Assembly: GCF_024372725.1 (NCBI RefSeq) | Contig: NZ_VOUA01000001.1 | Location: 124,001-188,000 of the forward strand | Direction of reading: 5' to 3' | DNA: 64,000 nucleotides | Source: Methanosarcina sp. KYL-1 | Lineage (GTDB): Archaea > Halobacteriota > Methanosarcinia > Methanosarcinales > Methanosarcinaceae | Part shown: positions 1-64,000 of the stretch, piece by piece | Position numbering within the stretch: position 1 is the stretch's first letter | Layout of the letters: every line of letters starts with the position of its first letter | Made by a program: the position numbers and the translations under genes | Notes under the pieces: generated by a model | What the model saw: only the letters and a program-made list of their open reading frames with translations | Database searches by the model: none | What the model was told of the DNA's origin: nothing

Positions 1-2
1 AA

Positions 3-1451
3 GGAGGCCCTGGCAGTAAGGGCGGTTCCGGTGGTTCCGATAGTTCCGGTGGAAGTGATGACTCTGGAAGTTGTAGCGGTTCCGATGGTTCTGATGGTTC
101 CGATGGTTCTGGCGGAAAAGGTGGAAAAGGAGGAAATGGCGGAAGCGGTGGTTCTGACGGCTCCGGCGGTTGTGGCGGTTCTGAAGAGTCCGAGAGTTCC
201 GGCGAGGGCGGAGAATCCAGCGAACATGGGAAAGGTGCAACAGCAACCATTTCTGCTTACGATGAAGCCGGAAACCTTATAGATAGCTTCGAGGGTGAAC
301 CCGCTAACTGGGGAGAATACCAGCAGTTGTTTGCCAGTTCAGGCACTCCTTCTAAAATCAGCTCTGTACGCCTCTCTGCTAATTCTCGTAAGGGGAAAGT
401 AAGGTATGATGACCTCACGTTCAAGTGTGGTTCCGGGAATACAAAGGAGATTTCCTTCGATGAAGATGAGCTGGTTTCCGGTACTGCTATTAAGGGCCAT
501 TATAATTGGGTGAACTTCTCAAATGAAGCAAAAGTCTATTCCTCGGAAGGTGCTCGATCGGGCAATAACTTTTTGAGAAACCACCCGAAAGAGGGCCAGG
601 CTATTGTAATCAATTTTAAAAATACGGTTTCTGAGGTAAGTATCTGGTACACCTTCCAGCAGGGATCGAATAAACCTTCCGGTGAAGGTGGTTCCGGTGG
701 TCCCGGTGGTCCCGGTGGTGAAGGCGGTTCCGGCGGTGAAGGCGGTTCCGGCGGCGATGAAGGTGGATGCGGTGGTTCTGATGGTGAAGGCGGTTCCGGT
801 GGTCCCGGCGGTGAAGGTGGTTCCGGTGGTCCCGGCGGTGAAGGCGGTTCCGAAAACTCTTCTCCCGAGCCTATGATCATCCAGCCGGTTTCAGGCAGTT
901 TGGTCAGTGGTGTTGTTAAGGTAGAGGCAGAAGAAAAGGAGGCTCATGATCTCGAATCTGCTGTTTTTGAATACTCTGCGGACGAAGGGGTCAACTGGGT
1001 GAATATCGGTACGGATACCGATGGATCCGATTTTTGGGGAGTGCAGTGGGATACTTCCTCAGTCTCCAATGGAAACCGTCTGCTGCGTGTGACGATGATA
1101 GATAAATCCGGGAGAGAAGGAACAGCTCAGGTTGAAGTAATGGTAAAAAATGCCTTATCTGGTCCTAATGTCAAGGTCCTAAGTCCGCGCAATGGGGAAA
1201 CTGTTCGCCTTTTAAAGGTTGCCATGGCATCGGCGGACCCGGAGGTTACAAAAGTCATTTTCCAGGGTTCAATTGACGGTGTTACCTGGGTTGACCTGGC
1301 CACGGACTCATATAAAAAAGACGGATGGTGGGCTTCTATTAATTTCAGCAAATTGCCAGATGGGGCATATTACTTCAGAGCTGCGGGGGTGACATCCGAG
1401 GGGGATACAGGTTATTCTCAGACGGTCAGGGTTAATGTGTTAAATAAATGA
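3..1451 (+). CDS. Gly/Ser-rich surface protein with Ig-like C-terminal domains (5' partial)
   Basis: The frame is open from base 3 to the stop at 1449-1451, so this is the last 482 residues of a larger protein that begins before the window. In order, I see a Gly/Ser-rich stretch (residues about 1-76), a beta-rich segment ending near a YDDLTF motif (about 79-145), another beta-rich segment ending in a WYTF motif (about 150-220), a second Gly/Ser/Pro/Glu linker (about 224-284), and two Ig-like or fibronectin-like domains (about 287-382 and 384-482). This layout suggests an extracellular adhesin or S-layer-associated protein. No membrane anchor or sorting signal is seen at the C-terminus. The exact function is unknown. 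Confidence is high that it is coding and moderate for the surface role. Confidence 0.8.
   Translation, partial: GGPGSKGGSGGSDSSGGSDDSGSCSGSDGSDGSDGSGGKGGKGGNGGSGGSDGSGGCGGSEESESSGEGGESSEHGKGATATISAYDEAGNLIDSFEGEPANWGEYQQLFASSGTPSKISSVRLSANSRKGKVRYDDLTFKCGSGNTKEISFDEDELVSGTAIKGHYNWVNFSNEAKVYSSEGARSGNNFLRNHPKEGQAIVINFKNTVSEVSIWYTFQQGSNKPSGEGGSGGPGGPGGEGGSGGEGGSGGDEGGCGGSDGEGGSGGPGGEGGSGGPGGEGGSENSSPEPMIIQPVSGSLVSGVVKVEAEEKEAHDLESAVFEYSADEGVNWVNIGTDTDGSDFWGVQWDTSSVSNGNRLLRVTMIDKSGREGTAQVEVMVKNALSGPNVKVLSPRNGETVRLLKVAMASADPEVTKVIFQGSIDGVTWVDLATDSYKKDGWWASINFSKLPDGAYYFRAAGVTSEGDTGYSQTVRVNVLNK
664..855 (+). repeat. In-frame Gly/Ser/Pro/Glu codon repeat
   Basis: Degenerate short units built from GGTTCC, GGTGGT, CCCGGC and GGTGAAGGC are iterated in frame and encode a flexible linker with GGSGG and GGPGGE patterns. 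A related but Ser/Asp-richer block occupies bases 3-230. Such tracts expand and contract by slippage, so copy number may differ between strains. Confidence 0.75.
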
Positions 1452-1956
1452 AATGCGGGTTAAGGCAGCAAAGGCAATTCCCTTTGCTTTTCCTTTTTTG
1501 TCTTTTCTTGTTTCTGATGTTTTTGCAGTTTTTTGATTTTTTGTTCCAGGGGTTTCCTAACCTCTTGCCCATGCTTGAGGTGTTTTTTCATGTTTTTGGG
1601 GATTTTTTTCTTGATCAATCAGGTAAATTTTAGGGTGGAATCTTCCTCTGGATTTTTAAGCGATTTAGGAGGATTTGTGGAATTTCTTCATATCGAGGTA
1701 TTTTTTGAAGTTTGGCATGTAATATTTTATATAAGATTTCACATTATACGTGTATATAAAAATTCGACAGCAACTTTCGTTCTTTAAGAGCGTACATTGC
1801 TCAACTTTTATATACTTCATTTGGATATTATTCTCCTCTCAAAGGGAGATTCTACTGTGAGCGGGCCACATAGTCTTTCTCACTCTTCAGGCGTTATTTA
1901 ATCACATTCGTGGTTTAAAAAATTCAATCTTACAAGGAAAAGGTTGCAGCAGAGAA
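1452..1956. other. Intergenic region, 505 bases
   Basis: AT-rich sequence with T-rich tracts just after the upstream gene (1480-1620) that could terminate transcription, and a TATA-like element near 1806-1814 for the next gene. The short open frames across 1448-1787 have poor composition and no ribosome binding site, so I do not call them. Confidence 0.5.
1806..1814 (+). promoter_or_regulatory. Candidate TATA box for the KaiC-like gene
   Basis: TTTTATATA at 1806-1814 matches the archaeal box A. It lies about 145 bases before the ATG at 1957, which would give a leader of roughly 120 nt. It is assigned by motif and position only. Confidence 0.35.
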
Positions 1957-2655
1957 ATGGACCGTATCTCATCAGGTATAAACGAACTGGACGAAAGGCT
2001 GGGTGGCGGATACCCGGCGGGCAGGGTTCTCCTTGTTACCGGAGGCACAGGGACCGGAAAGTCCATCTTCGGGCTTCATTTCCTGCACCGGGCCTGCAGG
2101 GACGGCAAGAAATGCGTGCTCATCGCAACCGAAGAGCTCCCTGAAGATATCATTCAACAGTCCGAAATGCTGGGGATCGGGCTTTCAAGATATTATGAAC
2201 ATGGGCAGCTAGTTATTGAAAAGGCTTTCCAGAACCGTTCCGAGAAAGTCCAGACTTCCAAATTCGGCTTCACTCCCGAAGGTCTGGAGATTGAATTGCC
2301 GACACTTGTCGATTATGTGCCCGATGGGACCGATGTTGTGGTTATTGACAATATCGGGGTCTTCACTTTACGCCTCTCTATTCAGGATTTCAGGGACCAG
2401 TTTGACGCCCTTAACTTTGTCCTGAGCACCAAAGAAGGATGTACTGCCATGTTCATCATGGACGATACCGCATGCAAGATGACCCAGAACCTTGCAGAGT
2501 ACTCGGCCAGCGCCTCTCTTCGCCTTATGGTGACGGAAAACCCCTATACCGGCAATATGGAACGTTTTCTCAAGATCCCTAAAATGCGAAGGACTTTTAT
2601 CGGTTTGGACATGATCCGGTTTGAAATAACTTTGCAGGGAGTTAAACTGCTTTAA
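1957..2655 (+). CDS. KaiC/RadA-like RecA-superfamily ATPase (RAD55 family)
   Basis: A 232-residue single-domain RecA-fold ATPase. The Walker A motif GGTGTGKS lies at residues 29-36, a TEE motif that may hold the catalytic glutamates follows near residue 64, and a Walker B-like VVVIDNIG lies near residue 128. It opens with the ISSGINELDERLGGG pattern typical of archaeal KaiC-like proteins. It has one KaiC domain, unlike the double-domain cyanobacterial clock protein. Archaeal members act in signalling, motility or recombination, and nothing here fixes a substrate. It stands alone, 720 bases upstream of the secretion ATPase. The ATG is preceded by an AAGGAAAAGG purine tract about 15 bases upstream. 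Confidence 0.85.
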   Translation: MDRISSGINELDERLGGGYPAGRVLLVTGGTGTGKSIFGLHFLHRACRDGKKCVLIATEELPEDIIQQSEMLGIGLSRYYEHGQLVIEKAFQNRSEKVQTSKFGFTPEGLEIELPTLVDYVPDGTDVVVIDNIGVFTLRLSIQDFRDQFDALNFVLSTKEGCTAMFIMDDTACKMTQNLAEYSASASLRLMVTENPYTGNMERFLKIPKMRRTFIGLDMIRFEITLQGVKLL

Positions 2656-3377
2656 ACATTAACCTGCTTTAAGTCATGCTTCAATTGCATTTTTTTCCTT
2701 AGGGCTATTCATTTTTCTTCAGTTTCCCTTTTTTCTTCACTCTACTATTTTTGTTCTTACATTCACTTTCTTTCCACTTGATTTCTTTATTTCGACATCT
2801 CTTTCTCCATGCCACTAATTCTTTCAATAGTTTACACTCTAAGAAAGTTAAACTATTTATGCGATTATGGATATAAACCTTAAAAAATAATTCTAATCTT
2901 ATTTCCCTTATATCCCTTATAATCGGATAATAAGAGTTTTTGATTCAGGTACAAAAGGAATAAATATTATGAAATGAAGAATGTTTAATCAAAAAATGTT
3001 GTAACAGTTGTACGATCAGATTTTGCGATCTATTTGCATATTTCTGAAGTGTGAGGGGTACAGGTAACTGGCGGAAACAATTTTAATGGGTATTAAAAAC
3101 GGAAATTTTTTGAAAGACTCTGAAGCCTCATATCGGATACCTTATGGAAATGCTGCCGGAAAACGTTTCCGGGAGAATAATTCCAATAGTGCAAAGTAAG
3201 GACGAAATATTTCCTGAACAGGGAGCTTCGTGCATGCTTCATGAATAAATTAGAGTGGATAAAATTGGGTGGGGATGTCTCTAAAAACGGAAAGACCTGT
3301 GAGGATGAAGGTTTCAGGGACTGAAAGGCAGACCTGGCTGATGAGGAACTCAAGGCTGAAAACTGGATGGGAAATTC
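2656..3377. other. Intergenic region, 722 bases
   Basis: The first 350 bases are very AT-rich. The second half (about 3050-3377) has more balanced composition but stops in every frame on the plus strand, so any old coding content is decayed. It presumably holds the promoter of the secretion ATPase gene. No RNA gene or clear repeat was seen. Confidence 0.4.
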
Positions 3378-5540
3378 ATGCTTGACAATTTAAATAATTC
3401 GGAGTTTTCTCCGGAGCTACAAACCGGGGAGCATTTTGTAAAAGATCCGGAATCGGAAACTTCTGAAGTCTGGGAAAAGGACGGGGAAAAGGGGGATATC
3501 TTTTTAGGGGAAGAAGGGGGCCTGGATGCAGATCCGGAAACAGGCCTGGATATGAACCCGGATGCGGACTCGGAAACAGATCCTGATGCGGAATTGTCTC
3601 CTTCTGAAGGTCCGGGTCATGAAAAGAAAGTCAATATTATTCTGGAAACCGAAAGCACAGGCATTTTTCCTCCGAAAGAGGAAATCGAGAGTAAAAAACT
3701 AAGGGACCTTGGGGGGGGTACGGAGGAGCCAGAAGTTTCTCTGCCCGAAAATGGGATACAGAATATTGCTAGCTCTGCTGAACTTAAAAAAGTTTCCTTA
3801 AAAACTGATAAAAAGAAAAAAGCCGGTTTTTCGGGAAATATGAAGGGACTGATTTATGATATTGCCGGAATAAAGTCGGGGGAAAAACTGGGAGACAAGG
3901 TGAAGGAATTCCTGAAAGATGTGAAAACTCCGGAGGGTGCAAAACAGAAGTTTGCCGAAATCATGCGGAAACTGAATGAAGAAGAAATCAGGATCCTTCC
4001 CCCTTACGATCCGGAAACCTATGGTCCCCTTCTCGAATACGAAATTCCGGCAGGGTTCATCGAAGTCGAACGTTACTGGGTGGAGGAACCTTACGCTTTT
4101 GTGAGCATAATCGAAAACATGGAGATGAAGTTTTACTATACTGTGGAACCCACTCTCTCCGCGTACGAGAAGTCCATCCTCGAGCGGGTGCGGGACAATC
4201 TGGAAGACACCCTGACCCAGGAAGACATGAATTCCGGAAGTGAAAAGGAAATCATCCTCACAAATAAGGCTTTGCGCCTTCTTGACCAGTATTACAGCAC
4301 CCTTGAACTGCCTTCTCTCCACAAGATAATGTATTTCCTCAAGAGGAATTTCATCGGGTACGAACGGATCAACCCTCTTATCCTTGACCCTAACATCGAA
4401 GATATTTCCTGCTCAGGGGTTGAGATCCCCATTTACCTCTACCACCGGAAACACAACAACATCGTGACAAACATCCTTTTTGGGGAAAAGGAACTCGATT
4501 CCCTTGTTGTCAAACTCTGCCAGAGGAGCGGAAAGCACATCTCCATCGGAGAACCAATCGTAGACGCCACCCTTCCGGATGGGTCGAGAATCCAGGCAAC
4601 CCTGGGCAGGGAAGTGACCACAAGGGGCAGTTCCTACACGATCCGGAAGTTTAAGGGAGACCCCATAACTCCCATCGACCTGCTCAAATACGGGACCTGC
4701 AGCATTGAAATGATGGCTTACTACTGGATTGCCATCGAAAACAACATAAGCGTGCTCCTGGCAGGCGGAACGGCTTCCGGTAAGACTTCTCTTATGAATG
4801 CAATTTCCCTTTTCATCCCGAGGCTTTCTAAGATCGTGTCCATCGAAGATACCAGGGAAATCATGCTCCACCATGAAAACTGGATTGCAGGAGCAACCCG
4901 CAAGTCCTTTACCGTGGGCGGTACCGGGGAAGTGTCCATGTATGAGCTCCTGAAGGCAGCTCTTAGGCAGCGCCCTGAATACATCATCGTGGGAGAAGTG
5001 CGAGGAAAAGAAGCCCTTACCCTCTTCCAGGCTATGTCTACGGGGCATACTACATATTCCACCATGCATGCGAGCGACGTGCAGACTGTGGTAAACAGGC
5101 TTGAAAACGAGCCCATCAATGTCCCGCATGTGATGATGCAGGCCCTCGGGGTAATAGCCATCCAGATGCAGACCTATGTAGACGAGGTCAGGGTCCGCAG
5201 GACCAAGACCATTGTGGAAATTACCGGGCTCGACGCAAGGACAGGAAGCCTCAGGATCAATGAACTTTACCGCTGGGAACCCCAGTATGACAATTTCAAG
5301 CGCGCGGGTGACTCTTACGTGCTTAACGAGATCATGAGGGCAAGGGGATGGAACCCGGACAAGCTCTTTATCGAGTTCAAGAACCGGGAAAAGATCCTTG
5401 CATACATGGCTGAAAGGCAGATTCGGGATTATGTCAGTGTCTCTCTGATAGTGCATATGTACGCTACGAATCCGCAGCTTGTGATGGAAGCGGTTGGAAA
5501 CGATACCCTGCGAAATATGGTCCAGCATCACAGTTTATGA
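3378..5540 (+). CDS. Type II/IV secretion system ATPase (GspE/TadA/ArlI-like)
   Basis: A 720-residue secretion ATPase. Residues 1-150 are acidic and low-complexity with D-P-D-A-type repeats. Residues about 190-400 form the N-terminal domain of archaeal GspE-type ATPases. The VirB11-like ATPase core holds the Walker A motif GGTASGKT near residues 462-469, a VGEVRG Walker B/Asp-box region near 536, and a conserved STMHAS His-box near 560. Family knowledge: it powers assembly of type IV-pilus-like filaments at the cytoplasmic face. The next gene (9 bases on) encodes the matching membrane platform. No pilin or prepilin peptidase gene is adjacent, so the filament or substrate is unknown. Confidence 0.92.
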   Translation: MLDNLNNSEFSPELQTGEHFVKDPESETSEVWEKDGEKGDIFLGEEGGLDADPETGLDMNPDADSETDPDAELSPSEGPGHEKKVNIILETESTGIFPPKEEIESKKLRDLGGGTEEPEVSLPENGIQNIASSAELKKVSLKTDKKKKAGFSGNMKGLIYDIAGIKSGEKLGDKVKEFLKDVKTPEGAKQKFAEIMRKLNEEEIRILPPYDPETYGPLLEYEIPAGFIEVERYWVEEPYAFVSIIENMEMKFYYTVEPTLSAYEKSILERVRDNLEDTLTQEDMNSGSEKEIILTNKALRLLDQYYSTLELPSLHKIMYFLKRNFIGYERINPLILDPNIEDISCSGVEIPIYLYHRKHNNIVTNILFGEKELDSLVVKLCQRSGKHISIGEPIVDATLPDGSRIQATLGREVTTRGSSYTIRKFKGDPITPIDLLKYGTCSIEMMAYYWIAIENNISVLLAGGTASGKTSLMNAISLFIPRLSKIVSIEDTREIMLHHENWIAGATRKSFTVGGTGEVSMYELLKAALRQRPEYIIVGEVRGKEALTLFQAMSTGHTTYSTMHASDVQTVVNRLENEPINVPHVMMQALGVIAIQMQTYVDEVRVRRTKTIVEITGLDARTGSLRINELYRWEPQYDNFKRAGDSYVLNEIMRARGWNPDKLFIEFKNREKILAYMAERQIRDYVSVSLIVHMYATNPQLVMEAVGNDTLRNMVQHHSL

Positions 5541-5549
5541 GGGAGCGCC

Positions 5550-7499
5550 ATGAACGCTATAGATACGCTTGCTTTCAGGATTTTCGGAGACAAAATTCTT
5601 GAAAATGAAGAAAAGTTTTCCATGTTCAGGATAAAGCTCCGCCAGGCCCAGATCCCTCTCCCCGTGGAGCAGTATGTGTCGACTGCGGTTTTAATTTCCC
5701 TGCTTGCGGGAATTTTCGGGGGTCTTTTTGGTTTACTTGTGGGAAGGCAGATTTTCCGGGGCATTACTCCTGAAATTATTGTTTCAACTCTGGGTATCTC
5801 CAGGAGAGTGACCCGGGCAGTTGATACCCCGGGTTTTGTTGAAGCGCACCTCCCTCTTCTTCTCACACTGGTAGGAGGGGTCCTGCTCTTTACAATGATT
5901 GCTGCCCTAACCTATGGGCTAATAATGGCTTACCCTCCCATGAAAGCCGACAACAGGAAAAGGGCAATTAACGAAAATATGCCGCATGCAACTGCTTTCC
6001 TCTATGTTCTTCAGAGGGGAGGCGGGATGACGATCTTCGATATCATAAAGTCGCTTGGTGGGTATTCTCACCTTTACGGGACAACTTCCAGGGAGTTCGG
6101 GAACATTGTCCGGGATATCGAGTATTTCGGAAAAGACCTGAAGGACGCCCTCTGGGATGCAGCCGACAGGACCCCTTCCGAACATTTCAAGGACCTGGTT
6201 GACGGGATGATATCTATTGTATCAAGCGGAGGGGACATTACCCTCTACCTGAAGAACAAAACCGACCTTTACAAGTCCAATGCAAATAAAGAACATAAGC
6301 GCTTCCTCGAAACCCTCGGGCTCCTTGCGGAGGTTTACATCACCGTGTTTGTCGTGGGTCCCCTTTTCCTGATGGTGATCCTTGTTGTGATGAACATGAT
6401 CGACAACAGCGGCCCAACAAACCTCTACCTCCTTGTATACGGGGCAGTTCCCTTCGGGACAGCTATTTTCCTTATATTCCTGGACATGCTCACAGGGGAC
6501 TCCGAAAAGATGCCGGAGGAAAAAATCTTCAGGATCAGGCCTGATTCGTTCAGCGACGTCAGGGTAAGACCCGAAACTGAAGAAGACCTTGAGCTGATAA
6601 AGAAAATTGATTTTTTTGAAAAGGTCTCAAGGGTCAAAAAAATACTTTTTCATCCGATCAGGGCCATGCTCGACAGGCCTGTATATGCTTTTGTAGTGGG
6701 TGCTCCGGTGGCCCTTGGCTATTTCGTTTCCTCATTCCTGGATAACGGGCCTTACTACGGAGGCTTCGTCGAAACTGCACAGGTCCTTGACGACTATATT
6801 TTCTTCAGCCTTCTCCTCCTTTTCATTCCCTTTATCATCTTCCATGAACTGGAAGTCCGGAAAATCAAACAGATAGAGGACCAGGTGCCCGAGTTCCTCA
6901 AGAGGCTTGCAAGTATCAACGGGACCGGGATCTTACTGGCCGATGCTATTGCCATAACCGCCCAGTCAAACATGGGAAGGCTGAAGCCCGAAATCAAAAG
7001 GACGGTCGAGGACATCCGCTGGAATTCCAACCTTGTGGAGGCCCTGAAACGCTTTGAGGCCAGGATCCGGACCAACATGACCCGGCGCAGCATGACCCTT
7101 ATCGCCAAGGCTAGCGAGTCCACCGGAGATATCCACCAGGTTATCAGCACAGTTGCAGACGACGCCGACATCGAGAAAAACCTGAATAAAGAGCGTTCTG
7201 CCGAGATGTTTATCTATGTTTTCATCATCTTTGTAACGTTCTGTGTCTTCCTGATTATCGTGTACGTGCTCGCCGCCTTCTTCCTCCCCGCCCTTGACGG
7301 GTCCAGTAACCCGGCAATGTCCATGGGCGGTTTTAACCTGGCGGAGTACACTATGCTCTTCTTCCATGCAGCCCTTCTCCAGGGCTTCGGTTCAGGGCTT
7401 GTGGCCGGGAAAATGGGTTCGGGAAATGTGTCTTCAGGGCTCAAGCACTCCCTTGCCATGATGGCGGTATCATATGTACTGTTCATCGTGTTTATCTGA
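5550..7499 (+). CDS. Type II secretion system F-domain membrane platform (TadB/C- or ArlJ-like)
   Basis: A 649-residue protein with two GspF/TadC-type halves. Hydrophobic segments lie near residues 46-66, 105-130, 240-265 and 290-310 in the first half, and 380-400, 415-435, 550-580 and 610-649 in the second. Cytoplasmic helical domains between them contain the F-domain pattern (HATAFLYVLQRGGG; then EFLKRLASINGTG and RRSMTLIAKASESTGD). It follows the ATPase gene by 9 bases, with GGGAGC as ribosome binding site, so the two are co-transcribed. In this family the protein anchors the ATPase and the filament in the membrane. A strong hairpin follows the stop. Confidence 0.9.
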   Translation: MNAIDTLAFRIFGDKILENEEKFSMFRIKLRQAQIPLPVEQYVSTAVLISLLAGIFGGLFGLLVGRQIFRGITPEIIVSTLGISRRVTRAVDTPGFVEAHLPLLLTLVGGVLLFTMIAALTYGLIMAYPPMKADNRKRAINENMPHATAFLYVLQRGGGMTIFDIIKSLGGYSHLYGTTSREFGNIVRDIEYFGKDLKDALWDAADRTPSEHFKDLVDGMISIVSSGGDITLYLKNKTDLYKSNANKEHKRFLETLGLLAEVYITVFVVGPLFLMVILVVMNMIDNSGPTNLYLLVYGAVPFGTAIFLIFLDMLTGDSEKMPEEKIFRIRPDSFSDVRVRPETEEDLELIKKIDFFEKVSRVKKILFHPIRAMLDRPVYAFVVGAPVALGYFVSSFLDNGPYYGGFVETAQVLDDYIFFSLLLLFIPFIIFHELEVRKIKQIEDQVPEFLKRLASINGTGILLADAIAITAQSNMGRLKPEIKRTVEDIRWNSNLVEALKRFEARIRTNMTRRSMTLIAKASESTGDIHQVISTVADDADIEKNLNKERSAEMFIYVFIIFVTFCVFLIIVYVLAAFFLPALDGSSNPAMSMGGFNLAEYTMLFFHAALLQGFGSGLVAGKMGSGNVSSGLKHSLAMMAVSYVLFIVFI

Positions 7500-7510
7500 G
7501 TATTCGGTTT

Positions 7511-7560
7511 CCGGGGTTTAAAAAATTAGTTTAAAACCCCGGGTCCCTTTTCTTTTTCAG
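7511..7560 (+). terminator. Hairpin terminator after the secretion platform gene
   Basis: CCGGGGTTTAAA (7511-7522) pairs with TTTAAAACCCCGG (7530-7542), apart from one bulged A, and is followed by a T/C-rich tract CCCTTTTCTTTTTC. It sits 12 bases after the stop codon of the gene ending at 7499. Confidence 0.6.
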
Positions 7561-7634
7561 GTTTTTCCGGTTTTATTCAGGTCCTTGAAACCTTCATTTC
7601 TTTATCCCTTTGTTCCGTTTCTTTTATAAGGTGT

Positions 7635-8264
7635 ATGTCCGATCTTATAAATATGGAAAAAGATGCAAAAATGAAAAAGATACTTCCGGGTATCCTTATC
7701 CTGGCAGTAGTCCTTTCTTCCTTTTTTGTTCTGGATTTCAAGGCAGCAAAGAGCGAGACCAGGACAAATTCCATGATTAGTGCCCATTCCACACACGAAC
7801 CTGAAATTGATTTTCCGGGCAGGATTTATCTTTATGTCGAAGGCGATGAGGCCCTTTCAGAGCCCCTCGGGGAGTATCTCCGGGCCGAACTGGAAAAAGC
7901 AGGAATGGAAGTGTCAGTTTCCCGGACCTTTGAGGAAAAGTATGATTCTCAGGCCCTTCTGGTGAATATTGCGGAACCTGAGGGGCTGTATACGCCCGTT
8001 TATGCTTCTTCAAGCCTTAACCTGATGTTTTTCTATACTTCCACCGGAGAAGACACTCTTTATTTCGAAAAATTCAAGGAGGGAAACGTGACCGTAGACT
8101 TTAGGGGTTCCCGGAAAGGAGAAAAGCTAATTGACGGGGAACTGGAACTTCAGGATTCTACCAGGGGCCTGGTCTCGCTAAAAGCTTACAGGGAACACCT
8201 TGCTTCCGAGGCTGCAAAGAAGACAGTAGAGCAACTTCAAGAGCAAATAAGAGATATTCCTTAA
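7635..8264 (+). CDS. Secreted or membrane-anchored protein of unknown function
   Basis: A 209-residue protein with one N-terminal hydrophobic segment (ILPGILILAVVLSSFFVL, about residues 16-33) and a soluble, mixed alpha/beta remainder with acidic character. ATGs at 7635, 7653 and 7671 are all possible starts; the last leaves a short KK charge before the hydrophobic segment, as in a signal anchor. No lipobox cysteine is present. It sits after the terminator of the secretion pair, so a link to that system is only suggested by position. I do not recognise the family. Confidence 0.7.
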   Translation: MSDLINMEKDAKMKKILPGILILAVVLSSFFVLDFKAAKSETRTNSMISAHSTHEPEIDFPGRIYLYVEGDEALSEPLGEYLRAELEKAGMEVSVSRTFEEKYDSQALLVNIAEPEGLYTPVYASSSLNLMFFYTSTGEDTLYFEKFKEGNVTVDFRGSRKGEKLIDGELELQDSTRGLVSLKAYREHLASEAAKKTVEQLQEQIRDIP

Positions 8265-8333
8265 ATATATCATGTAAGTCCTCTTACCTGCCGGGACTCT
8301 ATCCGTGCCTCTATCCTTCCGTCTTCCATGACG

Positions 8334-8340
8334 TTTATAT
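8334..8340 (+). promoter_or_regulatory. TATA box implying a near-leaderless kefB-type mRNA
   Basis: TTTATAT at 8334-8340 is centred about 29 bases before the ATG at 8366. Archaeal transcription normally starts 25-28 bases after the TATA centre, so the mRNA would begin at or a few bases before the start codon. No Shine-Dalgarno sequence precedes the ATG, which fits. Confidence 0.45.
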
Positions 8341-8365
8341 CAATTAGAATTTTAATTCATATTCG

Positions 8366-10393
8366 ATGGCATCGGAAATTCTCAGGGACCTTTTGATAAT
8401 ATTCGGGCTTTCCATTCCGGTTGTTTTTACGTTTTCCAGGTTGAGGATAGCTCCTCTTGTGGGTTTTTTGCTTGCGGGCATCCTTGCCGGGCCTTTTGGC
8501 CTCGGGCTTATCTCCGAGGGGGAAGAAATTGAACTGCTGGCTGAAATAGGAGTAGTGCTCCTTCTTTTTACTATCGGGATAGAGTTTTCCTTAAAAGAGC
8601 TCCTGAAGCTCCGGAGAATAGTACTTCTTGGGGGAGGGCTCCAGCTTTCCATTACTGCCATAGCTGTTGCTTTTTTCTTCTTCTGGCTGGGAAATTCCTG
8701 GGAGAATTCGGTTTTTATGGGGCTTTTAGTCGCGCTCAGCAGCACGGCAATTGTCCTTAAGCTCCTGCAGGAAAGAGGTGAAATTTACAGTGCCCACGGG
8801 AGGACTTCTCTCGGGATCCTTATTTTCCAGGACGTGGCTGCAGTCCTGATTATCATTTTTATCCCTCTCCTTGCCGGGACTCCCGGGGAGGATACGGTTT
8901 TTTTTGAACTCATCCTCAAAGGAGCGGGGCTTATCGTCCTTACCCTTTTCAGCGCCAGGTATGCGGTGCCTTTCCTTATGTACCAGATAGCCAGGACGCG
9001 TAACAGTGAACTCTTCCTTCTGAGTGTTGTGGTTATCGGGCTTTCCGTTGCCTGGCTGACCTCCATGGCCGGGCTTTCCCTTGCCCTTGGGGCTTTCCTG
9101 GCCGGGTTGATCATCTCGGAATCCGAATATTCGGTCCAGGCCCTGGGCAATGTAATCCCTTTCAGGGACATGTTCATGAGCATTTTCTTTATTTCCATAG
9201 GGATGCTGCTTGACCTGGACATCCTGAGAGAGCACTTATTACTTATCCTGGCTGCCACCTTTACCGTCCTTTGCATCAAGGTTCTGGTAAATGCTCTGTG
9301 CACTTTCCTCATCGGCTTTCCCCTTAACACAATGGTCCTTGTGGGCTTTTCTCTCTCCCAGGTAGGAGAGTTTTCCCTGATTCTCGCTGGCGTGGGGTTT
9401 GCAAGCGGGCTTATGTCTTCTGCAATCTATCAGGAATTCCTTGACGTGGCCGTGCTTTCCATGGTGCTTACCCCGTTTATCATGGGTGTGGGGTACCGCA
9501 CTGCGGCTTTTGCCCAGAACCTTCCACTCCCTCGGATTTTGAAATCTGGCTGGTATGGGAAATTTCACGAACCGCCGGAAAAAGGGCCTGAAAACCACCT
9601 TATCATAGTGGGTTACGGGGTCAACGGGAGAAATGTCGCAACCGCTGCCAGGGCAGCTATGATTCCCTACCGTGTAATCGATATCAACCCGGAAACCGTG
9701 AGGCAGGAAAAACTGAAAGGGACTCCCATTTTCTACGGGGATGCTGCCCAAAAAGACGTGCTCGAACATGCCGGGATCAGGGCTGCAAAATCAGTCGTAG
9801 TGACTGCAGGCGACCCTGTCAGTGCTAGGAGGATTATTGAAGCGGCCAGGAGGCTGAACCCTTCCGCCCACATCATTGCAAGAACGCATTTCCTCAGTGA
9901 ACTTGACCAGCTTTATTCTATCGGGGCAAACGAAGTCATCTCGGATGAGTTTGAAAGTTCCATAGAACTCTTTGCCAGGGTGCTTCACAGCTACCTGGTC
10001 CCGGGAAACGAGATCGACTTACTGAGTACAGAACTCCGGGCAGATAATTACCGGATCCTTCGCAGTCCTGAAATTCGTCGGAAAATGGTCTGTGAACTCG
10101 CCCTTGACTTTGCCGATGTGGAGGTCCAGAGCATGAGGGTTGTAAAAAATTCGAAGGCCTCAGGAAAAACCCTGGGGGAACTTGAAATCCGGAAACAATA
10201 CGGGGTTACGGTACTTGCAATCTCCCGGAGCCATAAGCTTATATCCGAAATGAGGGCAGAAACCGAACTTTATCCCGATGACCTTCTGCTCCTGATCGGC
10301 TCCCCTGAAAGAATTGAAGAAATCAAAGGCCTGTTTGCAGAAGAGATGACTTTTGAAGGCGAGAAAACTGTTACAGAAGAGGAGACTGTTTAA
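8366..10393 (+). CDS. KefB-type monovalent cation:proton antiporter with RCK domains
   Basis: A 675-residue CPA2-family antiporter. Residues about 5-385 hold 12-13 hydrophobic segments with family motifs (GFLLAGILAGP, LLFTIGIEFS, ALSSTAIVLKLL, SQVGEFSLILA). Residues about 408-525 form a TrkA-N/RCK nucleotide-binding domain (IIVGYGVNGRNV, a GxGxxG-type loop, then DINPE). Residues about 585-660 form a TrkA-C domain. Members exchange K+ or Na+ for protons across the cytoplasmic membrane and are gated by ligand binding to the RCK domain. The gene is monocistronic, with what looks like a leaderless promoter. Ion specificity cannot be read from the sequence. Confidence 0.92.
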   Translation: MASEILRDLLIIFGLSIPVVFTFSRLRIAPLVGFLLAGILAGPFGLGLISEGEEIELLAEIGVVLLLFTIGIEFSLKELLKLRRIVLLGGGLQLSITAIAVAFFFFWLGNSWENSVFMGLLVALSSTAIVLKLLQERGEIYSAHGRTSLGILIFQDVAAVLIIIFIPLLAGTPGEDTVFFELILKGAGLIVLTLFSARYAVPFLMYQIARTRNSELFLLSVVVIGLSVAWLTSMAGLSLALGAFLAGLIISESEYSVQALGNVIPFRDMFMSIFFISIGMLLDLDILREHLLLILAATFTVLCIKVLVNALCTFLIGFPLNTMVLVGFSLSQVGEFSLILAGVGFASGLMSSAIYQEFLDVAVLSMVLTPFIMGVGYRTAAFAQNLPLPRILKSGWYGKFHEPPEKGPENHLIIVGYGVNGRNVATAARAAMIPYRVIDINPETVRQEKLKGTPIFYGDAAQKDVLEHAGIRAAKSVVVTAGDPVSARRIIEAARRLNPSAHIIARTHFLSELDQLYSIGANEVISDEFESSIELFARVLHSYLVPGNEIDLLSTELRADNYRILRSPEIRRKMVCELALDFADVEVQSMRVVKNSKASGKTLGELEIRKQYGVTVLAISRSHKLISEMRAETELYPDDLLLLIGSPERIEEIKGLFAEEMTFEGEKTVTEEETV

Positions 10394-10771
10394 GGAGAGC
10401 TTTAACAGGTCGCCGGTATATCAGAGTCTTTTATAAATATCGAGTCAACAGAAAAATTAAATTTATTAATTAGCCGTCAATATTAGTTTCATCTCTCATA
10501 AGATTATTACATATAAATTCTTCTATTCTATTCAAAATTTGGGGTTTATATACCTTGCATTCTAGGGGTAAATTCCGGAAACCTTGACCGCCTTAATTTG
10601 GTGAAAACACTAAACGAAGGCCGATTCTGCATGTGTCGATATATAGGATCAGTAAACCCCATTATTTTCTTGACAGTTGTTTTATTAACAGAGTCTAAAA
10701 ATATATATAATATCTTTCTAAAAAATCAAAACATATTTATCCCCTCTTACTATCTCAAATAACGGATATCG
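10394..10771. other. Intergenic region, 378 bases
   Basis: AT-rich. It holds a candidate TATA box (10698-10711) for the membrane/actin gene pair. No other structure was seen. Confidence 0.4.
10698..10711 (+). promoter_or_regulatory. Candidate TATA box for the membrane protein/actin operon
   Basis: AAAATATATATAAT at 10698-10711 is a good box A match. A start about 26 bases downstream would give a leader of roughly 40 nt before the ATG at 10772. Confidence 0.4.
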
Positions 10772-11563
10772 ATGAAATCTAAATTAAGCCACTATTTTTC
10801 GTCTGTAACCTTGCTGTCAGGCTTTCTTCTGGCGTTAGCAGGTATCGCTTATGCCCTATCTGTAAATCTTACTCGAAGATCTGACCCGGGAGAGATAGCC
10901 ATTACCTACAGTTTCATCGGTTTAGGGTTATCCCTCATCCTTACGGGCATTAACCTGATGATCAAGCACCCAAAAGAATACCACTACTATGTGGTGGGAG
11001 CAGGCCTCGTGCTTAACTTACTCGGGCTGGGGGCTGTTCTTCTGATCTATCCAAGAGGTGGGTGGGTGTATCCCAATGTTACTTACATTGTTGTCACCTA
11101 TGCCGCCGGGGTCTGCCTGCTCGCAGGAAATGCCTTCGCAAACACGGTTTTGAACCAGATTGAAGAGAGGGCAAGGCAGCTTTTCGAGAATGAGTCTGAA
11201 GACACAAAAAAACATAGTGAAGATGATATCGAAAAAGAGGTCCAGAGGACCATTGACCGAGCTTTTACAGAAGAGGACAGTTTTTCGAGATTCAGTCTTG
11301 GGTTAAACGAATCTAATTATGATTTCGTTCTCGGAAAGGCGTTTTTGGAATCGGAAGAGAAAAAAACTGTTGTTCAGGATAATATTTCTGAAGTTGAAAG
11401 CTTAAGACTTGCAAGGAGCGGAAAGCTGGAAGTCTGTGACGATGGGCTCGATTCGACATCACTGTTACTTGCCCAGGCCATAAGCACGGACTCCGGAAGC
11501 AGAAAAACCAAAGGGATATTTGACAATAAAATGAAGTTGTTCAAGAGGCACAAAAATGGCTAA
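10772..11563 (+). CDS. Four-helix membrane protein paired with an actin homologue
   Basis: A 263-residue protein. Hydrophobic segments lie near residues 8-30, 43-63, 70-92 and 97-117. A cytoplasmic-type, highly charged tail (about 120-263) follows, starting with a likely coiled coil (NQIEERARQLFENESED) and ending in a basic patch (KLFKRHKNG). Its last 8 bases overlap the start of the actin-like gene, so the two are translationally coupled. Inference: it could anchor or position the actin homologue at the membrane. No named family was recognised. Confidence 0.75.
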   Translation: MKSKLSHYFSSVTLLSGFLLALAGIAYALSVNLTRRSDPGEIAITYSFIGLGLSLILTGINLMIKHPKEYHYYVVGAGLVLNLLGLGAVLLIYPRGGWVYPNVTYIVVTYAAGVCLLAGNAFANTVLNQIEERARQLFENESEDTKKHSEDDIEKEVQRTIDRAFTEEDSFSRFSLGLNESNYDFVLGKAFLESEEKKTVVQDNISEVESLRLARSGKLEVCDDGLDSTSLLLAQAISTDSGSRKTKGIFDNKMKLFKRHKNG

Positions 11564-12632
11564 AGGACTTGACGTAGGAACAATGAACATTATCAGTGCA
11601 ACCAAAGGGGAAGGTTCAATCTCCTTCGCACAGCAGAGAAATGCATTCCTTGAGATGGAAGCTAACGACCTGACGCAGCACATGCTTGATAATGCAAAAG
11701 TGCTGTACACTCAGAGAGGCAGCAACCTGAATGTGCTCGGGGAGGATGCATTTAAATTCTCCAATGTGTTTAACAAATCCATCAGGAGACCCATGAAGCA
11801 GGGGATCATCAGCCCTGATGAAAAGGAGTCCATCCCGATGATCAAGGTCATCATCGAGAGGGTTATCGGAGCCCCTGAAAAGAAGGACGAGGTTCTGTTT
11901 GTTTCCGTCCCTGCAAACCCTGTGGACAACAAGCTCAATGTGCTTTACCACAGCAAGACTGTGGAAGCCCTTGCAAAGAAACTCGGGTACAACACATTCA
12001 CGATTGACGAAGGGCTTTCCGTTGTGTATTCCGAACTAAGCGACTCCAACTTCACCGGTGTCGGTGTCAGTATCGGGGCAGGGATGACAAACGTAACCGT
12101 TGCTTACATGGCCACTCCAATCGTTTCCTTTAGCATTGCCCGTGGAGGAGACTGGATTGACGAGCAGGTCTCAGTTGCAACCGGCATGGCAAAAGAGAGG
12201 ATTACCGCAATCAAGGAATCGGACTTCTCCATCGGCTCCGAATACGAGCTCGGAAGCGTCCAGGGTGCCCTTGCCGTTTACTATGATGCCCTTTTAACAT
12301 ATGTCCTCCAGCACCTCAAGCGCAAGCTCTCGGAAACCGCTCCTCCCGATGCCGAATTCCAGGTGGCAATTGCAGGCGGAAGCACCAGGGCTAAAGGTTT
12401 TGTGGAGATGTTTGAAAAGAGGCTGAAGGAAACCAACCTGCCCATCAGGATTTCCAGTGTCAAGAAGGCCAGGTTCGTAAGCCCCTCAGGTTCGGACTCC
12501 AGAGACCCCCTCTACGCCATTGCCAGGGGATGCCTTATCGCAGCCCTCACAAAAGAGGCAAGCCTGTATCCGGAAGCCCAGGTCCAAACCTCAGCAATGA
12601 CAGAGGCCGTAGGCGCTGAAGAAGAGGACTGA
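11556..12632 (+). CDS. Actin/MreB-superfamily ATPase (volactin-like)
   Basis: A 358-residue actin-fold protein. Phosphate-1 motif GLDVGTMNI lies at residues 4-12, phosphate-2 VGVSIGAGMTNVTV near 168-181, and the adenosine motif AIAGGSTRAKGF near 270-281. The length and loops resemble archaeal actin homologues such as volactin of Haloferax, a cell-shape factor, and are shorter than eukaryotic actin. An EutJ/PilM-type relative is the main alternative. It overlaps the preceding membrane protein gene by 8 bases. Both products probably act together at the membrane. The assignment to the superfamily is firm; the shape or polarity role is inferred. Confidence 0.85.
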   Translation: MAKGLDVGTMNIISATKGEGSISFAQQRNAFLEMEANDLTQHMLDNAKVLYTQRGSNLNVLGEDAFKFSNVFNKSIRRPMKQGIISPDEKESIPMIKVIIERVIGAPEKKDEVLFVSVPANPVDNKLNVLYHSKTVEALAKKLGYNTFTIDEGLSVVYSELSDSNFTGVGVSIGAGMTNVTVAYMATPIVSFSIARGGDWIDEQVSVATGMAKERITAIKESDFSIGSEYELGSVQGALAVYYDALLTYVLQHLKRKLSETAPPDAEFQVAIAGGSTRAKGFVEMFEKRLKETNLPIRISSVKKARFVSPSGSDSRDPLYAIARGCLIAALTKEASLYPEAQVQTSAMTEAVGAEEED

Positions 12633-12658
12633 ACAACCAGGCCTGACTAAATGCATCC

Positions 12659-12735
12659 GAAGGAGGGTAAAACCCCTTCTTCAACTCCTTTTTCAATCCT
12701 CTTTTTCAATCCTCTTTTTCAACCCTCTGTCCTCT
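12659..12735 (+). terminator. Terminator-like hairpin followed by iterated T-tracts
   Basis: GAAGGAGGG and CCCCTTCTTC (12659-12682) can fold into an imperfect hairpin around TAAAA. Three copies of a 13-base unit close to AATCCTCTTTTTC follow (about 12695-12725). Repeated T5 runs are the classical signal for archaeal termination. It lies 27 bases after the actin-like gene. Confidence 0.45.
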
Positions 12736-12946
12736 TTTCTGTCCCCTCTGTTTCTTCTCTCAGGGCAGGCTTCAGGACCTTGTGTATATAAACATCTCCG
12801 CACACCTTGCATTTTTTCTCCCATTTTTCGAAAATTCTCGTCTTTTGTCTTTTTTTCCAAGTAAAATTTGCTTTCCCGGATGTCCGTACGCAATTAAACC
12901 TGAAAATAAAGTGGATATAAAAACCACCCTATTCTCCCGGGAAAAC

Positions 12947-12969
12947 GGCAGCCTGCATGGTAGGCTGCC
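12947..12969. other. Perfect 8-bp hairpin in an intergenic region
   Basis: GGCAGCCT (12947-12954) and AGGCTGCC (12962-12969) are perfect inverted repeats around a 7-base loop. No T-run follows on the plus strand, so it is not a simple terminator. It could be part of the leader of the downstream small gene or of a separate transcript. Confidence 0.45.
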
Positions 12970-13147
12970 TGGAATGCAGTTAAGTAAACCTTCTCCGGGC
13001 CTGAGGGCGGCGGCGCATTCCGAAAATCAAATTTAGTTTTTAAACAAATTTATAAGGAATGAAGAGGATACTTAAAATAACTGGCACCTGCGGATTTAAT
13101 GACGGTGCTTTTTAGAATAACATGTAATATACAGGAGTAAAAACGTG

Positions 13148-13324
13148 ATGCAGTCATTTATAGTGGAACATTATCTTAACAAGGCCGTAGATGTCTACTG
13201 TGGCGGACCTGACGTATTCAAGGGAACAATAGAGGCCTGTGCCGATAATGTCCTTACCCTTAACAAGGAAGGAAAGCTTACCCATATAGCTATTGACAGG
13301 ATTATAGCCATGTGGGCTCAGTGA
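13148..13324 (+). CDS. 58-residue Sm-like small protein, copy 1
   Basis: A 58-residue protein that is not annotated by length-limited gene callers. AGGAG (13133-13137) precedes a GTG-ATG pair; I take the ATG because the second copy begins at the same residue. The pattern V-D-V-Y-C-G-G-P-D-x-F-x-G-x-I-E-A-C-A-D-N-V-L-T-L resembles an Sm1 motif (strand, Gly turn, F-x-G, D-x-x-x-x-x-L), and THIAIDRIIAMW resembles an Sm2 strand pair. Inference: a minimal Sm/Hfq-like barrel that could bind RNA. It is 42/58 identical by eye to the next gene. Two cysteines (CGG and EAC) are conserved in both copies. Confidence 0.8.
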   Translation: MQSFIVEHYLNKAVDVYCGGPDVFKGTIEACADNVLTLNKEGKLTHIAIDRIIAMWAQ

Positions 13325-13433
13325 TCTCAAAAGCAAAAAACGCCTACAGATGCTGAGAGCGCAGATATAGTTCTGAGAGCCGAAAACGGATCGGAAACGG
13401 GTACATTGAAGAAATATTTTGAGGTGTAAAGCA

Positions 13434-13610
13434 ATGCAGTCCTTTATAGTTGAACACCATCTCGGTGAAAACATTGATGTCTACTGCGGCGGGCCTGACA
13501 TTTTCACCGGAAAAGTCGAAGCCTGTGCAGACAACGTGCTCACTCTTGCAAAAGATGGAAAGTACACCCACATTGCCATCGATAAGATCATAGCCCTCTG
13601 GCGTTCATGA
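13434..13610 (+). CDS. 58-residue Sm-like small protein, copy 2
   Basis: This is a tandem paralogue of the preceding 58-residue protein, starting at the ATG at 13434 with GAGGTG (13421-13426) as ribosome binding site. An earlier in-frame TTG at 13419 would add five residues with no counterpart in copy 1. Differences from copy 1 cluster at residues 9-14 (HHLGEN against HYLNKA), at 25-28, and at the last two residues; the core Sm-like pattern is unchanged. The 109-base spacer between the copies is non-coding. The two products could form hetero-oligomers. A function beyond possible nucleic-acid binding cannot be read. Confidence 0.82.
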   Translation: MQSFIVEHHLGENIDVYCGGPDIFTGKVEACADNVLTLAKDGKYTHIAIDKIIALWRS

Positions 13611-13882
13611 TCCTACCGGAATGTGTTAGAATGTGTTAAGACCTGAAGCAAGTGGTGAAAAGATTGCTTAAACGGAAATTCCTTGCAGGCAGCAGATGAA
13701 TATTTTGTGCTTGCAACCGGAAATTTCTTACGCAATAGAAAAATTCAGTAAAATGGAAAAGTCTTGAAGTCCTATGCTTCGTTCTTTTCCACCGGTTTTC
13801 AAATTTGGGCCCAAGGCCCTCATAAAAACCTTTTTTCGTTAAACTTCTTTCCGTTTAAACCATTTTTTTCGTTAAAACCTTT

Positions 13883-14758
13883 TCAGTCATTTCTGTGAGC
13901 TGTCGCGTGGGAGGCGATAAACTCTCTCATGATTTTTGCCCCTAGCATGGCCGTTTGCCCGGAATCGTATTCAGGGGCTATTTCCATGATGTCAAAAGCC
14001 ATTGAGAAGGGGGCAAGGGTCCGGACTGCTGTCCTGACATCCCGGGCGCTCAGGCCGAAAGGTTCGGGGGTGCCGAGGCCGGGGGCGTAAGCCGGGTCTA
14101 TGGCGTCCATGTCCAGGGAGAGATAGAGCTGGCTGCAGTCCAGCCATTCGAGCGCTTCTTTGAGGACTTCGACAATGCCTATGGCTTCCACATCATCGGC
14201 GGTGTAGTATTTCAGCTTATTTTCCCTGGCAAAGACCCATTCTTCCTCCGGTCCGCTCCTGATCCCGATCGAGACCAGGTTTTTAGTGATCTCGGAGAGG
14301 ATGTTTCTGGACACGCAGGCGTGGTTATTTTTTAAGCCCCTGTACCCGTCCCTGAGGTCGAAGTGCGCGTCTAAGACCAGGACTCCGAAGTCGTCTCCTG
14401 CAAGCTCCGCACAGGCCTTGACCGTAGCGAAGGTCAGGGAGTGTTCGCCTCCCAGCATGATGGGGAGCTTCCCGTCGTCCAGAAGCTCTTTTGCTGCTTC
14501 GTAGAGGTCCCTCAGGGTCTCATCAACCGAGGCTGAAGTCTCCAGGTTTCCTGCGTCATGGATGGGCAGGTCTACGAGGTCGATGTCGAAGACGGGGTTG
14601 TAGCTCTCAAAATTTGCAGAGGCCTGTCGCATGGCATCCGGGGCCCAGCGGCTGCCTGCCCTGTACGAGGATGTGTTGTCAAAGGGTACGCCGAAAATCA
14701 CGTAGCGTGCAGCCTCATAATCCGAAAGGGCATCTATAAATGAATTAGGTAAAAACAT
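13883..14758 (-). CDS. speB: Agmatinase (ureohydrolase family)
   Basis: A 291-residue ureohydrolase. The metal-binding motifs are all present: GGEHS (about residue 103), DAHFDLRDG (about 130) with three ligands, and SLDMDAIDPAYAPGLGTPEP (about 214-233), with the GTPEP signature of agmatinase-like enzymes. Expected reaction: agmatine plus water to putrescine plus urea, with a binuclear Mn centre, in the cytoplasm. It lies 86 bases downstream of the IF5A gene on the same strand. This is a recurring archaeal arrangement and makes sense because IF5A carries hypusine made from spermidine or is deoxyhypusinated by agmatine-based chemistry. The ATG start has no strong ribosome binding site. Confidence 0.9.
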   Translation of the reverse strand: MFLPNSFIDALSDYEAARYVIFGVPFDNTSSYRAGSRWAPDAMRQASANFESYNPVFDIDLVDLPIHDAGNLETSASVDETLRDLYEAAKELLDDGKLPIMLGGEHSLTFATVKACAELAGDDFGVLVLDAHFDLRDGYRGLKNNHACVSRNILSEITKNLVSIGIRSGPEEEWVFARENKLKYYTADDVEAIGIVEVLKEALEWLDCSQLYLSLDMDAIDPAYAPGLGTPEPFGLSARDVRTAVRTLAPFSMAFDIMEIAPEYDSGQTAMLGAKIMREFIASHATAHRND

Positions 14759-14784
14759 GCTCTGACCTGATTTGAATTAATTTA

Positions 14785-14820
14785 AATAAAAAAGAGGGGG
14801 CTCAGGCTGTTAACCTGAAG
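14785..14820 (-). terminator. Terminator-like hairpin after the IF5A gene
   Basis: Read on the minus strand, TCAGG-TTAACAG-CCTGA (14802-14818) is followed by a C/T tract ending in CTCTTTTTTATTT. It lies between the IF5A and agmatinase genes, so it may limit read-through into agmatinase. Confidence 0.45.
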
Positions 14821-14844
14821 CTTTTTATCAGTCTGTTCGGGACT

Positions 14845-15231
14845 TTATGTCCTTATGTCGAGCTTTATCTTGCCGAGGGCTGTGATGTAGGAAACTTCTT
14901 CTCCTTCTTTGACCCTGTCTTTGTATTCATCAGGGATTGTGATTTCAAAGGTTGAGAAATCTCCCATGTCCATAAGCTGGGCAACGTCTCCGGTGATTGA
15001 GATGATTTGTGCGCTCTTCCTTTCCACAATGGGGACGTAGACCTTGTTTGCAACCGAGCCGATGTATGAACGCTTCTGGTTGTCAAAGAGGCCGATAGCT
15101 TCGACCCTGGCCTTTGCAGCTCCGTGTTTCCCGGGCTTGGACTTGGAAATGCTCTTTATGACGCATGCTTCATCGTCAATGATGACGTATTTCCCTTCTT
15201 TAAGCTCCTTAACTTCTACCTGCTGTTTCAT
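14845..15231 (-). CDS. Translation initiation factor IF5A (hypusine-containing)
   Basis: A 128-residue aIF5A. The N-terminal SH3-like domain carries the modification loop SKSKPGKHGAAKA, with Lys35 in PGKHG as the predicted hypusine or deoxyhypusine site. The C-terminal OB domain follows from about residue 72. It binds ribosomes stalled on difficult peptide sequences such as polyproline and helps elongation and termination. Its length and motif are normal for archaea. The first gene of a minus-strand pair with agmatinase, it is preceded by a tandem array of TATA-containing repeats. Confidence 0.95.
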   Translation of the reverse strand: MKQQVEVKELKEGKYVIIDDEACVIKSISKSKPGKHGAAKARVEAIGLFDNQKRSYIGSVANKVYVPIVERKSAQIISITGDVAQLMDMGDFSTFEITIPDEYKDRVKEGEEVSYITALGKIKLDIRT

Positions 15232-15682
15232 AACGATTCTCCCTTACGTTTTAAAGACGTATATCAATAAGCTGTAAATGCCAGTTCCTGATTCCCGGGC
15301 AGGGGGCCCGGTTCCATCTGGCGGAGTAGTATTAGAAGGCTGTTTTAATTTTTAAGCCTGCCTCTTCTTTTATCCATATCTTGCTTAAGTTCTTTTATAT
15401 ATACGCCGCTTAAGCGCTCTTTATATATACGTTGCCTGAATGCTTTTTATATATACGCTGCTTAAGTGCTTTCTATATAAGTATTTTATACAATTCTCTG
15501 TATGAAAAACTGTAAAGCAATTACTGGACCTTGGGTTGCCTGCAGACTCCATCTACAGATCGAGAACTAATACGATTAATTATTCTAGACTATATAATGC
15601 TTATGCGAGATTCTGGCTTTTAGCCCGTTTTTTTGAACAAAATCCGGAGCTTTTCGGGGAATTTCAGGCCCATCTCTTTGTT
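15232..15682. other. Intergenic region with a TATA-bearing repeat array, 451 bases
   Basis: Upstream region of the IF5A gene (minus strand) and downstream region of the aldehyde oxidoreductase gene. The main content is the tandem array at 15383-15485. Nothing else was recognised. Confidence 0.45.
15383..15485. repeat. Tandem array of four 25-26 bp units each containing a TATA-like core
   Basis: Units start at 15383, 15408, 15434 and 15460 with the pattern GCTTAAG-x-x-CT-TT-TATATATACG. Each carries a TATATATA-like core, degenerating in the fourth. It lies 150-250 bases upstream of the IF5A gene, so the copies could act as multiple TBP sites, or simply be a slippage product. Confidence 0.7.
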
Positions 15683-17401
15683 TCAGGGCAGAATTTCTAG
15701 CTCCTGCAGCTTTTTTGTAGAGGGTGCCCCTTCCTCGTCCCAGCCCCTGAAATGATAGTATTCCGAAAGGGCGGCTTCGAATTCCTGCCTGGAAATCCCT
15801 CCTTTATTTGCCTCACCGCTGTTTTCAAAGAGCCTGCCCGGAAGGGTGTCGTCTCTCCCTGTGAAGCCTGCTCTCAGGTTATAAATTCTCTCGAGGTTCC
15901 AGATCCGCTCTCCCGTTTTAAGAAGTCCCGCAGGAGACACCTTCATCCCTGCACCTGCAAGCAGGAGGGAAGAGCAGAGTTCCTCGTTCAGGGCAAAGAT
16001 CGAAAACGGGCAGAGAACAAGAGAATCAAAAGCTGCGGCCATGTTTTCGAAGACCTGCAGGATGCCGGCTTTTCCTTTCAGGCCCATGCGGTCAAGGCCA
16101 AGGGGTTTTCCGAGCACCTCGGGCCCTACCATAAAGGCTGTCAGGTAGTCTCCCCCGTGTGGTGAGGTCGCATAAGCAAGGGCCTGCCCCCTGATTCCCC
16201 GGGGGTCGAAACCTGCAAGTTCGAGGCCTTTTACGTCCATGCTGAGTTCCTCTCTCCCGCGGCTTGAAAGGTATTTCCGTGCCCCGTTTCCAGGCACGTT
16301 CCCTTCCCCTATTCCCATAAGGAAAGCCTCTATTTCTCCTGCTTCTAACTTTCTTGCTTCCAGTTCGGCATAAGCCCCGAGCACGGAACCTGCAGAAACC
16401 GGGTCGAGCCCGTAGTCCGTGCAAATCCGGTTTGCCCTGAGCACGGAAGCGAAATCCGGGTTTTCCAGGTTCAGCCCGAAGGCCCAGAGGGCATCGTAGT
16501 CCGGGACCATCTGCCCGGTATCCTTTATCCTCTGCTTGCAGCCCAGGGGACAGGCCGGACAGCTTTCTTTTTCAAGTTCAAAAGTAGTTTTGATATACTC
16601 TCCCGAGAGTTTTCCTGCGGCTTTGCTTCCTCTTTTCGAGAAATTCCTGCAGGGAATGAGGCCGAAGTAATCGAGAAGTTTCACAAGCACGGGAGTACCG
16701 TAGTTTCCAAGTCCTTTGGAGAGTACGGGGTTTGCATCAAAAAGCTTCAGGACCTTTGTTTCAAACTCTACAAACCTTTCCGGGTCTGCGGGCTTTAGTT
16801 TTTTTTCCCCTTTTACAAGCACGGCTTTTAATAGTTTTGAACCTGCAACAGCCCCCAGCCCTCCTCTTCCGGTATGAGCCGAATCAATAACAAAGGAAGA
16901 GATAAGTGCCTGTTTTTCCCCTGCCCTGCCAATGCAGGCAACGCTCCCTTTCTCACGCAGGGCAGCGGTGCATTCCTCCGTATTTTTGCCCCATAGCCTG
17001 TCTGCAGGTTTGATTTCTGCATTTCTTCCCTTCAGTTCCACATAGGAAGGCTCTTTTGCTTTTCCGGTGATCACCAGGGCATCTATCCCTGCCCTTTTCA
17101 TTTCCCCCCCGAAGCCTCCCCCTGCGTTCCAGCTGAACACGGTACCCGTGAGGGGAGATTTCGACGTAAGGACCACTCCTCCCGCCATGGGGGCAAGCCC
17201 GGTAAGGGGGCCCACTGTGAAAACCAGGGGGTTTTCGGGGCCAAGGGGGTCCGTGCCAGGGTCTGAAAGCTCGAAAAGCATTTTTACTCCAAGCCCCCTG
17301 CCGCCCAGGTATCTGCGAATTAACGTTTCGTCGGTCCCGGTTACGTTAACTGATTCGGAACTCAGGTCCACATATACGGTTTTTCCTGTCCAGCCAGTCA
17401 T
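15683..17401 (-). CDS. Tungsten-dependent aldehyde:ferredoxin oxidoreductase
   Basis: A 572-residue AOR-family enzyme. The N-terminal domain has the family signature RRYLGGRGLGVKML (about 28-41) and a GxxxGxAPMAGG-type pterin-binding region (about 67-76), and the segment CPACPLGC (about residues 278-285) gives three of the four [4Fe-4S] ligands. A later cysteine (LCPFS, about 462) is the likely fourth. Family role: reversible oxidation of aldehydes to acids with ferredoxin, using a bis-tungstopterin cofactor. It is slightly shorter than the roughly 605-residue Pyrococcus enzyme. The substrate cannot be assigned. The start ATG at 17401 directly abuts a tandem repeat array. Confidence 0.9.
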   Translation of the reverse strand: MTGWTGKTVYVDLSSESVNVTGTDETLIRRYLGGRGLGVKMLFELSDPGTDPLGPENPLVFTVGPLTGLAPMAGGVVLTSKSPLTGTVFSWNAGGGFGGEMKRAGIDALVITGKAKEPSYVELKGRNAEIKPADRLWGKNTEECTAALREKGSVACIGRAGEKQALISSFVIDSAHTGRGGLGAVAGSKLLKAVLVKGEKKLKPADPERFVEFETKVLKLFDANPVLSKGLGNYGTPVLVKLLDYFGLIPCRNFSKRGSKAAGKLSGEYIKTTFELEKESCPACPLGCKQRIKDTGQMVPDYDALWAFGLNLENPDFASVLRANRICTDYGLDPVSAGSVLGAYAELEARKLEAGEIEAFLMGIGEGNVPGNGARKYLSSRGREELSMDVKGLELAGFDPRGIRGQALAYATSPHGGDYLTAFMVGPEVLGKPLGLDRMGLKGKAGILQVFENMAAAFDSLVLCPFSIFALNEELCSSLLLAGAGMKVSPAGLLKTGERIWNLERIYNLRAGFTGRDDTLPGRLFENSGEANKGGISRQEFEAALSEYYHFRGWDEEGAPSTKKLQELEILP

Positions 17402-17420
17402 ATTGGATTCCCGGTTTTTT

Positions 17421-17500
17421 TATTTCTTTTCCCTTATTCTGATTTCTTTTCTCTTATTCTGATTTCTTTTCTCTTATTCTGATTTCTTTTCCCTTATTCT
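17421..17500. repeat. Four tandem 20-bp units upstream of the aldehyde oxidoreductase gene
   Basis: The unit is close to GATTTCTTTTCTCTTATTCT, repeated at 17421, 17441, 17461 and 17481, with one or two base differences between copies. On the transcribed (minus) strand this is a purine-rich AGAATAAGAGAAAAGAAATC array directly before the gene's start, so it would lie in the mRNA leader or promoter. Confidence 0.85.
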
Positions 17501-17695
17501 GATTTTTTATCATTGTCCTGTTTTTGCCTGTTTACTCTTCGGTTTCACTCCAATATACCCTTCCAGCTTAAAAGCGTGTTTCAAACCCCGGAGTTGCTTT
17601 TTGTGGATGTGGGAAAATATTTTCGAGTAAATTTTACTTTGTAAGTATATTTATTGAGCTCGCATTTAAGGCATTGAAGCTTTAAATATTAGGGT

Positions 17696-18133
17696 ATGAC
17701 GCTTAAGAAACCTTACATCGTTTCGGTCTATGCCCTTATCCGGAATGAGAAAGGAGAATTTCTGCTGCTCAGGCGTTCGGAATATTCCCGAACGAATCCG
17801 GGGAAATGGGACCTTCCGGGGGGAAAGGTTGGCCTCCGTGAGCCTCTTGAAGAAGCAGTTGTCCGGGAGGTCTGGGAGGAAACCGGGATTTCAATCGTTC
17901 TCGGTGGGATAGCAGGGGAGGTCACGTTTGAGCTTCCTGCAAAAAAAGTGATTGCTGTTGTGTATGACGGGGGATATGTTATGTCAGATATACAGTTGAG
18001 TTCCGAGCACAAAGAGTACGCCTGGACTTCGCTTGAAAAAATTCTGGAAATGAAATCCCTTCCTCTTTACTTCAGGGATTTTTTCAAAGAATTCTCCCTG
18101 GAAAGTGTGGAAACTTCCGGAGCTCCGGTTTAA
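17696..18133 (+). CDS. Nudix hydrolase
   Basis: A 145-residue Nudix protein with a complete Nudix box (G-x5-E-x7-R-E-V-x-E-E-x-G-I, residues about 40-62), which binds the metal-diphosphate. It is expected to hydrolyse a nucleoside diphosphate linked to another group; the substrate is not predictable from the sequence. The FLLLRRSEYSRTNPGKWDLPGG pattern upstream of the box is typical of MutT/ADP-ribose-type members. It is monocistronic and divergent from the aldehyde oxidoreductase gene. The spacing from the TTTAAATAT near 17680 suggests a short leader. Confidence 0.88.
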   Translation: MTLKKPYIVSVYALIRNEKGEFLLLRRSEYSRTNPGKWDLPGGKVGLREPLEEAVVREVWEETGISIVLGGIAGEVTFELPAKKVIAVVYDGGYVMSDIQLSSEHKEYAWTSLEKILEMKSLPLYFRDFFKEFSLESVETSGAPV

Positions 18134-18266
18134 CCTTTTCTCTCCATTTTAACTTTTTCGCCTGCAGTTCCATCCACTTATCCGGAACTTTCGCTGTCCT
18201 CAGATTTTTCTTTCTCTGGAGATTTTTGCTTTCCTCAGGTTTTCTTTTTCCGGAGATTTTTTCCCC

Positions 18267-18971
18267 TCAGGTTTTTTCTTCTTCATTTAGGTATCTGTCT
18301 TCAAGGGCTTTCCTTTTCTTTTTGCTGAGCTTCCAGCTTATGCCGATGAACAGGAGAACAATCATGGACGCAAAAGCTGCTATGCGCAGCAAAGGCCCGT
18401 ATCTGCTCAGGAGAAGAGGGTTTACGTCTTCCCTTAGTTCGTATTCCGGGTACATGATGTCTCCCGGGTCACCGCTATGCCCGAGCCCCAGGGCGTGCCC
18501 GAGTTCATGCTTTGAGATTGCGAGCATTGTTGCGTCCCCGTACTGGCGCCAGACCTTGCCCTGGTAGTTGCCCACTTCCAGGACGATGTCCACCCTCTCA
18601 AAACGGTCGTTGACAACATATGGTCTTGCGTAACCTGCAACTCCCGGGGGGGCTCCTTCGATTTTCTCAAGGTTTTCGACCCACCTGATACGGATATCCG
18701 CTTCTTCTGAGTCCGTGAGTTCAAATACAGGCGTATATTCCAGATTTCCGTTGCCTCCCTCCTCCCAGTATGTCAGGGCTTTTTCCACCTGTTCGTAATA
18801 GGTCGGGCTGTAGTGGGGGGGTACATTTTTATTGTCAACATAAACAGTGATTGGGGTATGGTCCCAGGGATCCCCGAAGGGCCTTTCGGAGTCCAGGGCG
18901 GATGCTGCAGGGTTTACAGGTAAAAATAGAATCATAAGCAGCATTGCAGCAATTAAATTCTTTCCGGACAT
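18267..18971 (-). CDS. Secreted matrixin-like zinc metalloprotease with C-terminal anchor
   Basis: With the ATG at 18971 the product is 234 residues; an in-frame TTG at 19004 would add 11 poorly fitting residues. Signal peptide about 1-26 (LIAAMLLMILFLPVNPAASA). The metzincin motif HELGHALGLGH (about residues 152-162) supplies three zinc ligands and the catalytic Glu, and MYP (about 169-171) is the Met-turn. One hydrophobic segment near 196-216 followed by KKKRK is a membrane anchor. Expected location is the outer face of the cytoplasmic membrane. The substrate is unknown. Convergent with the Nudix gene. Confidence 0.88.
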   Translation of the reverse strand: MSGKNLIAAMLLMILFLPVNPAASALDSERPFGDPWDHTPITVYVDNKNVPPHYSPTYYEQVEKALTYWEEGGNGNLEYTPVFELTDSEEADIRIRWVENLEKIEGAPPGVAGYARPYVVNDRFERVDIVLEVGNYQGKVWRQYGDATMLAISKHELGHALGLGHSGDPGDIMYPEYELREDVNPLLLSRYGPLLRIAAFASMIVLLFIGISWKLSKKKRKALEDRYLNEEEKT

Positions 18972-19005
18972 AATATTTCTGTTTATACAGATGAGTCTAC
19001 GCAAT

Positions 19006-19095
19006 AAATAATTGATTGAACAATAATTGATTGAACAATAATTGATTGAACAATAATTGATTGAACAATAATTGATTGAACAATAATTGATTGAA
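19006..19095. repeat. Six tandem copies of a 15-bp unit
   Basis: The unit is CAATAATTGATTGAA, repeated five times perfectly at 19021-19095 and once with one mismatch at 19006-19020. It lies immediately upstream of the matrixin-like gene and downstream of nothing transcribed toward it, so it may modulate that gene's promoter. Confidence 0.92.
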
Positions 19096-19159
19096 CAGCA
19101 AAGCTGGCTGCAGCAATTTCAAAAAAGAACTTTTGAAGGCAGCTTATTGTCCTGTAAGC

Positions 19160-19633
19160 TTATTTCAGGTTGGCTCCGGAGATGTTACAGATGTCGCAGT
19201 TCGGGTCGCAGCACTGGCCCTTTTCGTCCTCTTTTTCGTCATCCGGAAACTCGGAAGCTAGAGCTCTCGTGCTTTCGGCAAGCACTGCTGCATTTGAAAG
19301 GGAAGCCCCTATCATGATGGCATAAAAGATGCTCTCTTTTGGGATATCCTTTCGTTTTGCTATCCTTATGTGCATCTTAAGGCAGTGGTCGCAGCGGAGG
19401 GCGGAAGCCACACCTATGGAAATGAGCTCCACGGTCTCTGGGTCGAGGTTCTTGAATTCCCTCATGATGGAGTTATCATAAAGGGTTTTCGGGATGAAGA
19501 TCTCCGGGAGGTCCTTCATGAAGTTCATGATGTACGGGATTTCACCGTACTGTTTCCGGACATCCTCCAGGAGTTCCGGAACGGCTTTATCGGGGTCCTT
19601 TTTTAAAATTTCCACAATTTCTTCAAGTTCCAT
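19160..19633 (-). CDS. AhpD/carboxymuconolactone decarboxylase-like protein with Cys-rich tail
   Basis: A 157-residue protein with the AhpD-type alpha-helical domain and the redox motif CDHCLKMH (about residues 81-88), in which CxxC plus the downstream His typify thiol peroxidase or disulfide reductase activity. The last 20 residues add a CCDPNCDIC segment not normal for the family, which could bind a metal or Fe-S cluster or serve as a second thiol relay. Monocistronic. A role in oxidative stress or thiol chemistry is inferred. ATG start with no obvious ribosome binding site. Confidence 0.82.
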   Translation of the reverse strand: MELEEIVEILKKDPDKAVPELLEDVRKQYGEIPYIMNFMKDLPEIFIPKTLYDNSIMREFKNLDPETVELISIGVASALRCDHCLKMHIRIAKRKDIPKESIFYAIMIGASLSNAAVLAESTRALASEFPDDEKEDEKGQCCDPNCDICNISGANLK

Positions 19634-19764
19634 AAGAAACCACCAGCATATTTTAAGTGTGGAAACCGGATTTTTGATGCCGTTTGCCGGCCTGGGCTTT
19701 ACAATTTAAAAGGATCAGATTAAAGCAAAATCCAGGTAAAAATGTAAAGTGGAGAAAATCCGGG

Positions 19765-20700
19765 TCAGATCGCAAAACCAACGTCTGATTTAGATTTGAT
19801 TTTTATCAATATATAATTTTTCATTTTTGACCTGGAAATGTTTGCAAGCTCGGAAAGGACCACTCCTTCGTCAAATTCCAGTTTTTCAATTTTTTCGTGG
19901 TATCTGTCATAAGGCAGTTTGACCCTGAGCCCGTCCAGTTGCAGGGTAATCGGAGCCGGAGAGAGCACCCTGTTAATTTCAGGGACCTGGTTTTCAATCT
20001 CTTTCATAATCCTGGCCGGAATCACGGCAAGCGGGTCTTTTGCCAGCTGTTTGCGCACTCCGTCCACGATCTTTGCAACCCCTTCATTGAGCTTGTCCAG
20101 GGCGTCTACTTCTTCTTTCCTTCTCAATCTGTGGGAGACCCTCCCGATGTTTCCTACATAAAGGTCTGCTCCCGAGACTTCTTCGGTTTTCAGGTCAGGT
20201 CCGCCTGTGACCACGATGGGGATCTCGATGCCCTCAAAGAGCTTGGGCTTTTTGTTTATTATGCAGTCGCTGAAGGACCCGAAGGTAAAAACAGCAATGT
20301 CATGTTCGTTGATTAGCCTCCTTTCGTAGTCCATGGACAGGGAGACCCTGCGTCCCATTCCCCTGGCAAGCCCGATCATGTTGGTGTTTGCCCCCGGGTG
20401 GCGGAGGTATTCTGCAACGTCGCAGGCCGAATGAGGGAGGTGGTGCGAGGCAAGGGTCGGAGAAACTACTGCAATTTCAACCCCGGTCAGGGGAGCCTCT
20501 ATCAGGATGCCGAGCAGTTCCGCTGCAAGTTCTTTTACCAGCCCCACGTCCTTTTCAGGGATAAGCATAATCATGTTGACTTCGGTGCCAGTTACGACTT
20601 TCTGGATTATGTACCCTCCAAGGTCTTCCAGCAATTCGATCAGAAGCCCGTGCTTATAGACCCCTCCGGTGTAAAGGTAGGGTAGGAGTACGGCGGTCAT
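19765..20700 (-). CDS. mmp7: Methanogenesis marker protein 7 (MCR activation component)
   Basis: Start chosen at the ATG at 20700 (311 residues): GGAGGG precedes it at normal spacing and it overlaps the previous stop as ATGA; the longer open frame to 20757 lies inside the preceding gene. The opening LLPYLYTGGVYKHGLL and EDLGGYIIQK are characteristic of marker 7. Family knowledge: Mmp7 is a subunit of the ATP-dependent complex that reduces the nickel of coenzyme F430 to Ni(I) in methyl-coenzyme M reductase. It is the last gene of the seven-gene minus-strand operon. Confidence 0.93.
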   Translation of the reverse strand: MTAVLLPYLYTGGVYKHGLLIELLEDLGGYIIQKVVTGTEVNMIMLIPEKDVGLVKELAAELLGILIEAPLTGVEIAVVSPTLASHHLPHSACDVAEYLRHPGANTNMIGLARGMGRRVSLSMDYERRLINEHDIAVFTFGSFSDCIINKKPKLFEGIEIPIVVTGGPDLKTEEVSGADLYVGNIGRVSHRLRRKEEVDALDKLNEGVAKIVDGVRKQLAKDPLAVIPARIMKEIENQVPEINRVLSPAPITLQLDGLRVKLPYDRYHEKIEKLEFDEGVVLSELANISRSKMKNYILIKIKSKSDVGFAI

Positions 20701-21299
20701 TTTGTTTTCCCTCCTTCCAGCAGTTCTTTGAGCATTGCTCCTGCCTCTTCGATCCATTCCTGCTTCATGGCTTCCTCGGAGGCCACAAAGACAAAATGGT
20801 TGCCTTTAAATAGGTGATAGCGGACCCTGAACCCCTCTGGCGTTACCCTGATAGCAAAGTCTACGAGGTTTTCGTGAAGGGTGTGCCTGGGGTCGGCAAC
20901 TACCATCTTTTCGATGAACTCCGCTTCTTGCAGGGGCCTGTCCGTGCTTATAGCCACAGTCCAGCGGTCCGGCTGCCTTATGTTTGCTTTCCCGTAACGT
21001 TCCCAGAGTTTTATGAGCAGGTCGGAGAGATACTGTTCTTTCTTGATTGAAATTATTATCTCACTGGCAACAGGCTTTGCTTCCACATCGGCCATTTCGA
21101 TTGTAGACAGCTTCGTGCCTACTTCCCTGAGGACGATTGCCATCTGGAAGAGAGAGTCTTCCGGCCGCAGCACCACCTTGATTCTCCCGATGGCCGGGGC
21201 AAGCTTGAGACTGGAGATGTTATCCTCGATGATTTTCTTGTAAAACTCTGTTTCCGAATCGATTGCAGACTCAACAATAAAGGTCTCAAGCGCTTCCAT
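20697..21299 (-). CDS. mmp17: Methanogenesis marker protein 17 (MCR activation component)
   Basis: A 200-residue protein recognised as marker 17 from the ETFIVESA opening, the KIIEDNI segment and the IGRIKVVLRPEDSLFQMAIVLR block. Mmp17 co-purifies with the MCR activation complex (McrC, Mmp3, Mmp7, AtwA). It follows the marker 15 stop by 6 bases and overlaps marker 7 by 4 bases (ATGA). No cofactor motif is visible in it. Start ATG fits the family. Confidence 0.92.
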   Translation of the reverse strand: MEALETFIVESAIDSETEFYKKIIEDNISSLKLAPAIGRIKVVLRPEDSLFQMAIVLREVGTKLSTIEMADVEAKPVASEIIISIKKEQYLSDLLIKLWERYGKANIRQPDRWTVAISTDRPLQEAEFIEKMVVADPRHTLHENLVDFAIRVTPEGFRVRYHLFKGNHFVFVASEEAMKQEWIEEAGAMLKELLEGGKTK

Positions 21300-21305
21300 T
21301 TCAGC

Positions 21306-22553
21306 TCACTCCTCCACATATCCTGAAGCAAGCAGAGCTGCCCCTACCGCTCCTATCAGGTGTGAGTTTCTGGGCACAAGGACCTTGATCTTCAGGAGTT
21401 CTTCCAGGGCTTTTGGGACTCCTTCGATAAGGGAGGACCCGCCCACGAGGATCAGGGGCTCTTTTACGTCTACTTCCTGAAGCTGCTGCTCAAAGATCTG
21501 TTCGACCACACTGTAACAGGCTGCCGCTGCTACGTCTTCCGGAGCAGACCCCTTGGCAAGGGAGTTTACCAGGGACTGGATCCCGAAGACTATGCAGTAA
21601 CTGTTCATGGTTACCTTTTCCTGCATGCCTTTGACTGCCAGGGCCCCGAGTTCCGTGATTTCCACACCAAGGCGCTTTGAGATCATCTCAAAGAAACGCC
21701 CGGAAGCTCCTGCGCAGATCCCTCCCATGGTAAACATGCCAGGAATCCCGTCTTCAACGGAGATTGCTTTGTTGTCCATCCCGCCGATGTCAATGACCGT
21801 GGCCGGGCCTTTCTGGCGGTCTGCCAGGTAGACAGCTCCTTTGGAGTTGACCGTGATCTCTTCCTGAATAAGCTGGGCATTGAAGTGTTTTCCTATCAGG
21901 AAGCGCCCGTACCCGGTGGTTCCGAGGGCCTGGACTTCTTCCCTGGAGACCCCGGCTTCTTTGAGGGCTCTTGAATACGCTTCTTCAGCGCTTTCAAGCA
22001 CCTTTATGGTGGGGACCCAGCCTGTGCCTATGATCCTGTTATCCTTCATGACCACTGCTTTTGTGGTGGTGGATCCCGAATCGATTCCCGCGGTCAGCCC
22101 GGTCTGTACTTCCCTTGCAAGGAGGTGCCTGCGCCTGGCAACGGTAGTCAGGGCTTCCAGGCGGGTGAGTAGGGTTCCCGCACTGGTTCTTTCGGTGAAG
22201 GAATAGCTGATTACAGGGATGTTCGAGTGTTTGTGGATATACCTTCTTACCTCGTTTCGGACAATGGCACCTTCGGCGCAGCGGAAACAGGTAGTTATAA
22301 AGACCCCGTCCACATGGGTTATGCCTTCAACAACGGCTTTTGCCCGGGCCATCATGAGCCTAAGGTCCCCGCTTGCAACCTCGAGCCCGAATTCCTTGCC
22401 GATGTTGTCAATAGACGCAATATCTATTTCGGGGAACACGAATTTCGCATTTACCCTGGCTGCAGCTTCCTCAAACTCAGGCTGGACCCCGGAATACTCG
22501 GAGCCGCAGGAAACCAGCGCGATTTTGACTATTCCGGCTTCTTCAGCGCTCAT
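21306..22553 (-). CDS. mmp15: Methanogenesis marker protein 15 (BadF/BcrA-type ATPase)
   Basis: A 415-residue protein. Residues about 150-415 form an ASKHA-fold ATPase of the 2-hydroxyacyl-CoA dehydratase activator type, with [14 protein letters not shown] (phosphate 1, about 152-165), DIGGMDNKA (about 249), [13 protein letters not shown] (about 269-281, with a cysteine typical of a [4Fe-4S]-bridged dimer interface) and LVGGSS (about 371). The N-terminal 150 residues carry a TTCFRCAEG cysteine pair. By analogy it may couple ATP hydrolysis to low-potential electron transfer for MCR activation. It overlaps marker 5 by 4 bases. Confidence 0.92.
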
Positions 22554-23068
22554 TGTTCTTCCTCCTGCCCTTCAGCCTTTTCTTCCTCTACCTTTTCCTC
22601 GCCTTTCTTTTCTCCAACTTTATCTTTTTCCTTCGGGAGTGACTCGAGGAAAGCTGCAATTTTGTACACAAACTCCCTTGCGTCCTCTTCGGATTCCGGG
22701 TATACGACCTCAAGGGTCGGGACTTCCTTCTCACGGACAAGGTATTTCATAAGTTCGTTTGTGCGGTTGCAGCCCACGCAGCCGAAGTTTGTGGGGGGAT
22801 TTTCGACAATGATCGCAGCTTCCGTTTCTTCAATCAGGGGGCCTATGAGGGCCATCCTGCCCCGGACCCCGGGAGGCACTTCCACTGCAGCATAGCGAAG
22901 CCCGATTTTCGGGTCTTCGGGGGTGATATTGACCGGGGGAGAGTCCAGGCTGATGTTCGTAACTTTTTCACGTACCTGGTTCATCACAGCAAGGGGTTTG
23001 TGCCCGTAGCGTTCCACCAGGTCAGCCAGGATAAGGCTGTTTACAGGGTAAATGAAAACCTTTGCCAA
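22550..23068 (-). CDS. mmp5: Methanogenesis marker protein 5
   Basis: A 172-residue protein matching marker 5 ([24 protein letters not shown] opening pattern, then a [16 protein letters not shown] motif near residues 91-106, with two cysteines spaced CxxC). The final 25 residues are a Lys/Glu-rich low-complexity tail. No enzymatic role is established; the conserved CxxC could bind a metal or cluster. It sits 6 bases after marker 6 and overlaps marker 15 by 4 bases, so it is translated as part of the operon. Confidence 0.9.
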
Positions 23069-23074
23069 AAAAGC

Positions 23075-23518
23075 TCACCTCGCAAGTTCCGCTTCAATAA
23101 TCCTCTCTAAATCAGATACCTTAAGCTTGCCTTTGCCCTCGGTTTTTTCCTTTAAGGGTTCTTTTTCCTCCAGTTCATCAAGTGCGGCTCCGATAGCAGG
23201 GAGCATCTTTACCTCTTCCCTGAGGAAATGGAAGCCAGGCCTCGGCCCTCCGCCCCGGCTTGCCCGGCAGCGCCTCTCATCCCCTGCAGGGAATCCCCTG
23301 TCCTTTACAAAAATATGATTTTTGTCAAGTTGCCGGATATTTTCCACAACTTCCAGGACATCATCCGCCGGCCCTGTCACGATAAGTCCGAAGCAGGTCT
23401 CCTTAACCGTAACAGGAAATTCTGATTCGTAGATCTTCATGGCTGCGTCCACAGGCAGCACTTTATCCGAGCTGATAACAATGACCTTTGTAATCTCTTC
23501 TTGTTTTGTTTCCGTCAT
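23075..23518 (-). CDS. mmp6: Methanogenesis marker protein 6
   Basis: Start chosen at the ATG at 23518 (147 residues) because AAGGAGAG lies about 7 bases upstream; the open frame extends to 23626 but the extra 36 residues have no family counterpart. The KVIVISSDKVLPVDAAMKIYES block and ETCFGLIVTGP (about residues 36-46) are marker 6 signatures. Function is unknown, but it is found only with MCR-containing archaea. The 104-base gap upstream of this start holds an inverted repeat (23564-23575), so this gene may have its own internal control. Confidence 0.9.
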   Translation of the reverse strand: MTETKQEEITKVIVISSDKVLPVDAAMKIYESEFPVTVKETCFGLIVTGPADDVLEVVENIRQLDKNHIFVKDRGFPAGDERRCRASRGGGPRPGFHFLREEVKMLPAIGAALDELEEKEPLKEKTEGKGKLKVSDLERIIEAELAR

Positions 23519-23563
23519 CTTTCGTCTCTCCTTAGCTGCGGGAGACTTCACCTGCGATAAATT

Positions 23564-23575
23564 TTCACGTGTGAA
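23564..23575. promoter_or_regulatory. Inverted repeat upstream of marker 6
   Basis: TTCAC-GT-GTGAA, a perfect 5-bp inverted repeat, is centred about 50 bases before the marker 6 ATG. The same half-site occurs at 26904-26919 upstream of atwA, with a 4-base spacer. Confidence 0.45.
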
Positions 23576-23622
23576 TCCACTCAAGCATATTGCATCCGGT
23601 ATAATCGCATTTATGGATGAGT

Positions 23623-25179
23623 TCACTTGCGCAATACTTCAGTTATATATATTGCGTCTCCTTCCCGGATGCCTTTCAACTTCTCCGGCTGAAGGATCCT
23701 ACCTATGATGTTCGTTGAGGAGAATTTCTCTCCGGTCGGGCCGAAAAGGTCGTCGTCCTCGAGCTTGACTCCGATGTTTCCCATCCTTTTTGCCGCCTGG
23801 TTCGTAATCCCTATTTCTCCGGCAAGGATTTTGTTTGTCGGACTGTTCTCTGGCATGACTTCTTTATACTTTACGGCCTCTTTTTCGGGCTTGAAGAGGT
23901 ATGTATTTTCATATACCATGCTGACAGGCAGTTTTCCCACAGGTTTTGTCTTGAGTTCGAGGGAGTGGCGGAAGAAGTCTACAGACTTCGGAGCCTTTTC
24001 GGGGTAAAGTTCCACTTCTATAAGTTTTGAGGCAGGCACCGCAAAGGCAGTCACCTTCGCCTCCCCGAAAATTTCCAGGGTGGTCGCGGGGCTCTGGCTG
24101 ACAATAACCGAGTCCTTTTCGGTGTACCCTTCCTTTACCAGTTCCACTCCTATAGAGGAGAGCACGGGCTCCACTTCATCAAAACTATGTCCCAGAAGGA
24201 TGAGCTGGGGGGGGAGACTTTCTACTGTAAGGTTCTGTCCTTGTTCGGCGAGTTTGACGAGTTCCAGTCCCCTTGTAACGCTGCCCACAACAGAGTGCAC
24301 AAGGCTCGATGGCCGGTCTTCCCTGGAGATGTAGGCCCTTCCGGTCCCATACCCTATGGTCCTGAAAGAGATGGCACCCGCTGCCCTTGGTTCAAAATTT
24401 TCGTAAGGGGTGATTTCTCCTTTCAGGGCGTCATCCGAGATAAAAGAGCTGGCAACAAAGTTTATATTAAAGGTCCCTTCCCGGGTCAGGGCATAAAAAT
24501 GTTCTGCCCCTACAGGAGAGTTCCTGGAAAGTTCAACTTCAAAATAAGTGAAAATGCTGGCTCCGTCCTCAAGCGGCGTCGAAAGGTCTGCAGTACAGGC
24601 TTTTTCTGCAAGCTGTTCCCATTCGATAATCGGCTCTATATTCAGGATAGAGTCTCCCCTGGAAAGCTTGAGTAATACGCTTTTTCCGCTTATGATTTTT
24701 GCAAAAACCCCGTCGTCAGGGGTTCCGTATTCTGCAGCGTGTCTTTTTCTGGAAATGATCAGGTGGGTGTTTGCGGAGTCAAACCCCCCTGCTCCGAAAA
24801 GGATGTCAAATGCTTCAAAATTTCTTATTCCACGTTCGGGTTTCAATTCGGCTTCAAAAGGCCCGAAAGCCAGAGCTTCCTGACCTGTCCAGTGAACGGG
24901 TGCTCCTTCATATTCTTTAAAGTGTTCAGCCCATATTTTTCCGGAGGGGGAATCCAAAGTTTCGATTTCTATCTTGAATTCCCCTTTTGATGTGTTGATA
25001 GCGTATTCAGTGATTTTTTCCGTTTTCTTTTCAGCGGTCTTTTTCAGAATCCCTATCGCCGTACCGGCTCTGTATGGGGCGCTGGAAACTTTAAGGGCAT
25101 CTCTCAGGGTAGAGCCTGCGGGCAGACTCCACTGGTGCCCGTTCACTTCTACGCTTATCTCTTTACTCGTAATCGGCAC
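23623..25179 (-). CDS. mmp3: Methanogenesis marker protein 3 (MCR activation component)
   Basis: A 518-residue protein matching marker 3. It begins with a ubiquitin-like domain (ISVEVNGHQWSLPAGSTLRDAL, residues about 7-28), followed by two long beta-rich domains; the region with VELYPEKAPKSVDFFRHSL (about 387-405) has cyclophilin-like character. Mmp3 belongs to the ATP-driven MCR activation complex. The start is a GTG at 25179, buried in a strong hairpin that fills the 40-base gap after atwA. The 104-base gap that follows, before marker 6, is also non-coding. Confidence 0.92.
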   Translation of the reverse strand: MPITSKEISVEVNGHQWSLPAGSTLRDALKVSSAPYRAGTAIGILKKTAEKKTEKITEYAINTSKGEFKIEIETLDSPSGKIWAEHFKEYEGAPVHWTGQEALAFGPFEAELKPERGIRNFEAFDILFGAGGFDSANTHLIISRKRHAAEYGTPDDGVFAKIISGKSVLLKLSRGDSILNIEPIIEWEQLAEKACTADLSTPLEDGASIFTYFEVELSRNSPVGAEHFYALTREGTFNINFVASSFISDDALKGEITPYENFEPRAAGAISFRTIGYGTGRAYISREDRPSSLVHSVVGSVTRGLELVKLAEQGQNLTVESLPPQLILLGHSFDEVEPVLSSIGVELVKEGYTEKDSVIVSQSPATTLEIFGEAKVTAFAVPASKLIEVELYPEKAPKSVDFFRHSLELKTKPVGKLPVSMVYENTYLFKPEKEAVKYKEVMPENSPTNKILAGEIGITNQAAKRMGNIGVKLEDDDLFGPTGEKFSSTNIIGRILQPEKLKGIREGDAIYITEVLRK

Positions 25180-25210
25180 CTCATCTAGTATTTTTCAATA
25201 CTAAGAGGTG
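25177..25210 (-). promoter_or_regulatory. Hairpin covering the start codon of marker 3
   Basis: On the minus strand CACCTC (25205-25210) and TAGTATT (25197-25203) pair with AATACTA (25186-25192) and GAGGTG (25177-25182) around a GAAA loop. The last GTG is the start codon of marker 3. The stem has 13 pairs with a small internal loop, so the initiation site is masked unless ribosomes or a factor open it. Confidence 0.6.
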
Positions 25211-25219
25211 GCAGCATGT

Positions 25220-26833
25220 TTATATTTCTTCTGCAGCCTGGATCCGTTCTTCTTCCGTAAGCTGCGCAAGTACGGTCTTGGGCTTTCCGAGGTCCACAAT
25301 CTTCCCATTGCGCATGAGGGCAACGCGGTCACATATCTCATTCACAAAGTCCATGTCGTGGGAAACTACGACAAAGGTCTCCCCAACTTCTTCTCTGGCT
25401 TTAAGGATTGAATTCGTAACTGATACCTTGGTTATGGGGTCCATTGTCCCGGTGGGTTCGTCCATGATCACGATTCTCGGCTCCTTGATAAGGACCTGGG
25501 CAAGTGCGATCCTGTGTCTCTCCCCTTCACTCATTTCATCGGTCATTTTGGGGAGAATGGCTTTTGCCTTATCCTCTTCAAAACCGGCAGCCTTAAGCGT
25601 CATTAACGCCTTCCGGACCCCAAGTTCAAAGGGCAGGTCCAGGCTGATGGATTCCGTAAGGTTATCTATGACGGAACTGTGGGTGTAGAGCCCGTATTCC
25701 TGGTGCAGGAATCCCATGTACTTGGTTGCCCTACCTTTGTTTTCCACTCCTAACTTTGTCATATCCACCCATTCGTCTCCTACCCGGACTTCCACTTCCC
25801 CGGCTGTCGGGGGTAAAATTCCCATAAGGATCTTTGAGGTTGTGGTCTTGCCAGCCCCGCTTACTCCTACAAGCCCGAAGATTTCTCCTTCTTTTACGTC
25901 AAAAGAGATGTCGTCTACGGCCCTGACCACTCCGCGGTCAACCGAGATGTAGCGTTTTGCGAGGTTCCTGACCCGGATAATCGGCTCTCCTACTACTACG
26001 TCCTTTTCCCGCCTTACCATGGAGGCGCTCTGCATAAATATTGCAGATACCTCAAGTGGGTCCCCTTCCTTGATTATTTCGCCGTTTTCAAGCAAGATTG
26101 CCTTGTCTGCCAGCTGCTCGATGACATCAGGCCAGTGGGATGTCAGGACCATGCTCATGTTATAACTCTTAACGGCCCGGATGATGGCTTCATGGACCAG
26201 CTTTGCAGTCATCGGATCGAGGGTTCCCGTGGGCTCATCTGCGAGTAAAAGCAGGGGGTTTCTTACAAGCTGCCTGGCAAGCACCACTCTCTGTTTTTCT
26301 CCTCCGGAAAGCTCCCTTGCAACGTGCATCATACGGTGGTTCAGGTTGACTTCTTCTAAGAGTTCCACGGCCTTTTTCATGGCGTCATCTCCTCTGTATC
26401 CGATTTCATTTAAGGAATTGATGACGTTTACAAGGACCCTTTCGTCCCCGTAGAGGGCAAATGTCCTCTGGAGCATGATTGCAATGCGTTTGGCGATGTC
26501 TTTCCTTATAGGGTCGTAAAGAGAGAGCTTTATGAAATCCGCTTCATAGGCTTCGAGCGTCTCGCCGCAGACCGGACATTTCTGGCCTACCTTGCTGGGG
26601 CGTTCGATATATCCGCACTTCTCGCAGTGGGCAAGGTGGAAGATTACTTCTCCGGAGATGTTTTCAAAAGACTCGGTCCCGCGTAACACATGCATAAGGA
26701 TTGTTTTCCCTGACCCGCTTCTCCCGAGGATCCCTACGACTTCCCCTTCTCCTATGGTAAGATTTACATTTTTCAGGGCTTTGACACCGTCGAAATCCAC
26801 GGTTAGGTTTTTAATTTCAATAAACACTGGCAT
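25220..26833 (-). CDS. atwA: Methyl-coenzyme M reductase activation component A2 (twin ABC ATPase)
   Basis: A 537-residue twin ABC-ATPase with no membrane domain. Start chosen at the ATG at 26833 after GGAGGA. First cassette: Walker A GRSGSGKT (about 36-43), a four-cysteine zinc-finger-like insert (CEKCGYIERPSKVGQKCPVC, about 72-91), signature LSGGEKQR (about 170), Walker B LLLADEPTG. Second cassette: Walker A GVSGAGKTT (about 320-328), signature MSEGERHR (about 439), Walker B VIMDEPTG. Known role: AtwA supplies ATP hydrolysis for reductive activation of MCR. It is the first gene of the operon. Confidence 0.94.
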   Translation of the reverse strand: MPVFIEIKNLTVDFDGVKALKNVNLTIGEGEVVGILGRSGSGKTILMHVLRGTESFENISGEVIFHLAHCEKCGYIERPSKVGQKCPVCGETLEAYEADFIKLSLYDPIRKDIAKRIAIMLQRTFALYGDERVLVNVINSLNEIGYRGDDAMKKAVELLEEVNLNHRMMHVARELSGGEKQRVVLARQLVRNPLLLLADEPTGTLDPMTAKLVHEAIIRAVKSYNMSMVLTSHWPDVIEQLADKAILLENGEIIKEGDPLEVSAIFMQSASMVRREKDVVVGEPIIRVRNLAKRYISVDRGVVRAVDDISFDVKEGEIFGLVGVSGAGKTTTSKILMGILPPTAGEVEVRVGDEWVDMTKLGVENKGRATKYMGFLHQEYGLYTHSSVIDNLTESISLDLPFELGVRKALMTLKAAGFEEDKAKAILPKMTDEMSEGERHRIALAQVLIKEPRIVIMDEPTGTMDPITKVSVTNSILKAREEVGETFVVVSHDMDFVNEICDRVALMRNGKIVDLGKPKTVLAQLTEEERIQAAEEI

Positions 26834-26903
26834 GAATTTTCCTCCGCAAATTATGAGCTGCAAGTTCCTTTCTGGTGAATTTTTTCCGCCTACCCGGGGC
26901 ATA

Positions 26904-26919
26904 TTTCACAAGTGTGAAA
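26904..26919. promoter_or_regulatory. Inverted repeat in the atwA promoter region
   Basis: TTTCAC-AAGT-GTGAAA is a perfect 6-bp inverted repeat 71-86 bases before the atwA start. A lone TTTCAC half-site lies at 26984-26989. A similar palindrome precedes marker 6 in the same operon, so a shared DNA-binding regulator is possible. Confidence 0.5.
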
Positions 26920-27106
26920 ATATCTACTTTAATGCACCTGGACTTTGACTTTATGTAATTGATAAACTGATATTAACAACAAATTTCACACATATGGGCA
27001 ACAACTACATAAGAATAAACATTACATAAACATAACGCATTATTTTGTCACTGTGAACTTCCATAATCAGGATCAATAGGCAAATTTGTCCTTTTTTGTA
27101 TCTTCT

Positions 27107-27907
27107 TTATAGTCCCTTTACCACGTCCACGACTTTTATAATGTCGTCCAGCACCACATCGGCTGCTTCCCTGAGTTTTTCAGGCCTTTCATCTCCCTGC
27201 TGGACCGTCATGATCCCTATGTCTGCTGCTCTGAGGGCCAGGATGTCGTTGATGCCGTCCCCTACCATGACCACCTTCTCATAACTTTTTTTAAGTTCAA
27301 GCACGACCTGTTCCTTAGCCCGGGTGGTAGCGAGGGCAAAGACCCTTTCCGGTGGGATTTCTATGTACTCTGCAAGCTGCAGGAGGGTTCGCATGCTGTC
27401 TCCTGATGCTATGTATATGTCCACTTCCATAGCCTTGAGGGCCTGGACGGTCTTAAGGGTTGTGTTAAATACCTGTCCTCCCGTGCTGAGCACGTAGGGC
27501 ACATTTTTTGCCTCCGAATCAATGATCAGTCCTGCGGCAAGGTAGAATATGTCAGGGCAGCGGGAAGAGACAGCCTGCAGCACATCGTGCACGTCTCCAA
27601 CCCTGAGGCTCGTTTCCTTTATGATTTCACAGGCTGTTTCCGTTAAAAATTCCCCTCTGGAGCAGCTAATCCCGAGCGGAACTCTATAATATCTTATAAA
27701 TTCAAACAGGGGCATTTCTTCCCTGGAATGGAGAATCACCTCATTTTCTACGTTCAGGACTACAAGCCCGCATCCATTTTTTTTTGCGACAATGGCGGTA
27801 CTCTCAACGTTTTCAAGAATGCGGCCCGTACTGGCTTCTTTTGCAACCCGGTACATGTGGAGGAGGGTTCCGGCGCTGTCGAAGACCACGGCTATTTTTC
27901 TGGCCAT
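27107..27907 (-). CDS. HAD-superfamily phosphatase of soluble P-type ATPase type
   Basis: A 266-residue HAD protein. Motif I is FDSAGTLL (Asp9 nucleophile), resembling the DKTGT of P-type ATPases and lacking the second Asp of ordinary phosphatases. Motif II is in IASGDS (about 163-168), motif III is K (LELKKSYEKV, about 205-214), and motif IV is VGDGINDILAL (about 217-227). These soluble P-domain-like proteins are common in methanogens. The substrate is unknown. It lies 270 bases upstream of atwA on the same strand and could be transcribed with it, but has its own putative leader. Confidence 0.85.
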   Translation of the reverse strand: MARKIAVVFDSAGTLLHMYRVAKEASTGRILENVESTAIVAKKNGCGLVVLNVENEVILHSREEMPLFEFIRYYRVPLGISCSRGEFLTETACEIIKETSLRVGDVHDVLQAVSSRCPDIFYLAAGLIIDSEAKNVPYVLSTGGQVFNTTLKTVQALKAMEVDIYIASGDSMRTLLQLAEYIEIPPERVFALATTRAKEQVVLELKKSYEKVVMVGDGINDILALRAADIGIMTVQQGDERPEKLREAADVVLDDIIKVVDVVKGL

Positions 27908-27926
27908 AGGAAGTGATTAACTGTAA

Positions 27927-27967
27927 AATAAAAAAATCTTTTCGAAAACCCGGGGAAATGCCCGGGT
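27927..27967 (-). terminator. Hairpin terminator after the presenilin-like gene
   Basis: ACCCGGG (27948-27954) and CCCGGGT (27961-27967) form a perfect 7-bp stem around 6 bases. On the minus strand it is followed by TTTTCGAAAAGATTTTTTT. It lies 50 bases after the gene ending at 28017. Confidence 0.65.
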
Positions 27968-28016
27968 ACAAAAATATATAAAAATAACTGAAGTGGAAGG
28001 GGGGCGAATGCCCTGC

Positions 28017-28913
28017 TCATATAATTGATGAACCTGAGAGCAGGACTCCTGTGAAAAAACCGAGGATTACCCCGGTATTCAGGAACGGAAGGCCTGCCTG
28101 GGGTTTTCCCTTCATGACAAGGGCTGAAAGCACCAGGTATCCTGCAAGGGTCCCGATCATGGCCCCAAGTACGGGGTAGGAGAAGATTCCCTCGTTTTCC
28201 AGGAAGACACTTGCCGAGACTACCAGCAGTGTGGGCATGACGGCATCCCCGAGCCCCATGAAAAAAGCTTCCCTTTCTTCTCCTTCCCGGAAACTTTCCC
28301 GCAGGAATGAATAACTGCGGCTCTTCGGGATTATGAACAGGATGGGGAGTTTCAGGTCCATGATCCCTTCGGCCATGGTAATCATGTGTTTTGTCTTGTA
28401 GACGGAGATGGCATCATAGATCGCAAGGAGTAGCAGAAGGACAACTACCGGGATGATGGAGAGGGATATCCCTATAAGGGCACTGACACCGCCTGCGATG
28501 CAGATTCCCACAAGGTCAATAACATACCATTCCGGGTACTTGTAAAGCAGCGCTGTCAGCCCTGTAGAGAGCAGAGCCGAAGCTATGGCCTCACGCCCTG
28601 CCAGGGCCGGGGAGAGGGTGAACAGGGCGAAAAATACGTAGTAAAGGGTACTTAACACCGCAAAGTAAATGAAGAGGGTGATTACCCACTTCATATTCTT
28701 TTTTATCGCTATCAGGACAAGCAGGGTAAATACCAGGATCAGCACAATGTAATATATGGAATTGGACACCTGAGTGGGGTCCTCGAAAGCCTGCATTTCG
28801 TTGACTTCCATGGGCGTGGACAAAAAAAGTGCAAGGATTTGCACAATCAGGATTAGCCCTGCCATGGAAAGTAAGGGTAAATATGCTCTGAGTGATTGTT
28901 TACTTGAACTCAA
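28017..28913 (-). CDS. Presenilin/signal-peptide-peptidase-type intramembrane aspartyl protease
   Basis: A 298-residue polytopic membrane protein with about nine hydrophobic segments. Segment 6 contains IYDAISVYK (Asp near residue 167) and segment 7 contains FFMGLGDAVMP (Asp near 220, the GxGD motif). The last third includes GLPFL near residue 273 in the place of the PAL motif. This arrangement is that of archaeal presenilin homologues, which cleave substrates within the membrane. The PAL motif being altered to PFL is worth noting. It is monocistronic with its own terminator. Physiological substrates are unknown in archaea. Confidence 0.85.
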   Translation of the reverse strand: MSSSKQSLRAYLPLLSMAGLILIVQILALFLSTPMEVNEMQAFEDPTQVSNSIYYIVLILVFTLLVLIAIKKNMKWVITLFIYFAVLSTLYYVFFALFTLSPALAGREAIASALLSTGLTALLYKYPEWYVIDLVGICIAGGVSALIGISLSIIPVVVLLLLLAIYDAISVYKTKHMITMAEGIMDLKLPILFIIPKSRSYSFLRESFREGEEREAFFMGLGDAVMPTLLVVSASVFLENEGIFSYPVLGAMIGTLAGYLVLSALVMKGKPQAGLPFLNTGVILGFFTGVLLSGSSII

Positions 28914-29016
28914 GTGTACCTAAACTCCTTAATTCTTAAAACTATGCCTTTCTATTCCTTTATATACTTAGTGTATTCCACAAAGCCCTGCCGCTCCTAA
29001 ATTCCCATAGCCTTTT

Positions 29017-29105
29017 CCCTCTAAAGCTTTTTTGCTTTTCCCCCTAAAGCTTTTTTGCTTTTCCCCTCTAAAGCTCTTTTTGTCCTTTCTCTCTAAACTT
29101 TTTCC
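29017..29105. repeat. Three to four imperfect copies of a 22-24 bp T/C-rich unit
   Basis: The unit is close to CCCTCTAAAGCTTTTTTGCTTTT, seen at 29017-29040, 29041-29063, 29064-29086 and a more diverged copy to 29105. It lies upstream of the presenilin-like gene on the minus strand, where it reads as an A/G-rich tract. Confidence 0.6.
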
Positions 29106-29367
29106 TCTCTGCAGCTTTAAGTCACTTTTTTTGAACAGTGGGTCGAATTATCTTTAATCTCTACACATTTTAACCACGAATTTAAACCCACACTGGGACT
29201 AATTTCCCTACTTTGAGTAGCCGTCCTACTTTTTTCATTCCTTTAATACATATTTTTTAAGTGACTTCGGCTTAAGAAATCCCGTTTTGAGTAACTCCCA
29301 CTTTGTTGTATGTTTTCCTTCGGGGATGGGTCTTCGATCAGAGTGGAAAGGAATATCCTGAATTTGG

Positions 29368-29446
29368 ATAACTGGATTCGGGCACCCGGATAAGTTGCTT
29401 GATTCAGGTAGCCTGATAAGTTTCTTGATTCGGGTAACCGGATTAA
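29368..29446. repeat. Imperfect 28-bp repeats
   Basis: About two and a half copies of a unit close to GATTCGGGTAACCGGATAAG, with inverted GGTAACC or GGGCACCC cores. It may be a relic or a protein-binding array; no gene lies within 280 bases downstream. Confidence 0.5.
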
Positions 29447-29726
29447 AGGGATGGTAATTTATTGCCTGTCCGGCTCTTATGGTAAAATCTTGAAGGGAAT
29501 ATTCCCGGGAATAAGGGGTAAAGAGTTCGGAAATAGAAGGAACATAAATAGTTTGTGCAAAAAAATAAATAGCATATCTGTATAAAAAATAAGCACAAAT
29601 AGAATTGTACTAAAACTAGTAAATACTTCTCAGAAGTATCCCCCACAGATTTTTGAAACATTTGAACATTATCCCGGAAATCGTGGTATCACAGAGGATT
29701 TCCATAATAAGTGTTAGAGGTATACA

Positions 29727-30050
29727 ATGGAGTCAAGAGATACGGTATTTTTTGTAGTGATGGTCCTGTCGTCCTTCCTCTTATCCTTTGAATGGCTAAG
29801 AAGGTTCACATATCGGCCCACAAATCCCCTCATCATCATCTCGGCTATGATCCTCATAGGGACTTTAGCTTTCATGCTTATCTCTATCAACAACAGGCTC
29901 CAGCAGCTTGAAGATAAGATGGAAGCAAAGGATCGTTCCCTCAGGGTTAATATACAGAGCACCGAAACAACCATGGAAGACAGGATGAACGAACTTATTA
30001 CCAAAGTTGATAACGCTATATATGAATTCAACCGCAGAAAATATCACTGA
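29727..30050 (+). CDS. Small membrane protein with C-terminal coiled coil
   Basis: A 107-residue protein with hydrophobic segments near residues 6-22 and 34-55 and a long charged helix (about 57-100, heptad-like spacing: LQQLEDKMEAKD then MEDRMNELITKVDNAIYEF). Both ends of the membrane part point to a hairpin with a cytoplasmic coiled coil. TAGAGGT lies about 9 bases upstream of the ATG. I do not recognise a family. The coiled coil suggests an assembly or tethering role. Confidence 0.7.
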   Translation: MESRDTVFFVVMVLSSFLLSFEWLRRFTYRPTNPLIIISAMILIGTLAFMLISINNRLQQLEDKMEAKDRSLRVNIQSTETTMEDRMNELITKVDNAIYEFNRRKYH

Positions 30051-30604
30051 TTTCTGCAAAATATCAACACTATTTTTTTGGAATTTTTTCCAAAAGCCCG
30101 TTTCTATCTTTCAAATCTTTGATAGGGATGCTGGTAATTTTTATCCGGATAGTTAATCAAATATTTGAAACTGTTTATCCCATTATATTTTGCCTGCCGC
30201 GAGCTGTTAAAACTGAACATTTTACTCAAAACTGCTAATTATTATTTTTTAGGGTGAGCTGTTTACAAAGATGACGCCGCTTTAAAGAAATGGTTGACTA
30301 TTTAATACGACAATAATTATTAAAAGCGATGCTAATTATTAAAAAATACTAATTATTAAAAAAGATAAAAATTATTAAAATATCTATTAATACTTAAACA
30401 GCTATTTTCTATTGTACTGGCTTGTTTCCCCTTCTACGGTCTTTCTACCGTAAAAAATATATCTTAGTTCTCATGTATACGGGGAACGTCTGGATTTATG
30501 ATCTTTGAAATTATATATTTTCAAAGATATTTTGTATCGTAAGCTATTATTACTCATAGTTAGTATTAATTGAATTTGGTGTAAATTAAAGAAGGAAAGC
30601 TGAT
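30051..30604. other. Intergenic region, 554 bases, very AT-rich
   Basis: Contains runs of AATTATTAAAA-like repeats (about 30310-30390) and two TATA-like elements near 30459 and 30514 for the next gene. No gene was recognised. Confidence 0.4.
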
Positions 30605-30907
30605 ATGCGCCTTAGTCTGGAGCCGATCGGTATCATCAAAAGGGCTGCAAATAAGTCGGAGATTTTGATCTATTCCGATTTTGAGCAGGTTATACGAAAC
30701 ATTGTTTCCAAAATTGGGGATGGGGCTGAATTTGGACAGAAGCTTCTGGTGATTCATAAAACTAATGGTAAAAAACAGGAAGATGGGCACCAGGTTCAGG
30801 TCACCAAGACGACATTGCTGGAGAGAAAAGGCAACCTGCTTACAGTCTCAAAGATAGAGGCAAGCGAAGATTCCGTTATTGACGTCCGGCTTGATGTTGC
30901 CGCCTGA
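30605..30907 (+). CDS. Small conserved-looking protein, possibly related to TrmO/TsaA
   Basis: A 100-residue soluble protein. The opening LEPIGIIKR and the YSDFEQVIRNIV segment recall the beta-barrel start of TrmO/TsaA-type proteins, but the length is about half of normal and the C-terminal half (VTKTTLLERKGNLLTVSKIEASEDSV) diverges. I treat the resemblance as weak. AGAAGGAAAG lies 8 bases before the ATG, so translation is likely. Function unknown. Confidence 0.65.
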   Translation: MRLSLEPIGIIKRAANKSEILIYSDFEQVIRNIVSKIGDGAEFGQKLLVIHKTNGKKQEDGHQVQVTKTTLLERKGNLLTVSKIEASEDSVIDVRLDVAA

Positions 30908-31007
30908 CCGTTTTCGAGGGGACTGCCGGACACTTAAGGCCCTTATTTCATACTTTTCATAGATTTTTTCTTTCCTGGTCTGGGCCCGGGTCAGCTTTTC
31001 GGGAGAG

Positions 31008-32927
31008 TTGAACTTGGGAAGTGAACTGAAAACAGTAGGGGTCACGGTAGTTCTCCTCATTCTTCTTATTCCGGGGAGCGGCTGCCTTGAAGACGGAATA
31101 AACCCCGATCCCAGGGCAGACTCCGGAAATGAAGTTCATCCTGCCGCAGGAGAGCCGGAGGCAGGGCAGTCAAAGCTCCAGCTCTCCACCCTTGTTGCCG
31201 TATACATGGTAGGGAGCGACCTGGAGTCCGAAAGCGGGTATGCCAGCCGGGATATCTTCGAAATCCTTGATGGGGCAGCTTTGGGCATGGAGGGTGCCGA
31301 AGTCGTGCTGGCGTACGGGGGGGCCGACCTCAAAGGCTGGAAAGGTATGACGATCGCAGACCTGGAAGACCTTGAAAGGGATGGCGGTGACGGGGTCATA
31401 GGCAATGAGGCTTTTCACCGGAAAGTATATAGGTATGCAAATATGGGCGACTCCGATAGTCTGGAAACTTTCCTTTCTTACATCCGGGACAATTATGAAA
31501 GTGAAAAAGTCCTGCTCATTTTCTGGGACCACGGGGACGCCTACCGGGGGGTTTGTTTTGATGAGAACCGGGGGTATGACCGGCTTGAACTTTCCGAAAT
31601 CGAAAGTGCCCTTGAAGGTTCCGGAATGCACTTTGACATTATAGGTTTTGATGCCTGCCTCATGGCAAGCCTCGAACTTGCAAAAGCAATCAAAAATTCG
31701 GGCGACTACATGCTTGCCTCCGAGACCATCGAGCCCACTCACGGCTGGGACTATACAGCTTTAGTGGGCTATGTGGGAGGGCATCCCGGGGCTTCTCCCG
31801 AGGATATAGGAAAAGTAGTCATTGACAGCTACCTGGAAAACCAGGAGCATGTGCCTCCCCGGACCCTTTCCCTTCTTGACCTTTCCAGGACTGATTCCGT
31901 GCTGGAAAGTGTTGACCTGCTTGTGGCAGGCCTGGACCCCAAAGTTGCAAATTCCCGGAGTTACTGCGGGCTTGGGGCTTCTTTTACAAAAGCCCGGAAG
32001 TTCGGGGCCGAGCCCCGGCAGGAGGCCGAAATCTCCATGGACCTGCAGAGTTTTGCCCTGGGGGTAAGGGAGGAGATCCCCGAACTTGCCGGGAATGCCG
32101 ATGCCCTGCTTGCAGAGCTTGAAGAGTTTGTGGTCTATAAACGGCAGGACGGCACGGTGCCGGGCTCCTACGGCGTGTCCGTGTATTCTCCCCAGGCTTC
32201 GGAAAGCTATTACAGGGACTACGGGAAAGTCTCCCTCTCGGAGGCCTGGTATGGCTTCCTTGGAGGATATATGGAAAGGACTTGTGCGGATTTCACGGAT
32301 CCCGAGATTTCAAAATCCGGGAATTCTTTTGCTGTGGAAGACGATTCGGGGCTGGCTTCTGTGGAACAGGTCTATTTCATGAATTCTTCCGGAGGAATGG
32401 CCCTCCTGGGAAAGACCCCGGTTGGCTGTTCCGAAGAGGGCTCCTACGGCCTTCCTGCCTGGGACGGGAAATGGGTCTACCTTCAGGACCCCGGCACAGG
32501 AGAGGCTTCTCTTGTGTATGCAACGTGCGGAGGGGAAACTGAGGATGGGGAGAGGATTCTGACAACGGAACTCGGGCTTCTCAGGAACGGCAGGTTCAGG
32601 CCCTGCCTGGGGCATTTTTATCTTGACCCTCAAAAAGGGACTTTGAAAGCGTATATGAACCCTTACGAGGTCTTGAAAGCCGGAGATGTTCTTTTTTCAA
32701 GGGAAGTGCTTGAGCTAAAAGCCGGTGACTCCGTCACCTCGTATGCCCCGCTTTACGGGGAGGGCGGGGTGCGGCAGTGGACAGAGCTTGGCACGATAAC
32801 TGTGGGAAAAGATGCGGCTTTTGTTTATGACTACTTGCCGGAAGGGACTTACTATACCGCGCTTTATGCCGAGGACTACCGCTCAAACTTCAATATCAGT
32901 GAACCTGTGGAGCTTGTTCTTGATTAA
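31008..32927 (+). CDS. Clostripain-like (C11) cysteine peptidase, secreted
   Basis: A 639-residue protein. The start is a TTG at 31008 or 31014, preceded by GGGAGAG. A hydrophobic leader (about 9-22) ends in GSGC, compatible with a lipoprotein cysteine but not a canonical lipobox. The C11 domain (about 60-400) holds the catalytic His in FWDHGDAYRG (about 174-183) and the Cys in IIGFDACLMAS (about 211-221). The remaining 240 residues form beta-rich domains. C11 enzymes cleave after Arg or Lys. Location outside the cell is expected. Nearest cysteine protease inhibitor-like gene in the window is at 53875. Confidence 0.88.
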   Translation: MNLGSELKTVGVTVVLLILLIPGSGCLEDGINPDPRADSGNEVHPAAGEPEAGQSKLQLSTLVAVYMVGSDLESESGYASRDIFEILDGAALGMEGAEVVLAYGGADLKGWKGMTIADLEDLERDGGDGVIGNEAFHRKVYRYANMGDSDSLETFLSYIRDNYESEKVLLIFWDHGDAYRGVCFDENRGYDRLELSEIESALEGSGMHFDIIGFDACLMASLELAKAIKNSGDYMLASETIEPTHGWDYTALVGYVGGHPGASPEDIGKVVIDSYLENQEHVPPRTLSLLDLSRTDSVLESVDLLVAGLDPKVANSRSYCGLGASFTKARKFGAEPRQEAEISMDLQSFALGVREEIPELAGNADALLAELEEFVVYKRQDGTVPGSYGVSVYSPQASESYYRDYGKVSLSEAWYGFLGGYMERTCADFTDPEISKSGNSFAVEDDSGLASVEQVYFMNSSGGMALLGKTPVGCSEEGSYGLPAWDGKWVYLQDPGTGEASLVYATCGGETEDGERILTTELGLLRNGRFRPCLGHFYLDPQKGTLKAYMNPYEVLKAGDVLFSREVLELKAGDSVTSYAPLYGEGGVRQWTELGTITVGKDAAFVYDYLPEGTYYTALYAEDYRSNFNISEPVELVLD

Positions 32928-33013
32928 TTTTCTGAAGCTTGTTCACATTTTACCCGTTTTCTTCTTTTTCAGGAACACGGCTAATGAGGCGGTAAGCATA
33001 AAGTCTCAGTATG

Positions 33014-33125
33014 CCTAAAATGTATTGAAACACTTGGACGATTAAACTCCTAAAAACATTGAAACAATTCAATCCCTTAAAACATTGAAACAATTCAAAC
33101 CCCTAAAAACACTTAAACGATTAAA
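33014..33125. repeat. Imperfect tandem repeats upstream of FEN1
   Basis: About four copies of a 27-32 base unit close to CCCTAAAAACATTGAAACAATTCAA run from 33014 to 33125. The final copies differ most. It ends about 60 bases before the FEN1 start, so it overlaps the expected promoter zone. Confidence 0.6.
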
Positions 33126-33185
33126 CTCCGAAAGAAGCGCCAGGTGCGCTCTGCCGGAATACCAGAAGATACCCCGAGGGAAAAC

Positions 33186-34202
33186 ATGGGCACAGATATC
33201 GGAGACCTGCTCCAGAAAAGAAAGGTTGAACTCTCAGACCTTGCAAACAGGATAGTTGCAATTGATGCATTTAATACCCTGCACCAGTTTCTAAGCATTA
33301 TCCGCCAGCGGGATGGCAGTCCCCTGGTAGACTCAAATGGAAAGGTGACATCTCACCTTTCAGGCCTGCTCTACCGGACAGCAAGCCTTGTTGAGGCCGG
33401 CATCAGGCCGGTTTTTGTTTTTGACGGCAAGCCTCCAGACCTGAAGGCCGGGACCCTGAACAAAAGAAAGGAAGTCCGGGAATCTGCCTGGGAAAAGTGG
33501 GAAACCGCAAAAGCTGAAGGGGACATGGAAGCTGCTTACAAATATGCCCAGGCTTCCTCAAAGGTCGACCACGAAATCGTTGAAGATGCTAAATACCTCC
33601 TGGAAATCATGGGCATTCCCTGGGTGCAGGCCCCTTCCGAAGGGGAGGCCCAGGCTGCCCACATGGTCCTTAAAAAAGATGCGGACTATGTTGCTTCCCA
33701 GGACTATGACTCCTTCCTTTTCGGAGCCCCGGCAGTTGTCCGGAACCTGGCTGTCACGGGAAAGCGCAAGCTTCCGGGCAAGAACGTATACGTGGATGTC
33801 GAACTCGAACTGATCGAGCTGGGGGAGACCCTCGGGGAGCTAGGTGTCAACAGGGAGCAGCTTATTGACATTGCAATCTGCGTGGGTACTGACTATAACA
33901 AAGGCCTTGAAAAAGTGGGGCCTAAAACGGCCCTTAAACTGGTTAAAAAGCACGGGGACATCCACGCCGTGCTCCGGGAAAAAGGAGGGGAAATCGAAGC
34001 CCTTGAGAGGATCCGGGAGTTTTTTTCCCGGCCTGAGGTCACCGACGACTATGAGCTCAAATGGGGCAAACCGGACCGGGAGAAGCTTGTTGAATTCCTC
34101 TGCGAAAAACACGGTTTTTCACGGGACCGGGTGGAAAAAGCTTTCGAACGCCTTAATGCAGCTTCAGGAGGCAGGCAGCAGACCCTTGACAGGTGGTTTT
34201 AA
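33186..34202 (+). CDS. fen: Flap endonuclease 1
   Basis: The ATG at 33186 gives the standard archaeal MGTDIGDLL start and a 338-residue length. Acidic active-site residues are visible in [10 protein letters not shown] (Asp27), [11 protein letters not shown] (about 80), SEGEAQAAH (about 152-154), ASQDYDSFL (about 173-175) and VGTDYNKGL (about 234-236). The C-terminus ends QQTLDRWF, a PCNA-interacting peptide. The enzyme removes 5' flaps during lagging-strand maturation and base excision repair. It is followed 20 bases later by the CDF transporter gene. Confidence 0.97.
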
Positions 34203-34208
34203 GCAGGT

Positions 34209-34225
34209 AAGGAGGTTGTAAACTG
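34209..34225 (+). promoter_or_regulatory. Perfect Shine-Dalgarno sequence before a CTG codon
   Basis: AAGGAGGT at 34209-34216 is followed by 6 bases and then CTG at 34223-34225, the first codon of the conserved CDF reading frame. No ATG, GTG or TTG lies in frame between it and 34352. Confidence 0.6.
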
Positions 34226-35224
34226 GCAAATTCAGGGCCCGGGCATTTCCAGAGCAAGCGTTCTCATGGCCATACCCATGGGGCTGCAGACCCTGAGCTT
34301 CTTTCCACGGAAAGGGGGCTCTATGCGGTCAAGTGGTCTTTTGCAGGCCTTATGCTTACCGCACTTTTCCAGATCGCCGTTGTCTGGGTTTCCGGAAGCG
34401 TGGCCCTGCTTGCCGATACTATCCACAACTTCGGGGATGCCGCAACCGCAGTTCCCCTGGGTTTTGCCTTTCTCCTTTCCCGGAAAATGCCCAACAAAAG
34501 TTTTACCTACGGCTATGGCAGGGCCGAAGACCTGGCGGGGTTATTTGTCGTTTTTTTAATTCTTTTCAGTGCTGTTGTCGCTGCCTATGAGTCTTTTTCC
34601 AGGCTTTTCTCCCCCCGGCCCGTGGAGTTCCTGGGGGCTGTTGTTGCTGCGTCCCTGATCGGTTTTTCAGGGAATGAACTGGTGGCCCGTTTCAGGATTA
34701 AGGTTGGAATGGAAATCGGAAGTGCCGCCCTTGTTGCCGACGGCTACCACGCAAGGGTTGATGGCTTTACCAGCCTTGCCGTGCTTGTCGGGGCACTGGG
34801 GGTCTGGCTTGGCTATCCTCTTTCAGATCCTATTATCGGGCTTCTTATCACTGCTGCAATCCTCCGCATCGTATGGGACGCGGGCAAAATCGTCCTTTCC
34901 CGCATGCTCGACGGGGTGGACCCCGGAGTCGTGGACGAAATCCTGCAGGAAGTTAGCCGGGTAAATGGGGTGAAGGAAGTTTCAGAAGTCCGGGTGCGCT
35001 GGCTCGGGCACAGGCTGCATGCCGAGGTGAACATTGCTGTTGACCCTGAACTTTCGGTTGAAGAAGGGCATGCAATTGCTGTTGAAGTGAGGCATGGGCT
35101 GCTGCATGGACTGGGCTACCTTTCAAATGCCCTTATCCACGTGGACCCCCTCGGGTCTTCTGGAGAGGAATTCCACCGGTTTCCGGAACATGAACATGAC
35201 AGCCTGCCTCCCCACTCCCACTGA
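34223..35224 (+). CDS. Cation diffusion facilitator metal transporter, apparent CTG start
   Basis: A CDF protein. The first canonical start in frame is ATG 34352, but the frame is coherent from 34223, where a CTG lies 7 bases after a perfect AAGGAGGT. Starting there gives 333 residues including a His-rich leader (SHGHTHG, about 14-20) and the first half of transmembrane helix 1, both usual in CDFs. Metal-site motifs are LLADTIHNFGDA (about 64-75) and LVADGYHARVDG (about 173-184). Six hydrophobic segments lie between about 36 and 230, then a ferredoxin-like cytoplasmic domain. It exports Zn, Fe, Co or Mn in exchange for protons. A His-rich tail (HEHDSLPPHSH) ends it. Confidence 0.8.
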   Translation: MANSGPGHFQSKRSHGHTHGAADPELLSTERGLYAVKWSFAGLMLTALFQIAVVWVSGSVALLADTIHNFGDAATAVPLGFAFLLSRKMPNKSFTYGYGRAEDLAGLFVVFLILFSAVVAAYESFSRLFSPRPVEFLGAVVAASLIGFSGNELVARFRIKVGMEIGSAALVADGYHARVDGFTSLAVLVGALGVWLGYPLSDPIIGLLITAAILRIVWDAGKIVLSRMLDGVDPGVVDEILQEVSRVNGVKEVSEVRVRWLGHRLHAEVNIAVDPELSVEEGHAIAVEVRHGLLHGLGYLSNALIHVDPLGSSGEEFHRFPEHEHDSLPPHSH

Positions 35225-35260
35225 GTTTTCAGGCCAGGCTGTTTTTCTATAGTATTTTCA

Positions 35261-35360
35261 GCTTTTGAATAAGGTTTTCAGCTTTTGAATAAGGTTTTCA
35301 GCTTTTGAATAAGGTTTTCAGCTTTTGAATAAGGTTTTCAGCTTTTGAATAAAGTTTTCA
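35261..35360. repeat. Five tandem copies of a 20-bp unit
   Basis: The unit GCTTTTGAATAAGGTTTTCA is repeated perfectly at 35261, 35281, 35301 and 35321, with a one-base variant at 35341. It lies between convergent genes, so it is not a promoter; it may act in termination through its T-tracts. Confidence 0.92.
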
Positions 35361-35382
35361 GTTTCAGAGCCCGATTTCCGAC

Positions 35383-36339
35383 TCAGGTCCTGGAGATCTC
35401 TGCACCTCTATTTTTTGCTTTTGTCATGAAGACTTTTCCGCCCACCGACTCATCGAGCATTTTCTGGACCTCAGCCTGGAGTTCCCTGCCCTGCGCCCGG
35501 TTGTCCACAAGGGAGTAGACCACAGGCCCAAAGGAGCTTACTCCGGCTCCGTAACTGCGGCTGCGCATGAATGAGGCAATGTTTTTCACAAAATCGGGCC
35601 AGATCAGGCTTTCCCGTTTGTTGAAGCCCACGGTCTGGACGTGGTTTACGGCAGCCCCGAAGTTCTCTATGTCTTTTTCGATCACTGAGGTCATCATCTG
35701 CATGAGTACCACATGGGCAACTTCCCTTACCTCTTCTATCGGGAGGGGGCAGAATTCCTTGAAGATGTTGATCTCATCCTCGTCGTGCATCCCTTTGTCG
35801 TTTGGGACCGCGACCACTATGTCCCAATCAGGAAAGTCCTCCCTGAAAAGCACGGGCCCGGGAGGCACCCTGCTGGCAGCTGAAGGCAGGAAGGCTCCCT
35901 TGTCCTTAAACCTGTGCCCTCCGTCCACAATGAAACCGCCCTTTTCAAAAGCCGTTACCCCTATTCCCGAGGTCCCTCCTCGCCGCACTGCAGATGCAAG
36001 CTCACGCACGCTTTTCCCAAGCCCGTAAAGCTCGTTCACGGCTGCCGCAGCAGCAAGGGATGACTGGGTTCCGGACCCAAAACCGACATGGGCAGGGATA
36101 AGCTCTTCCACAAGGATCCTCACCCCTTTTCCCTCGGGAAGCAGGGATTCCGCGGCTTTTTCCATTCGTTCGGTAAATCCCTGTCCTCCCTCGATCCGGA
36201 TCCCTTCTGCTTCTTCTGCCGTGAGCCTGACATTTGGGGAGGAAAGGGTCAGCCCAGCTCCTCCGTCTACTCTTCCGATCTCAGCGTTCATATCGATAAG
36301 GGTCAGGTGAAGTCGGCAAGGAGTTGTTATTTTGATCAT
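35383..36339 (-). CDS. mptG: Beta-ribofuranosylaminobenzene 5'-phosphate synthase (methanopterin synthesis)
   Basis: A 318-residue GHMP-fold protein. The opening TTPCRLHLTLIDMNAEIGRVDGGAGL is the signature of beta-RFAP synthase, and PAHVGFGSGTQSSLAAAAAV (about 105-124) is the glycine/serine-rich phosphate-binding loop. Expected reaction: 4-hydroxybenzoate (or 4-aminobenzoate) plus PRPP to the C-ribonucleoside, the committed step to tetrahydromethanopterin and sarcinapterin. The length agrees with archaeal homologues. Monocistronic. The ATG lies just after a TATATATAAA tract (36371-36380 on the plus strand) that could be its TATA box. Confidence 0.92.
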   Translation of the reverse strand: MIKITTPCRLHLTLIDMNAEIGRVDGGAGLTLSSPNVRLTAEEAEGIRIEGGQGFTERMEKAAESLLPEGKGVRILVEELIPAHVGFGSGTQSSLAAAAAVNELYGLGKSVRELASAVRRGGTSGIGVTAFEKGGFIVDGGHRFKDKGAFLPSAASRVPPGPVLFREDFPDWDIVVAVPNDKGMHDEDEINIFKEFCPLPIEEVREVAHVVLMQMMTSVIEKDIENFGAAVNHVQTVGFNKRESLIWPDFVKNIASFMRSRSYGAGVSSFGPVVYSLVDNRAQGRELQAEVQKMLDESVGGKVFMTKAKNRGAEISRT

Positions 36340-36553
36340 TCCTTATACATCCCGGGAATATTCATTCGATATATATAAAAAATTTAGTATGTGCCTTCTC
36401 TTATTGTTGTTGCTGCTATTTAAGCTTTCTAAAAATATCATACTTCTTCATACAGAATTTTATGAGGGGGGCTTCGGGAAGCTTCAGAAAACCTGAAGGC
36501 GATGAGAAATAAGTGAATAAAATGAAAAAAAAGAGAAAAGCCTAAATATTCCC

Positions 36554-38110
36554 TTAATTGCCGGCTTTTCTTACGATCAACGACTTTCCCGTCATTTCTG
36601 TGGGCTTAGGGATCTCCAGAAGGTCAAGTATGGTCGGGGCAAGGTCGCAGAGCTTTCCGTCCTTCAGGGCTTCGACTTCTTCGTTTCCTGCGTAGATGCA
36701 CTTTACGGGGTTTGAGGTATGTGCTGTGTGGGCATCTCCTGTATCCGGGTTTGCCATCTGTTCGGCATTTCCGTGGTCTGCGGTAACTATTGCCACTCCT
36801 CCTGCCTTACGAAGGGCTTCTACAATCCTTCCCACGCAGGTATCTACGGTTTCCACTGCTGTAACGGCAGCATCGAAAATCCCTGTGTGCCCCACCATGT
36901 CCATGTTGGCGAAATTCAGGATGATCACGTCGTACTTTCCGGACTCTATGCGTTTGATTACCTCATCCGTAACCTCGTAGGCGCTCATCTCGGGCTGAAG
37001 GTCGTATGTCGGGACCTTTGGGGAGGGGACAAGGCAGCGGTCTTCTCCTTCATAGCTTTTCTCGACTCCTCCGTTCAGGAAAAAAGTTACGTGGGCGTAT
37101 TTTTCGGTTTCTGCAATGCGTAGCTGGGTTTTACCATGTTTGCTCAGCACTTCTCCAAGCACGTTTTCCAGGTTTTCGGGGGGGTATGCGATTGGTACGT
37201 CCAGGGTCTCGTCGTACTGGGCCATGCAGACATAGTGGACTTTTGGGCGCACTTCCCTCGGAAAGCCGTCAAAGTCCTCGTTTAAAATAGCCCATGTCAG
37301 CTGCCGGGCCCGGTCAGGCCTGAAATTGAAGAATATTACGGAATCATTGTCCCGGATTGTTGCCCTTGCTGCGCCTGTTGAGTCAGTTATCACAGTCGGT
37401 TTTATGAACTCGTCGTTTTCTCCCCTGGCGTAGGCCTCGGCTACCGCAGTTGCCGCATCAGGTGCTTCAAAGGGAGCAACTCCCAGCGTCAGGGCATCAT
37501 AAGCAAGTTTTGTCCTTTCCCAGCGCTTATCCCGGTCCATTGCGTAATAACGCCCTGAAACGGTTGCAATCTCTGCAACTCCGCTTTCCTTGCAAAAGGC
37601 TTTGAGCTCCTTAATGTCTTCAAGAGCAGCCCTGGGAGGCACATCCCTGCCGTCCAGAAAAGCATGTATATACACTTTTTTGAGTCCCCGGGCCTTTGCC
37701 AGCCGGATAAGGGCGTGGAGGTGGGTCATGTGGCTGTGCACGCCCCCGTAAGAGACAAGCCCCATGAGGTGAAGGCTGGAGTCATGGGCTTTCACATTAG
37801 AAACCGCATCCAGAAGGGCCCCGTTTTCAAAAAAGTCCCCTTCCCTTATGGAGAGGTTGATCCGGGTCAGGTCCTGGTATACGACGCGCCCTGCCCCTAT
37901 GTTCAGGTGCCCTACTTCCGAGTTTCCCATCTGGCCTTCGGGCAGCCCCACAGCTTCTCCCGATGCCTCAAAGAAGCAGGAAGGGTATTTTTCCAGCAGG
38001 CTGTTGAGATTAGGGGTTCTGGCTGCCAGAATTGCATTTCCTTCTCCATCGAGCCGGTATCCCCAGCCGTCCAGGATCATGAGCATGAGAGGTCTTCTTG
38101 CCTGAGTCAT
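36554..38110 (-). CDS. gpmI: 2,3-bisphosphoglycerate-independent phosphoglycerate mutase
   Basis: A 518-residue iPGM, of the bacterial-type long form. The [11 protein letters not shown] start supplies the metal-binding Asp, [15 protein letters not shown] (about 61-75) the phosphorylated serine, and ADHGNAE plus [10 protein letters not shown] (about 447-480) further metal ligands. It interconverts 3- and 2-phosphoglycerate in gluconeogenesis and glycolysis. Some archaea use the shorter ApgM type; this long type resembles bacterial enzymes and is found in Methanosarcina. It is monocistronic, and the ATG is preceded by only a weak ribosome binding site. Confidence 0.95.
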
Positions 38111-38362
38111 ATGCAGGGAATTTCCTCATCTGCTAATAAAAAGCTTCTTATGAATTTCTATATAATATATTTATGTTGTTTTGAAAATATATTAACTGTC
38201 CTTAAATATAAGTATTAATAATTACATAATTCACCAAAAGTAAAAAAAGAGGCGTAAAACAGGCATGTAGCCTCTCTTAACACCTATAAAAATTTAAGTC
38301 TGACTCTCCGGGTAACAGGCAAGAAGGATTGGACCTTAGGATTGTTTGGAGGACTGATTATT

Positions 38363-38965
38363 ATGAGTGAGGAAATTCACGATATTATGAACATTACGCA
38401 CGTAAAAGTCCAGGACTTTACTGCGAACCCGGCTCCTCTGGGGCTGATGGGTTTCGGAATGACCACGGTGCTTTTGAATATACACAATGCCGGCTACTAT
38501 AACCTTGGAGCGATGATCCTTTCCATGGGCTTCTTCTACGGTGGGCTGGCCCAGGTGATTGCAGGAATCGAGGAATGGAGGAAAGGAAATACCTTCGGGG
38601 CTACGGCTTTCACTTCTTACGGGCTTTTCTGGCTCACCCTTGTAGGTATTGTCATTCTCCCTAAATTTGAATGGGCTGCAGGCCTGGCACCGGCCAAGAC
38701 GGCTTTTGCTGCATATCTCTTTATGTGGGGCCTGTTCACTTTATTCATGTTCATAGGTACTCTGAAAGCCAACAGGGCCCTGCAGGTCGTTTTCCTTACC
38801 CTTACGATCCTGTTTTTCCTGCTTGCTGCAGGAAACTACCTGGGCAGTGCATCAATACTCAGGATTGCCGGGTTTGAAGGGATCTTCTGCGGCTTTACTG
38901 CCATTTATGCCGCCATTGGCCAGGTATTGAACGAAATGTACGGGAAAAAGATGTTCCCACTCTGA
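38363..38965 (+). CDS. aceP: Acetate/succinate transporter family protein (AceP/SatP/YaaH)
   Basis: Start chosen at the ATG at 38363 (200 residues); TGGAGG lies 10 bases upstream, and the longer open frame begins only with a TTG at 38342. The family signature [17 protein letters not shown] (about residues 17-33) is followed by six hydrophobic segments. In Methanosarcina this family includes the acetate permease linked to acetoclastic growth, so uptake of acetate with protons is the likely role. A strong terminator follows, and the gene is monocistronic. Confidence 0.9.
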
Positions 38966-39024
38966 GTTTACGCAAAAAGGTGGTTTCACTCTAAATATTC
39001 AATTTCCCTTGTTGGGATCATTTT

Positions 39025-39052
39025 CCGGGCACAATGCCCGGCCCTCTTTTTT
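39025..39052 (+). terminator. Rho-independent-type terminator after the acetate transporter gene
   Basis: CCGGGCA-CAA-TGCCCGG (39025-39041) forms a perfect 7-bp stem with a 3-base loop, followed by CCCTCTTTTTT. It lies 60 bases after the stop codon. Confidence 0.75.
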
Positions 39053-39213
39053 AAGGCTTCTCTTCTTAATTTCTCTACATTTTATCTGTATTTTCTTTAC
39101 ATTTCTCTGTATTTTTTAGGATTTTTTTTGGGAACTTATTTATTTGTTAATACTTATCTATCTATTTGTATTACTGCAGGTGGGTTTCAAAGGGGGGAGG
39201 ACGAGGAAATATT

Positions 39214-40050
39214 ATGGATGTAAAAATTGACTGGAATGAAGTCTGGAAGGAAAGAATGGAGGCCCAGAGAAAGGCCAGCCTCAATACCGACTGCGCAAGC
39301 ATATGGCATAAAAAGGAAAATGCCAGGCGCTTCTGGGAGATGTCCCGGGAAAATGGGGTCAGGATCGAAAAAACCCTTGGAGGAATGGCCCTCACCTCTG
39401 AGTCAAGGGTCCTTGACATAGGGGCTGGCCCCGGAAGCCTTGCAATCCCCATTGCAGAGAGGGTAGCGCACGTAACAGCAGTCGAACCTGCCGAGGGAAT
39501 GATGAGTGTCCTTACTGAGAATATAGAAACTTACGGGCTCAAGAACATTGACTGCGTCTATAAGGACTGGGAGGTGGTTGATGTGGATTCTGACCTCTGC
39601 CCCCCTTATGACGTGGTTTTTGCTTCTTATTCTCTGGGCATGAAGGATATCAGCGCCTCAATCCGGAAAATGGTAGAAGCTTCTTCAGGGTACATTTACC
39701 TCTACTGGTTTGCAGGGGAGACTTCCTGGGACATGCACTCAAGGAAGCTCTGGCCCTTCCTGCACAACTGTGAGTACCAATCGGGCCCCAAAGTTGATGT
39801 TCTCTATAATGTACTCTATGATATGGGGATTTATCCCAATGTCACCGTCTTTCCCTTCGAGCACACAAACCGTTTCGGAAGCCTTGAAGAAGCGGTTGAG
39901 CACTTCAGGTCCCATTATGCCGTGGAGTCAGAGGTGCAGGAAGAGATCCTTAGGGCCTACCTTGATGAGTTGCTCGAAGAAGAGGGAGGTACCTTTGTCC
40001 ATCGGGGCTGGAGCACAAGAGTAAAAATGTGGTGGAAAAACATAACTTAA
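39214..40050 (+). CDS. SAM-dependent class I methyltransferase
   Basis: Start chosen at the ATG at 39214 (278 residues), with GAGGACGAGG upstream. The SAM-binding motif VLDIGAGPGSLAIP (about residues 65-78) is followed by an acidic motif II TAVEPAEGMM (about 87-96) and YDVVFASYSLGMKDI (about 129-143). Residues 1-60 form a helical lid (WNEVWKERMEAQRKA). The substrate is unknown. This WNxxWxxR-type methyltransferase is common in methanogens, often near metal or corrinoid genes, but here it stands alone. Confidence 0.85.
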   Translation: MDVKIDWNEVWKERMEAQRKASLNTDCASIWHKKENARRFWEMSRENGVRIEKTLGGMALTSESRVLDIGAGPGSLAIPIAERVAHVTAVEPAEGMMSVLTENIETYGLKNIDCVYKDWEVVDVDSDLCPPYDVVFASYSLGMKDISASIRKMVEASSGYIYLYWFAGETSWDMHSRKLWPFLHNCEYQSGPKVDVLYNVLYDMGIYPNVTVFPFEHTNRFGSLEEAVEHFRSHYAVESEVQEEILRAYLDELLEEEGGTFVHRGWSTRVKMWWKNIT

Positions 40051-40306
40051 AAGCATATAGAAAAGGTGAGTTCCTGAAGGTTTGTACTTTTTTGAATGTA
40101 TACCTTTGGAAATGTATACTTTTTGAATGGGATAAACTGCTGGCTGGTTCCGTGTCAACTGAAGTTAACTATATTGTGGGTCAATGTCAAGGTCCTCTCA
40201 CTTCAGGTTCTGGCCAGTCCTTCTTCTGTTTTTTCGGTGGAACAGGTTTTTTCAATAGTTTTTTCACATTTTTTCAATGGTTTTGTTCAGTGATCAGGGC
40301 CACGGT

Positions 40307-40804
40307 TCAGGGGCTTTCAATTAAGTCAGGCTTTTCTGTGAGTCCAGCTCCTTCCGTGAAGTGTGAGAATGGCAGAAAGCTCCGCTTTTTCTCGTCTTTT
40401 CCGTAGTTCTCTTTCTCCGGGCAGTTATCATTCCCGATAAATTTCCCTTCCTTTTCCTGTGATTCCTGTAATTCTCGTGATAAGTCCTGGTTCAAGGAAG
40501 AAGTTTGTTTGCCCTCAAACAGAAATGGGGCGAGCATGGGGGCCGTAGTGTACAGTTCCTCTTTTTTTGCAAGGACTTCGCGGGAGACCAGCACGTCCAG
40601 GATACGGGCCGTAAGTGTGGGGTCGGTTCCGAGTTCCTCTGCAAGTGCTTTAGCACTTCTGGGCTCGATAAGCTTTGTGAAAATGCCAACCTCGACGGCC
40701 GTATTGAAAATCTGGCCTGCTTCAAAGTTCGGTGCAATTTCCCGGAGGAATTTCCCGCTATCTGCGGGAGATAGCATCCTCTCAGTGAGTTTTCCCGAAT
40801 TCAA
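40307..40804 (-). pseudogene. Truncated O-methyltransferase-like protein (N-terminal domain only)
   Basis: The first about 95 residues match the dimerisation/winged-helix domain that precedes the SAM domain of plant-type O-methyltransferases (FEAGQIFNTAVEVGIFTKLIEPRSAKALAEELGTDP, then RILDVLVSREVLAKKEELYTTAPML). The rest (about 96-165) is hydrophilic, Lys/Glu-rich, and has no SAM motif. The catalytic domain is therefore missing, and the tail looks like read-through into unrelated sequence. Either it is a decaying gene or a stand-alone dimerisation domain. The N-terminal half also carries the ATG and plausible codon use. Confidence 0.6.
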
Positions 40805-41208
40805 TCCTACCTACCACCTGGTTTTATACGTTTTTGGGAATTCTGATCTGCGGATGGGGGATTTTCCGCAGTTTTTTCCCTTCCAAGATTACTTCGATTA
40901 TTCAAAATTTTTCAGCAAAGATTTTGCTGGGGGAAATAGAGTATTGTGTGGTTCCGCTCCACATTATCTAAATTATGACCTATGTTCTAATTTTTTTTAT
41001 CGTGTGTGCCATGAAATTAGACTTTGTCAAAGATAAAACTTTCGGAGTACTATATTGTTTATATATAATCTTAAGGTGTTGCTCTCCCATAAGAAGACAA
41101 GAGGGCAACCCTACCGGTACAGTACGTATAATTTTTTTCATCCGGGTCCTATTTTTTACTGCAGCCACCCTAAAAATAAGTCCGATGTCTGTTTAGATGT
41201 CTGCTTAT

Positions 41209-41299
41209 AGGTATTTCCCCTTCGGCACAAAGAAAGGGGGTCATTATTGCCGGAATGATGGCTACCACCAGGTATATCTCCTTCAGCACAAAGATAGGG
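41209..41299. repeat. 30-bp direct repeat separated by 31 bases
   Basis: AGGTATTTCCCCTTCGGCAC and AGGTATATCTCCTTCAGCAC begin copies at 41209 and 41270; each continues with AAAGA-x-AGGG. The copies differ at four or five positions. Function unknown. Confidence 0.55.
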
Positions 41300-41556
41300 C
41301 GAGAAGTGCTATGGTTATACTGACGTCTCTGAACTTTCTGCTCCCTGCTTGATTGCCGTGCAGGAGATTATGCCACCATACAATCCCTTATGCATATGCC
41401 TAACATGTTTTTGCGGAATTTATTTTGAAATAAAATCTTTATAAAAATAATTATTAGTCTATTCTTCTAACCATTATAAGAATTATATTCTTATTAGCTC
41501 ACAGCTCTCTGATTTTGTTTATCCTATTCATGTTATACAGGTCTCCCAATGTTCTA

Positions 41557-41575
41557 TTCGATTAATAATATCGAA
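41557..41575. promoter_or_regulatory. Inverted repeat upstream of the UbiA-like gene
   Basis: TTCGAT-TAATAAT-ATCGAA is a perfect 6-bp inverted repeat with a 7-base spacer, 22 bases before the ATG at 41597. Its position overlaps the expected transcription start, as an archaeal repressor site would. Confidence 0.4.
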
Positions 41576-41596
41576 CAGTGATGCAGTATTAGTTTT

Positions 41597-42520
41597 ATGA
41601 ACTCAAATGAATTTTTTGGAAGTTATGAAAGGGTTTTCAGGCACCGAAAGACGAACAGTTCCGGATACAGGGAAAGAAATGCTACCCTTGAACTCTTGAA
41701 GAGTTCTATTCTTGTTGCGTTTTCCGGGGCGCTTCGGATCCATATCGCATTCCTTCTTCTCCAAATTCAGTCAAGTTTGCTAACCTGTATTGCAGGGGGG
41801 CTTATTATCTATACTGTCTATACCCTTGACAGGGCTCTGGAGTCCGAGGAAGATACTGTAAACCGCAAGGAATTAAACGGGTCAAGACGGGAAGTCGCGC
41901 TTGTTGTTTCCCTGCTGGCCTTTGCAGCCGGGACTTACATCCTGGCAAAAGAGGGGTTAATAGCACTTGCATTCGTGCCTTTCTTAACCGGATACCTGTA
42001 CAGTAAAGGGATAAAAATCGGCAAATTCGCTTTGAAACTCAAAGGCGGACTCGGAGTTAAAAATCTTGTAGTGGGGGTTACCTGGGGCACTTTTATCGCA
42101 GGGCTTGCTGGAAGCAGCTGTGTACATCTTCTGCCTATTCTTCTGGTCTTTTCCTTCTTCGGAATCAAACTCTTCATAAACTCTGCTATCTACGACTTCA
42201 AGGACATTAAGGGAGACACCCTTGCAGGCATCAAGACCCTTCCTGTAAGCCTCGGGGCACGGAACACACGCTACCTTCTCACCACCATGCACATGATCGT
42301 CCACCTGGTGCTCGGCATCGCTCTGATCGAGGGAATCCTTGCATTCGAGCCCCTTATTGTCCTGTACAGTTTCGTGTGTGGGATGTTGTGCATCCAGAGC
42401 TACACCAGGGTTGCTGACGAAGAGCTTCCTTTCCAGAAACTCGAAAGGACCTTCCTTGTGGACGGGGAATCCACTTCAATCGTCGGGTTGAGGCTGTTTG
42501 CAAGTGCTCTGCTATCATGA
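41597..42520 (+). CDS. UbiA-superfamily membrane prenyltransferase-like protein
   Basis: A 307-residue membrane protein with about eight to nine hydrophobic segments. The second aspartate motif is intact (YDFKDIKGD, about residues 195-203). The first is altered: YTLDRALESEED (about 75-86) has a DR start and acidic residues in place of the usual NDxxDxxxD. UbiA enzymes transfer prenyl chains to aromatic or glycerol acceptors; in methanogens they make archaeol lipids and methanophenazine. The DR-type first motif suggests a divergent subgroup, so the substrate is open. No ribosome binding site precedes the ATG. Confidence 0.8.
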   Translation: MNSNEFFGSYERVFRHRKTNSSGYRERNATLELLKSSILVAFSGALRIHIAFLLLQIQSSLLTCIAGGLIIYTVYTLDRALESEEDTVNRKELNGSRREVALVVSLLAFAAGTYILAKEGLIALAFVPFLTGYLYSKGIKIGKFALKLKGGLGVKNLVVGVTWGTFIAGLAGSSCVHLLPILLVFSFFGIKLFINSAIYDFKDIKGDTLAGIKTLPVSLGARNTRYLLTTMHMIVHLVLGIALIEGILAFEPLIVLYSFVCGMLCIQSYTRVADEELPFQKLERTFLVDGESTSIVGLRLFASALLS

Positions 42521-42720
42521 AATTTCATACCGGTAAAGGTATATTCTGAGTATGGTACTTTCCATACAGGAAAAAAAGTGGAAGCAAACCACAAAAGTGG
42601 AAATAAGCCACTATAAAATGTAAAATGGGGGGATGGAAGGTCAGAGCGGTTTCTGATTCCCACCTTTCTATTCTACCTTTCTATTCTCTTGGTGTCCTGG
42701 GATCTATACAGAAAAAAGAT

Positions 42721-43557
42721 TTAAATGTTTTTTATCTCAATTGAATTTTCTTTGTAGTGTTTGAAGAGTTCTTCTCCCCATTTAACTGAGGAAGTGTCAA
42801 AGCCCACCAGGTCATTTCGAGGATCAAATGTCCCATTTTTGAAGAACAGGGAAAGGGAGAGGAAACGGTCTGTTACGACAAAAGCAATTTTTGCGTTGTC
42901 ATAGACATGAAAACTCGTATGTTTGTACTCCAGAAATTCTTCGATTTCACTGTTGTGTTCGCTTTTTATCTTGAAGAACACATTTGGAGTAACAATTATA
43001 GAAACCGGGATATTCTTGCGTGCCATTTGCACGAACATCGTAGGGTAGTTGGGCAGGAATATAGAAGAAAAACCCATGAAACGGGTGGAGGACTGGACAT
43101 TCTCAAGAAATGTTTTGTGGGAGTCATAGATGTGTTCGTGTTCATCCTTTATTACCCTGCATTCTCTGAGTTCCTGAATCCTGTTTAATAGGGGTTCGGG
43201 GATTGCTGTCAGGTCGTGTTCTTTCCAGAATTTCTCGTTCGCTTCTATTGCAGTCAGGGTGTCGAGGAAAGGCTTATAGTAAATGGCTGAAACCTTTCCA
43301 AGTGGGGTCAGCCTATACAGCCCCTCCTGCCTCATGATTAGATTGGCGTTTTCCATTTCTTTCAGGCGGGGCAGAATCTCCGGTGACCTTACGTCGAAGT
43401 AGTCTTTTATTTCGGAAAGGGTTCTTGGATTTTCCTGAAGTAGAAAGAGCAGGTCCTTTCGTTTTTCAGAAAAAGTAAGGATACTTAAAAGTCCGCTTGA
43501 TTTCACTTTGATCAACCCGTTATTTTTTCGATATATATGGGGTGAATGATTTTTCAT
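42721..43557 (-). CDS. HTH regulator with FilR1 (DUF1724) domain
   Basis: A 278-residue archaeal regulator. Residues about 25-95 form a winged helix-turn-helix (FLLQENPRTLSEIKDYFDVRSPEILPRLKEMENANLI), and residues about 125-265 form a FilR1-type sensory domain with IYDSHKTFLENV and FMGFSSIFLPNYPTMFVQMARKNIPVSIIVT. Family knowledge: this type includes the Msr regulators of methanol and methylamine methyltransferase genes in Methanosarcina. No methyltransferase gene lies nearby, so the target is not evident. It is divergent from nothing close and convergent with the UbiA-like gene. Confidence 0.85.
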   Translation of the reverse strand: MKNHSPHIYRKNNGLIKVKSSGLLSILTFSEKRKDLLFLLQENPRTLSEIKDYFDVRSPEILPRLKEMENANLIMRQEGLYRLTPLGKVSAIYYKPFLDTLTAIEANEKFWKEHDLTAIPEPLLNRIQELRECRVIKDEHEHIYDSHKTFLENVQSSTRFMGFSSIFLPNYPTMFVQMARKNIPVSIIVTPNVFFKIKSEHNSEIEEFLEYKHTSFHVYDNAKIAFVVTDRFLSLSLFFKNGTFDPRNDLVGFDTSSVKWGEELFKHYKENSIEIKNI

Positions 43558-44305
43558 TCCAGGAATATGAGCTATTATGGGGCTGGTTCATAATCCGATA
43601 AAATTTGATCTCTTTCATATTTCCATTTTTCTGTATGTTGGGTGGCATTTAGATTTGGATGATATAGCATTACTAGAATGATATACGAATTCAATATATA
43701 TTATCTTTTTTAAGAGTAACAATGATTTCATGGCACTTTCAGGTTATTTCGCTATGCTCTGGTTCAGTCTTCTGAAAATGCCTTTCCTCATTTAAAAAAC
43801 TATCTGCCGGGTGTAAAATAATATTGGTATGTTAATGGTATCCTGTTATTTTACTGAAATACACTTTCAAAGCTAAAAATATATCTAAAGATAAAATAAG
43901 TCTGCAGCTAAAACAATGTAGTTAAAACCTTCTCTGCAGTTGATTCATCGCAGCTGAATGATATATTTGTAGCTAACCTGCCGCAGCTAATAGGAAAAAA
44001 CCGAATCTTAAACTAGAGTAATTTACGAGACTAACTTAAACTGTAGCAAACGAGAGTAGCTGCGAATGGTATGACTATAAACGGGTAGTTCTACACTCAA
44101 GAGAGTCTTCGATAGAATGAACTTCTTTGTGAGGATCAGGTTCTTTGCGAGAGCCTTGCCGACAGGAGATTAAAAATCCACGTTTCTACTTACAATGGCC
44201 GGAGTCCCGCTGAAAAGAGACGTTCCCCGCCGATTGAGGCAGGGTCGACTTGATATTGTTTTCCGGGGCTTCCGGTTTTTGAGTTTTTCTGCTCTCTTCG
44301 CTTTT
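43558..44305. other. Intergenic region, 748 bases
   Basis: AT-rich, with scattered GCAGCTAA-like words between 43900 and 44000. It contains the promoter of the FilR1 regulator and the end of purH transcription. No gene or RNA recognised. Confidence 0.4.
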
Positions 44306-45922
44306 TCAGTGGAAGAAATGCCGCATGCCTGTGAAGATCAGGGCTACGCCAAGTCTGTTTGCGGTGGCGATAACTTCGGCGTCCCTTATGGAACCTCCGG
44401 GAGAAACGATATAGCGGATGTTGCTCTCTGCGGCATGGACTATGCTGTCGTCAAAGGGGAAGAAAGCATCTGAGGCCATAACGCATTCGGACATGATCGT
44501 CCTGCAGTATTCCTCAAAGGTTATTCCGGGCTGTTCGCGCTCATAGATCAGCTTCAGGTTTTCGACGGCTTTCGTGGCTGCCAGTTTGCGGATGGAGTCA
44601 ACGCGGTTGGGCTGTCCGGCTCCCATTCCCAGCACCATGAAACAACCTGGGTCATATTCGTAGGCAAGGATCACAGCGTTTGATTTCGTGGCTTTGCAGG
44701 CTTTCAGGCAGAACTCCGAGAGGGCGCGTTTCTTTTCCGGGTAGGGGGCTTCGGTGACGGATTCCCATTTTTCGTAGATTCCTATGTCCCTGCTCTGCTT
44801 GAGCATGCCTCCTATGAGGTATTTGTAAGTGCAGTTTGTTCCAAAGCCGGCCCTTAGTTCTGGAAGTTTCAGGAGCCTGAGGTTTTCACTCTTGTTTTTC
44901 AGGTATTCGAGGGCATCAGGCTTGAAGTCCGGGGCAAGGATAATTTCCACGAATTTCCCGTTCAGGAAGTGGGCAGCTTCGAGGTCGAAGACTTCATTTG
45001 TGCAGATGATGCTGCCGTAAGCCGAGATCGGATCCCCGTCCCAGGCAGCCTGCAGCGCTTGCAAGAGCGTGTTTCCTGTGGCAAGCCCGCAGGGGTTGTT
45101 GTGCTTTACGATGGCAACTGCAGGGGAAGCATTCCCGAGTTCCTTTACAGTCTGGAGGGCGTTGTCAGCGTCAACATAATTATTATAGGAAAGCTCTTTC
45201 CCGTGAAGCTGGAGGGTTTTTGAGAGGCTCGGACCTTCAATTTCAGGCTCTTTGTAAAAATAGGCTTCCTGGTGCCAGTTTTCCCCATAACGGAGTTTTA
45301 CGCCATCCCTGAACTTAAGGCGGAGCACTTCTTCTCCTAAAAGGGCCTTGCTAAGATATGTGTCTATGGCTGCGTCGTAGTTTGCGGTGTGCCTGAAGGC
45401 TTTGACAGCAAGTTCGGCCCGGGTCTGCTCTGAGACTACCCCTGTGGAGCGCAGTTCTTTCAGGACCCGCCCGTAGTCCGCAGGGTTGGAGAGCACTGTC
45501 ACTGAACGGTAATTTTTGGCTGCAGACCTGAGCAGTGTGGGCCCTCCTATGTCGATGTTTTCGATGGCCTCTTCGAGTTCCACTCCTTCTTTAGAAACCG
45601 TGACCTCAAACGGATAGAGGTTTACGGCCACCATATCAAGAAGGGAGATATCTTCCTTTGAAGCCTCTTCCATGTGCTCTTTACTTTCCCTCAGGCACAG
45701 GAGGCCCCCGTGGATCCTCGGGTGGAGGGTCTTGACTCTTCCTCCCATCATTTCAGGAAAACCTGTTACTTCCGAGACATCTGTAACTTCGATGCCGGCT
45801 TCGCGAATGATTTTCGCTGTTCCGCCGGTTGAGATAATCTTTACGCCAAGAGCTTCGAGCCCGCGGGCGAGTTCTACGATTCCTGTCTTATCAGAGACGC
45901 TGAGCAGTGCCCTTTTTACCAA
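44306..45922 (-). CDS. purH: AICAR formyltransferase/IMP cyclohydrolase
   Basis: A 538-residue bifunctional PurH. The N-terminal IMP cyclohydrolase domain (about 1-190) begins RALLSVSDKTGIVELA and includes GGRVKTLHPRIHGG. The C-terminal formyltransferase domain includes the KHNNPCG motif (about 266-272) and TKSNAVILA (about 415-423). It catalyses the last two steps of IMP synthesis. Many methanogens use PurP and PurO instead, so this bacterial-type fusion is typical of Methanosarcina and may be of bacterial descent. The start is a TTG at 45922 with GGTGAT upstream. Monocistronic. Confidence 0.96.
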   Translation of the reverse strand: MVKRALLSVSDKTGIVELARGLEALGVKIISTGGTAKIIREAGIEVTDVSEVTGFPEMMGGRVKTLHPRIHGGLLCLRESKEHMEEASKEDISLLDMVAVNLYPFEVTVSKEGVELEEAIENIDIGGPTLLRSAAKNYRSVTVLSNPADYGRVLKELRSTGVVSEQTRAELAVKAFRHTANYDAAIDTYLSKALLGEEVLRLKFRDGVKLRYGENWHQEAYFYKEPEIEGPSLSKTLQLHGKELSYNNYVDADNALQTVKELGNASPAVAIVKHNNPCGLATGNTLLQALQAAWDGDPISAYGSIICTNEVFDLEAAHFLNGKFVEIILAPDFKPDALEYLKNKSENLRLLKLPELRAGFGTNCTYKYLIGGMLKQSRDIGIYEKWESVTEAPYPEKKRALSEFCLKACKATKSNAVILAYEYDPGCFMVLGMGAGQPNRVDSIRKLAATKAVENLKLIYEREQPGITFEEYCRTIMSECVMASDAFFPFDDSIVHAAESNIRYIVSPGGSIRDAEVIATANRLGVALIFTGMRHFFH

Positions 45923-46257
45923 AAAATCACCAATATACTTGGTTTAAAAATTCCTGGCTATATACCTTATGGTCAACAGTTTTTATATAATATATTTCGA
46001 GCTTCACAGAGAAGAATCAGACTATAAAACCATTGAATTTTTTTTTCGTTAACGTGATGTTCCGAAAAGCGGTGGTTTATGTATATTTAAAGTTTTTTGT
46101 AATTTTCCTCTCCGAATCTTCCGGCTCTTAGAACAAGGAACATTTTTCCGAAAAAAGGATCAGGTGAAATACTTATTGTTTAGGGCAAGAGAGATTATGG
46201 GGTATATCCTCAGGGTTTTTCTTTACGGAGGATTAAAGCAGGGGAAAGGGGAGACGG
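45923..46257. other. Intergenic region between divergent genes, 335 bases
   Basis: It carries TATATAATATAT (about 45982-45993), a candidate TATA element for purH on the minus strand, and GC-poor sequence before the oxidoreductase gene. No other element was seen. Confidence 0.4.
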
Positions 46258-47610
46258 ATGGAAAGGGAATACGATATAGTAATCATCGGGACAGGGGTAG
46301 CCGGTACAACCCTTGCGCACCAGGTAGGGTATTCGGGCCTGAATATTGCAGTTATCGACTCAAGGGAGTATGGGGGGACCTGCCCGCTAAGGGGATGTGA
46401 CCCAAAAAAAGCGCTTGCCAGCGCATCCGAAGCCGCGGACTGGAACAATAGGCTGATAGGCAGGGGTGCGGGGACTGAAAGCCCTTTACGGATTGACTGG
46501 CCCTCTCTCATCGAATTCAAGAGGACTTTTACGGAGGACTACCCCCGGAAAATAGAAAAGAGCCTTTTTGAAATGGGAATTGATACCTATCACGGAAGGG
46601 CTTATTTTGAGGATGAAAACACAGTGGCCGTCGGAGAGGATAAACTCAAGGGAGTTTACATTTTCATTGCGGCAGGGGCAAGGCCGAGAAAACTCGGAAT
46701 CCCTGGGGAGGAATACCTCACAAGCAGTGAAGAGTTCATGGAAACGGAAAAGCTCCCCGAAAGAATTGTTTTTGTCGGGGGCGGCTACATCTCCTTTGAA
46801 TTTGCCCATATTGCCCGGAGGGCCGGTTGCAGGGTCACAATCCTGCAAAGGAGTGAAAGGCCACTGGAGCAGTTTGACCCGGACCTTGTGGACATGCTCC
46901 TCAAAGCCTCCGAAGTCGCAGGAATAGAAGTCCTGACAAATAATCCGGTAGTTGCCGTCGAAAAAGAAGGGGGCAGCTTGCTGGTCAGGACGGAGTTCAA
47001 AACCGAGTCCCATTCCGAAACCCATACCTTTTTTGCGGACATGGTTGTGCACGGTGCAGGCCGGGTACCTGACCTCGAAGACCTGCAGCCGGAGAATGCC
47101 GGGATCAGGGTCGAGAATGGGGCCATTGTGGTTGATAAGCACATGAGGACCTCAAACCCCAGGGTATATGCAGGCGGGGACTGCACTTCCGAAGGCATGC
47201 CCCTTACACCTGTTGCAACCCTCCAGGCCCGGGTGGCTGCGGCAAACGTCCTTGATGGTAACCGGGTAGAAGCTGACTATACGGGCATACCGAGAGCTGT
47301 CTTTACCATCCCTCCCCTGGCCTCGGTGGGCATCAGTGTGCCTCCAGACAGTACTAAATACAGGGTGGTTTTCAGGGACCGGAGCAACTGGTATTCAACC
47401 CGGAGGACAGGGATGGAATTTGCAGGTTCAAAGGTGATTATCGACAAGGAAAACGACCGGATAATGGGGGCTCACATCCTGGGGCCAAATGCCGAAGAGG
47501 CTATCAACCTCTTTGCTGCGGCAATGCGCCTTGGCCTCAAGGCTTCGGACCTCAAGAAGGTCGTGTATGCCTACCCGGGGGTCTGCTCGGATATCGTGTA
47601 TATGCTGTGA
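46258..47610 (+). CDS. FAD-dependent pyridine nucleotide-disulfide oxidoreductase
   Basis: A 450-residue flavoprotein of the glutathione reductase/dihydrolipoamide dehydrogenase class. FAD motif IIGTGVAGTTLA (about 8-19), redox disulfide GGTCPLRGCDPKK (about 40-52, spacing CxxxxC), NAD(P) motif FVGGGYISFEFA (about 172-183) and the second FAD motif VYAGGDC (about 302-308). At the C-terminus the usual HPTxxE active-site motif is replaced by YAYPGVCSDI, so the standard His-Glu dyad is absent. It is therefore probably a paralogue with another electron acceptor. GGGGAGACGG precedes the ATG. Confidence 0.87.
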   Translation: MEREYDIVIIGTGVAGTTLAHQVGYSGLNIAVIDSREYGGTCPLRGCDPKKALASASEAADWNNRLIGRGAGTESPLRIDWPSLIEFKRTFTEDYPRKIEKSLFEMGIDTYHGRAYFEDENTVAVGEDKLKGVYIFIAAGARPRKLGIPGEEYLTSSEEFMETEKLPERIVFVGGGYISFEFAHIARRAGCRVTILQRSERPLEQFDPDLVDMLLKASEVAGIEVLTNNPVVAVEKEGGSLLVRTEFKTESHSETHTFFADMVVHGAGRVPDLEDLQPENAGIRVENGAIVVDKHMRTSNPRVYAGGDCTSEGMPLTPVATLQARVAAANVLDGNRVEADYTGIPRAVFTIPPLASVGISVPPDSTKYRVVFRDRSNWYSTRRTGMEFAGSKVIIDKENDRIMGAHILGPNAEEAINLFAAAMRLGLKASDLKKVVYAYPGVCSDIVYML

Positions 47611-47647
47611 CCTGCCCCGCAGACATCCCATTTTTCATCTCGTTCTC

Positions 47648-47723
47648 CTAACCTTTTCTATCTCCTTTTTTATGTCTCTTTTCTTCTAACCTTTTCTATC
47701 TCCTTTTTTATGTCCCTTTTCTC
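47648..47723. repeat. 38-bp tandem duplication
   Basis: CTAACCTTTTCTATCTCCTT begins two copies at 47648 and 47686, each continuing TTTTATGTCxCTTTTCT. T-rich; it may help terminate the oxidoreductase transcript. Confidence 0.75.
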
Positions 47724-47844
47724 CTCTTTTCTACTAATTTTTTACACACATGCTTTTTTCCGTTCCAAACCTGTAAATACCACTTTCGGGAATGGATTGT
47801 TAGCAGGTTTTTAAACGCAGTTAAAGTTAAAATGGTGCCTCAGC

Positions 47845-48543
47845 ATGTCCTCAAAAAACCTAAAAGAAGTGAAAAATTCTCGCTCCGGTGAAGAATACGA
47901 AATCCCCGACAACCGCCACAACTTCGACAAGATCTGGACCATTCTCAGGGAAGAGTACCCGGATGCAAAACCAGCCCTGAACTACGGCAATCCCCTTGAA
48001 CTCCTTGTAGCCACCGTCCTTTCCGCCCAGTGCACGGACGCACAGGTCAACAGGGTGACTGAGGATTTATTCAAAAGGTACCGTACTGTGGAAGACTATG
48101 CAAACGCCGACCTGCAGGAACTTGAAGAGGAGATCTATTCCACGGGCTTTTACAAAAACAAGGCAAAAAACATCAAAGCTGCTGCCCGGCTGATTCTCGA
48201 AAAGCATAACGGGGAAGTCCCGAAAACCATGGCAGAACTTGTGACTCTGCCCGGGGTCGGAAGAAAGACTGCAAATATAGTGCTTGCCAGGGGGTTTGGA
48301 GTAATAGAGGGTATAGCTGTTGATACTCATGTGAAAAGGCTTTCCGGGAGGCTGGGCTTCACAAAGAATTCCGACCCGGATAAAATAGAAAAGGACCTGA
48401 TCGAACTTACCAGAAAAGAAGATATGGATTCGCTCTCCATGACGCTTATCATGCACGGGAGAAAAGTGTGCCAGGCAAGAAACCCAAATTGCCCGGCGTG
48501 TGTGGTAAAAAAGCTATGCCCTTCGAGCATTATATATGTATAA
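47845..48543 (+). CDS. nth: Endonuclease III (DNA glycosylase/AP lyase)
   Basis: A 232-residue helix-hairpin-helix glycosylase. The HhH motif LPGVGRKTANIVL (about residues 135-147) with the catalytic Lys and a catalytic Asp in VDTHVKRLSGRLG (about 158-170) are present. The [4Fe-4S] motif C-x6-C-x2-C-x5-C (about 211-227) is complete. It removes oxidised pyrimidines and cleaves the abasic site. The N-terminal about 30 residues are a longer charged leader than in E. coli. A hairpin terminator follows between this gene and cbiN. Confidence 0.95.
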   Translation: MSSKNLKEVKNSRSGEEYEIPDNRHNFDKIWTILREEYPDAKPALNYGNPLELLVATVLSAQCTDAQVNRVTEDLFKRYRTVEDYANADLQELEEEIYSTGFYKNKAKNIKAAARLILEKHNGEVPKTMAELVTLPGVGRKTANIVLARGFGVIEGIAVDTHVKRLSGRLGFTKNSDPDKIEKDLIELTRKEDMDSLSMTLIMHGRKVCQARNPNCPACVVKKLCPSSIIYV

Positions 48544-48582
48544 TCAAAAATCGGATTTTTATAATGGGGTAAAACCATTTCT

Positions 48583-48600
48583 CCCGGGTTTTTTCCCGGG
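48583..48600. terminator. Bidirectional hairpin terminator between nth and cbiN
   Basis: CCCGGG-TTTTTT-CCCGGG at 48583-48600 can fold as a self-complementary stem on either strand, between convergent genes. Confidence 0.45.
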
Positions 48601-48627
48601 GGATAATGGCTCTTTCATAAGGAAGGC

Positions 48628-48933
48628 TCAGGCCTTTTTGTTGAAGACCTTCCCGAACCCTAAACTGATTGCCAGTACCCCAAGAGTTCCAAGGGCAATT
48701 GCTGCAATTTCCCCGCTCTTGCCCATGCCTTCAATCGAATAGTCAGGCATCGGAGATCCCACTACCGGCTCCATTTCTTCCAGTTCGCTCATCCTTGACT
48801 CCTCGATTACGCCTCCTGCAGCGCTCTCAAGCCCGTCAGGGTCAGGAGAAGCCAGGAAGGGTGCAAGGGCCGAAATCAAAAGCGCAATCACAATCCCTGC
48901 GTAGAGGAATTTCATGTTTGACTTCCCGCTCAT
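48628..48933 (-). CDS. cbiN: Cobalt transport protein CbiN
   Basis: A 101-residue protein with two transmembrane segments (about 8-27 and 73-93) and the conserved PDPDGLES motif (about residues 31-38) in the external loop. CbiN assists CbiM in energy-coupling factor cobalt uptake. Its ATG overlaps the cbiM stop by 4 bases, so the two are co-translated. It is the last gene of its cluster. Confidence 0.92.
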   Translation of the reverse strand: MSGKSNMKFLYAGIVIALLISALAPFLASPDPDGLESAAGGVIEESRMSELEEMEPVVGSPMPDYSIEGMGKSGEIAAIALGTLGVLAISLGFGKVFNKKA

Positions 48934-49595
48934 GCGTGAACCTCCGTGTTATACTTATCTGACCCGGCAGCGAAGCTGTCTTCCAGGAGATCCGGGCGGG
49001 ACTTGGCAATTGCAGTGACTGCAACGGCCGTGATCAGCCCTTCTCCGATGAAGCCGATGATCAGGTGAAATGTGCCCATGGCCATAAGCCCGGGGACCAG
49101 GGGGAAGGTACCCGCAACCCACATCTGGACCGCACAGGCCATTGCCGAGATAAAAAGCCCGAGCCAGGCGCCCCCGAAGGCTGCGATGCTTGTGCCCACA
49201 CTCTTGCGAAGGGCAGCATAAGTATAGTACCCTACAAATCCGGAAATAACTCCCATATTGAGAATGTTTGCACCGAGGGTCGTAATCCCTCCGTCCCCGA
49301 AGGCAAAACCCTGAACTAGCAGCACAAGGGTCAGCACCAGAACTCCTGCCCAGGGGCTTCCGAAGACAATGGCAACAAGGGTTGCCCCAACCATGTGTCC
49401 GCTTGTCCCCATTCCTATGGGGATGTTCATGGCCTGGATTGCAAAGATTCCTGCTGCAAGGGCAGCAAGGACCGGTACTTTCATTTCATCGAGCTCATTT
49501 TTCGCCCACTTCATCGACATAAAAATAAACGGAAGAGCGATTACCCAGTAGACTATTGCCTGGGTTAAAGGTATAAATGAATCTGGTATGTGCAT
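48930..49595 (-). CDS. cbiM: Cobalt transport S-component CbiM
   Basis: A 221-residue polytopic membrane protein. It begins MHIPDSFIP; the conserved His2 in CbiM/NikM binds the metal at the N-terminus. GTSGHMVGATLVAIVFGSPW (about residues 63-82) is the core family signature. It is the substrate-binding component that takes up Co2+ for corrinoid synthesis, which methanogens need in quantity. The neighbouring cbiQ ends 597 bases upstream, so cbiM probably has a promoter of its own. Start ATG fits the family N-terminus exactly. Confidence 0.95.
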   Translation of the reverse strand: MHIPDSFIPLTQAIVYWVIALPFIFMSMKWAKNELDEMKVPVLAALAAGIFAIQAMNIPIGMGTSGHMVGATLVAIVFGSPWAGVLVLTLVLLVQGFAFGDGGITTLGANILNMGVISGFVGYYTYAALRKSVGTSIAAFGGAWLGLFISAMACAVQMWVAGTFPLVPGLMAMGTFHLIIGFIGEGLITAVAVTAIAKSRPDLLEDSFAAGSDKYNTEVHA

Positions 49596-50192
49596 TCCTT
49601 TTCCCTCTGTTACCCCTTTATTTTTTTATTTCTATGTTTTCACCGTAAACATCCTAAAAATAGACCTCCAGAGAATATTCCTCAATTGGGGAATTGAAAA
49701 ATATCCTTAAATTGAAAGTCAGGGGGGTGCTGTTAAGTGAATGAAAATCATCTAGCTAATTTTATGACAAATGAAACGACTTAAATTTATTACAACTGTT
49801 TTCCATTGCGTTTTTTGAATAATGTTCTTGAAGATATCTCAGCAATAATAAGTATTTCAGTATTACATATATACGTTTTGGTATTACTTTGTTCGACAAA
49901 TATTTATCTTATTACAATTAGGTATCCGCCGGATGGCAATGGAATCTACTTTGAGTATCTATGTATTCTCAATTAAGTCGAATCAGGTATCCATGCATGA
50001 ATAGTTGGTATTAAATTATAGAATCAATGTCTGCTGCTTTCCGAAATAAACTCTAAAATTAATGCATACCTATTCCTCAGCTGTTTTTCCATGTTTTCAG
50101 GGAGTAGGGCTCTCAATTGAGGGCTTTTCAGGGGTTGAAAAATCGTTTTTATGAAAGGGAAAAGTCGGGGGAAACGGGAGATTACGGGGTTT
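49596..50192. other. Long gap inside the cobalt transporter cluster, 597 bases
   Basis: AT-rich, with TATTAC-rich words around 49862-49920 and TATATATAC-like elements near 49866. It separates cbiQ from cbiM. It should contain the cbiM promoter; no B12-type riboswitch core was seen, and no gene. Confidence 0.45.
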
Positions 50193-50999
50193 TCAGGCAA
50201 AAAGGTGGATATAAAATATGCACCCGGCACTCAGGAACAAAAAGAAGATATCGGCTGTCCTTATTTTTGTCCTGTAATATGCTTTTTCGTGCCCGCTCCC
50301 ATAGCCCCTGCAGAGCATGCTGATGTAGGTCTTTTCCCCCTGTTCGTAAGAGCGTATGAATATCGAACTTATGCTGTGCCCTATTTGCTCTAAAACCCAC
50401 TTTCTCGGCACGTCTTTGTTCCAGATGTTGAAGAGCCTGGTCTGCTGGGCAATTTTTATCCTTTTCAGCACGGCCCAGAAAAGGAACAGGTAGCGCACCA
50501 TCATGCTCAATAGCAGGGTGAACTCCCGGGGAAACCCTACCCTGTCAGCTGCAGCTACCATATCCCTCAGGCGGGTTGTGGAGGAGAGCAGGGCCACGGT
50601 CGTTATGCAGACCAGGAATTTAAGGAGGAGCGTGGTCCCGAAAGCCAGCCCTTCGTAAGTGATGCTGAGCCCGAAGGGCAAATCCAGGGGATATGGCGTG
50701 TAGCTTTCCATAAAGGCCGGCCTCAGGAAAGGCTGGAAGAGCGCTATCCCGAGCCCCAAGGGGAGCGCAGCAAGGATGCGCAGGCTAAAATACCTGAGGT
50801 CAAGCCCCGCAAAAAGGACCAGGAGCAACAGGTATGTTTCAACGGATAAGAGGCGGACCGTGTTTTTTTCATGGATGCGGGGCAGGCTCACCACGTAGAT
50901 GATCACTGCAAGCGCGAAGAACAGCTTTATCCTGGGGTCAAGCCGGTGCACAGGGCTATTTTTGTATGACTCGCGCTCGATATCGGTAAGGGTTACCAT
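50193..50999 (-). CDS. cbiQ: Cobalt transport T-component CbiQ
   Basis: A 268-residue membrane protein with about six hydrophobic segments. The SPVHRLDPRIKLFFAL start (about residues 15-30) and the cytoplasmic helix with MMVRYLFLFWAVLKRI and a YEQGEKTYISMLCRGYG motif (about 224-240, the A-R-G coupling region) are diagnostic. It couples ATP hydrolysis by CbiO to CbiM. It lies 56 bases downstream of cbiO on the same strand. No gene for a partner lies after it until cbiM. Confidence 0.92.
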   Translation of the reverse strand: MVTLTDIERESYKNSPVHRLDPRIKLFFALAVIIYVVSLPRIHEKNTVRLLSVETYLLLLVLFAGLDLRYFSLRILAALPLGLGIALFQPFLRPAFMESYTPYPLDLPFGLSITYEGLAFGTTLLLKFLVCITTVALLSSTTRLRDMVAAADRVGFPREFTLLLSMMVRYLFLFWAVLKRIKIAQQTRLFNIWNKDVPRKWVLEQIGHSISSIFIRSYEQGEKTYISMLCRGYGSGHEKAYYRTKIRTADIFFLFLSAGCIFYIHLFA

Positions 51000-51055
51000 T
51001 GAGTTTTCTCCTTCCGGAAGCTTTTCTTCAAAAGTTTTTCCATTTTTCCGGCTTT

Positions 51056-52021
51056 TTACATCCCGGAGCCCATGAGCCTCATGATTTCGTTTTTGGCGGA
51101 TTCGGCTGTGATCTGGATGCCTGCATTTATCCCTTCCTGCTGCAACATCTCAAAAACTTCAGCCACCCTGGGGAGCCTGAGATGGGCTTTCCTGAGCAGG
51201 TCCGGGTTGCTGAAGATCTCTTCCGGGCTCCCTTCAGCTTCAAGTTTCCCGTGGTGGAGGACAAAGACCTTTTCTGCAAAATAGGGCACCACGTCCACGT
51301 CGTGGGTGGAAAGGAGCATGGTAATTCCGAGTTCCCGGTTCATTTTCATGATCAGGTCCAGGATGCGGGCGGAACTCAAGGGGTCAAGCCCCGCAGTAGG
51401 CTCGTCAAGCACGATTACTTCAGGGCGCATGGCCAGGATGCCTGCGATTGCAACCAGCTTCTTCTGTCCGCCGCTCAGGTGGTGAGGGGCCCGTTCTTCA
51501 AAGCCGCTTAACCCCACCATTTCCAGGGCTTCTTTTACCCTTGCTTCTACCTCTTCCCTGGGTAGCCCCATGTTTATGGGCCCGAAAGCCACGTCTTCTT
51601 CCACGCTCGGGGCAAGCACCTGGTCATCAGGGTCCTGGAAAACGATCCCTACGGTTTCCCGGCAGGTCCGCACATTCTTTTTTGTAATCTTTTCCCCTCT
51701 TACCAGCACTTCTCCCGAGAGAGGGCGCAGGATCCCGTTCAGGTGCTTGAAAAGGGTGGACTTCCCAGCCCCGTTGGCCCCGAGCACGGCAATCCTCTCC
51801 CCTCGGTATACCTTCAGGCTGATGCTGTCCAGGGCATTTGCAGCCAGGTGAGGGTACCTGTGGCAGAGTTCTTTGACCTCTATGACCGGAACGCCGCTCC
51901 TTCCTGCGGCCTGGCCTGCACTTTCCTGGCCGGGTCCCGTGTTCCTGTATGTCCGGTCGGTGTCCTCTGCCGGAACAGCTTCGGCTTTCCCGGAGTTTGC
52001 TTGGGGATTTGATATATGCAT
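51056..52021 (-). CDS. cbiO: Cobalt transport ABC ATPase CbiO
   Basis: A 321-residue ABC ATPase. Walker A GANGAGKST (about 81-89), Q-loop FQDPDDQ (about 128-134), signature LSGGQKKLV (about 183-191), Walker B VIVLDEPTAGLDP (about 203-215) and His switch STHDVD (about 236-241). The first about 45 residues are a Gly/Ala/Ser-rich non-conserved leader, so translation could begin further in, but no better start with a ribosome binding site is visible. It is the first gene of the cluster, unlike the usual cbiMNQO order. Confidence 0.92.
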   Translation of the reverse strand: MHISNPQANSGKAEAVPAEDTDRTYRNTGPGQESAGQAAGRSGVPVIEVKELCHRYPHLAANALDSISLKVYRGERIAVLGANGAGKSTLFKHLNGILRPLSGEVLVRGEKITKKNVRTCRETVGIVFQDPDDQVLAPSVEEDVAFGPINMGLPREEVEARVKEALEMVGLSGFEERAPHHLSGGQKKLVAIAGILAMRPEVIVLDEPTAGLDPLSSARILDLIMKMNRELGITMLLSTHDVDVVPYFAEKVFVLHHGKLEAEGSPEEIFSNPDLLRKAHLRLPRVAEVFEMLQQEGINAGIQITAESAKNEIMRLMGSGM

Positions 52022-52224
52022 ACTTGATAACGTCCTGTATGGGGGTCGCTGTTAACTTTTTCAAAAATAGTGCTACAACTAATGAAGTTATCTCTTTTAT
52101 GTATTATGGTTTGTACTTCATTTTTTGTATTTTATGTCGGTGTTCTATTTTTTGTGCTTTTCTTTTCCCGGGCCTATGAATTGGACAGATAATTATACAA
52201 ATCTTCCCGTCCTCTTTTCCTGTG

Positions 52225-53328
52225 ATGCAGCGGGTCGTTCTCCACGTGGACATGGATTCCTTTTTTGCAGCGATAGAGGAGCGGGAAAACCCCGGACTCA
52301 GGGGAAAAGCCGTCGTTGTGTGCATGCTCTCGGGCCGGAGCGAGCTCAGCGGGTCAGTGAGCACCTGTAACTACCTTGCACGGGAGTCCGGGATAAAGTC
52401 GGGGATGCCCTGCTCAAGGGCAAAGAAGCTGAATCCAGATGCGGTGTTTCTGCCGGTCAGGAAAGACTTTTACAAATCTGTTTCCGACCGGGTCATGGAA
52501 ATTCTCCGGAGCTATGCGGATTCCGGGGAGAGCGGGGATGCTTTTGAGCAGGTAAGCATTGACGAGGCGTTTCTGGAGGTTACGGAGCGTGTGGGAGGCG
52601 ACTTTGGCCGGGCGTTTGAACTCGGGATGAAGATTAAGGAAGATGTCCGGGAAAAGGAGAGGCTGACCTGTTCGGTCGGGATAGGGCCTAACAAACTCAT
52701 TTCTAAGATGTGCTCTTCGGCGAAAAAGCCTGACGGGATAACAATGGTGAAACCGGAGGACATCTCCGGCTTTTTGCAGCCGCTCAAGCTTACGAAGCTC
52801 TGGGGGATCGGGGACGTGACGGCAGAGAAACTGCAGGAGATGGGGGTCTCAACTGTCGGGGACCTGGCGGAGTACGACGTGATCGGGCTGATTTCCGTTT
52901 TCGGGAAAAACCGGGGGACCTGGCTCAAGCAGGCTTCGGCAGGGATAGACGACTCTCCTGTAAAGGAGCGGGAAGGTTCCGAGCAGATAGGGAGAATTGC
53001 AACGCTTCCCGAAGATACCCTGGACCCCGAAATGATTTATCCGCTGGTGGACAGGCTGGTCGAAGACGTTATTGCAAAACTGGATGCAAGGGGGCTGGTT
53101 TTCAGGGTTGTTACCTTAACTGCGATAAATTCGAACTTCAGGACGCATACGAAAAGCCGGACCCTGAACCATCCTGTCTCGGACAGGGAAATCCTCAGGC
53201 AGACAGCCCGGGAAATCCTGGTGGAATTCCTTTCGGAAAGTCCGGTCGAACTCCGGCGTGTGGGAGTCCGGGTGGGTGGGCTTCAGAAAAGGACCGGGCA
53301 GACAAGCCTTTTTGATTACGGGGCCTGA
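52225..53328 (+). CDS. dinB: DNA polymerase IV (Y-family translesion polymerase)
   Basis: A 367-residue Y-family polymerase. The start is ATG 52225, preceded directly by an in-frame GTG at 52222. Catalytic acidic residues are visible in HVDMDSFF (about residues 7-14) and in SIDEAFLEV (about 111-119). The YLARESGIKSGM finger region, the CSVGIGPNKLISKM thumb entry, and the little-finger domain follow. The C-terminus ends QTSLFDYGA, a PCNA-interacting peptide. It performs error-prone bypass of lesions in DNA. It is divergent from cbiO. A promoter is expected in 52022-52221. Confidence 0.95.
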   Translation: MQRVVLHVDMDSFFAAIEERENPGLRGKAVVVCMLSGRSELSGSVSTCNYLARESGIKSGMPCSRAKKLNPDAVFLPVRKDFYKSVSDRVMEILRSYADSGESGDAFEQVSIDEAFLEVTERVGGDFGRAFELGMKIKEDVREKERLTCSVGIGPNKLISKMCSSAKKPDGITMVKPEDISGFLQPLKLTKLWGIGDVTAEKLQEMGVSTVGDLAEYDVIGLISVFGKNRGTWLKQASAGIDDSPVKEREGSEQIGRIATLPEDTLDPEMIYPLVDRLVEDVIAKLDARGLVFRVVTLTAINSNFRTHTKSRTLNHPVSDREILRQTAREILVEFLSESPVELRRVGVRVGGLQKRTGQTSLFDYGA

Positions 53329-53874
53329 ATTCTTTTCAGGGCCTGAATCCTTTTGTTTACCTCTGTGGCGTCCTCCAGCCCCGGGGCCGTGGAGTTCGGG
53401 GCAGCTTTTCGGCCTTTTGCCTTCCTCTCTTCTAATTTCTAAAATTAGTTCGCCAGGGCCGGGCTTACTGTCTTAAATTCGCAATCCTGAGACTTCAAGG
53501 CAGTATCCGATCACAAAGGCAGTATCTATATATTAATATTCCACTGGTGTCATTAAATATGTTGACCCTGACTTTAGAGGAAGTTCAACTGGTTTTATTT
53601 TCCTCTTTTGTCAACCCAATATAGAGTTTTTTCACAAAATTTATCAAACAAGAAATCCAATAACAATATGAGCGAATGTTTCAAAATTGCTTCCATGACC
53701 TGAATTTCTATCCCCATATTTTCGTCTGTAGCTATTTTTAATGTAGATCCTGTCTGCACGCGAATTTCTGTAAAAATGGCAACTTCTATGGAAATTCGCT
53801 AAAAAATGGCAATGAATTTGTAATGTGGGACCGGGAAGGACGAAGCACCATTGTAAGTTTAGGAGAGGGATAAC
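53329..53874. other. Intergenic region, 546 bases
   Basis: The first 80 bases have a repeated GGGCCTGAAT(T/C)CTTTT (53318-53355). The remainder is AT-rich with a TATA-like element near 53526. No gene recognised. Confidence 0.4.
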
Positions 53875-54123
53875 ATGCTGAAGAGACCGTTTACCATTCA
53901 GTTTCCCGAGAGTCCGGGCACGGGTTTCTCCTGGGACATAGCGACTACCAACGGCCTTGAGGTGATGAGCGAAAGATACGTCCCCTGCGAGGAAGATACT
54001 GTGGACGGAGGTTATCGCGTATGGGAAATCCAGGTGATTTCCTGTGGAAGCCAGAGAATAACAGGTACATGCCGTAAAGGAAACCAGATCGTAAGCTGTT
54101 TTGAAATTAGTATAGATGCCTGA
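53875..54123 (+). CDS. Chagasin-like (I42) cysteine protease inhibitor
   Basis: An 82-residue protein. SPGTGFSWD (about residues 12-20) corresponds to the NPTTGYxW loop of chagasin, and DGGYRVWEIQV (about 44-54) to the GG loop and following strand. The third loop, normally RPW, is not preserved, so the match is partial. Family knowledge: I42 proteins inhibit papain-like cysteine peptidases. No signal peptide is seen, so it would act in the cytoplasm, unless a start further upstream was missed. AGGAGAGG precedes the ATG. It contains four cysteines. Confidence 0.7.
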   Translation: MLKRPFTIQFPESPGTGFSWDIATTNGLEVMSERYVPCEEDTVDGGYRVWEIQVISCGSQRITGTCRKGNQIVSCFEISIDA

Positions 54124-54468
54124 TTTTTCCGGCCCTGTTCACCTCCCTTCATCCCCCGGAGCCGGATCGGTTCCCAACAGGCTTCACTATGTGAACAGGA
54201 GCTATATTTTTCAATCTTTAAATCCTTTTTATTTCCTTTTGATTCTTTTTATTCCCTTTTGGTTCCTTTTTATTCTTTTTCAATCTTTTTCGATCTTTTT
54301 CGATCCTTTTTTGATTTCCTTTTTCTAAATTTTTCGGTCCCTTTTATTCTTGCTATTTCTAAACCCTCTCCCCCTGCCCACTCTCCTCCGGCTCCCTCTC
54401 TCCCAGCCCCCTCTTCGCCTTTTCTCTCTTTACCCTGTCCCTTCCGGCCCTGCCCCTTTTACTCCACC
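54124..54468. other. Pyrimidine-rich intergenic region, 345 bases
   Basis: Between convergent genes. From 54210 to 54345 it is built from T-runs broken by CC or AAT (TTTTTATTCC-like words), then turns C-rich (54361-54420). It may act as a bidirectional terminator. No gene seen. Confidence 0.5.
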
Positions 54469-56373
54469 TTACATAAACTTCACGAGAGGGCACACCTCAA
54501 TGCAATCCCCGCAGTGCACACAGTTCTCGCTAACAAAGGCCTTTCCATCTTTTACCTTTATTGCGTCGTGCCTGCAGTGGCCCACACAGACCCCGCAGCC
54601 CTGGCAGAGCAGTGCCCGCCTGACCGAGAGTTCCATCGTCCTCATGAGCTTTTTCAGCAGCTTTTCATCCTCGCTTCTTCCGTTTACGTTTCCTGAGGCA
54701 AAGACCTGGGCCCTGGATTCCCCCCGGACAACGGAAGCTGCACCTTCGATGAAAGATACCTTTCCGACGGGGTTCAACATCCCGCTCTCTTTTAAGGTTT
54801 CGATATCTATGGCCTGCCCGAAACTCCCGTCTGCGGAAATCCCTCCTGCCTTGCAGGGCCGATAACCCGTGGCAACCTCAAAGTGGAGTTCGTTTGGGGC
54901 GGCCTGGGTCGGGATCAGGGAAATCCCTTTCTTATCTGCAAGTTCCCGGAGAACCTGAGGATAGCGCTTGTAGCGCCAGAATCCGTATCTTACCCATTCA
55001 GGGGACAGCCCCACGCTCTCTGCGTAGGTGAGGAGGTGGGAATTGAGTTTCTTTGCAAGTTCGGGGTGGCTTTCTTCTAGCTGGAAAAAGTCGGCAAGAG
55101 AAGATGACGGGCAGAGCCAGCACCCCATCCGGTCATAGCCTTTCTCGTAAGCCGGGTTATAGGGGGCCTTTGTCCTGAAGAGGTAGAGCCAGACATGAAG
55201 GGCTGTCCACTCCTGGATCGGGGATGCACCAACCTGGTTTCCTACCCAGGGGTTTTTCCAGACCTTCTTGCTTATGGACCTGGCATGGGACTCGTACTGG
55301 CGCTGTCCGATAAAGCTCAGGCAGCCTCCCTCATAATTTTCGTCGATCAACCGGGTGATAGGCCCCAGTTTGCATATTTTGCAGCACCAGCGGGTATCCA
55401 GAGTAGGAGGGCCAAAGACCCCTATCGAGTCCCAAAAAGAGTCTCCTGCACCTGCAATCTTGAGGGATTTTCCGTAATAATCGACAACTTTTTTGACGTT
55501 TTCAAGGGTTTCCGGGAATTCCAACCCGGTATCGGCAAACATGATTTCGTAGTCTTCCAGAGCCTCGTCCACGAGCTGGAGCACAGCCAGGCTGTCCTTG
55601 CCTCCGGAATAAGACACGCTGACTTTCAGGTCCATGCTTCCAACAACGTTTTTGATGAAGGCGTGGGAATTTTTTATCATAATGTCCAGGACATTTTCAT
55701 TAGCCCTGACTGCATCGTCCCAGCTCTGTCCTCCGGGGAGAGATTTCTCCGGCCTGGGCTCTTCGTTCCAGCGGGGTTTTACTGCATTGCCTCGCTGCTC
55801 CTCAACCATATCTTTCCCTGTCATCCGGGCGCGTCCGCAGCAGACTACTTCTCCGGCAGGGTTCAGGACAACAACCTCGTCTTCTTTCTGAATCTCCGGA
55901 TCAGCCTCAAGGACTCCGGGGGCCAGGACGCTAGCTCCCTTTTTAAGGATGAAAGGCACGATTCCCTGGTCAATAACGACCCATTTCTTCAGCCCTTTCC
56001 TGTCCCTGCCCTGGAAAAGCCTCCTTGCTCCCTCAAGGCGGGGAAGAAGGACCCACTCACAGCTCTCGATTTCGAACCTGATGGAGGCCAGGACTTCCCC
56101 ATCTGCGATAATCTCGTCCATCCTGTCTTCATAGGGAGCTTTGTTCAGCACCACAAGGTGCCCTTCGGGGATAAGGGGGGCGTTGAACTGTTTTTCAGAA
56201 ACGGAATTTATGCGTTTTATATCGTAGTCAAAAGCCGGGCGGATGTCCCCGGGAGGGGTGACTTCTACTTTTCTGGTTTTTTTGCCGCACCCGCACTGTT
56301 TCCCGAGTACGGGCACATTGCAGGCCTCGCACCAGTGCAGGAGCATTTTGCCAAGGTATGCTGGTCTGGACAT
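54469..56373 (-). CDS. PUA-domain/PAPS-reductase-like/ferredoxin fusion protein
   Basis: A 634-residue fusion. Residues about 10-32 hold a CEACN-x-CGCG zinc-ribbon, then about 45-200 an N-terminal domain ending in a PUA fold (VVVLNPAGEVVCCGRARM). Residues about 250-480 form a PAPS-reductase/ATP-sulfurylase-like PP-loop domain with VSYSGGKDSLAVLQL (SGGKDS) and a CCKICK pair. Residues 580-634 carry two [4Fe-4S] motifs, CQGCGVCVGHC and CVHCGDCIEVCP. The combination of an RNA-binding-type PUA domain with a reductase and a ferredoxin suggests sulfur insertion or sulfite/thiolation chemistry rather than assimilatory sulfate reduction. Monocistronic. Confidence 0.88.
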   Translation of the reverse strand: MSRPAYLGKMLLHWCEACNVPVLGKQCGCGKKTRKVEVTPPGDIRPAFDYDIKRINSVSEKQFNAPLIPEGHLVVLNKAPYEDRMDEIIADGEVLASIRFEIESCEWVLLPRLEGARRLFQGRDRKGLKKWVVIDQGIVPFILKKGASVLAPGVLEADPEIQKEDEVVVLNPAGEVVCCGRARMTGKDMVEEQRGNAVKPRWNEEPRPEKSLPGGQSWDDAVRANENVLDIMIKNSHAFIKNVVGSMDLKVSVSYSGGKDSLAVLQLVDEALEDYEIMFADTGLEFPETLENVKKVVDYYGKSLKIAGAGDSFWDSIGVFGPPTLDTRWCCKICKLGPITRLIDENYEGGCLSFIGQRQYESHARSISKKVWKNPWVGNQVGASPIQEWTALHVWLYLFRTKAPYNPAYEKGYDRMGCWLCPSSSLADFFQLEESHPELAKKLNSHLLTYAESVGLSPEWVRYGFWRYKRYPQVLRELADKKGISLIPTQAAPNELHFEVATGYRPCKAGGISADGSFGQAIDIETLKESGMLNPVGKVSFIEGAASVVRGESRAQVFASGNVNGRSEDEKLLKKLMRTMELSVRRALLCQGCGVCVGHCRHDAIKVKDGKAFVSENCVHCGDCIEVCPLVKFM

Positions 56374-56440
56374 GTCACGCAGATTGAGAGAGGTCCACCT
56401 TTAAAAGGTTTTGGCTTTGGGGCCTGGTAAATACATAATA

Positions 56441-56480
56441 GTATCCACGTGTTGTATCCACGTAAATAGTATATATAATA
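56441..56480 (+). promoter_or_regulatory. Direct repeats and TATA box for a small membrane protein gene
   Basis: GTATCCACGT occurs at 56441-56450 and again at 56454-56463 (13-base period), directly before TATATATAATA (56470-56480). Transcription would start near 56500, about 14 bases before the ATG. Two same-face sites upstream of a TATA box resemble an activator binding pair. Confidence 0.5.
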
Positions 56481-56513
56481 AAAATCAGAATATGACGCAT
56501 TAGGGGGAATTTC

Positions 56514-56801
56514 ATGGTAGTTATAAAGGAAATCGATCCTGTCGCATACGGGAAGGTCCTTGCCATACTTTACGGGACTATGGGCCTGGTTTTTGGGGCT
56601 TTTACGACGGTTGCCGCTTTAATGGGGTTTTCGATGCCCGACACTTTAGGGATCTTTTCCCTTATCTTCGGTAAACTGGCCGTGCTTAGCCTGCCTATTT
56701 TTTACGGAGTTTCCGGCTATTTCATAGGGCTTATCACCGGCAGCCTTTATAATGCGATAGTGGGTTCGAAAAAGGGGTTAAGGATAGACCTGCTGCGCTG
56801 A
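56514..56801 (+). CDS. Small membrane protein of DUF3566-like type
   Basis: A 95-residue protein starting VVIKEIDPVAYGKVLAILYGTMGLVFG, with two or three hydrophobic segments (about 14-36, 49-65, 66-80). The I-x-x-I-D-P-x-x-x-G-K opening resembles a widespread family of small membrane proteins (DUF3566-like). TTAGGGGGAA lies before the ATG. It has its own promoter with direct repeats. The function is unknown. Confidence 0.72.
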   Translation: MVVIKEIDPVAYGKVLAILYGTMGLVFGAFTTVAALMGFSMPDTLGIFSLIFGKLAVLSLPIFYGVSGYFIGLITGSLYNAIVGSKKGLRIDLLR

Positions 56802-56897
56802 ACAGTTGCTTTCTTCAAGCTGCTTTCTTCAAGCTGTTTCCTTGTCTCCCTTCCCTGCTTCTTTGAGATACCTTACATTTAATTTCAGGAAGAGGCT

Positions 56898-57716
56898 TCA
56901 GAAGAACTTTGACATGAGGGAAGAGCCGGAGCCGCAGGGTTCCAGGAAGTTGCATTGTTTGCAGAGTTTGCCCTCTTTTCTTTCGGGCATGAAACCTGCT
57001 TTTATTTTCTCTACCCGCCTGCAGATTTTCAGGACTTCCCTCCGGTCCGTGCTTCGGATAATAACTTTCCTGACAAGGCCGAAAGCTGCATATTCCACGA
57101 AAGCAAAAGGTACTTCTTCCCCGGATTCGGCTTCCAGGAGAAGGACGAAGGCTGCGGCATGCAGGCGGTCGGAGGCCCAGACGCCCTGGATGGGGCAGCT
57201 TCCCGGTCTGATGACCGAGGGGACAAGTGCGCCTTCGAAACGGACCAGTTTGGAAGGGACACCTTTCAGGTTCAGCTTTCCGGAAGAAAGCAGGGGTTCG
57301 GTTTTGACCGGAGTCAGTGCCGCAAGCAGGGCATCTTTCCCATATTCTTCTGCTGCTTTGAGAAGGTTTGCCGTAATTTCCGGGATTTGGGCTCTTGCCC
57401 GCGCCGCACCCTCTACTAAAATGTCCTTCCCCGAGCTGGCAAATTCTCCGGGAAACAGGAGTGGAAGGTCTCTTTGGGCCTGGGTAAGGGCTGCCTCAAG
57501 TTCGCAGTGGAGGCTATCGGCGTTTAACGAACACTTATTCAGAATTTCAGAATAAGTTAGGGCAAGCTCTTTTAAAAGCATTCTTTCTATTCTGGAAGTA
57601 CTCATTTCGGGAATCAGTTCAAAACCTCTGCTGACAAAGTATACCTGTCTCGGGCAGCCAGTGTACAGCAGAAGGTCGGAAACACTCATTTCCGGGTTCT
57701 GTGAATCGGCAGGCAT
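56898..57716 (-). CDS. Cas4/PD-(D/E)XK-like protein with four Cys and degraded active site
   Basis: A 272-residue protein with the Cas4-type architecture: CPRQVYF (about residues 20-26) gives the first Cys ligand, and CKQCNFLEPC (about 252-261) the last three, together the expected [4Fe-4S] site. Between them, WASDRLHAAAFVLLLEAE (about 179-196) matches the Cas4 stretch that follows the nuclease motif. The nuclease ExK itself seems replaced (PSVIRPG at about 166-172), so catalytic activity is doubtful. No cas genes or CRISPR repeats are in the window. The alternative is a Dna2/RecB-like DNA repair protein. Divergent from the mevalonate regulator. Confidence 0.75.
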   Translation of the reverse strand: MPADSQNPEMSVSDLLLYTGCPRQVYFVSRGFELIPEMSTSRIERMLLKELALTYSEILNKCSLNADSLHCELEAALTQAQRDLPLLFPGEFASSGKDILVEGAARARAQIPEITANLLKAAEEYGKDALLAALTPVKTEPLLSSGKLNLKGVPSKLVRFEGALVPSVIRPGSCPIQGVWASDRLHAAAFVLLLEAESGEEVPFAFVEYAAFGLVRKVIIRSTDRREVLKICRRVEKIKAGFMPERKEGKLCKQCNFLEPCGSGSSLMSKFF

Positions 57717-57818
57717 AACATTCTAATTTATGTGGCGCATCTTATAAATAATTGAAGAAAGATCTCGGTTTAACCCGGGCCGGGAATAATCTGCGACAAT
57801 TGCCGAAACCGCATTCGT

Positions 57819-57829
57819 TACATATATAT
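57819..57829 (+). promoter_or_regulatory. Candidate TATA box for the XRE regulator
   Basis: TACATATATAT at 57819-57829, about 35 bases before the ATG at 57860. A start near 57850 would leave a leader of about 10 nt. Confidence 0.4.
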
Positions 57830-57859
57830 GGGAATGTTTCATCTTAGGGTATGTAAGTC

Positions 57860-58600
57860 ATGACATCCAATGAATCCTCAGAAAATCTTCGTAACCGCCT
57901 GGCGGAAAAAATGGCTGGAGAGATCACTCTCTCGGAAAAACCGGGTGAGTCATTGAAAAAATGGAGGTCGAATTTTGAGATCTCCCAGACCGACATTGCG
58001 AATTACCTCAAGGTTTCTCCCTCCGTTATCAGCGACTACGAAAGCGGAAGACGAAAGTCCCCCGGGACCCTTATCGTCCGGAAGATCGTGGAGTCCCTGC
58101 TGGAAATTGATATGGAGCGGGGAGGCAAAAAGATTCATGCCTACGAAACTATGTTAAGTGCTGAAAACAGCTCGAAATCCATTTATTCTACATACGAGTA
58201 CACCATCCCCATACAACTTGCAAAACTTGTCAACCTTATCGAAGGAGACGTTATTTACAAAGGAGTGGAGAGGCCCCTTTACGGTTTCTCCGTCATTGAC
58301 AGCCAGCGGGCAATCCTGGAGCTTTCCTCCCATGAGTTCCAGAAACTCTACGGCTGGAGTACGGACAGGGCCATGATCTTTACCCGGGTGAGCACAGGAA
58401 AATCACCCATGGTGGCTATCCGGGTGACCAACCTCAAACCCGGGGCCGTGGTGCTCCAGGGGCTCCGAAAAGAAGATGTCGAACCGGTTGCCGTCAAGAT
58501 GGCAGAAGTCGACCGCATCCCCCTGATTGCAAGCACAATGGAACTTGACCAGATTATCCAATTGCTGAAAAAATACAGCCAATACCATGCGAGGGAATGA
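57860..58600 (+). CDS. XRE-type helix-turn-helix regulator linked to the mevalonate operon
   Basis: A 246-residue regulator. Residues about 35-66 form a Cro/C1-type HTH (ISQTDIANYLKVSPSVISDYESGRRKSP). The C-terminal part (about 95-240) is a conserved archaeal sensor domain with alternating hydrophobic stretches (IPIQLAKLVNLIEG, AVVLQGLRKEDVEPVAVKMAE). It is followed 48 bases later by the HMG-CoA synthase operon on the same strand. Its position and family conservation suggest control of isoprenoid synthesis, probably by autoregulation plus a ligand. No ribosome binding site is strong. Confidence 0.85.
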   Translation: MTSNESSENLRNRLAEKMAGEITLSEKPGESLKKWRSNFEISQTDIANYLKVSPSVISDYESGRRKSPGTLIVRKIVESLLEIDMERGGKKIHAYETMLSAENSSKSIYSTYEYTIPIQLAKLVNLIEGDVIYKGVERPLYGFSVIDSQRAILELSSHEFQKLYGWSTDRAMIFTRVSTGKSPMVAIRVTNLKPGAVVLQGLRKEDVEPVAVKMAEVDRIPLIASTMELDQIIQLLKKYSQYHARE

Positions 58601-58648
58601 CCCTCCCTGGAAATTTATTCCCTGAAATTTTCAAAAACAGGTGAAAAC

Positions 58649-59698
58649 ATGACTACTGGAATCGTATCATACGGTGCATATGTTCCGAGATACCGTATCA
58701 AGATCGAGGAAATCGCCCGGCTCTGGGGTGATGACGCAGAGGCCCTTAAAAACGGGCTTATGGTATACGAAAAGTCCGTTCCTGATGTCGATGAAGATGC
58801 GGCAACCATTGCAGTTGAAGCTGCAAGGTATGCTGTGGCAAGGAGCGGCGTTTCCCCCTCAAGAATCGGGGCGGTGTACACGGGTTCGGAAAGCCACCCC
58901 TATGCCGTAAAGCCTACGAGCACGATTGTTGCCCAGGCAATCGGTGCAACCCCTGAAATGACGGCTGCAGACTTTGAATTCGCCTGTAAAGCAGGGACAG
59001 CTGCCGTCCAGGCCTGTATGGGCCTTGTGGGTTCCGGGATGATCGACCTGGGCCTGGCAATCGGGGCGGACGTTTCCCAGGGAGCTCCCAGTGATGCCCT
59101 CGAATATACGGCCGCAGCAGGCGGGGTTGCTTTCCTGATCGGGAGAGAAGAGTCCGAACTTGCCGCAATCATTGAAGATACTTATTCTTTCACAACGGAT
59201 ACCCCTGACTTCTGGAGAAGGGAAGGGATGCCCTATCCCGAACACGGAGGGCGTTTCACAGGGGAGCCCGGGTACTTCAAGCATGTTCTGAATGGTGCCA
59301 GGGGCCTTATGGAAAAACTCGGGACAAAACCCGAAGACTACGATTATGCGGTATTCCACCAGCCAAACGGAAAGTTCCCCAGCAAAGCCGCAAAGATGCT
59401 CGGGTTTACCGGAGCCCAGATAAAGCCGGGGCTTGTGGTTCCTATGATCGGAAATACCTATTCCGGCTCCTGTATGATGGGACTTGCCGCAACCCTTGAC
59501 CAGGCAAAGCCAGGGGACAGGATCTTTGCGACAGCTTTCGGGTCCGGGGCAGGGTCCGACGCCTTTAGCATAACGGTTACCGACAGGATCGAGGAGATCC
59601 GGAACAGGGCACCGACGGTTTCCGAACTGATAAAAGACCCTGTGTACATCGACTATGCAAGGTATGCCAAGCACAAAGGCAAGATACGCCTTGCCTGA
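58649..59698 (+). CDS. Hydroxymethylglutaryl-CoA synthase
   Basis: A 349-residue archaeal HMG-CoA synthase. The catalytic cysteine lies in [17 protein letters not shown] (about residues 108-124), the active-site His in [17 protein letters not shown] (about 234-250), and a general base Glu is in [15 protein letters not shown] (about 49-63). The reaction condenses acetoacetyl-CoA and acetyl-CoA to HMG-CoA in the mevalonate pathway, which makes archaeal membrane lipids. It precedes the thiolase and DUF35 genes closely; the archaeal enzymes form a complex with DUF35 as bridge. Confidence 0.96.
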
Positions 59699-59714
59699 AA
59701 ACGGGGTGAGTATA

Positions 59715-60887
59715 ATGAGAGACGTCGCAATTATCGGAGTAAAGAATACGAAGTTCGGGGAACTCTGGGAACGTTCCCTCAGGGATATCGTGGTAGAGGC
59801 CGGCATCGGAGCAATTGAAGATGCAGGCGTCAGTGGAAAAGATATCGATGCCCTTTATGTCGGGAACATGAGCGGAGGCCGCTTCGTTGAACAGGAACAC
59901 ATCGGGGCCCTTATCGCTGACTATTCAGGGCTTTCCAGGAACCTGCACGTACCCGCAACCAGGGTGGAAGCTGCCTGCGCTTCCGGCGGGCTTGCCCTGC
60001 GCCAGGCGATCATGTCGGTTGCCTCGGGCTACAGTGACATTGTGGTTGCTGCAGGGGCAGAAAAGATGACGGACGTAGGGTCCGAAGAAGCTTCTTCAGC
60101 CCTTGCGGCTGCAGCTGACCGGGAATGGGAAGGCATGGCAGGGGCAACTTTCCCCGGGCTTTATGCAATGATCGCAAGGTTGCACATGCACAAATACGGA
60201 ACCACAAGCGAACAGCTTGCCGAGGTCGCGGTGAAGAACCACAGGCACGGCTGCTTAAACCCGATTGCCCAGTACAAGAACGAAATTACGGTGGACGATG
60301 TGCTTGGCTCGATCCTTGTGGCTGACCCGCTGCATATCTTTGACTGTTCTCCCATAACGGATGGGGCCTCGGCCCTTGTGCTGGCCCCTGCGGAGGTTGC
60401 CCACAAGTACACCGACACTCCCATTTACATCAGGGCAACAGCCCAGGCCAGCGACACCATTGCCCTTCACGACAGGCGGGACATAACAACCCTTGATGCC
60501 ACGGTAATGGCTGCAAAGAGAGCCTATGGCATGGCAAAGCTGGGCCCTGAAGACATCGACCTCGTAGAAGTGCATGACTGTTTCACCATTGCCGAAATCT
60601 GCGCCATTGAAGACCTTGGCTTTGCAGAAAAAGGAAAGGGCGGAATTGTTACCTCCGAAGGGGAAACCGCAATAGGAGGCCGGATCCCCGTCAACACCTC
60701 CGGGGGCCTGAAAGCCTGCGGACACCCTGTGGGAGCAACAGGCATCAAACAGGCCGTAGAAGTTGTTACCCAGCTCCGCGGAGAAGCAGGAAAGCGCCAG
60801 GTGGACGGAGCAAAGTACGGGATGACCCACAACGTCGGAGGGTCAGGAGCAACGGCAGTAGTCCACATATTCTCAAGGGAGAGGTGA
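59715..60887 (+). CDS. Acetyl-CoA C-acetyltransferase (thiolase)
   Basis: Start taken at the ATG at 59715 (390 residues, [15 protein letters not shown]); the open frame extends upstream to 59655 but overlaps HMG-CoA synthase. The nucleophilic Cys is in [16 protein letters not shown] (about 84-99), and the second Cys/His pair in [14 protein letters not shown] (about 334-347) and HNVGGSG (about 371-377). It condenses two acetyl-CoA to acetoacetyl-CoA, feeding HMG-CoA synthase. The spacing on both sides is 16 and 6 bases. In archaea the thermodynamically uphill thiolase step is drawn forward by channelling inside the complex with HMG-CoA synthase. Confidence 0.96.
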
Positions 60888-60893
60888 TATCCG

Positions 60894-61292
60894 ATGTCTT
60901 CCGTTCCAAGATTCTGGAGAAATCTCGGCAGCAGGTACAACCTTGAAGGCACCCGCTGCAAGGAATGCGGGGAATACTTCTACCCCCCGCGCAACGTGTG
61001 CGTAAACTGCAGGCGCCTGGGCCAGATCGAGTCCTATAAGTTCAAAGGGACTGGTGAAATCGTAACCTACACCCTGATCCGGACTGCCGCCGAGGGCTTC
61101 GAAAGCCAGGCTCCATATACCCTTGCAGTCATCAAGCTGGACGAGGGCCCGAGCCTGACCGCCCAGGTAGTGGGCGACCCCGACAAGATGCACATCGGGA
61201 TGAGGGTCAGGTCCGTTTTCAGAAAGCTCGGAGAAGGCGGCGAACGCGGCATGATCTATTACGGCACCAAGTTCGTCCCTGCAGACAACTGA
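60894..61292 (+). CDS. DUF35 zinc-ribbon/OB-fold scaffold protein
   Basis: A 132-residue protein. The rubredoxin-like zinc ribbon CKECGEYFYPPRNVCVNC (about residues 23-40) is followed by an OB-fold domain (GTGEIVTYTLIRTA, then AQVVGDPDKMHIGMRV). It starts 6 bases after the thiolase stop. Established for archaea: DUF35 holds thiolase and HMG-CoA synthase together and shares the CoA-binding site so acetoacetyl-CoA is passed on. The gene order here, HMGS-thiolase-DUF35, fits this. Confidence 0.94.
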   Translation: MSSVPRFWRNLGSRYNLEGTRCKECGEYFYPPRNVCVNCRRLGQIESYKFKGTGEIVTYTLIRTAAEGFESQAPYTLAVIKLDEGPSLTAQVVGDPDKMHIGMRVRSVFRKLGEGGERGMIYYGTKFVPADN

Positions 61293-61367
61293 TCTGGTCC
61301 GGGTTTTTCCGGATCTGTTTATGTAGATTACTTAAAATGCAGATTGAACTGGAGATGTCTGGAAACT

Positions 61368-61901
61368 ATGATTGAAGTGGAAGTCAAGGTAAGAGCGGAC
61401 CACTCAAAGGTCCTCCCTCTCCTTAAAAATATAGGAGCGGAAAAAATAACGGTGGAGGAGCAGTCCGATACTTACTTTGCAGCCCCCCACCGGGATTTCG
61501 CAAAAACTGACGAGGCGCTCAGGATCCGTTCCCTGGACGGCTCGGCCGTGCTGACCTACAAAGGTCCCAAACTTGACAGCGTCTCAAAGACCAGGGAAGA
61601 GTTTGAAACCCCTGTGAATGAAACCACTACCACAAAAATCCTTCATGCCCTGGGTTTCTCGGAAGCCGGAGCAGTCCGAAAAAAGAGGGACGTCTTCAGG
61701 GCCGGGGACATCACCGTTTGCCTTGATGCGGTAGAAGGGCTCGGGGAATTTCTCGAAGTGGAAATCGTGGTCGAGGACGATAGAAAACTTGAAAGTTCAA
61801 GGGCACAATTGTTCAAATTTTTAGAGCAGCTGGGAGTCGGAGAAGAAGATTCAATCCGGACTTCTTACCTGGAAATGGTGCTCGATAAAAAAGTAGTTTA
61901 A
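61368..61901 (+). CDS. CYTH-domain protein (class IV adenylate cyclase/triphosphatase-like)
   Basis: Start taken at the ATG at 61368 (177 residues); GGAGATG lies about 14 bases upstream. The ExExK motif (EVEVK, residues 3-7) is present, with further acidic and basic residues along the tunnel (ALRIRSLD, LTYKGPK, REEFETPV, EVEIVVEDD). CYTH enzymes bind triphosphate with two metal ions: CyaB-type adenylate cyclase or thiamine/inorganic triphosphatase. The substrate is not predictable. It follows the mevalonate operon by 75 bases, which may be accidental. Confidence 0.87.
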   Translation: MIEVEVKVRADHSKVLPLLKNIGAEKITVEEQSDTYFAAPHRDFAKTDEALRIRSLDGSAVLTYKGPKLDSVSKTREEFETPVNETTTTKILHALGFSEAGAVRKKRDVFRAGDITVCLDAVEGLGEFLEVEIVVEDDRKLESSRAQLFKFLEQLGVGEEDSIRTSYLEMVLDKKVV

Positions 61902-62281
61902 TTTTAATTTAGAGGTTCAACTTTAGTTAACGGCCCAGTTTATCTGCAGATATTTTATCTGTTATTCATGCAGATATTTTATCTGTTTCTTCTCTGCTTA
62001 CATCCTCTTCTATACTTACATCCTTCTCGATTTTTTTTGTTTTGCTTTTGTTTTTGCGGTTCGTAGAAATCCTGATGTATTGCTGGAAAGTCCCCCGTTT
62101 ATGAGCGATTTTAACTCCAGTTTCAGGTAAAGGCATTATCTTCATATCGTTTCCGGGGCTCTCACCGCCCGCCTCGCAGGCGGCCTTTTCCAAATTCACT
62201 GAGAGAAATTGATTGAAAAATGAACTGGTGAAGAGGAAGCCTTTTACTTTTTATTTTGCATCCTGCTTTTGATATCCTGCT

Positions 62282-62458
62282 GTTATACTTCACTCAGTCG
62301 CTGCAGTGACCTTTTTAGTCACCCTGTCATTCTTTACTCAGTCATTGTAATAACTTTTTTAGTCACCCTGGTATACTTTATTCAGTCACTGTAATGACTT
62401 TTTTAGTCGTCTCGGTATACTTTATTCAGTCACTGTAATGACTTTTTTAGACATCCTC
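62282..62458 (+). repeat. Four tandem 44-45 bp repeats each carrying a terminator-like hairpin
   Basis: Copies start at 62282, 62326, 62371 and 62415. Each contains AGTCACTGTAATGACTTTTTT or a variant: AGTCA pairs with TGACT around six bases and is followed by a T-run. Copies 3 and 4 are almost identical over 30 bases, copies 1 and 2 are older. On the plus strand each looks like a weak intrinsic terminator. Confidence 0.8.
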
Positions 62459-62518
62459 TCGTATTCTCTTCACCAATTTTGGACTATTTTTTGTCTCTCA
62501 ATTTATTTTATGGAAATG

Positions 62519-62539
62519 CCGGTCGTCTTCGACGACCGG
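62519..62539. other. Perfect 9-bp hairpin with 3-base loop
   Basis: CCGGTCGTC (62519-62527), TTC loop, GACGACCGG (62531-62539). Very stable. No T-run follows on either strand. It lies at the border of the decayed gene remnant and may be the end of an old insertion or an RNA structure. Confidence 0.6.
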
Positions 62540-62552
62540 TGAGAGTTTCGGT

Positions 62553-62828
62553 ACCTGAAAAGCAGATTGAAAACAGGTTTTCAGGGATCGGTGAAAAGGG
62601 AAATTACAGCTGCCCCGTCCTGATCAGTCCGGATTTTACAGTTCCTGCACTTCCCCGCATACGGTTTCAAACGGTCCCAATTACAACTTCAGCCCGGCTC
62701 CGCAGGACAGGGGGCAGCCTGCGTTTTTCCAGCCAGGAAGACATTATCGCGTTTTCAGCATAGATGTGACCGGAACCGGGCAACTCGTCTGGGCACTCAA
62801 CGGGAAGGCTTCTGCGGGAGCGTACTGA
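62553..62828 (+). pseudogene. Decayed 3' end of a gene
   Basis: Frame 3 is open from 62595 to the TGA at 62826-62828 and its last about 45 residues (NYNFSPAPQDRGQPAFFQPG, RHYRVFSIDVTGTG, LVWALNGKASAGAY) read like a real secreted-protein C-terminus. The upstream part reads better in another frame (EKGNYSC and VPALP), which implies frameshifts. No intact start exists. I infer the remnant of a gene lost by deletion. Confidence 0.45.
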
Positions 62829-62880
62829 ATTAAAAGGTTAAAAACAGGTAACAGGTTAAAAACAAGTTTTTCTAAAATGT

Positions 62881-62916
62881 AAAAAAGAGAGGTTGAAATG
62901 CCGGAAAACTCCGGCA
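62881..62916 (-). terminator. Hairpin terminator after the PGF-CTERM protein gene
   Basis: TGCCGGA and TCCGGCA (62899-62916) form a perfect 7-bp stem with a 4-base loop. Read on the minus strand it is followed by a tract ending CCTCTCTTTTTT, 27 bases after the stop codon. Confidence 0.7.
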
Positions 62917-62942
62917 ATTTCGATCTTTTTGAACTTTTTTTC

Positions 62943-63926
62943 TTAAATTCTTTTCCTTCCTCTAAACCCTGCAGCCAGCAAGAGCCCTAAAGCTGCAAAG
63001 CCCAGCTCAAATCCCGGAAGGCCTCTGTCCTCTTCTTTATCAGCCTCTTCTCCGGGGATTCCCTGTGTCCCGCTGTCTTCTGTTCCGGGCTTATCTTCCG
63101 GGACTATTACCTGCCCGCTTTCTCCGCTTTCGCTTTCTCCGCTCTCGCTTTCTTCTCCACCGCTTCCGGGCACTTTCGGGTTGACTGTGGCAAAGCCGGT
63201 GCCTTCTCCACTGCTTCTGCTTACGGTGCCATCTCCGCCGTCATCTCCGATGCCTCCGTCCCCGTCGCCTTCTGCGACGTTTATGATAATGCTCCGGGTA
63301 CTTACGGCTCCCATTTCGTCTTCTGCGCTCACGTTGATACGGTGGACTCCTTCGGGCTCAAGGGCCAGGGAAAAGGATGTTCCGGTCCCGATCGTTCCGC
63401 TGACGTTTGAAGTCCAGATAACGCTTGTGTTCTGGCCTTCGGGGTCAAGCACATTGACGGAGAATTGGATCTCCTCACCGGGGGGGTAGGTCCCTCCGTT
63501 TTTCGGGGAAAGCAGCTTGATTACTGGAGGGTCGTTTACCTCTCCGTCAAAGTACTGGCTGCTGCTCTGGACCAGGGTCAGGTCCCCGTCCAGTTCGGCG
63601 AAAATATCATACCTGAGATAGTGCAGGCCGTCCATATCCGTGTAGAAGGGAATGGTAAAGTCTACCTGGTTTTTCCCGGTTTCAAGCGTAAAGTGGTGTG
63701 TTGAGTTTCCTACAAGCCTGTTTTCCGGGTTGTAGACCATCAGCTGTAGCTGGGCCGGCACATCATCGTTTGTGTCAAGCAGGAGATGGACGGTGATATT
63801 ATCTCCCGAAAAGTAAGTCTCGTCTGCCGCAAGCGAAGGCGAAGCGGCTAAAAGGATAACGGCAAGGGATGCTGCAAAGAGCAGCCCTGCCGATTTAAAG
63901 AGTCCGTTTCTGCTGAACTTTAACAT
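62943..63926 (-). CDS. PGF-CTERM-anchored cell-surface protein
   Basis: A 327-residue secreted protein. Signal peptide about 1-33 (AASLAVILLAASPSLAADE). Two beta-sandwich or Ig-like domains cover about 37-130 and 133-220 (IKLLSPKNGGTYPPGEEIQFSV is a typical PKD/Ig strand pattern). A Ser/Gly/Glu-rich linker (about 222-296) leads to LPGFELGFAALGLLLAAGF and a basic end (RGRKRI): the PGF-CTERM signal recognised by archaeosortase A, which leaves a lipid-modified anchor. The GGAGGTGAG ribosome binding site overlaps the end of the preceding gene. Confidence 0.88.
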   Translation of the reverse strand: MLKFSRNGLFKSAGLLFAASLAVILLAASPSLAADETYFSGDNITVHLLLDTNDDVPAQLQLMVYNPENRLVGNSTHHFTLETGKNQVDFTIPFYTDMDGLHYLRYDIFAELDGDLTLVQSSSQYFDGEVNDPPVIKLLSPKNGGTYPPGEEIQFSVNVLDPEGQNTSVIWTSNVSGTIGTGTSFSLALEPEGVHRINVSAEDEMGAVSTRSIIINVAEGDGDGGIGDDGGDGTVSRSSGEGTGFATVNPKVPGSGGEESESGESESGESGQVIVPEDKPGTEDSGTQGIPGEEADKEEDRGLPGFELGFAALGLLLAAGFRGRKRI

Positions 63927-63928
63927 TT

Positions 63929-64000
63929 TTACTCACCTCCTTTTTCCAGCTCCACTTCCGCAGACACCACTATCAGTTCGAACCCGTGAATGTCCAGCAG
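63929..64000 (-). CDS. 3' end of an upstream gene (partial)
   Basis: The minus strand is open from the window edge to a TAA at 63929-63931; 23 residues are visible, ending in a Glu/Lys-rich KGGE. The stop lies 2 bases before the next gene's ATG and the ribosome binding site of that gene is inside this frame, an operon-like arrangement. The protein cannot be identified. Confidence 0.5.
   Translation of the reverse strand: MLDIHGFELIVVSAEVELEKGGE

Follow-up and report, generated by a model that had tools for sequence, protein, structure and literature searches.

Two adjacent genes for proteins of only 58 residues in Methanosarcina sp. KYL-1 raise the question of what such a small pair may be and do. 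An original prediction, made from the letters of the DNA, saw in them minimal RNA-binding barrels with a pattern resembling the Sm1 and Sm2 motifs of Lsm/Hfq proteins, perhaps forming a hetero-oligomer, and took their divergence as a sign of distinct partners. Here, we ask how gene structure, predicted fold, kinship and individual residues bear on that proposal. Coordinates refer to the window, i.e. the whole stretch of 64,000 nucleotides that was analysed (contig NZ_VOUA01000001.1, positions 124,001 to 188,000 of the forward strand).

Two constrained genes in tandem

The two genes, here called P1 and P2, their signals and their convergent neighbours are as follows.

13049-13055, plus strand: putative P1 promoter, TATA-box-like TTTATAA, perhaps serving both genes (from the upstream alignment)
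13132-13137, plus strand: P1 ribosome-binding site CAGGAG (from the sequence; conserved in relatives)
13148-13324, plus strand: P1 gene, 58-residue DUF6897/MM0924-family protein, predicted Sm-fold barrel
13421-13426, plus strand: P2 ribosome-binding site GAGGTG (from the sequence; conserved in relatives)
13434-13610, plus strand: P2 gene, 58-residue DUF6897/MM0924-family protein, predicted Sm-fold barrel
13883-14758, minus strand: agmatinase (open reading frame), convergent neighbour, context only and not part of the system
14845-15231, minus strand: translation factor IF5A (open reading frame and synteny), convergent neighbour, context only and not part of the system

Two intact genes, 42 of 58 residues identical between their products and a good ribosome-binding site for each had been described before, and all of this is borne out by the open reading frames and by the two sites, which are spaced 10 nt (CAGGAG) and 7 nt (GAGGTG) from the ATG of P1 and P2, respectively. 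Each product is a one-domain protein of about 6.4 kDa. Comparison of P1 with P2 within the window gives pS 0.77 and pN 0.17, and Methanosarcina orthologues show pN of 0.05-0.19 against pS of 0.24-0.82. With nonsynonymous differences so much rarer than synonymous ones, between the copies as well as between orthologues, P1 and P2 are real genes under purifying selection. Upstream of P1, the A/T-rich stretch TTTTTAAACAAA precedes the TATA-like box, which is conserved across 16 aligned upstream regions from Methanosarcina and near relatives. The two genes are 109 nt apart here, and in relatives the spacing lies between about 50 and 680 nt, which makes co-transcription plausible.

A family catalogued without function

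Both proteins match Pfam PF21838 (DUF6897) over their full length (P1: E 8.9e-31, 105.8 bits; P2: E 2.5e-30, 104.3 bits; curated cut-off 23.9) and do the same with NCBIfam NF041655, the MM0924 family (P1: E 8.7e-26, 89.4 bits; P2: E 4.5e-26, 90.3 bits; curated cut-off 45). As both match both models, the pair is not a product of chance, and these profiles assign it to DUF6897/MM0924, a family catalogued without function. No paper on DUF6897 or MM0924 was found in the library searched; the one literature match for MM0924, a neurochemistry paper, was discarded as unrelated.

DUF6897 is present in all 31 Methanosarcina genomes searched, and a search for the pair, suggested along with the original prediction as a check, found two copies within 1 kb of each other in 26 of them (manual count). 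At family level 80 of 112 genomes carry DUF6897, and it was not found there in genus g5 and several other genera of the same family; in a phylum-level sample the count is 50 of 295 genomes. Model searches outside the phylum covered 14 control genomes and annotated collections, and among the 14 controls DUF6897 occurs solely in M. acetivorans. A mobile or viral origin was considered and rejected: no homologue was found in the phages, plasmids and viral contigs searched, PADLOC returned no match, and PHROG matches were weak ones only.

Both models predict an Sm-type barrel

AlphaFold models based on native alignments were obtained for P1 (pLDDT 93.2, pTM 0.75) and P2 (pLDDT 85.4, pTM 0.64), and their elements are identical, comprising a helix (residues 3-7) and five strands (13-17, 23-32, 35-40, 43-48 and 54-57). 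Both thus display the trait of the Sm-like superfamily, an N-terminal helix followed by a small barrel of five strands. When the two models were compared with the PDB by Foldseek, the top 50 matches were mostly chains of Hfq, archaeal Lsm and eukaryotic Sm proteins; Hfq aligned over the whole chain with TMq of 0.79-0.82 and an rmsd of about 1.9 A, and the archaeal Lsm/Sm structures included 6tfl, 1m8v and 1jbm. Judged by these models, P1 and P2 very probably adopt an Sm-type fold. This upholds the Sm-like barrel proposed earlier, and the outcome that had been named as speaking against it, a structure prediction lacking a five-stranded barrel, did not occur. What does not stand is the view that the pattern is packed into about two-thirds of the usual length, as 58 residues hold the complete helix and five strands and, relative to the full-size fold, are trimmed only at the beta3-beta4 loop and the termini.

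The tiny size of the proteins keeps the Foldseek E-values weak (0.004-0.02, none passing 0.001). A search of the PDB by sequence found no relative. Other top matches were GerQ, MnxE, two designed small barrels (7ur7, 7uwy) and 7afi_X, a chain from a complex in 30S assembly; we take this chain to be RimP.

Sequence profiles lead to RimP rather than to Lsm or Hfq

Of the known families, it is the C-terminal domain of RimP (RimP-C; PF17384, DUF150_C), and not Lsm or Hfq, that comes closest in profile comparisons. RimP-C is the commonest non-self Pfam match among 55 DUF6897 members (17 of 55); LSM (PF01423) matched none of the 55 at E up to 10, and Hfq (PF17209) matched neither P1, P2 nor any of the 55. 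The most divergent member (L158 1532-1774, minus strand) matches RimP-C with E 6.7e-4 and may form a bridge between the two families. Its Pfam score for RimP-C (20.3 bits) and that of P2 (15.9 bits) lie below the curated cut-off of 26.3, and 120 Halobacteriota genomes yielded no RimP-C match above it. Weak Pfam matches to FliN-C, Ig-like and similar domains were isolated, came from few members and were dismissed.

Using a RimP-C profile built from eight bacterial sequences, hhalign linked DUF6897 to RimP-C with E 3.5e-5 (probability 71.6%), a modest link whose alignment spans about 35 columns only. The value is 1.2e-4 without the bridging member and weakens to 0.0011 with the narrower alignment A1 alone; controls gave E 0.0097-0.67 (six unrelated families) and 0.24-0.46 (reversed profiles). 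RimP-C in turn reaches Lsm with E 2.9e-4 and Hfq with E 0.003, and Hfq reaches Lsm with 4.3e-4. Direct comparison of DUF6897 with Lsm and Hfq gave E 0.03-0.04, inside the control range, and pairwise shuffling against Hfq sequences was mostly not significant (best 2/500, for one Paenibacillus Hfq). A direct sequence relationship to Lsm or Hfq was rejected on these grounds, and membership of either family is not supported by sequence.

The RimP C-terminal domain has been described as an Sm fold (PMC9032327), and it is via RimP-C that DUF6897 shows detectable sequence kinship to an established member of the Sm superfamily. We regard this kinship as probable, and the consistent reading sees DUF6897 as an Sm-superfamily barrel of the RimP-C type. 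Besides the closest profile, P1 and P2 share with RimP-C the same helix and five strands. Their reading frames differ from RimP in holding the barrel only, without the N-terminal alpha/beta domain, and in being tandemly duplicated; RimP is bacterial and is described as a monomer that binds S12 and is not known from archaea (PMC9032327).

Could the likeness be convergent? In that case P1 and P2 would be generic SH3-like small barrels which reached the Sm topology independently, and their resemblance to RimP, Hfq and Lsm would say nothing about function. Such a scenario draws on the designed, SH3-type barrels 7ur7 and 7uwy, which were made de novo and score in Foldseek as well as Hfq does, and on direct links to Hfq and Lsm that stay within noise. 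It sits poorly with a RimP-C link that survives removal of the bridging sequence and is far from the six negative controls, and with a list of top 50 structural matches in which there are no eukaryotic SH3 signalling domains. We therefore consider it improbable and keep to kinship with RimP-C.

Hfq-like domains with a KHAI motif occur in some Halobacteriota of other genera (L132, L133, L134; also L135, L137, L138), three of them above the Pfam cut-off for Hfq, and the g10 genomes that carry such domains are without DUF6897. A review names one archaeon only with Hfq.

Residues do not support RNA binding of the Hfq/Lsm kind

The residue roles in Hfq and Lsm proteins, including those of the nucleotide pocket and the Lys-His pair, are established. 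A manual alignment guided by the predicted strands pairs E. coli Hfq residues Tyr25, Gly34, Glu37, Val43, Leu46, Tyr55 and His57 with Y17, G26, E29, V35, L38, Y44 and H46 of P2, respectively. The Y-K-H of Hfq Sm2, at the proximal RNA site, corresponds to Y/L-T-H, where His is kept in 104 and Thr stands for Lys in 107 of 120 members. In P2, Lys56 of Hfq becomes Thr45, and Gln41/Phe42 become Asp33/Asn34. The uridine-pocket motifs of Lsm, D-x-H-M-N in Sm1 and R-G-D/N in Sm2, are absent, their columns reading A-D-N/G-V and A-I-D-K-I. DUF6897 proteins have a mean net charge of -3.2 and a median pI of 5.0, and the mean charge of the Hfq set is +3.6. Acidity is, however, also seen in the Lsm proteins of this host, which are encoded by two true Lsm genes elsewhere in the genome (C16, C46). 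With pocket motifs absent, these substitutions in place and the proteins acidic, RNA binding by P1 and P2 in the manner of Hfq or Lsm is not supported by their residues. In sum of likeness and difference, Hfq is the best solved structural match and its Tyr25, Gly34 and His57 keep counterparts, whereas P1 and P2 are acidic rather than basic, carry Thr in the Lys-His pair and have no C-terminal tail; archaeal Lsm (SmAP) proteins share the predicted fold and, in this host, the acidity, and differ in their uridine-pocket motifs.

These data bear on the possibility that P1 and P2 assemble, each by itself or both together, into RNA-binding rings of the Hfq/Lsm kind, which might be the sRNA chaperone that Methanosarcina seems to be without. 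The seven shared residues and the closeness of solved Hfq folds would suit such rings, as would the finding that an Hfq gene (PF17209) was not found anywhere in this genome. In M. mazei, moreover, sRNA162 has a low affinity for its target that neither of the two known Lsm proteins improves (PMC3510493). Given the missing Pfam matches, profile comparisons at control level, the negative charge and the replaced pocket residues, we see rings of this kind as unlikely. A more far-reaching version, according to which DUF6897 would represent archaeal RNA chaperones of the Sm type that have so far been overlooked as a class, with P1 and P2 in a mixed ring supplying the sRNA annealing that the two known Lsm proteins of Methanosarcina failed to show in vitro, strikes us as very improbable.

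Gene neighbourhood

That the pair lies near the genes for IF5A and agmatinase, as noted originally, is confirmed by the two reading frames on the minus strand. Agmatinase adjoins P1 and P2 at the same place in most Methanosarcina loci, and the agmatinase-IF5A neighbourhood is limited to Methanosarcina and close kin. As operon partners these genes were rejected, being convergent and replaced by other genes next to the copies of Methanolobus and Methanohalophilus. A comparison of loci across genera found no gene neighbour of DUF6897 conserved beyond Methanosarcina.

Several neighbours are recorded here for themselves. The single DUF6897 copy of Methanohalophilus adjoins a convergent gene for a stand-alone TRAM protein (L057 5334-5549, minus strand), and that of Methanolobus has a co-directional gene for an Lhr-type helicase just upstream (L069 60-2891, plus strand), both being RNA- or nucleic-acid-related genes. 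Upstream of P1 and P2 lies a gene for Volactin, an archaeal actin homologue (11556-12632, plus strand; PF25216, E 7.8e-112), which is overlapped by 8 bp by another gene (10772-11563, plus strand) whose 263-residue product is probably a membrane protein and belongs to no known family; these two genes stand together beside the pair in several relatives.

Neighbourhood also matters for the idea that the barrels work through proteins only, as regulators or scaffolds, either binding and adjusting a metabolic enzyme or a membrane complex or forming rings or filaments like the small barrels of MnxE and GerQ. Both of the latter are among the best structural matches, small proteins regulating enzymes are documented in M. 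mazei, and acidic proteins with a strongly conserved pattern (YCGGPD / EACADN / TH / W) would be in keeping with such a role. Yet no enzyme neighbour is conserved across genera and the sequence link leads to a ribosome-assembly factor, RimP, so that we rate this idea as rather unlikely, slightly more so than the Hfq/Lsm-like rings.

One old duplication and fixed differences between copies

In a tree of 119 DUF6897 members all P2-type proteins form one clade (support 100/95) and the P1-type proteins of Methanosarcina form a separate one (99/93); finer forks are weak because the alignment has 58 columns only. Tree and synteny together indicate that P1 and P2 stem from one old duplication near the base of Methanosarcina. 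Eleven positions distinguish the copies (9, 11, 12, 13, 25, 27, 39, 40, 44, 57 and 58), among them position 12 (Lys versus Glu), position 44 (Leu versus Tyr), position 25 (mostly Arg/Lys versus Asn/Ser/Thr) and position 27 (Thr/Ser/Asn/Ile versus Lys/Arg). A duplication with a conserved core and a divergent helix 1, as suggested before, is therefore correct as to the old duplication and the fixed differences in helix 1, but incomplete, since the loop and the C-terminus differ as well. The pattern of fixed differences fits the idea of distinct partners.

Further copies and variants were seen. On another contig the genome carries a third copy, which is divergent and adjoins a gene for a fasciclin-like protein (G000:C28:24142-24321; L003 1465-1686; L168 4110-4334); its start codon may be a rare ATT or else an ATG that lies about 33 nt ahead of the aligned start. 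Extra P1-type copies occur at other loci in several Methanosarcina genomes (L097, L174-L177), where the frames open with YQCFIVEH or YQCFITGH and lack the Met that usually comes first. In one Methanosarcina MAG (L037 4770-4942) a frameshift breaks the P1 copy and P2 is intact.

What P1 and P2 may be

The explanation we favour holds that P1 and P2 are stand-alone Sm-fold barrels, an archaeal version of the barrel which forms the C-terminal domain of the bacterial ribosome-assembly factor RimP. A single duplication near the base of Methanosarcina would have produced the two. They may serve as small docking modules, forming assemblies of one copy or of both and binding to the small subunit of the ribosome or to some other RNP, each copy being specialised for different partners. 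The analysis shows the conserved genes of a catalogued family, the complete fold, predicted with good confidence, the profile link to RimP-C and the old duplication with its fixed differences; oligomerisation, the docking partner and any involvement in ribosomes or RNA are inferred. Taken with all its parts, this account is tentative, having in our estimate nearly as good a chance of being right as of being wrong; docking to ribosomes or RNPs, a somewhat more doubtful proposition by itself, is still the likeliest function. Against the account stand the short span of the RimP-C link, the weak Foldseek values and the designed barrels that score equally well. Gene context does not point to ribosomes, as no neighbour of DUF6897 is kept outside Methanosarcina, and the patchy occurrence of the family, which is absent from g5 and several other genera of the same family, argues against a universal core ribosomal role.

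A fold and a superfamily are now proposed for a family found in all 31 Methanosarcina genomes searched, for which neither had been proposed before. Our findings suggest that a relative of the Sm-fold half of RimP persists as a very small independent protein in archaea, which are thought to be without RimP itself. They also provide new Sm-fold candidates for the question of which protein, if any, helps the small RNAs of Methanosarcina to find their targets, a task in which the two annotated Lsm proteins were of no help (PMC3510493).
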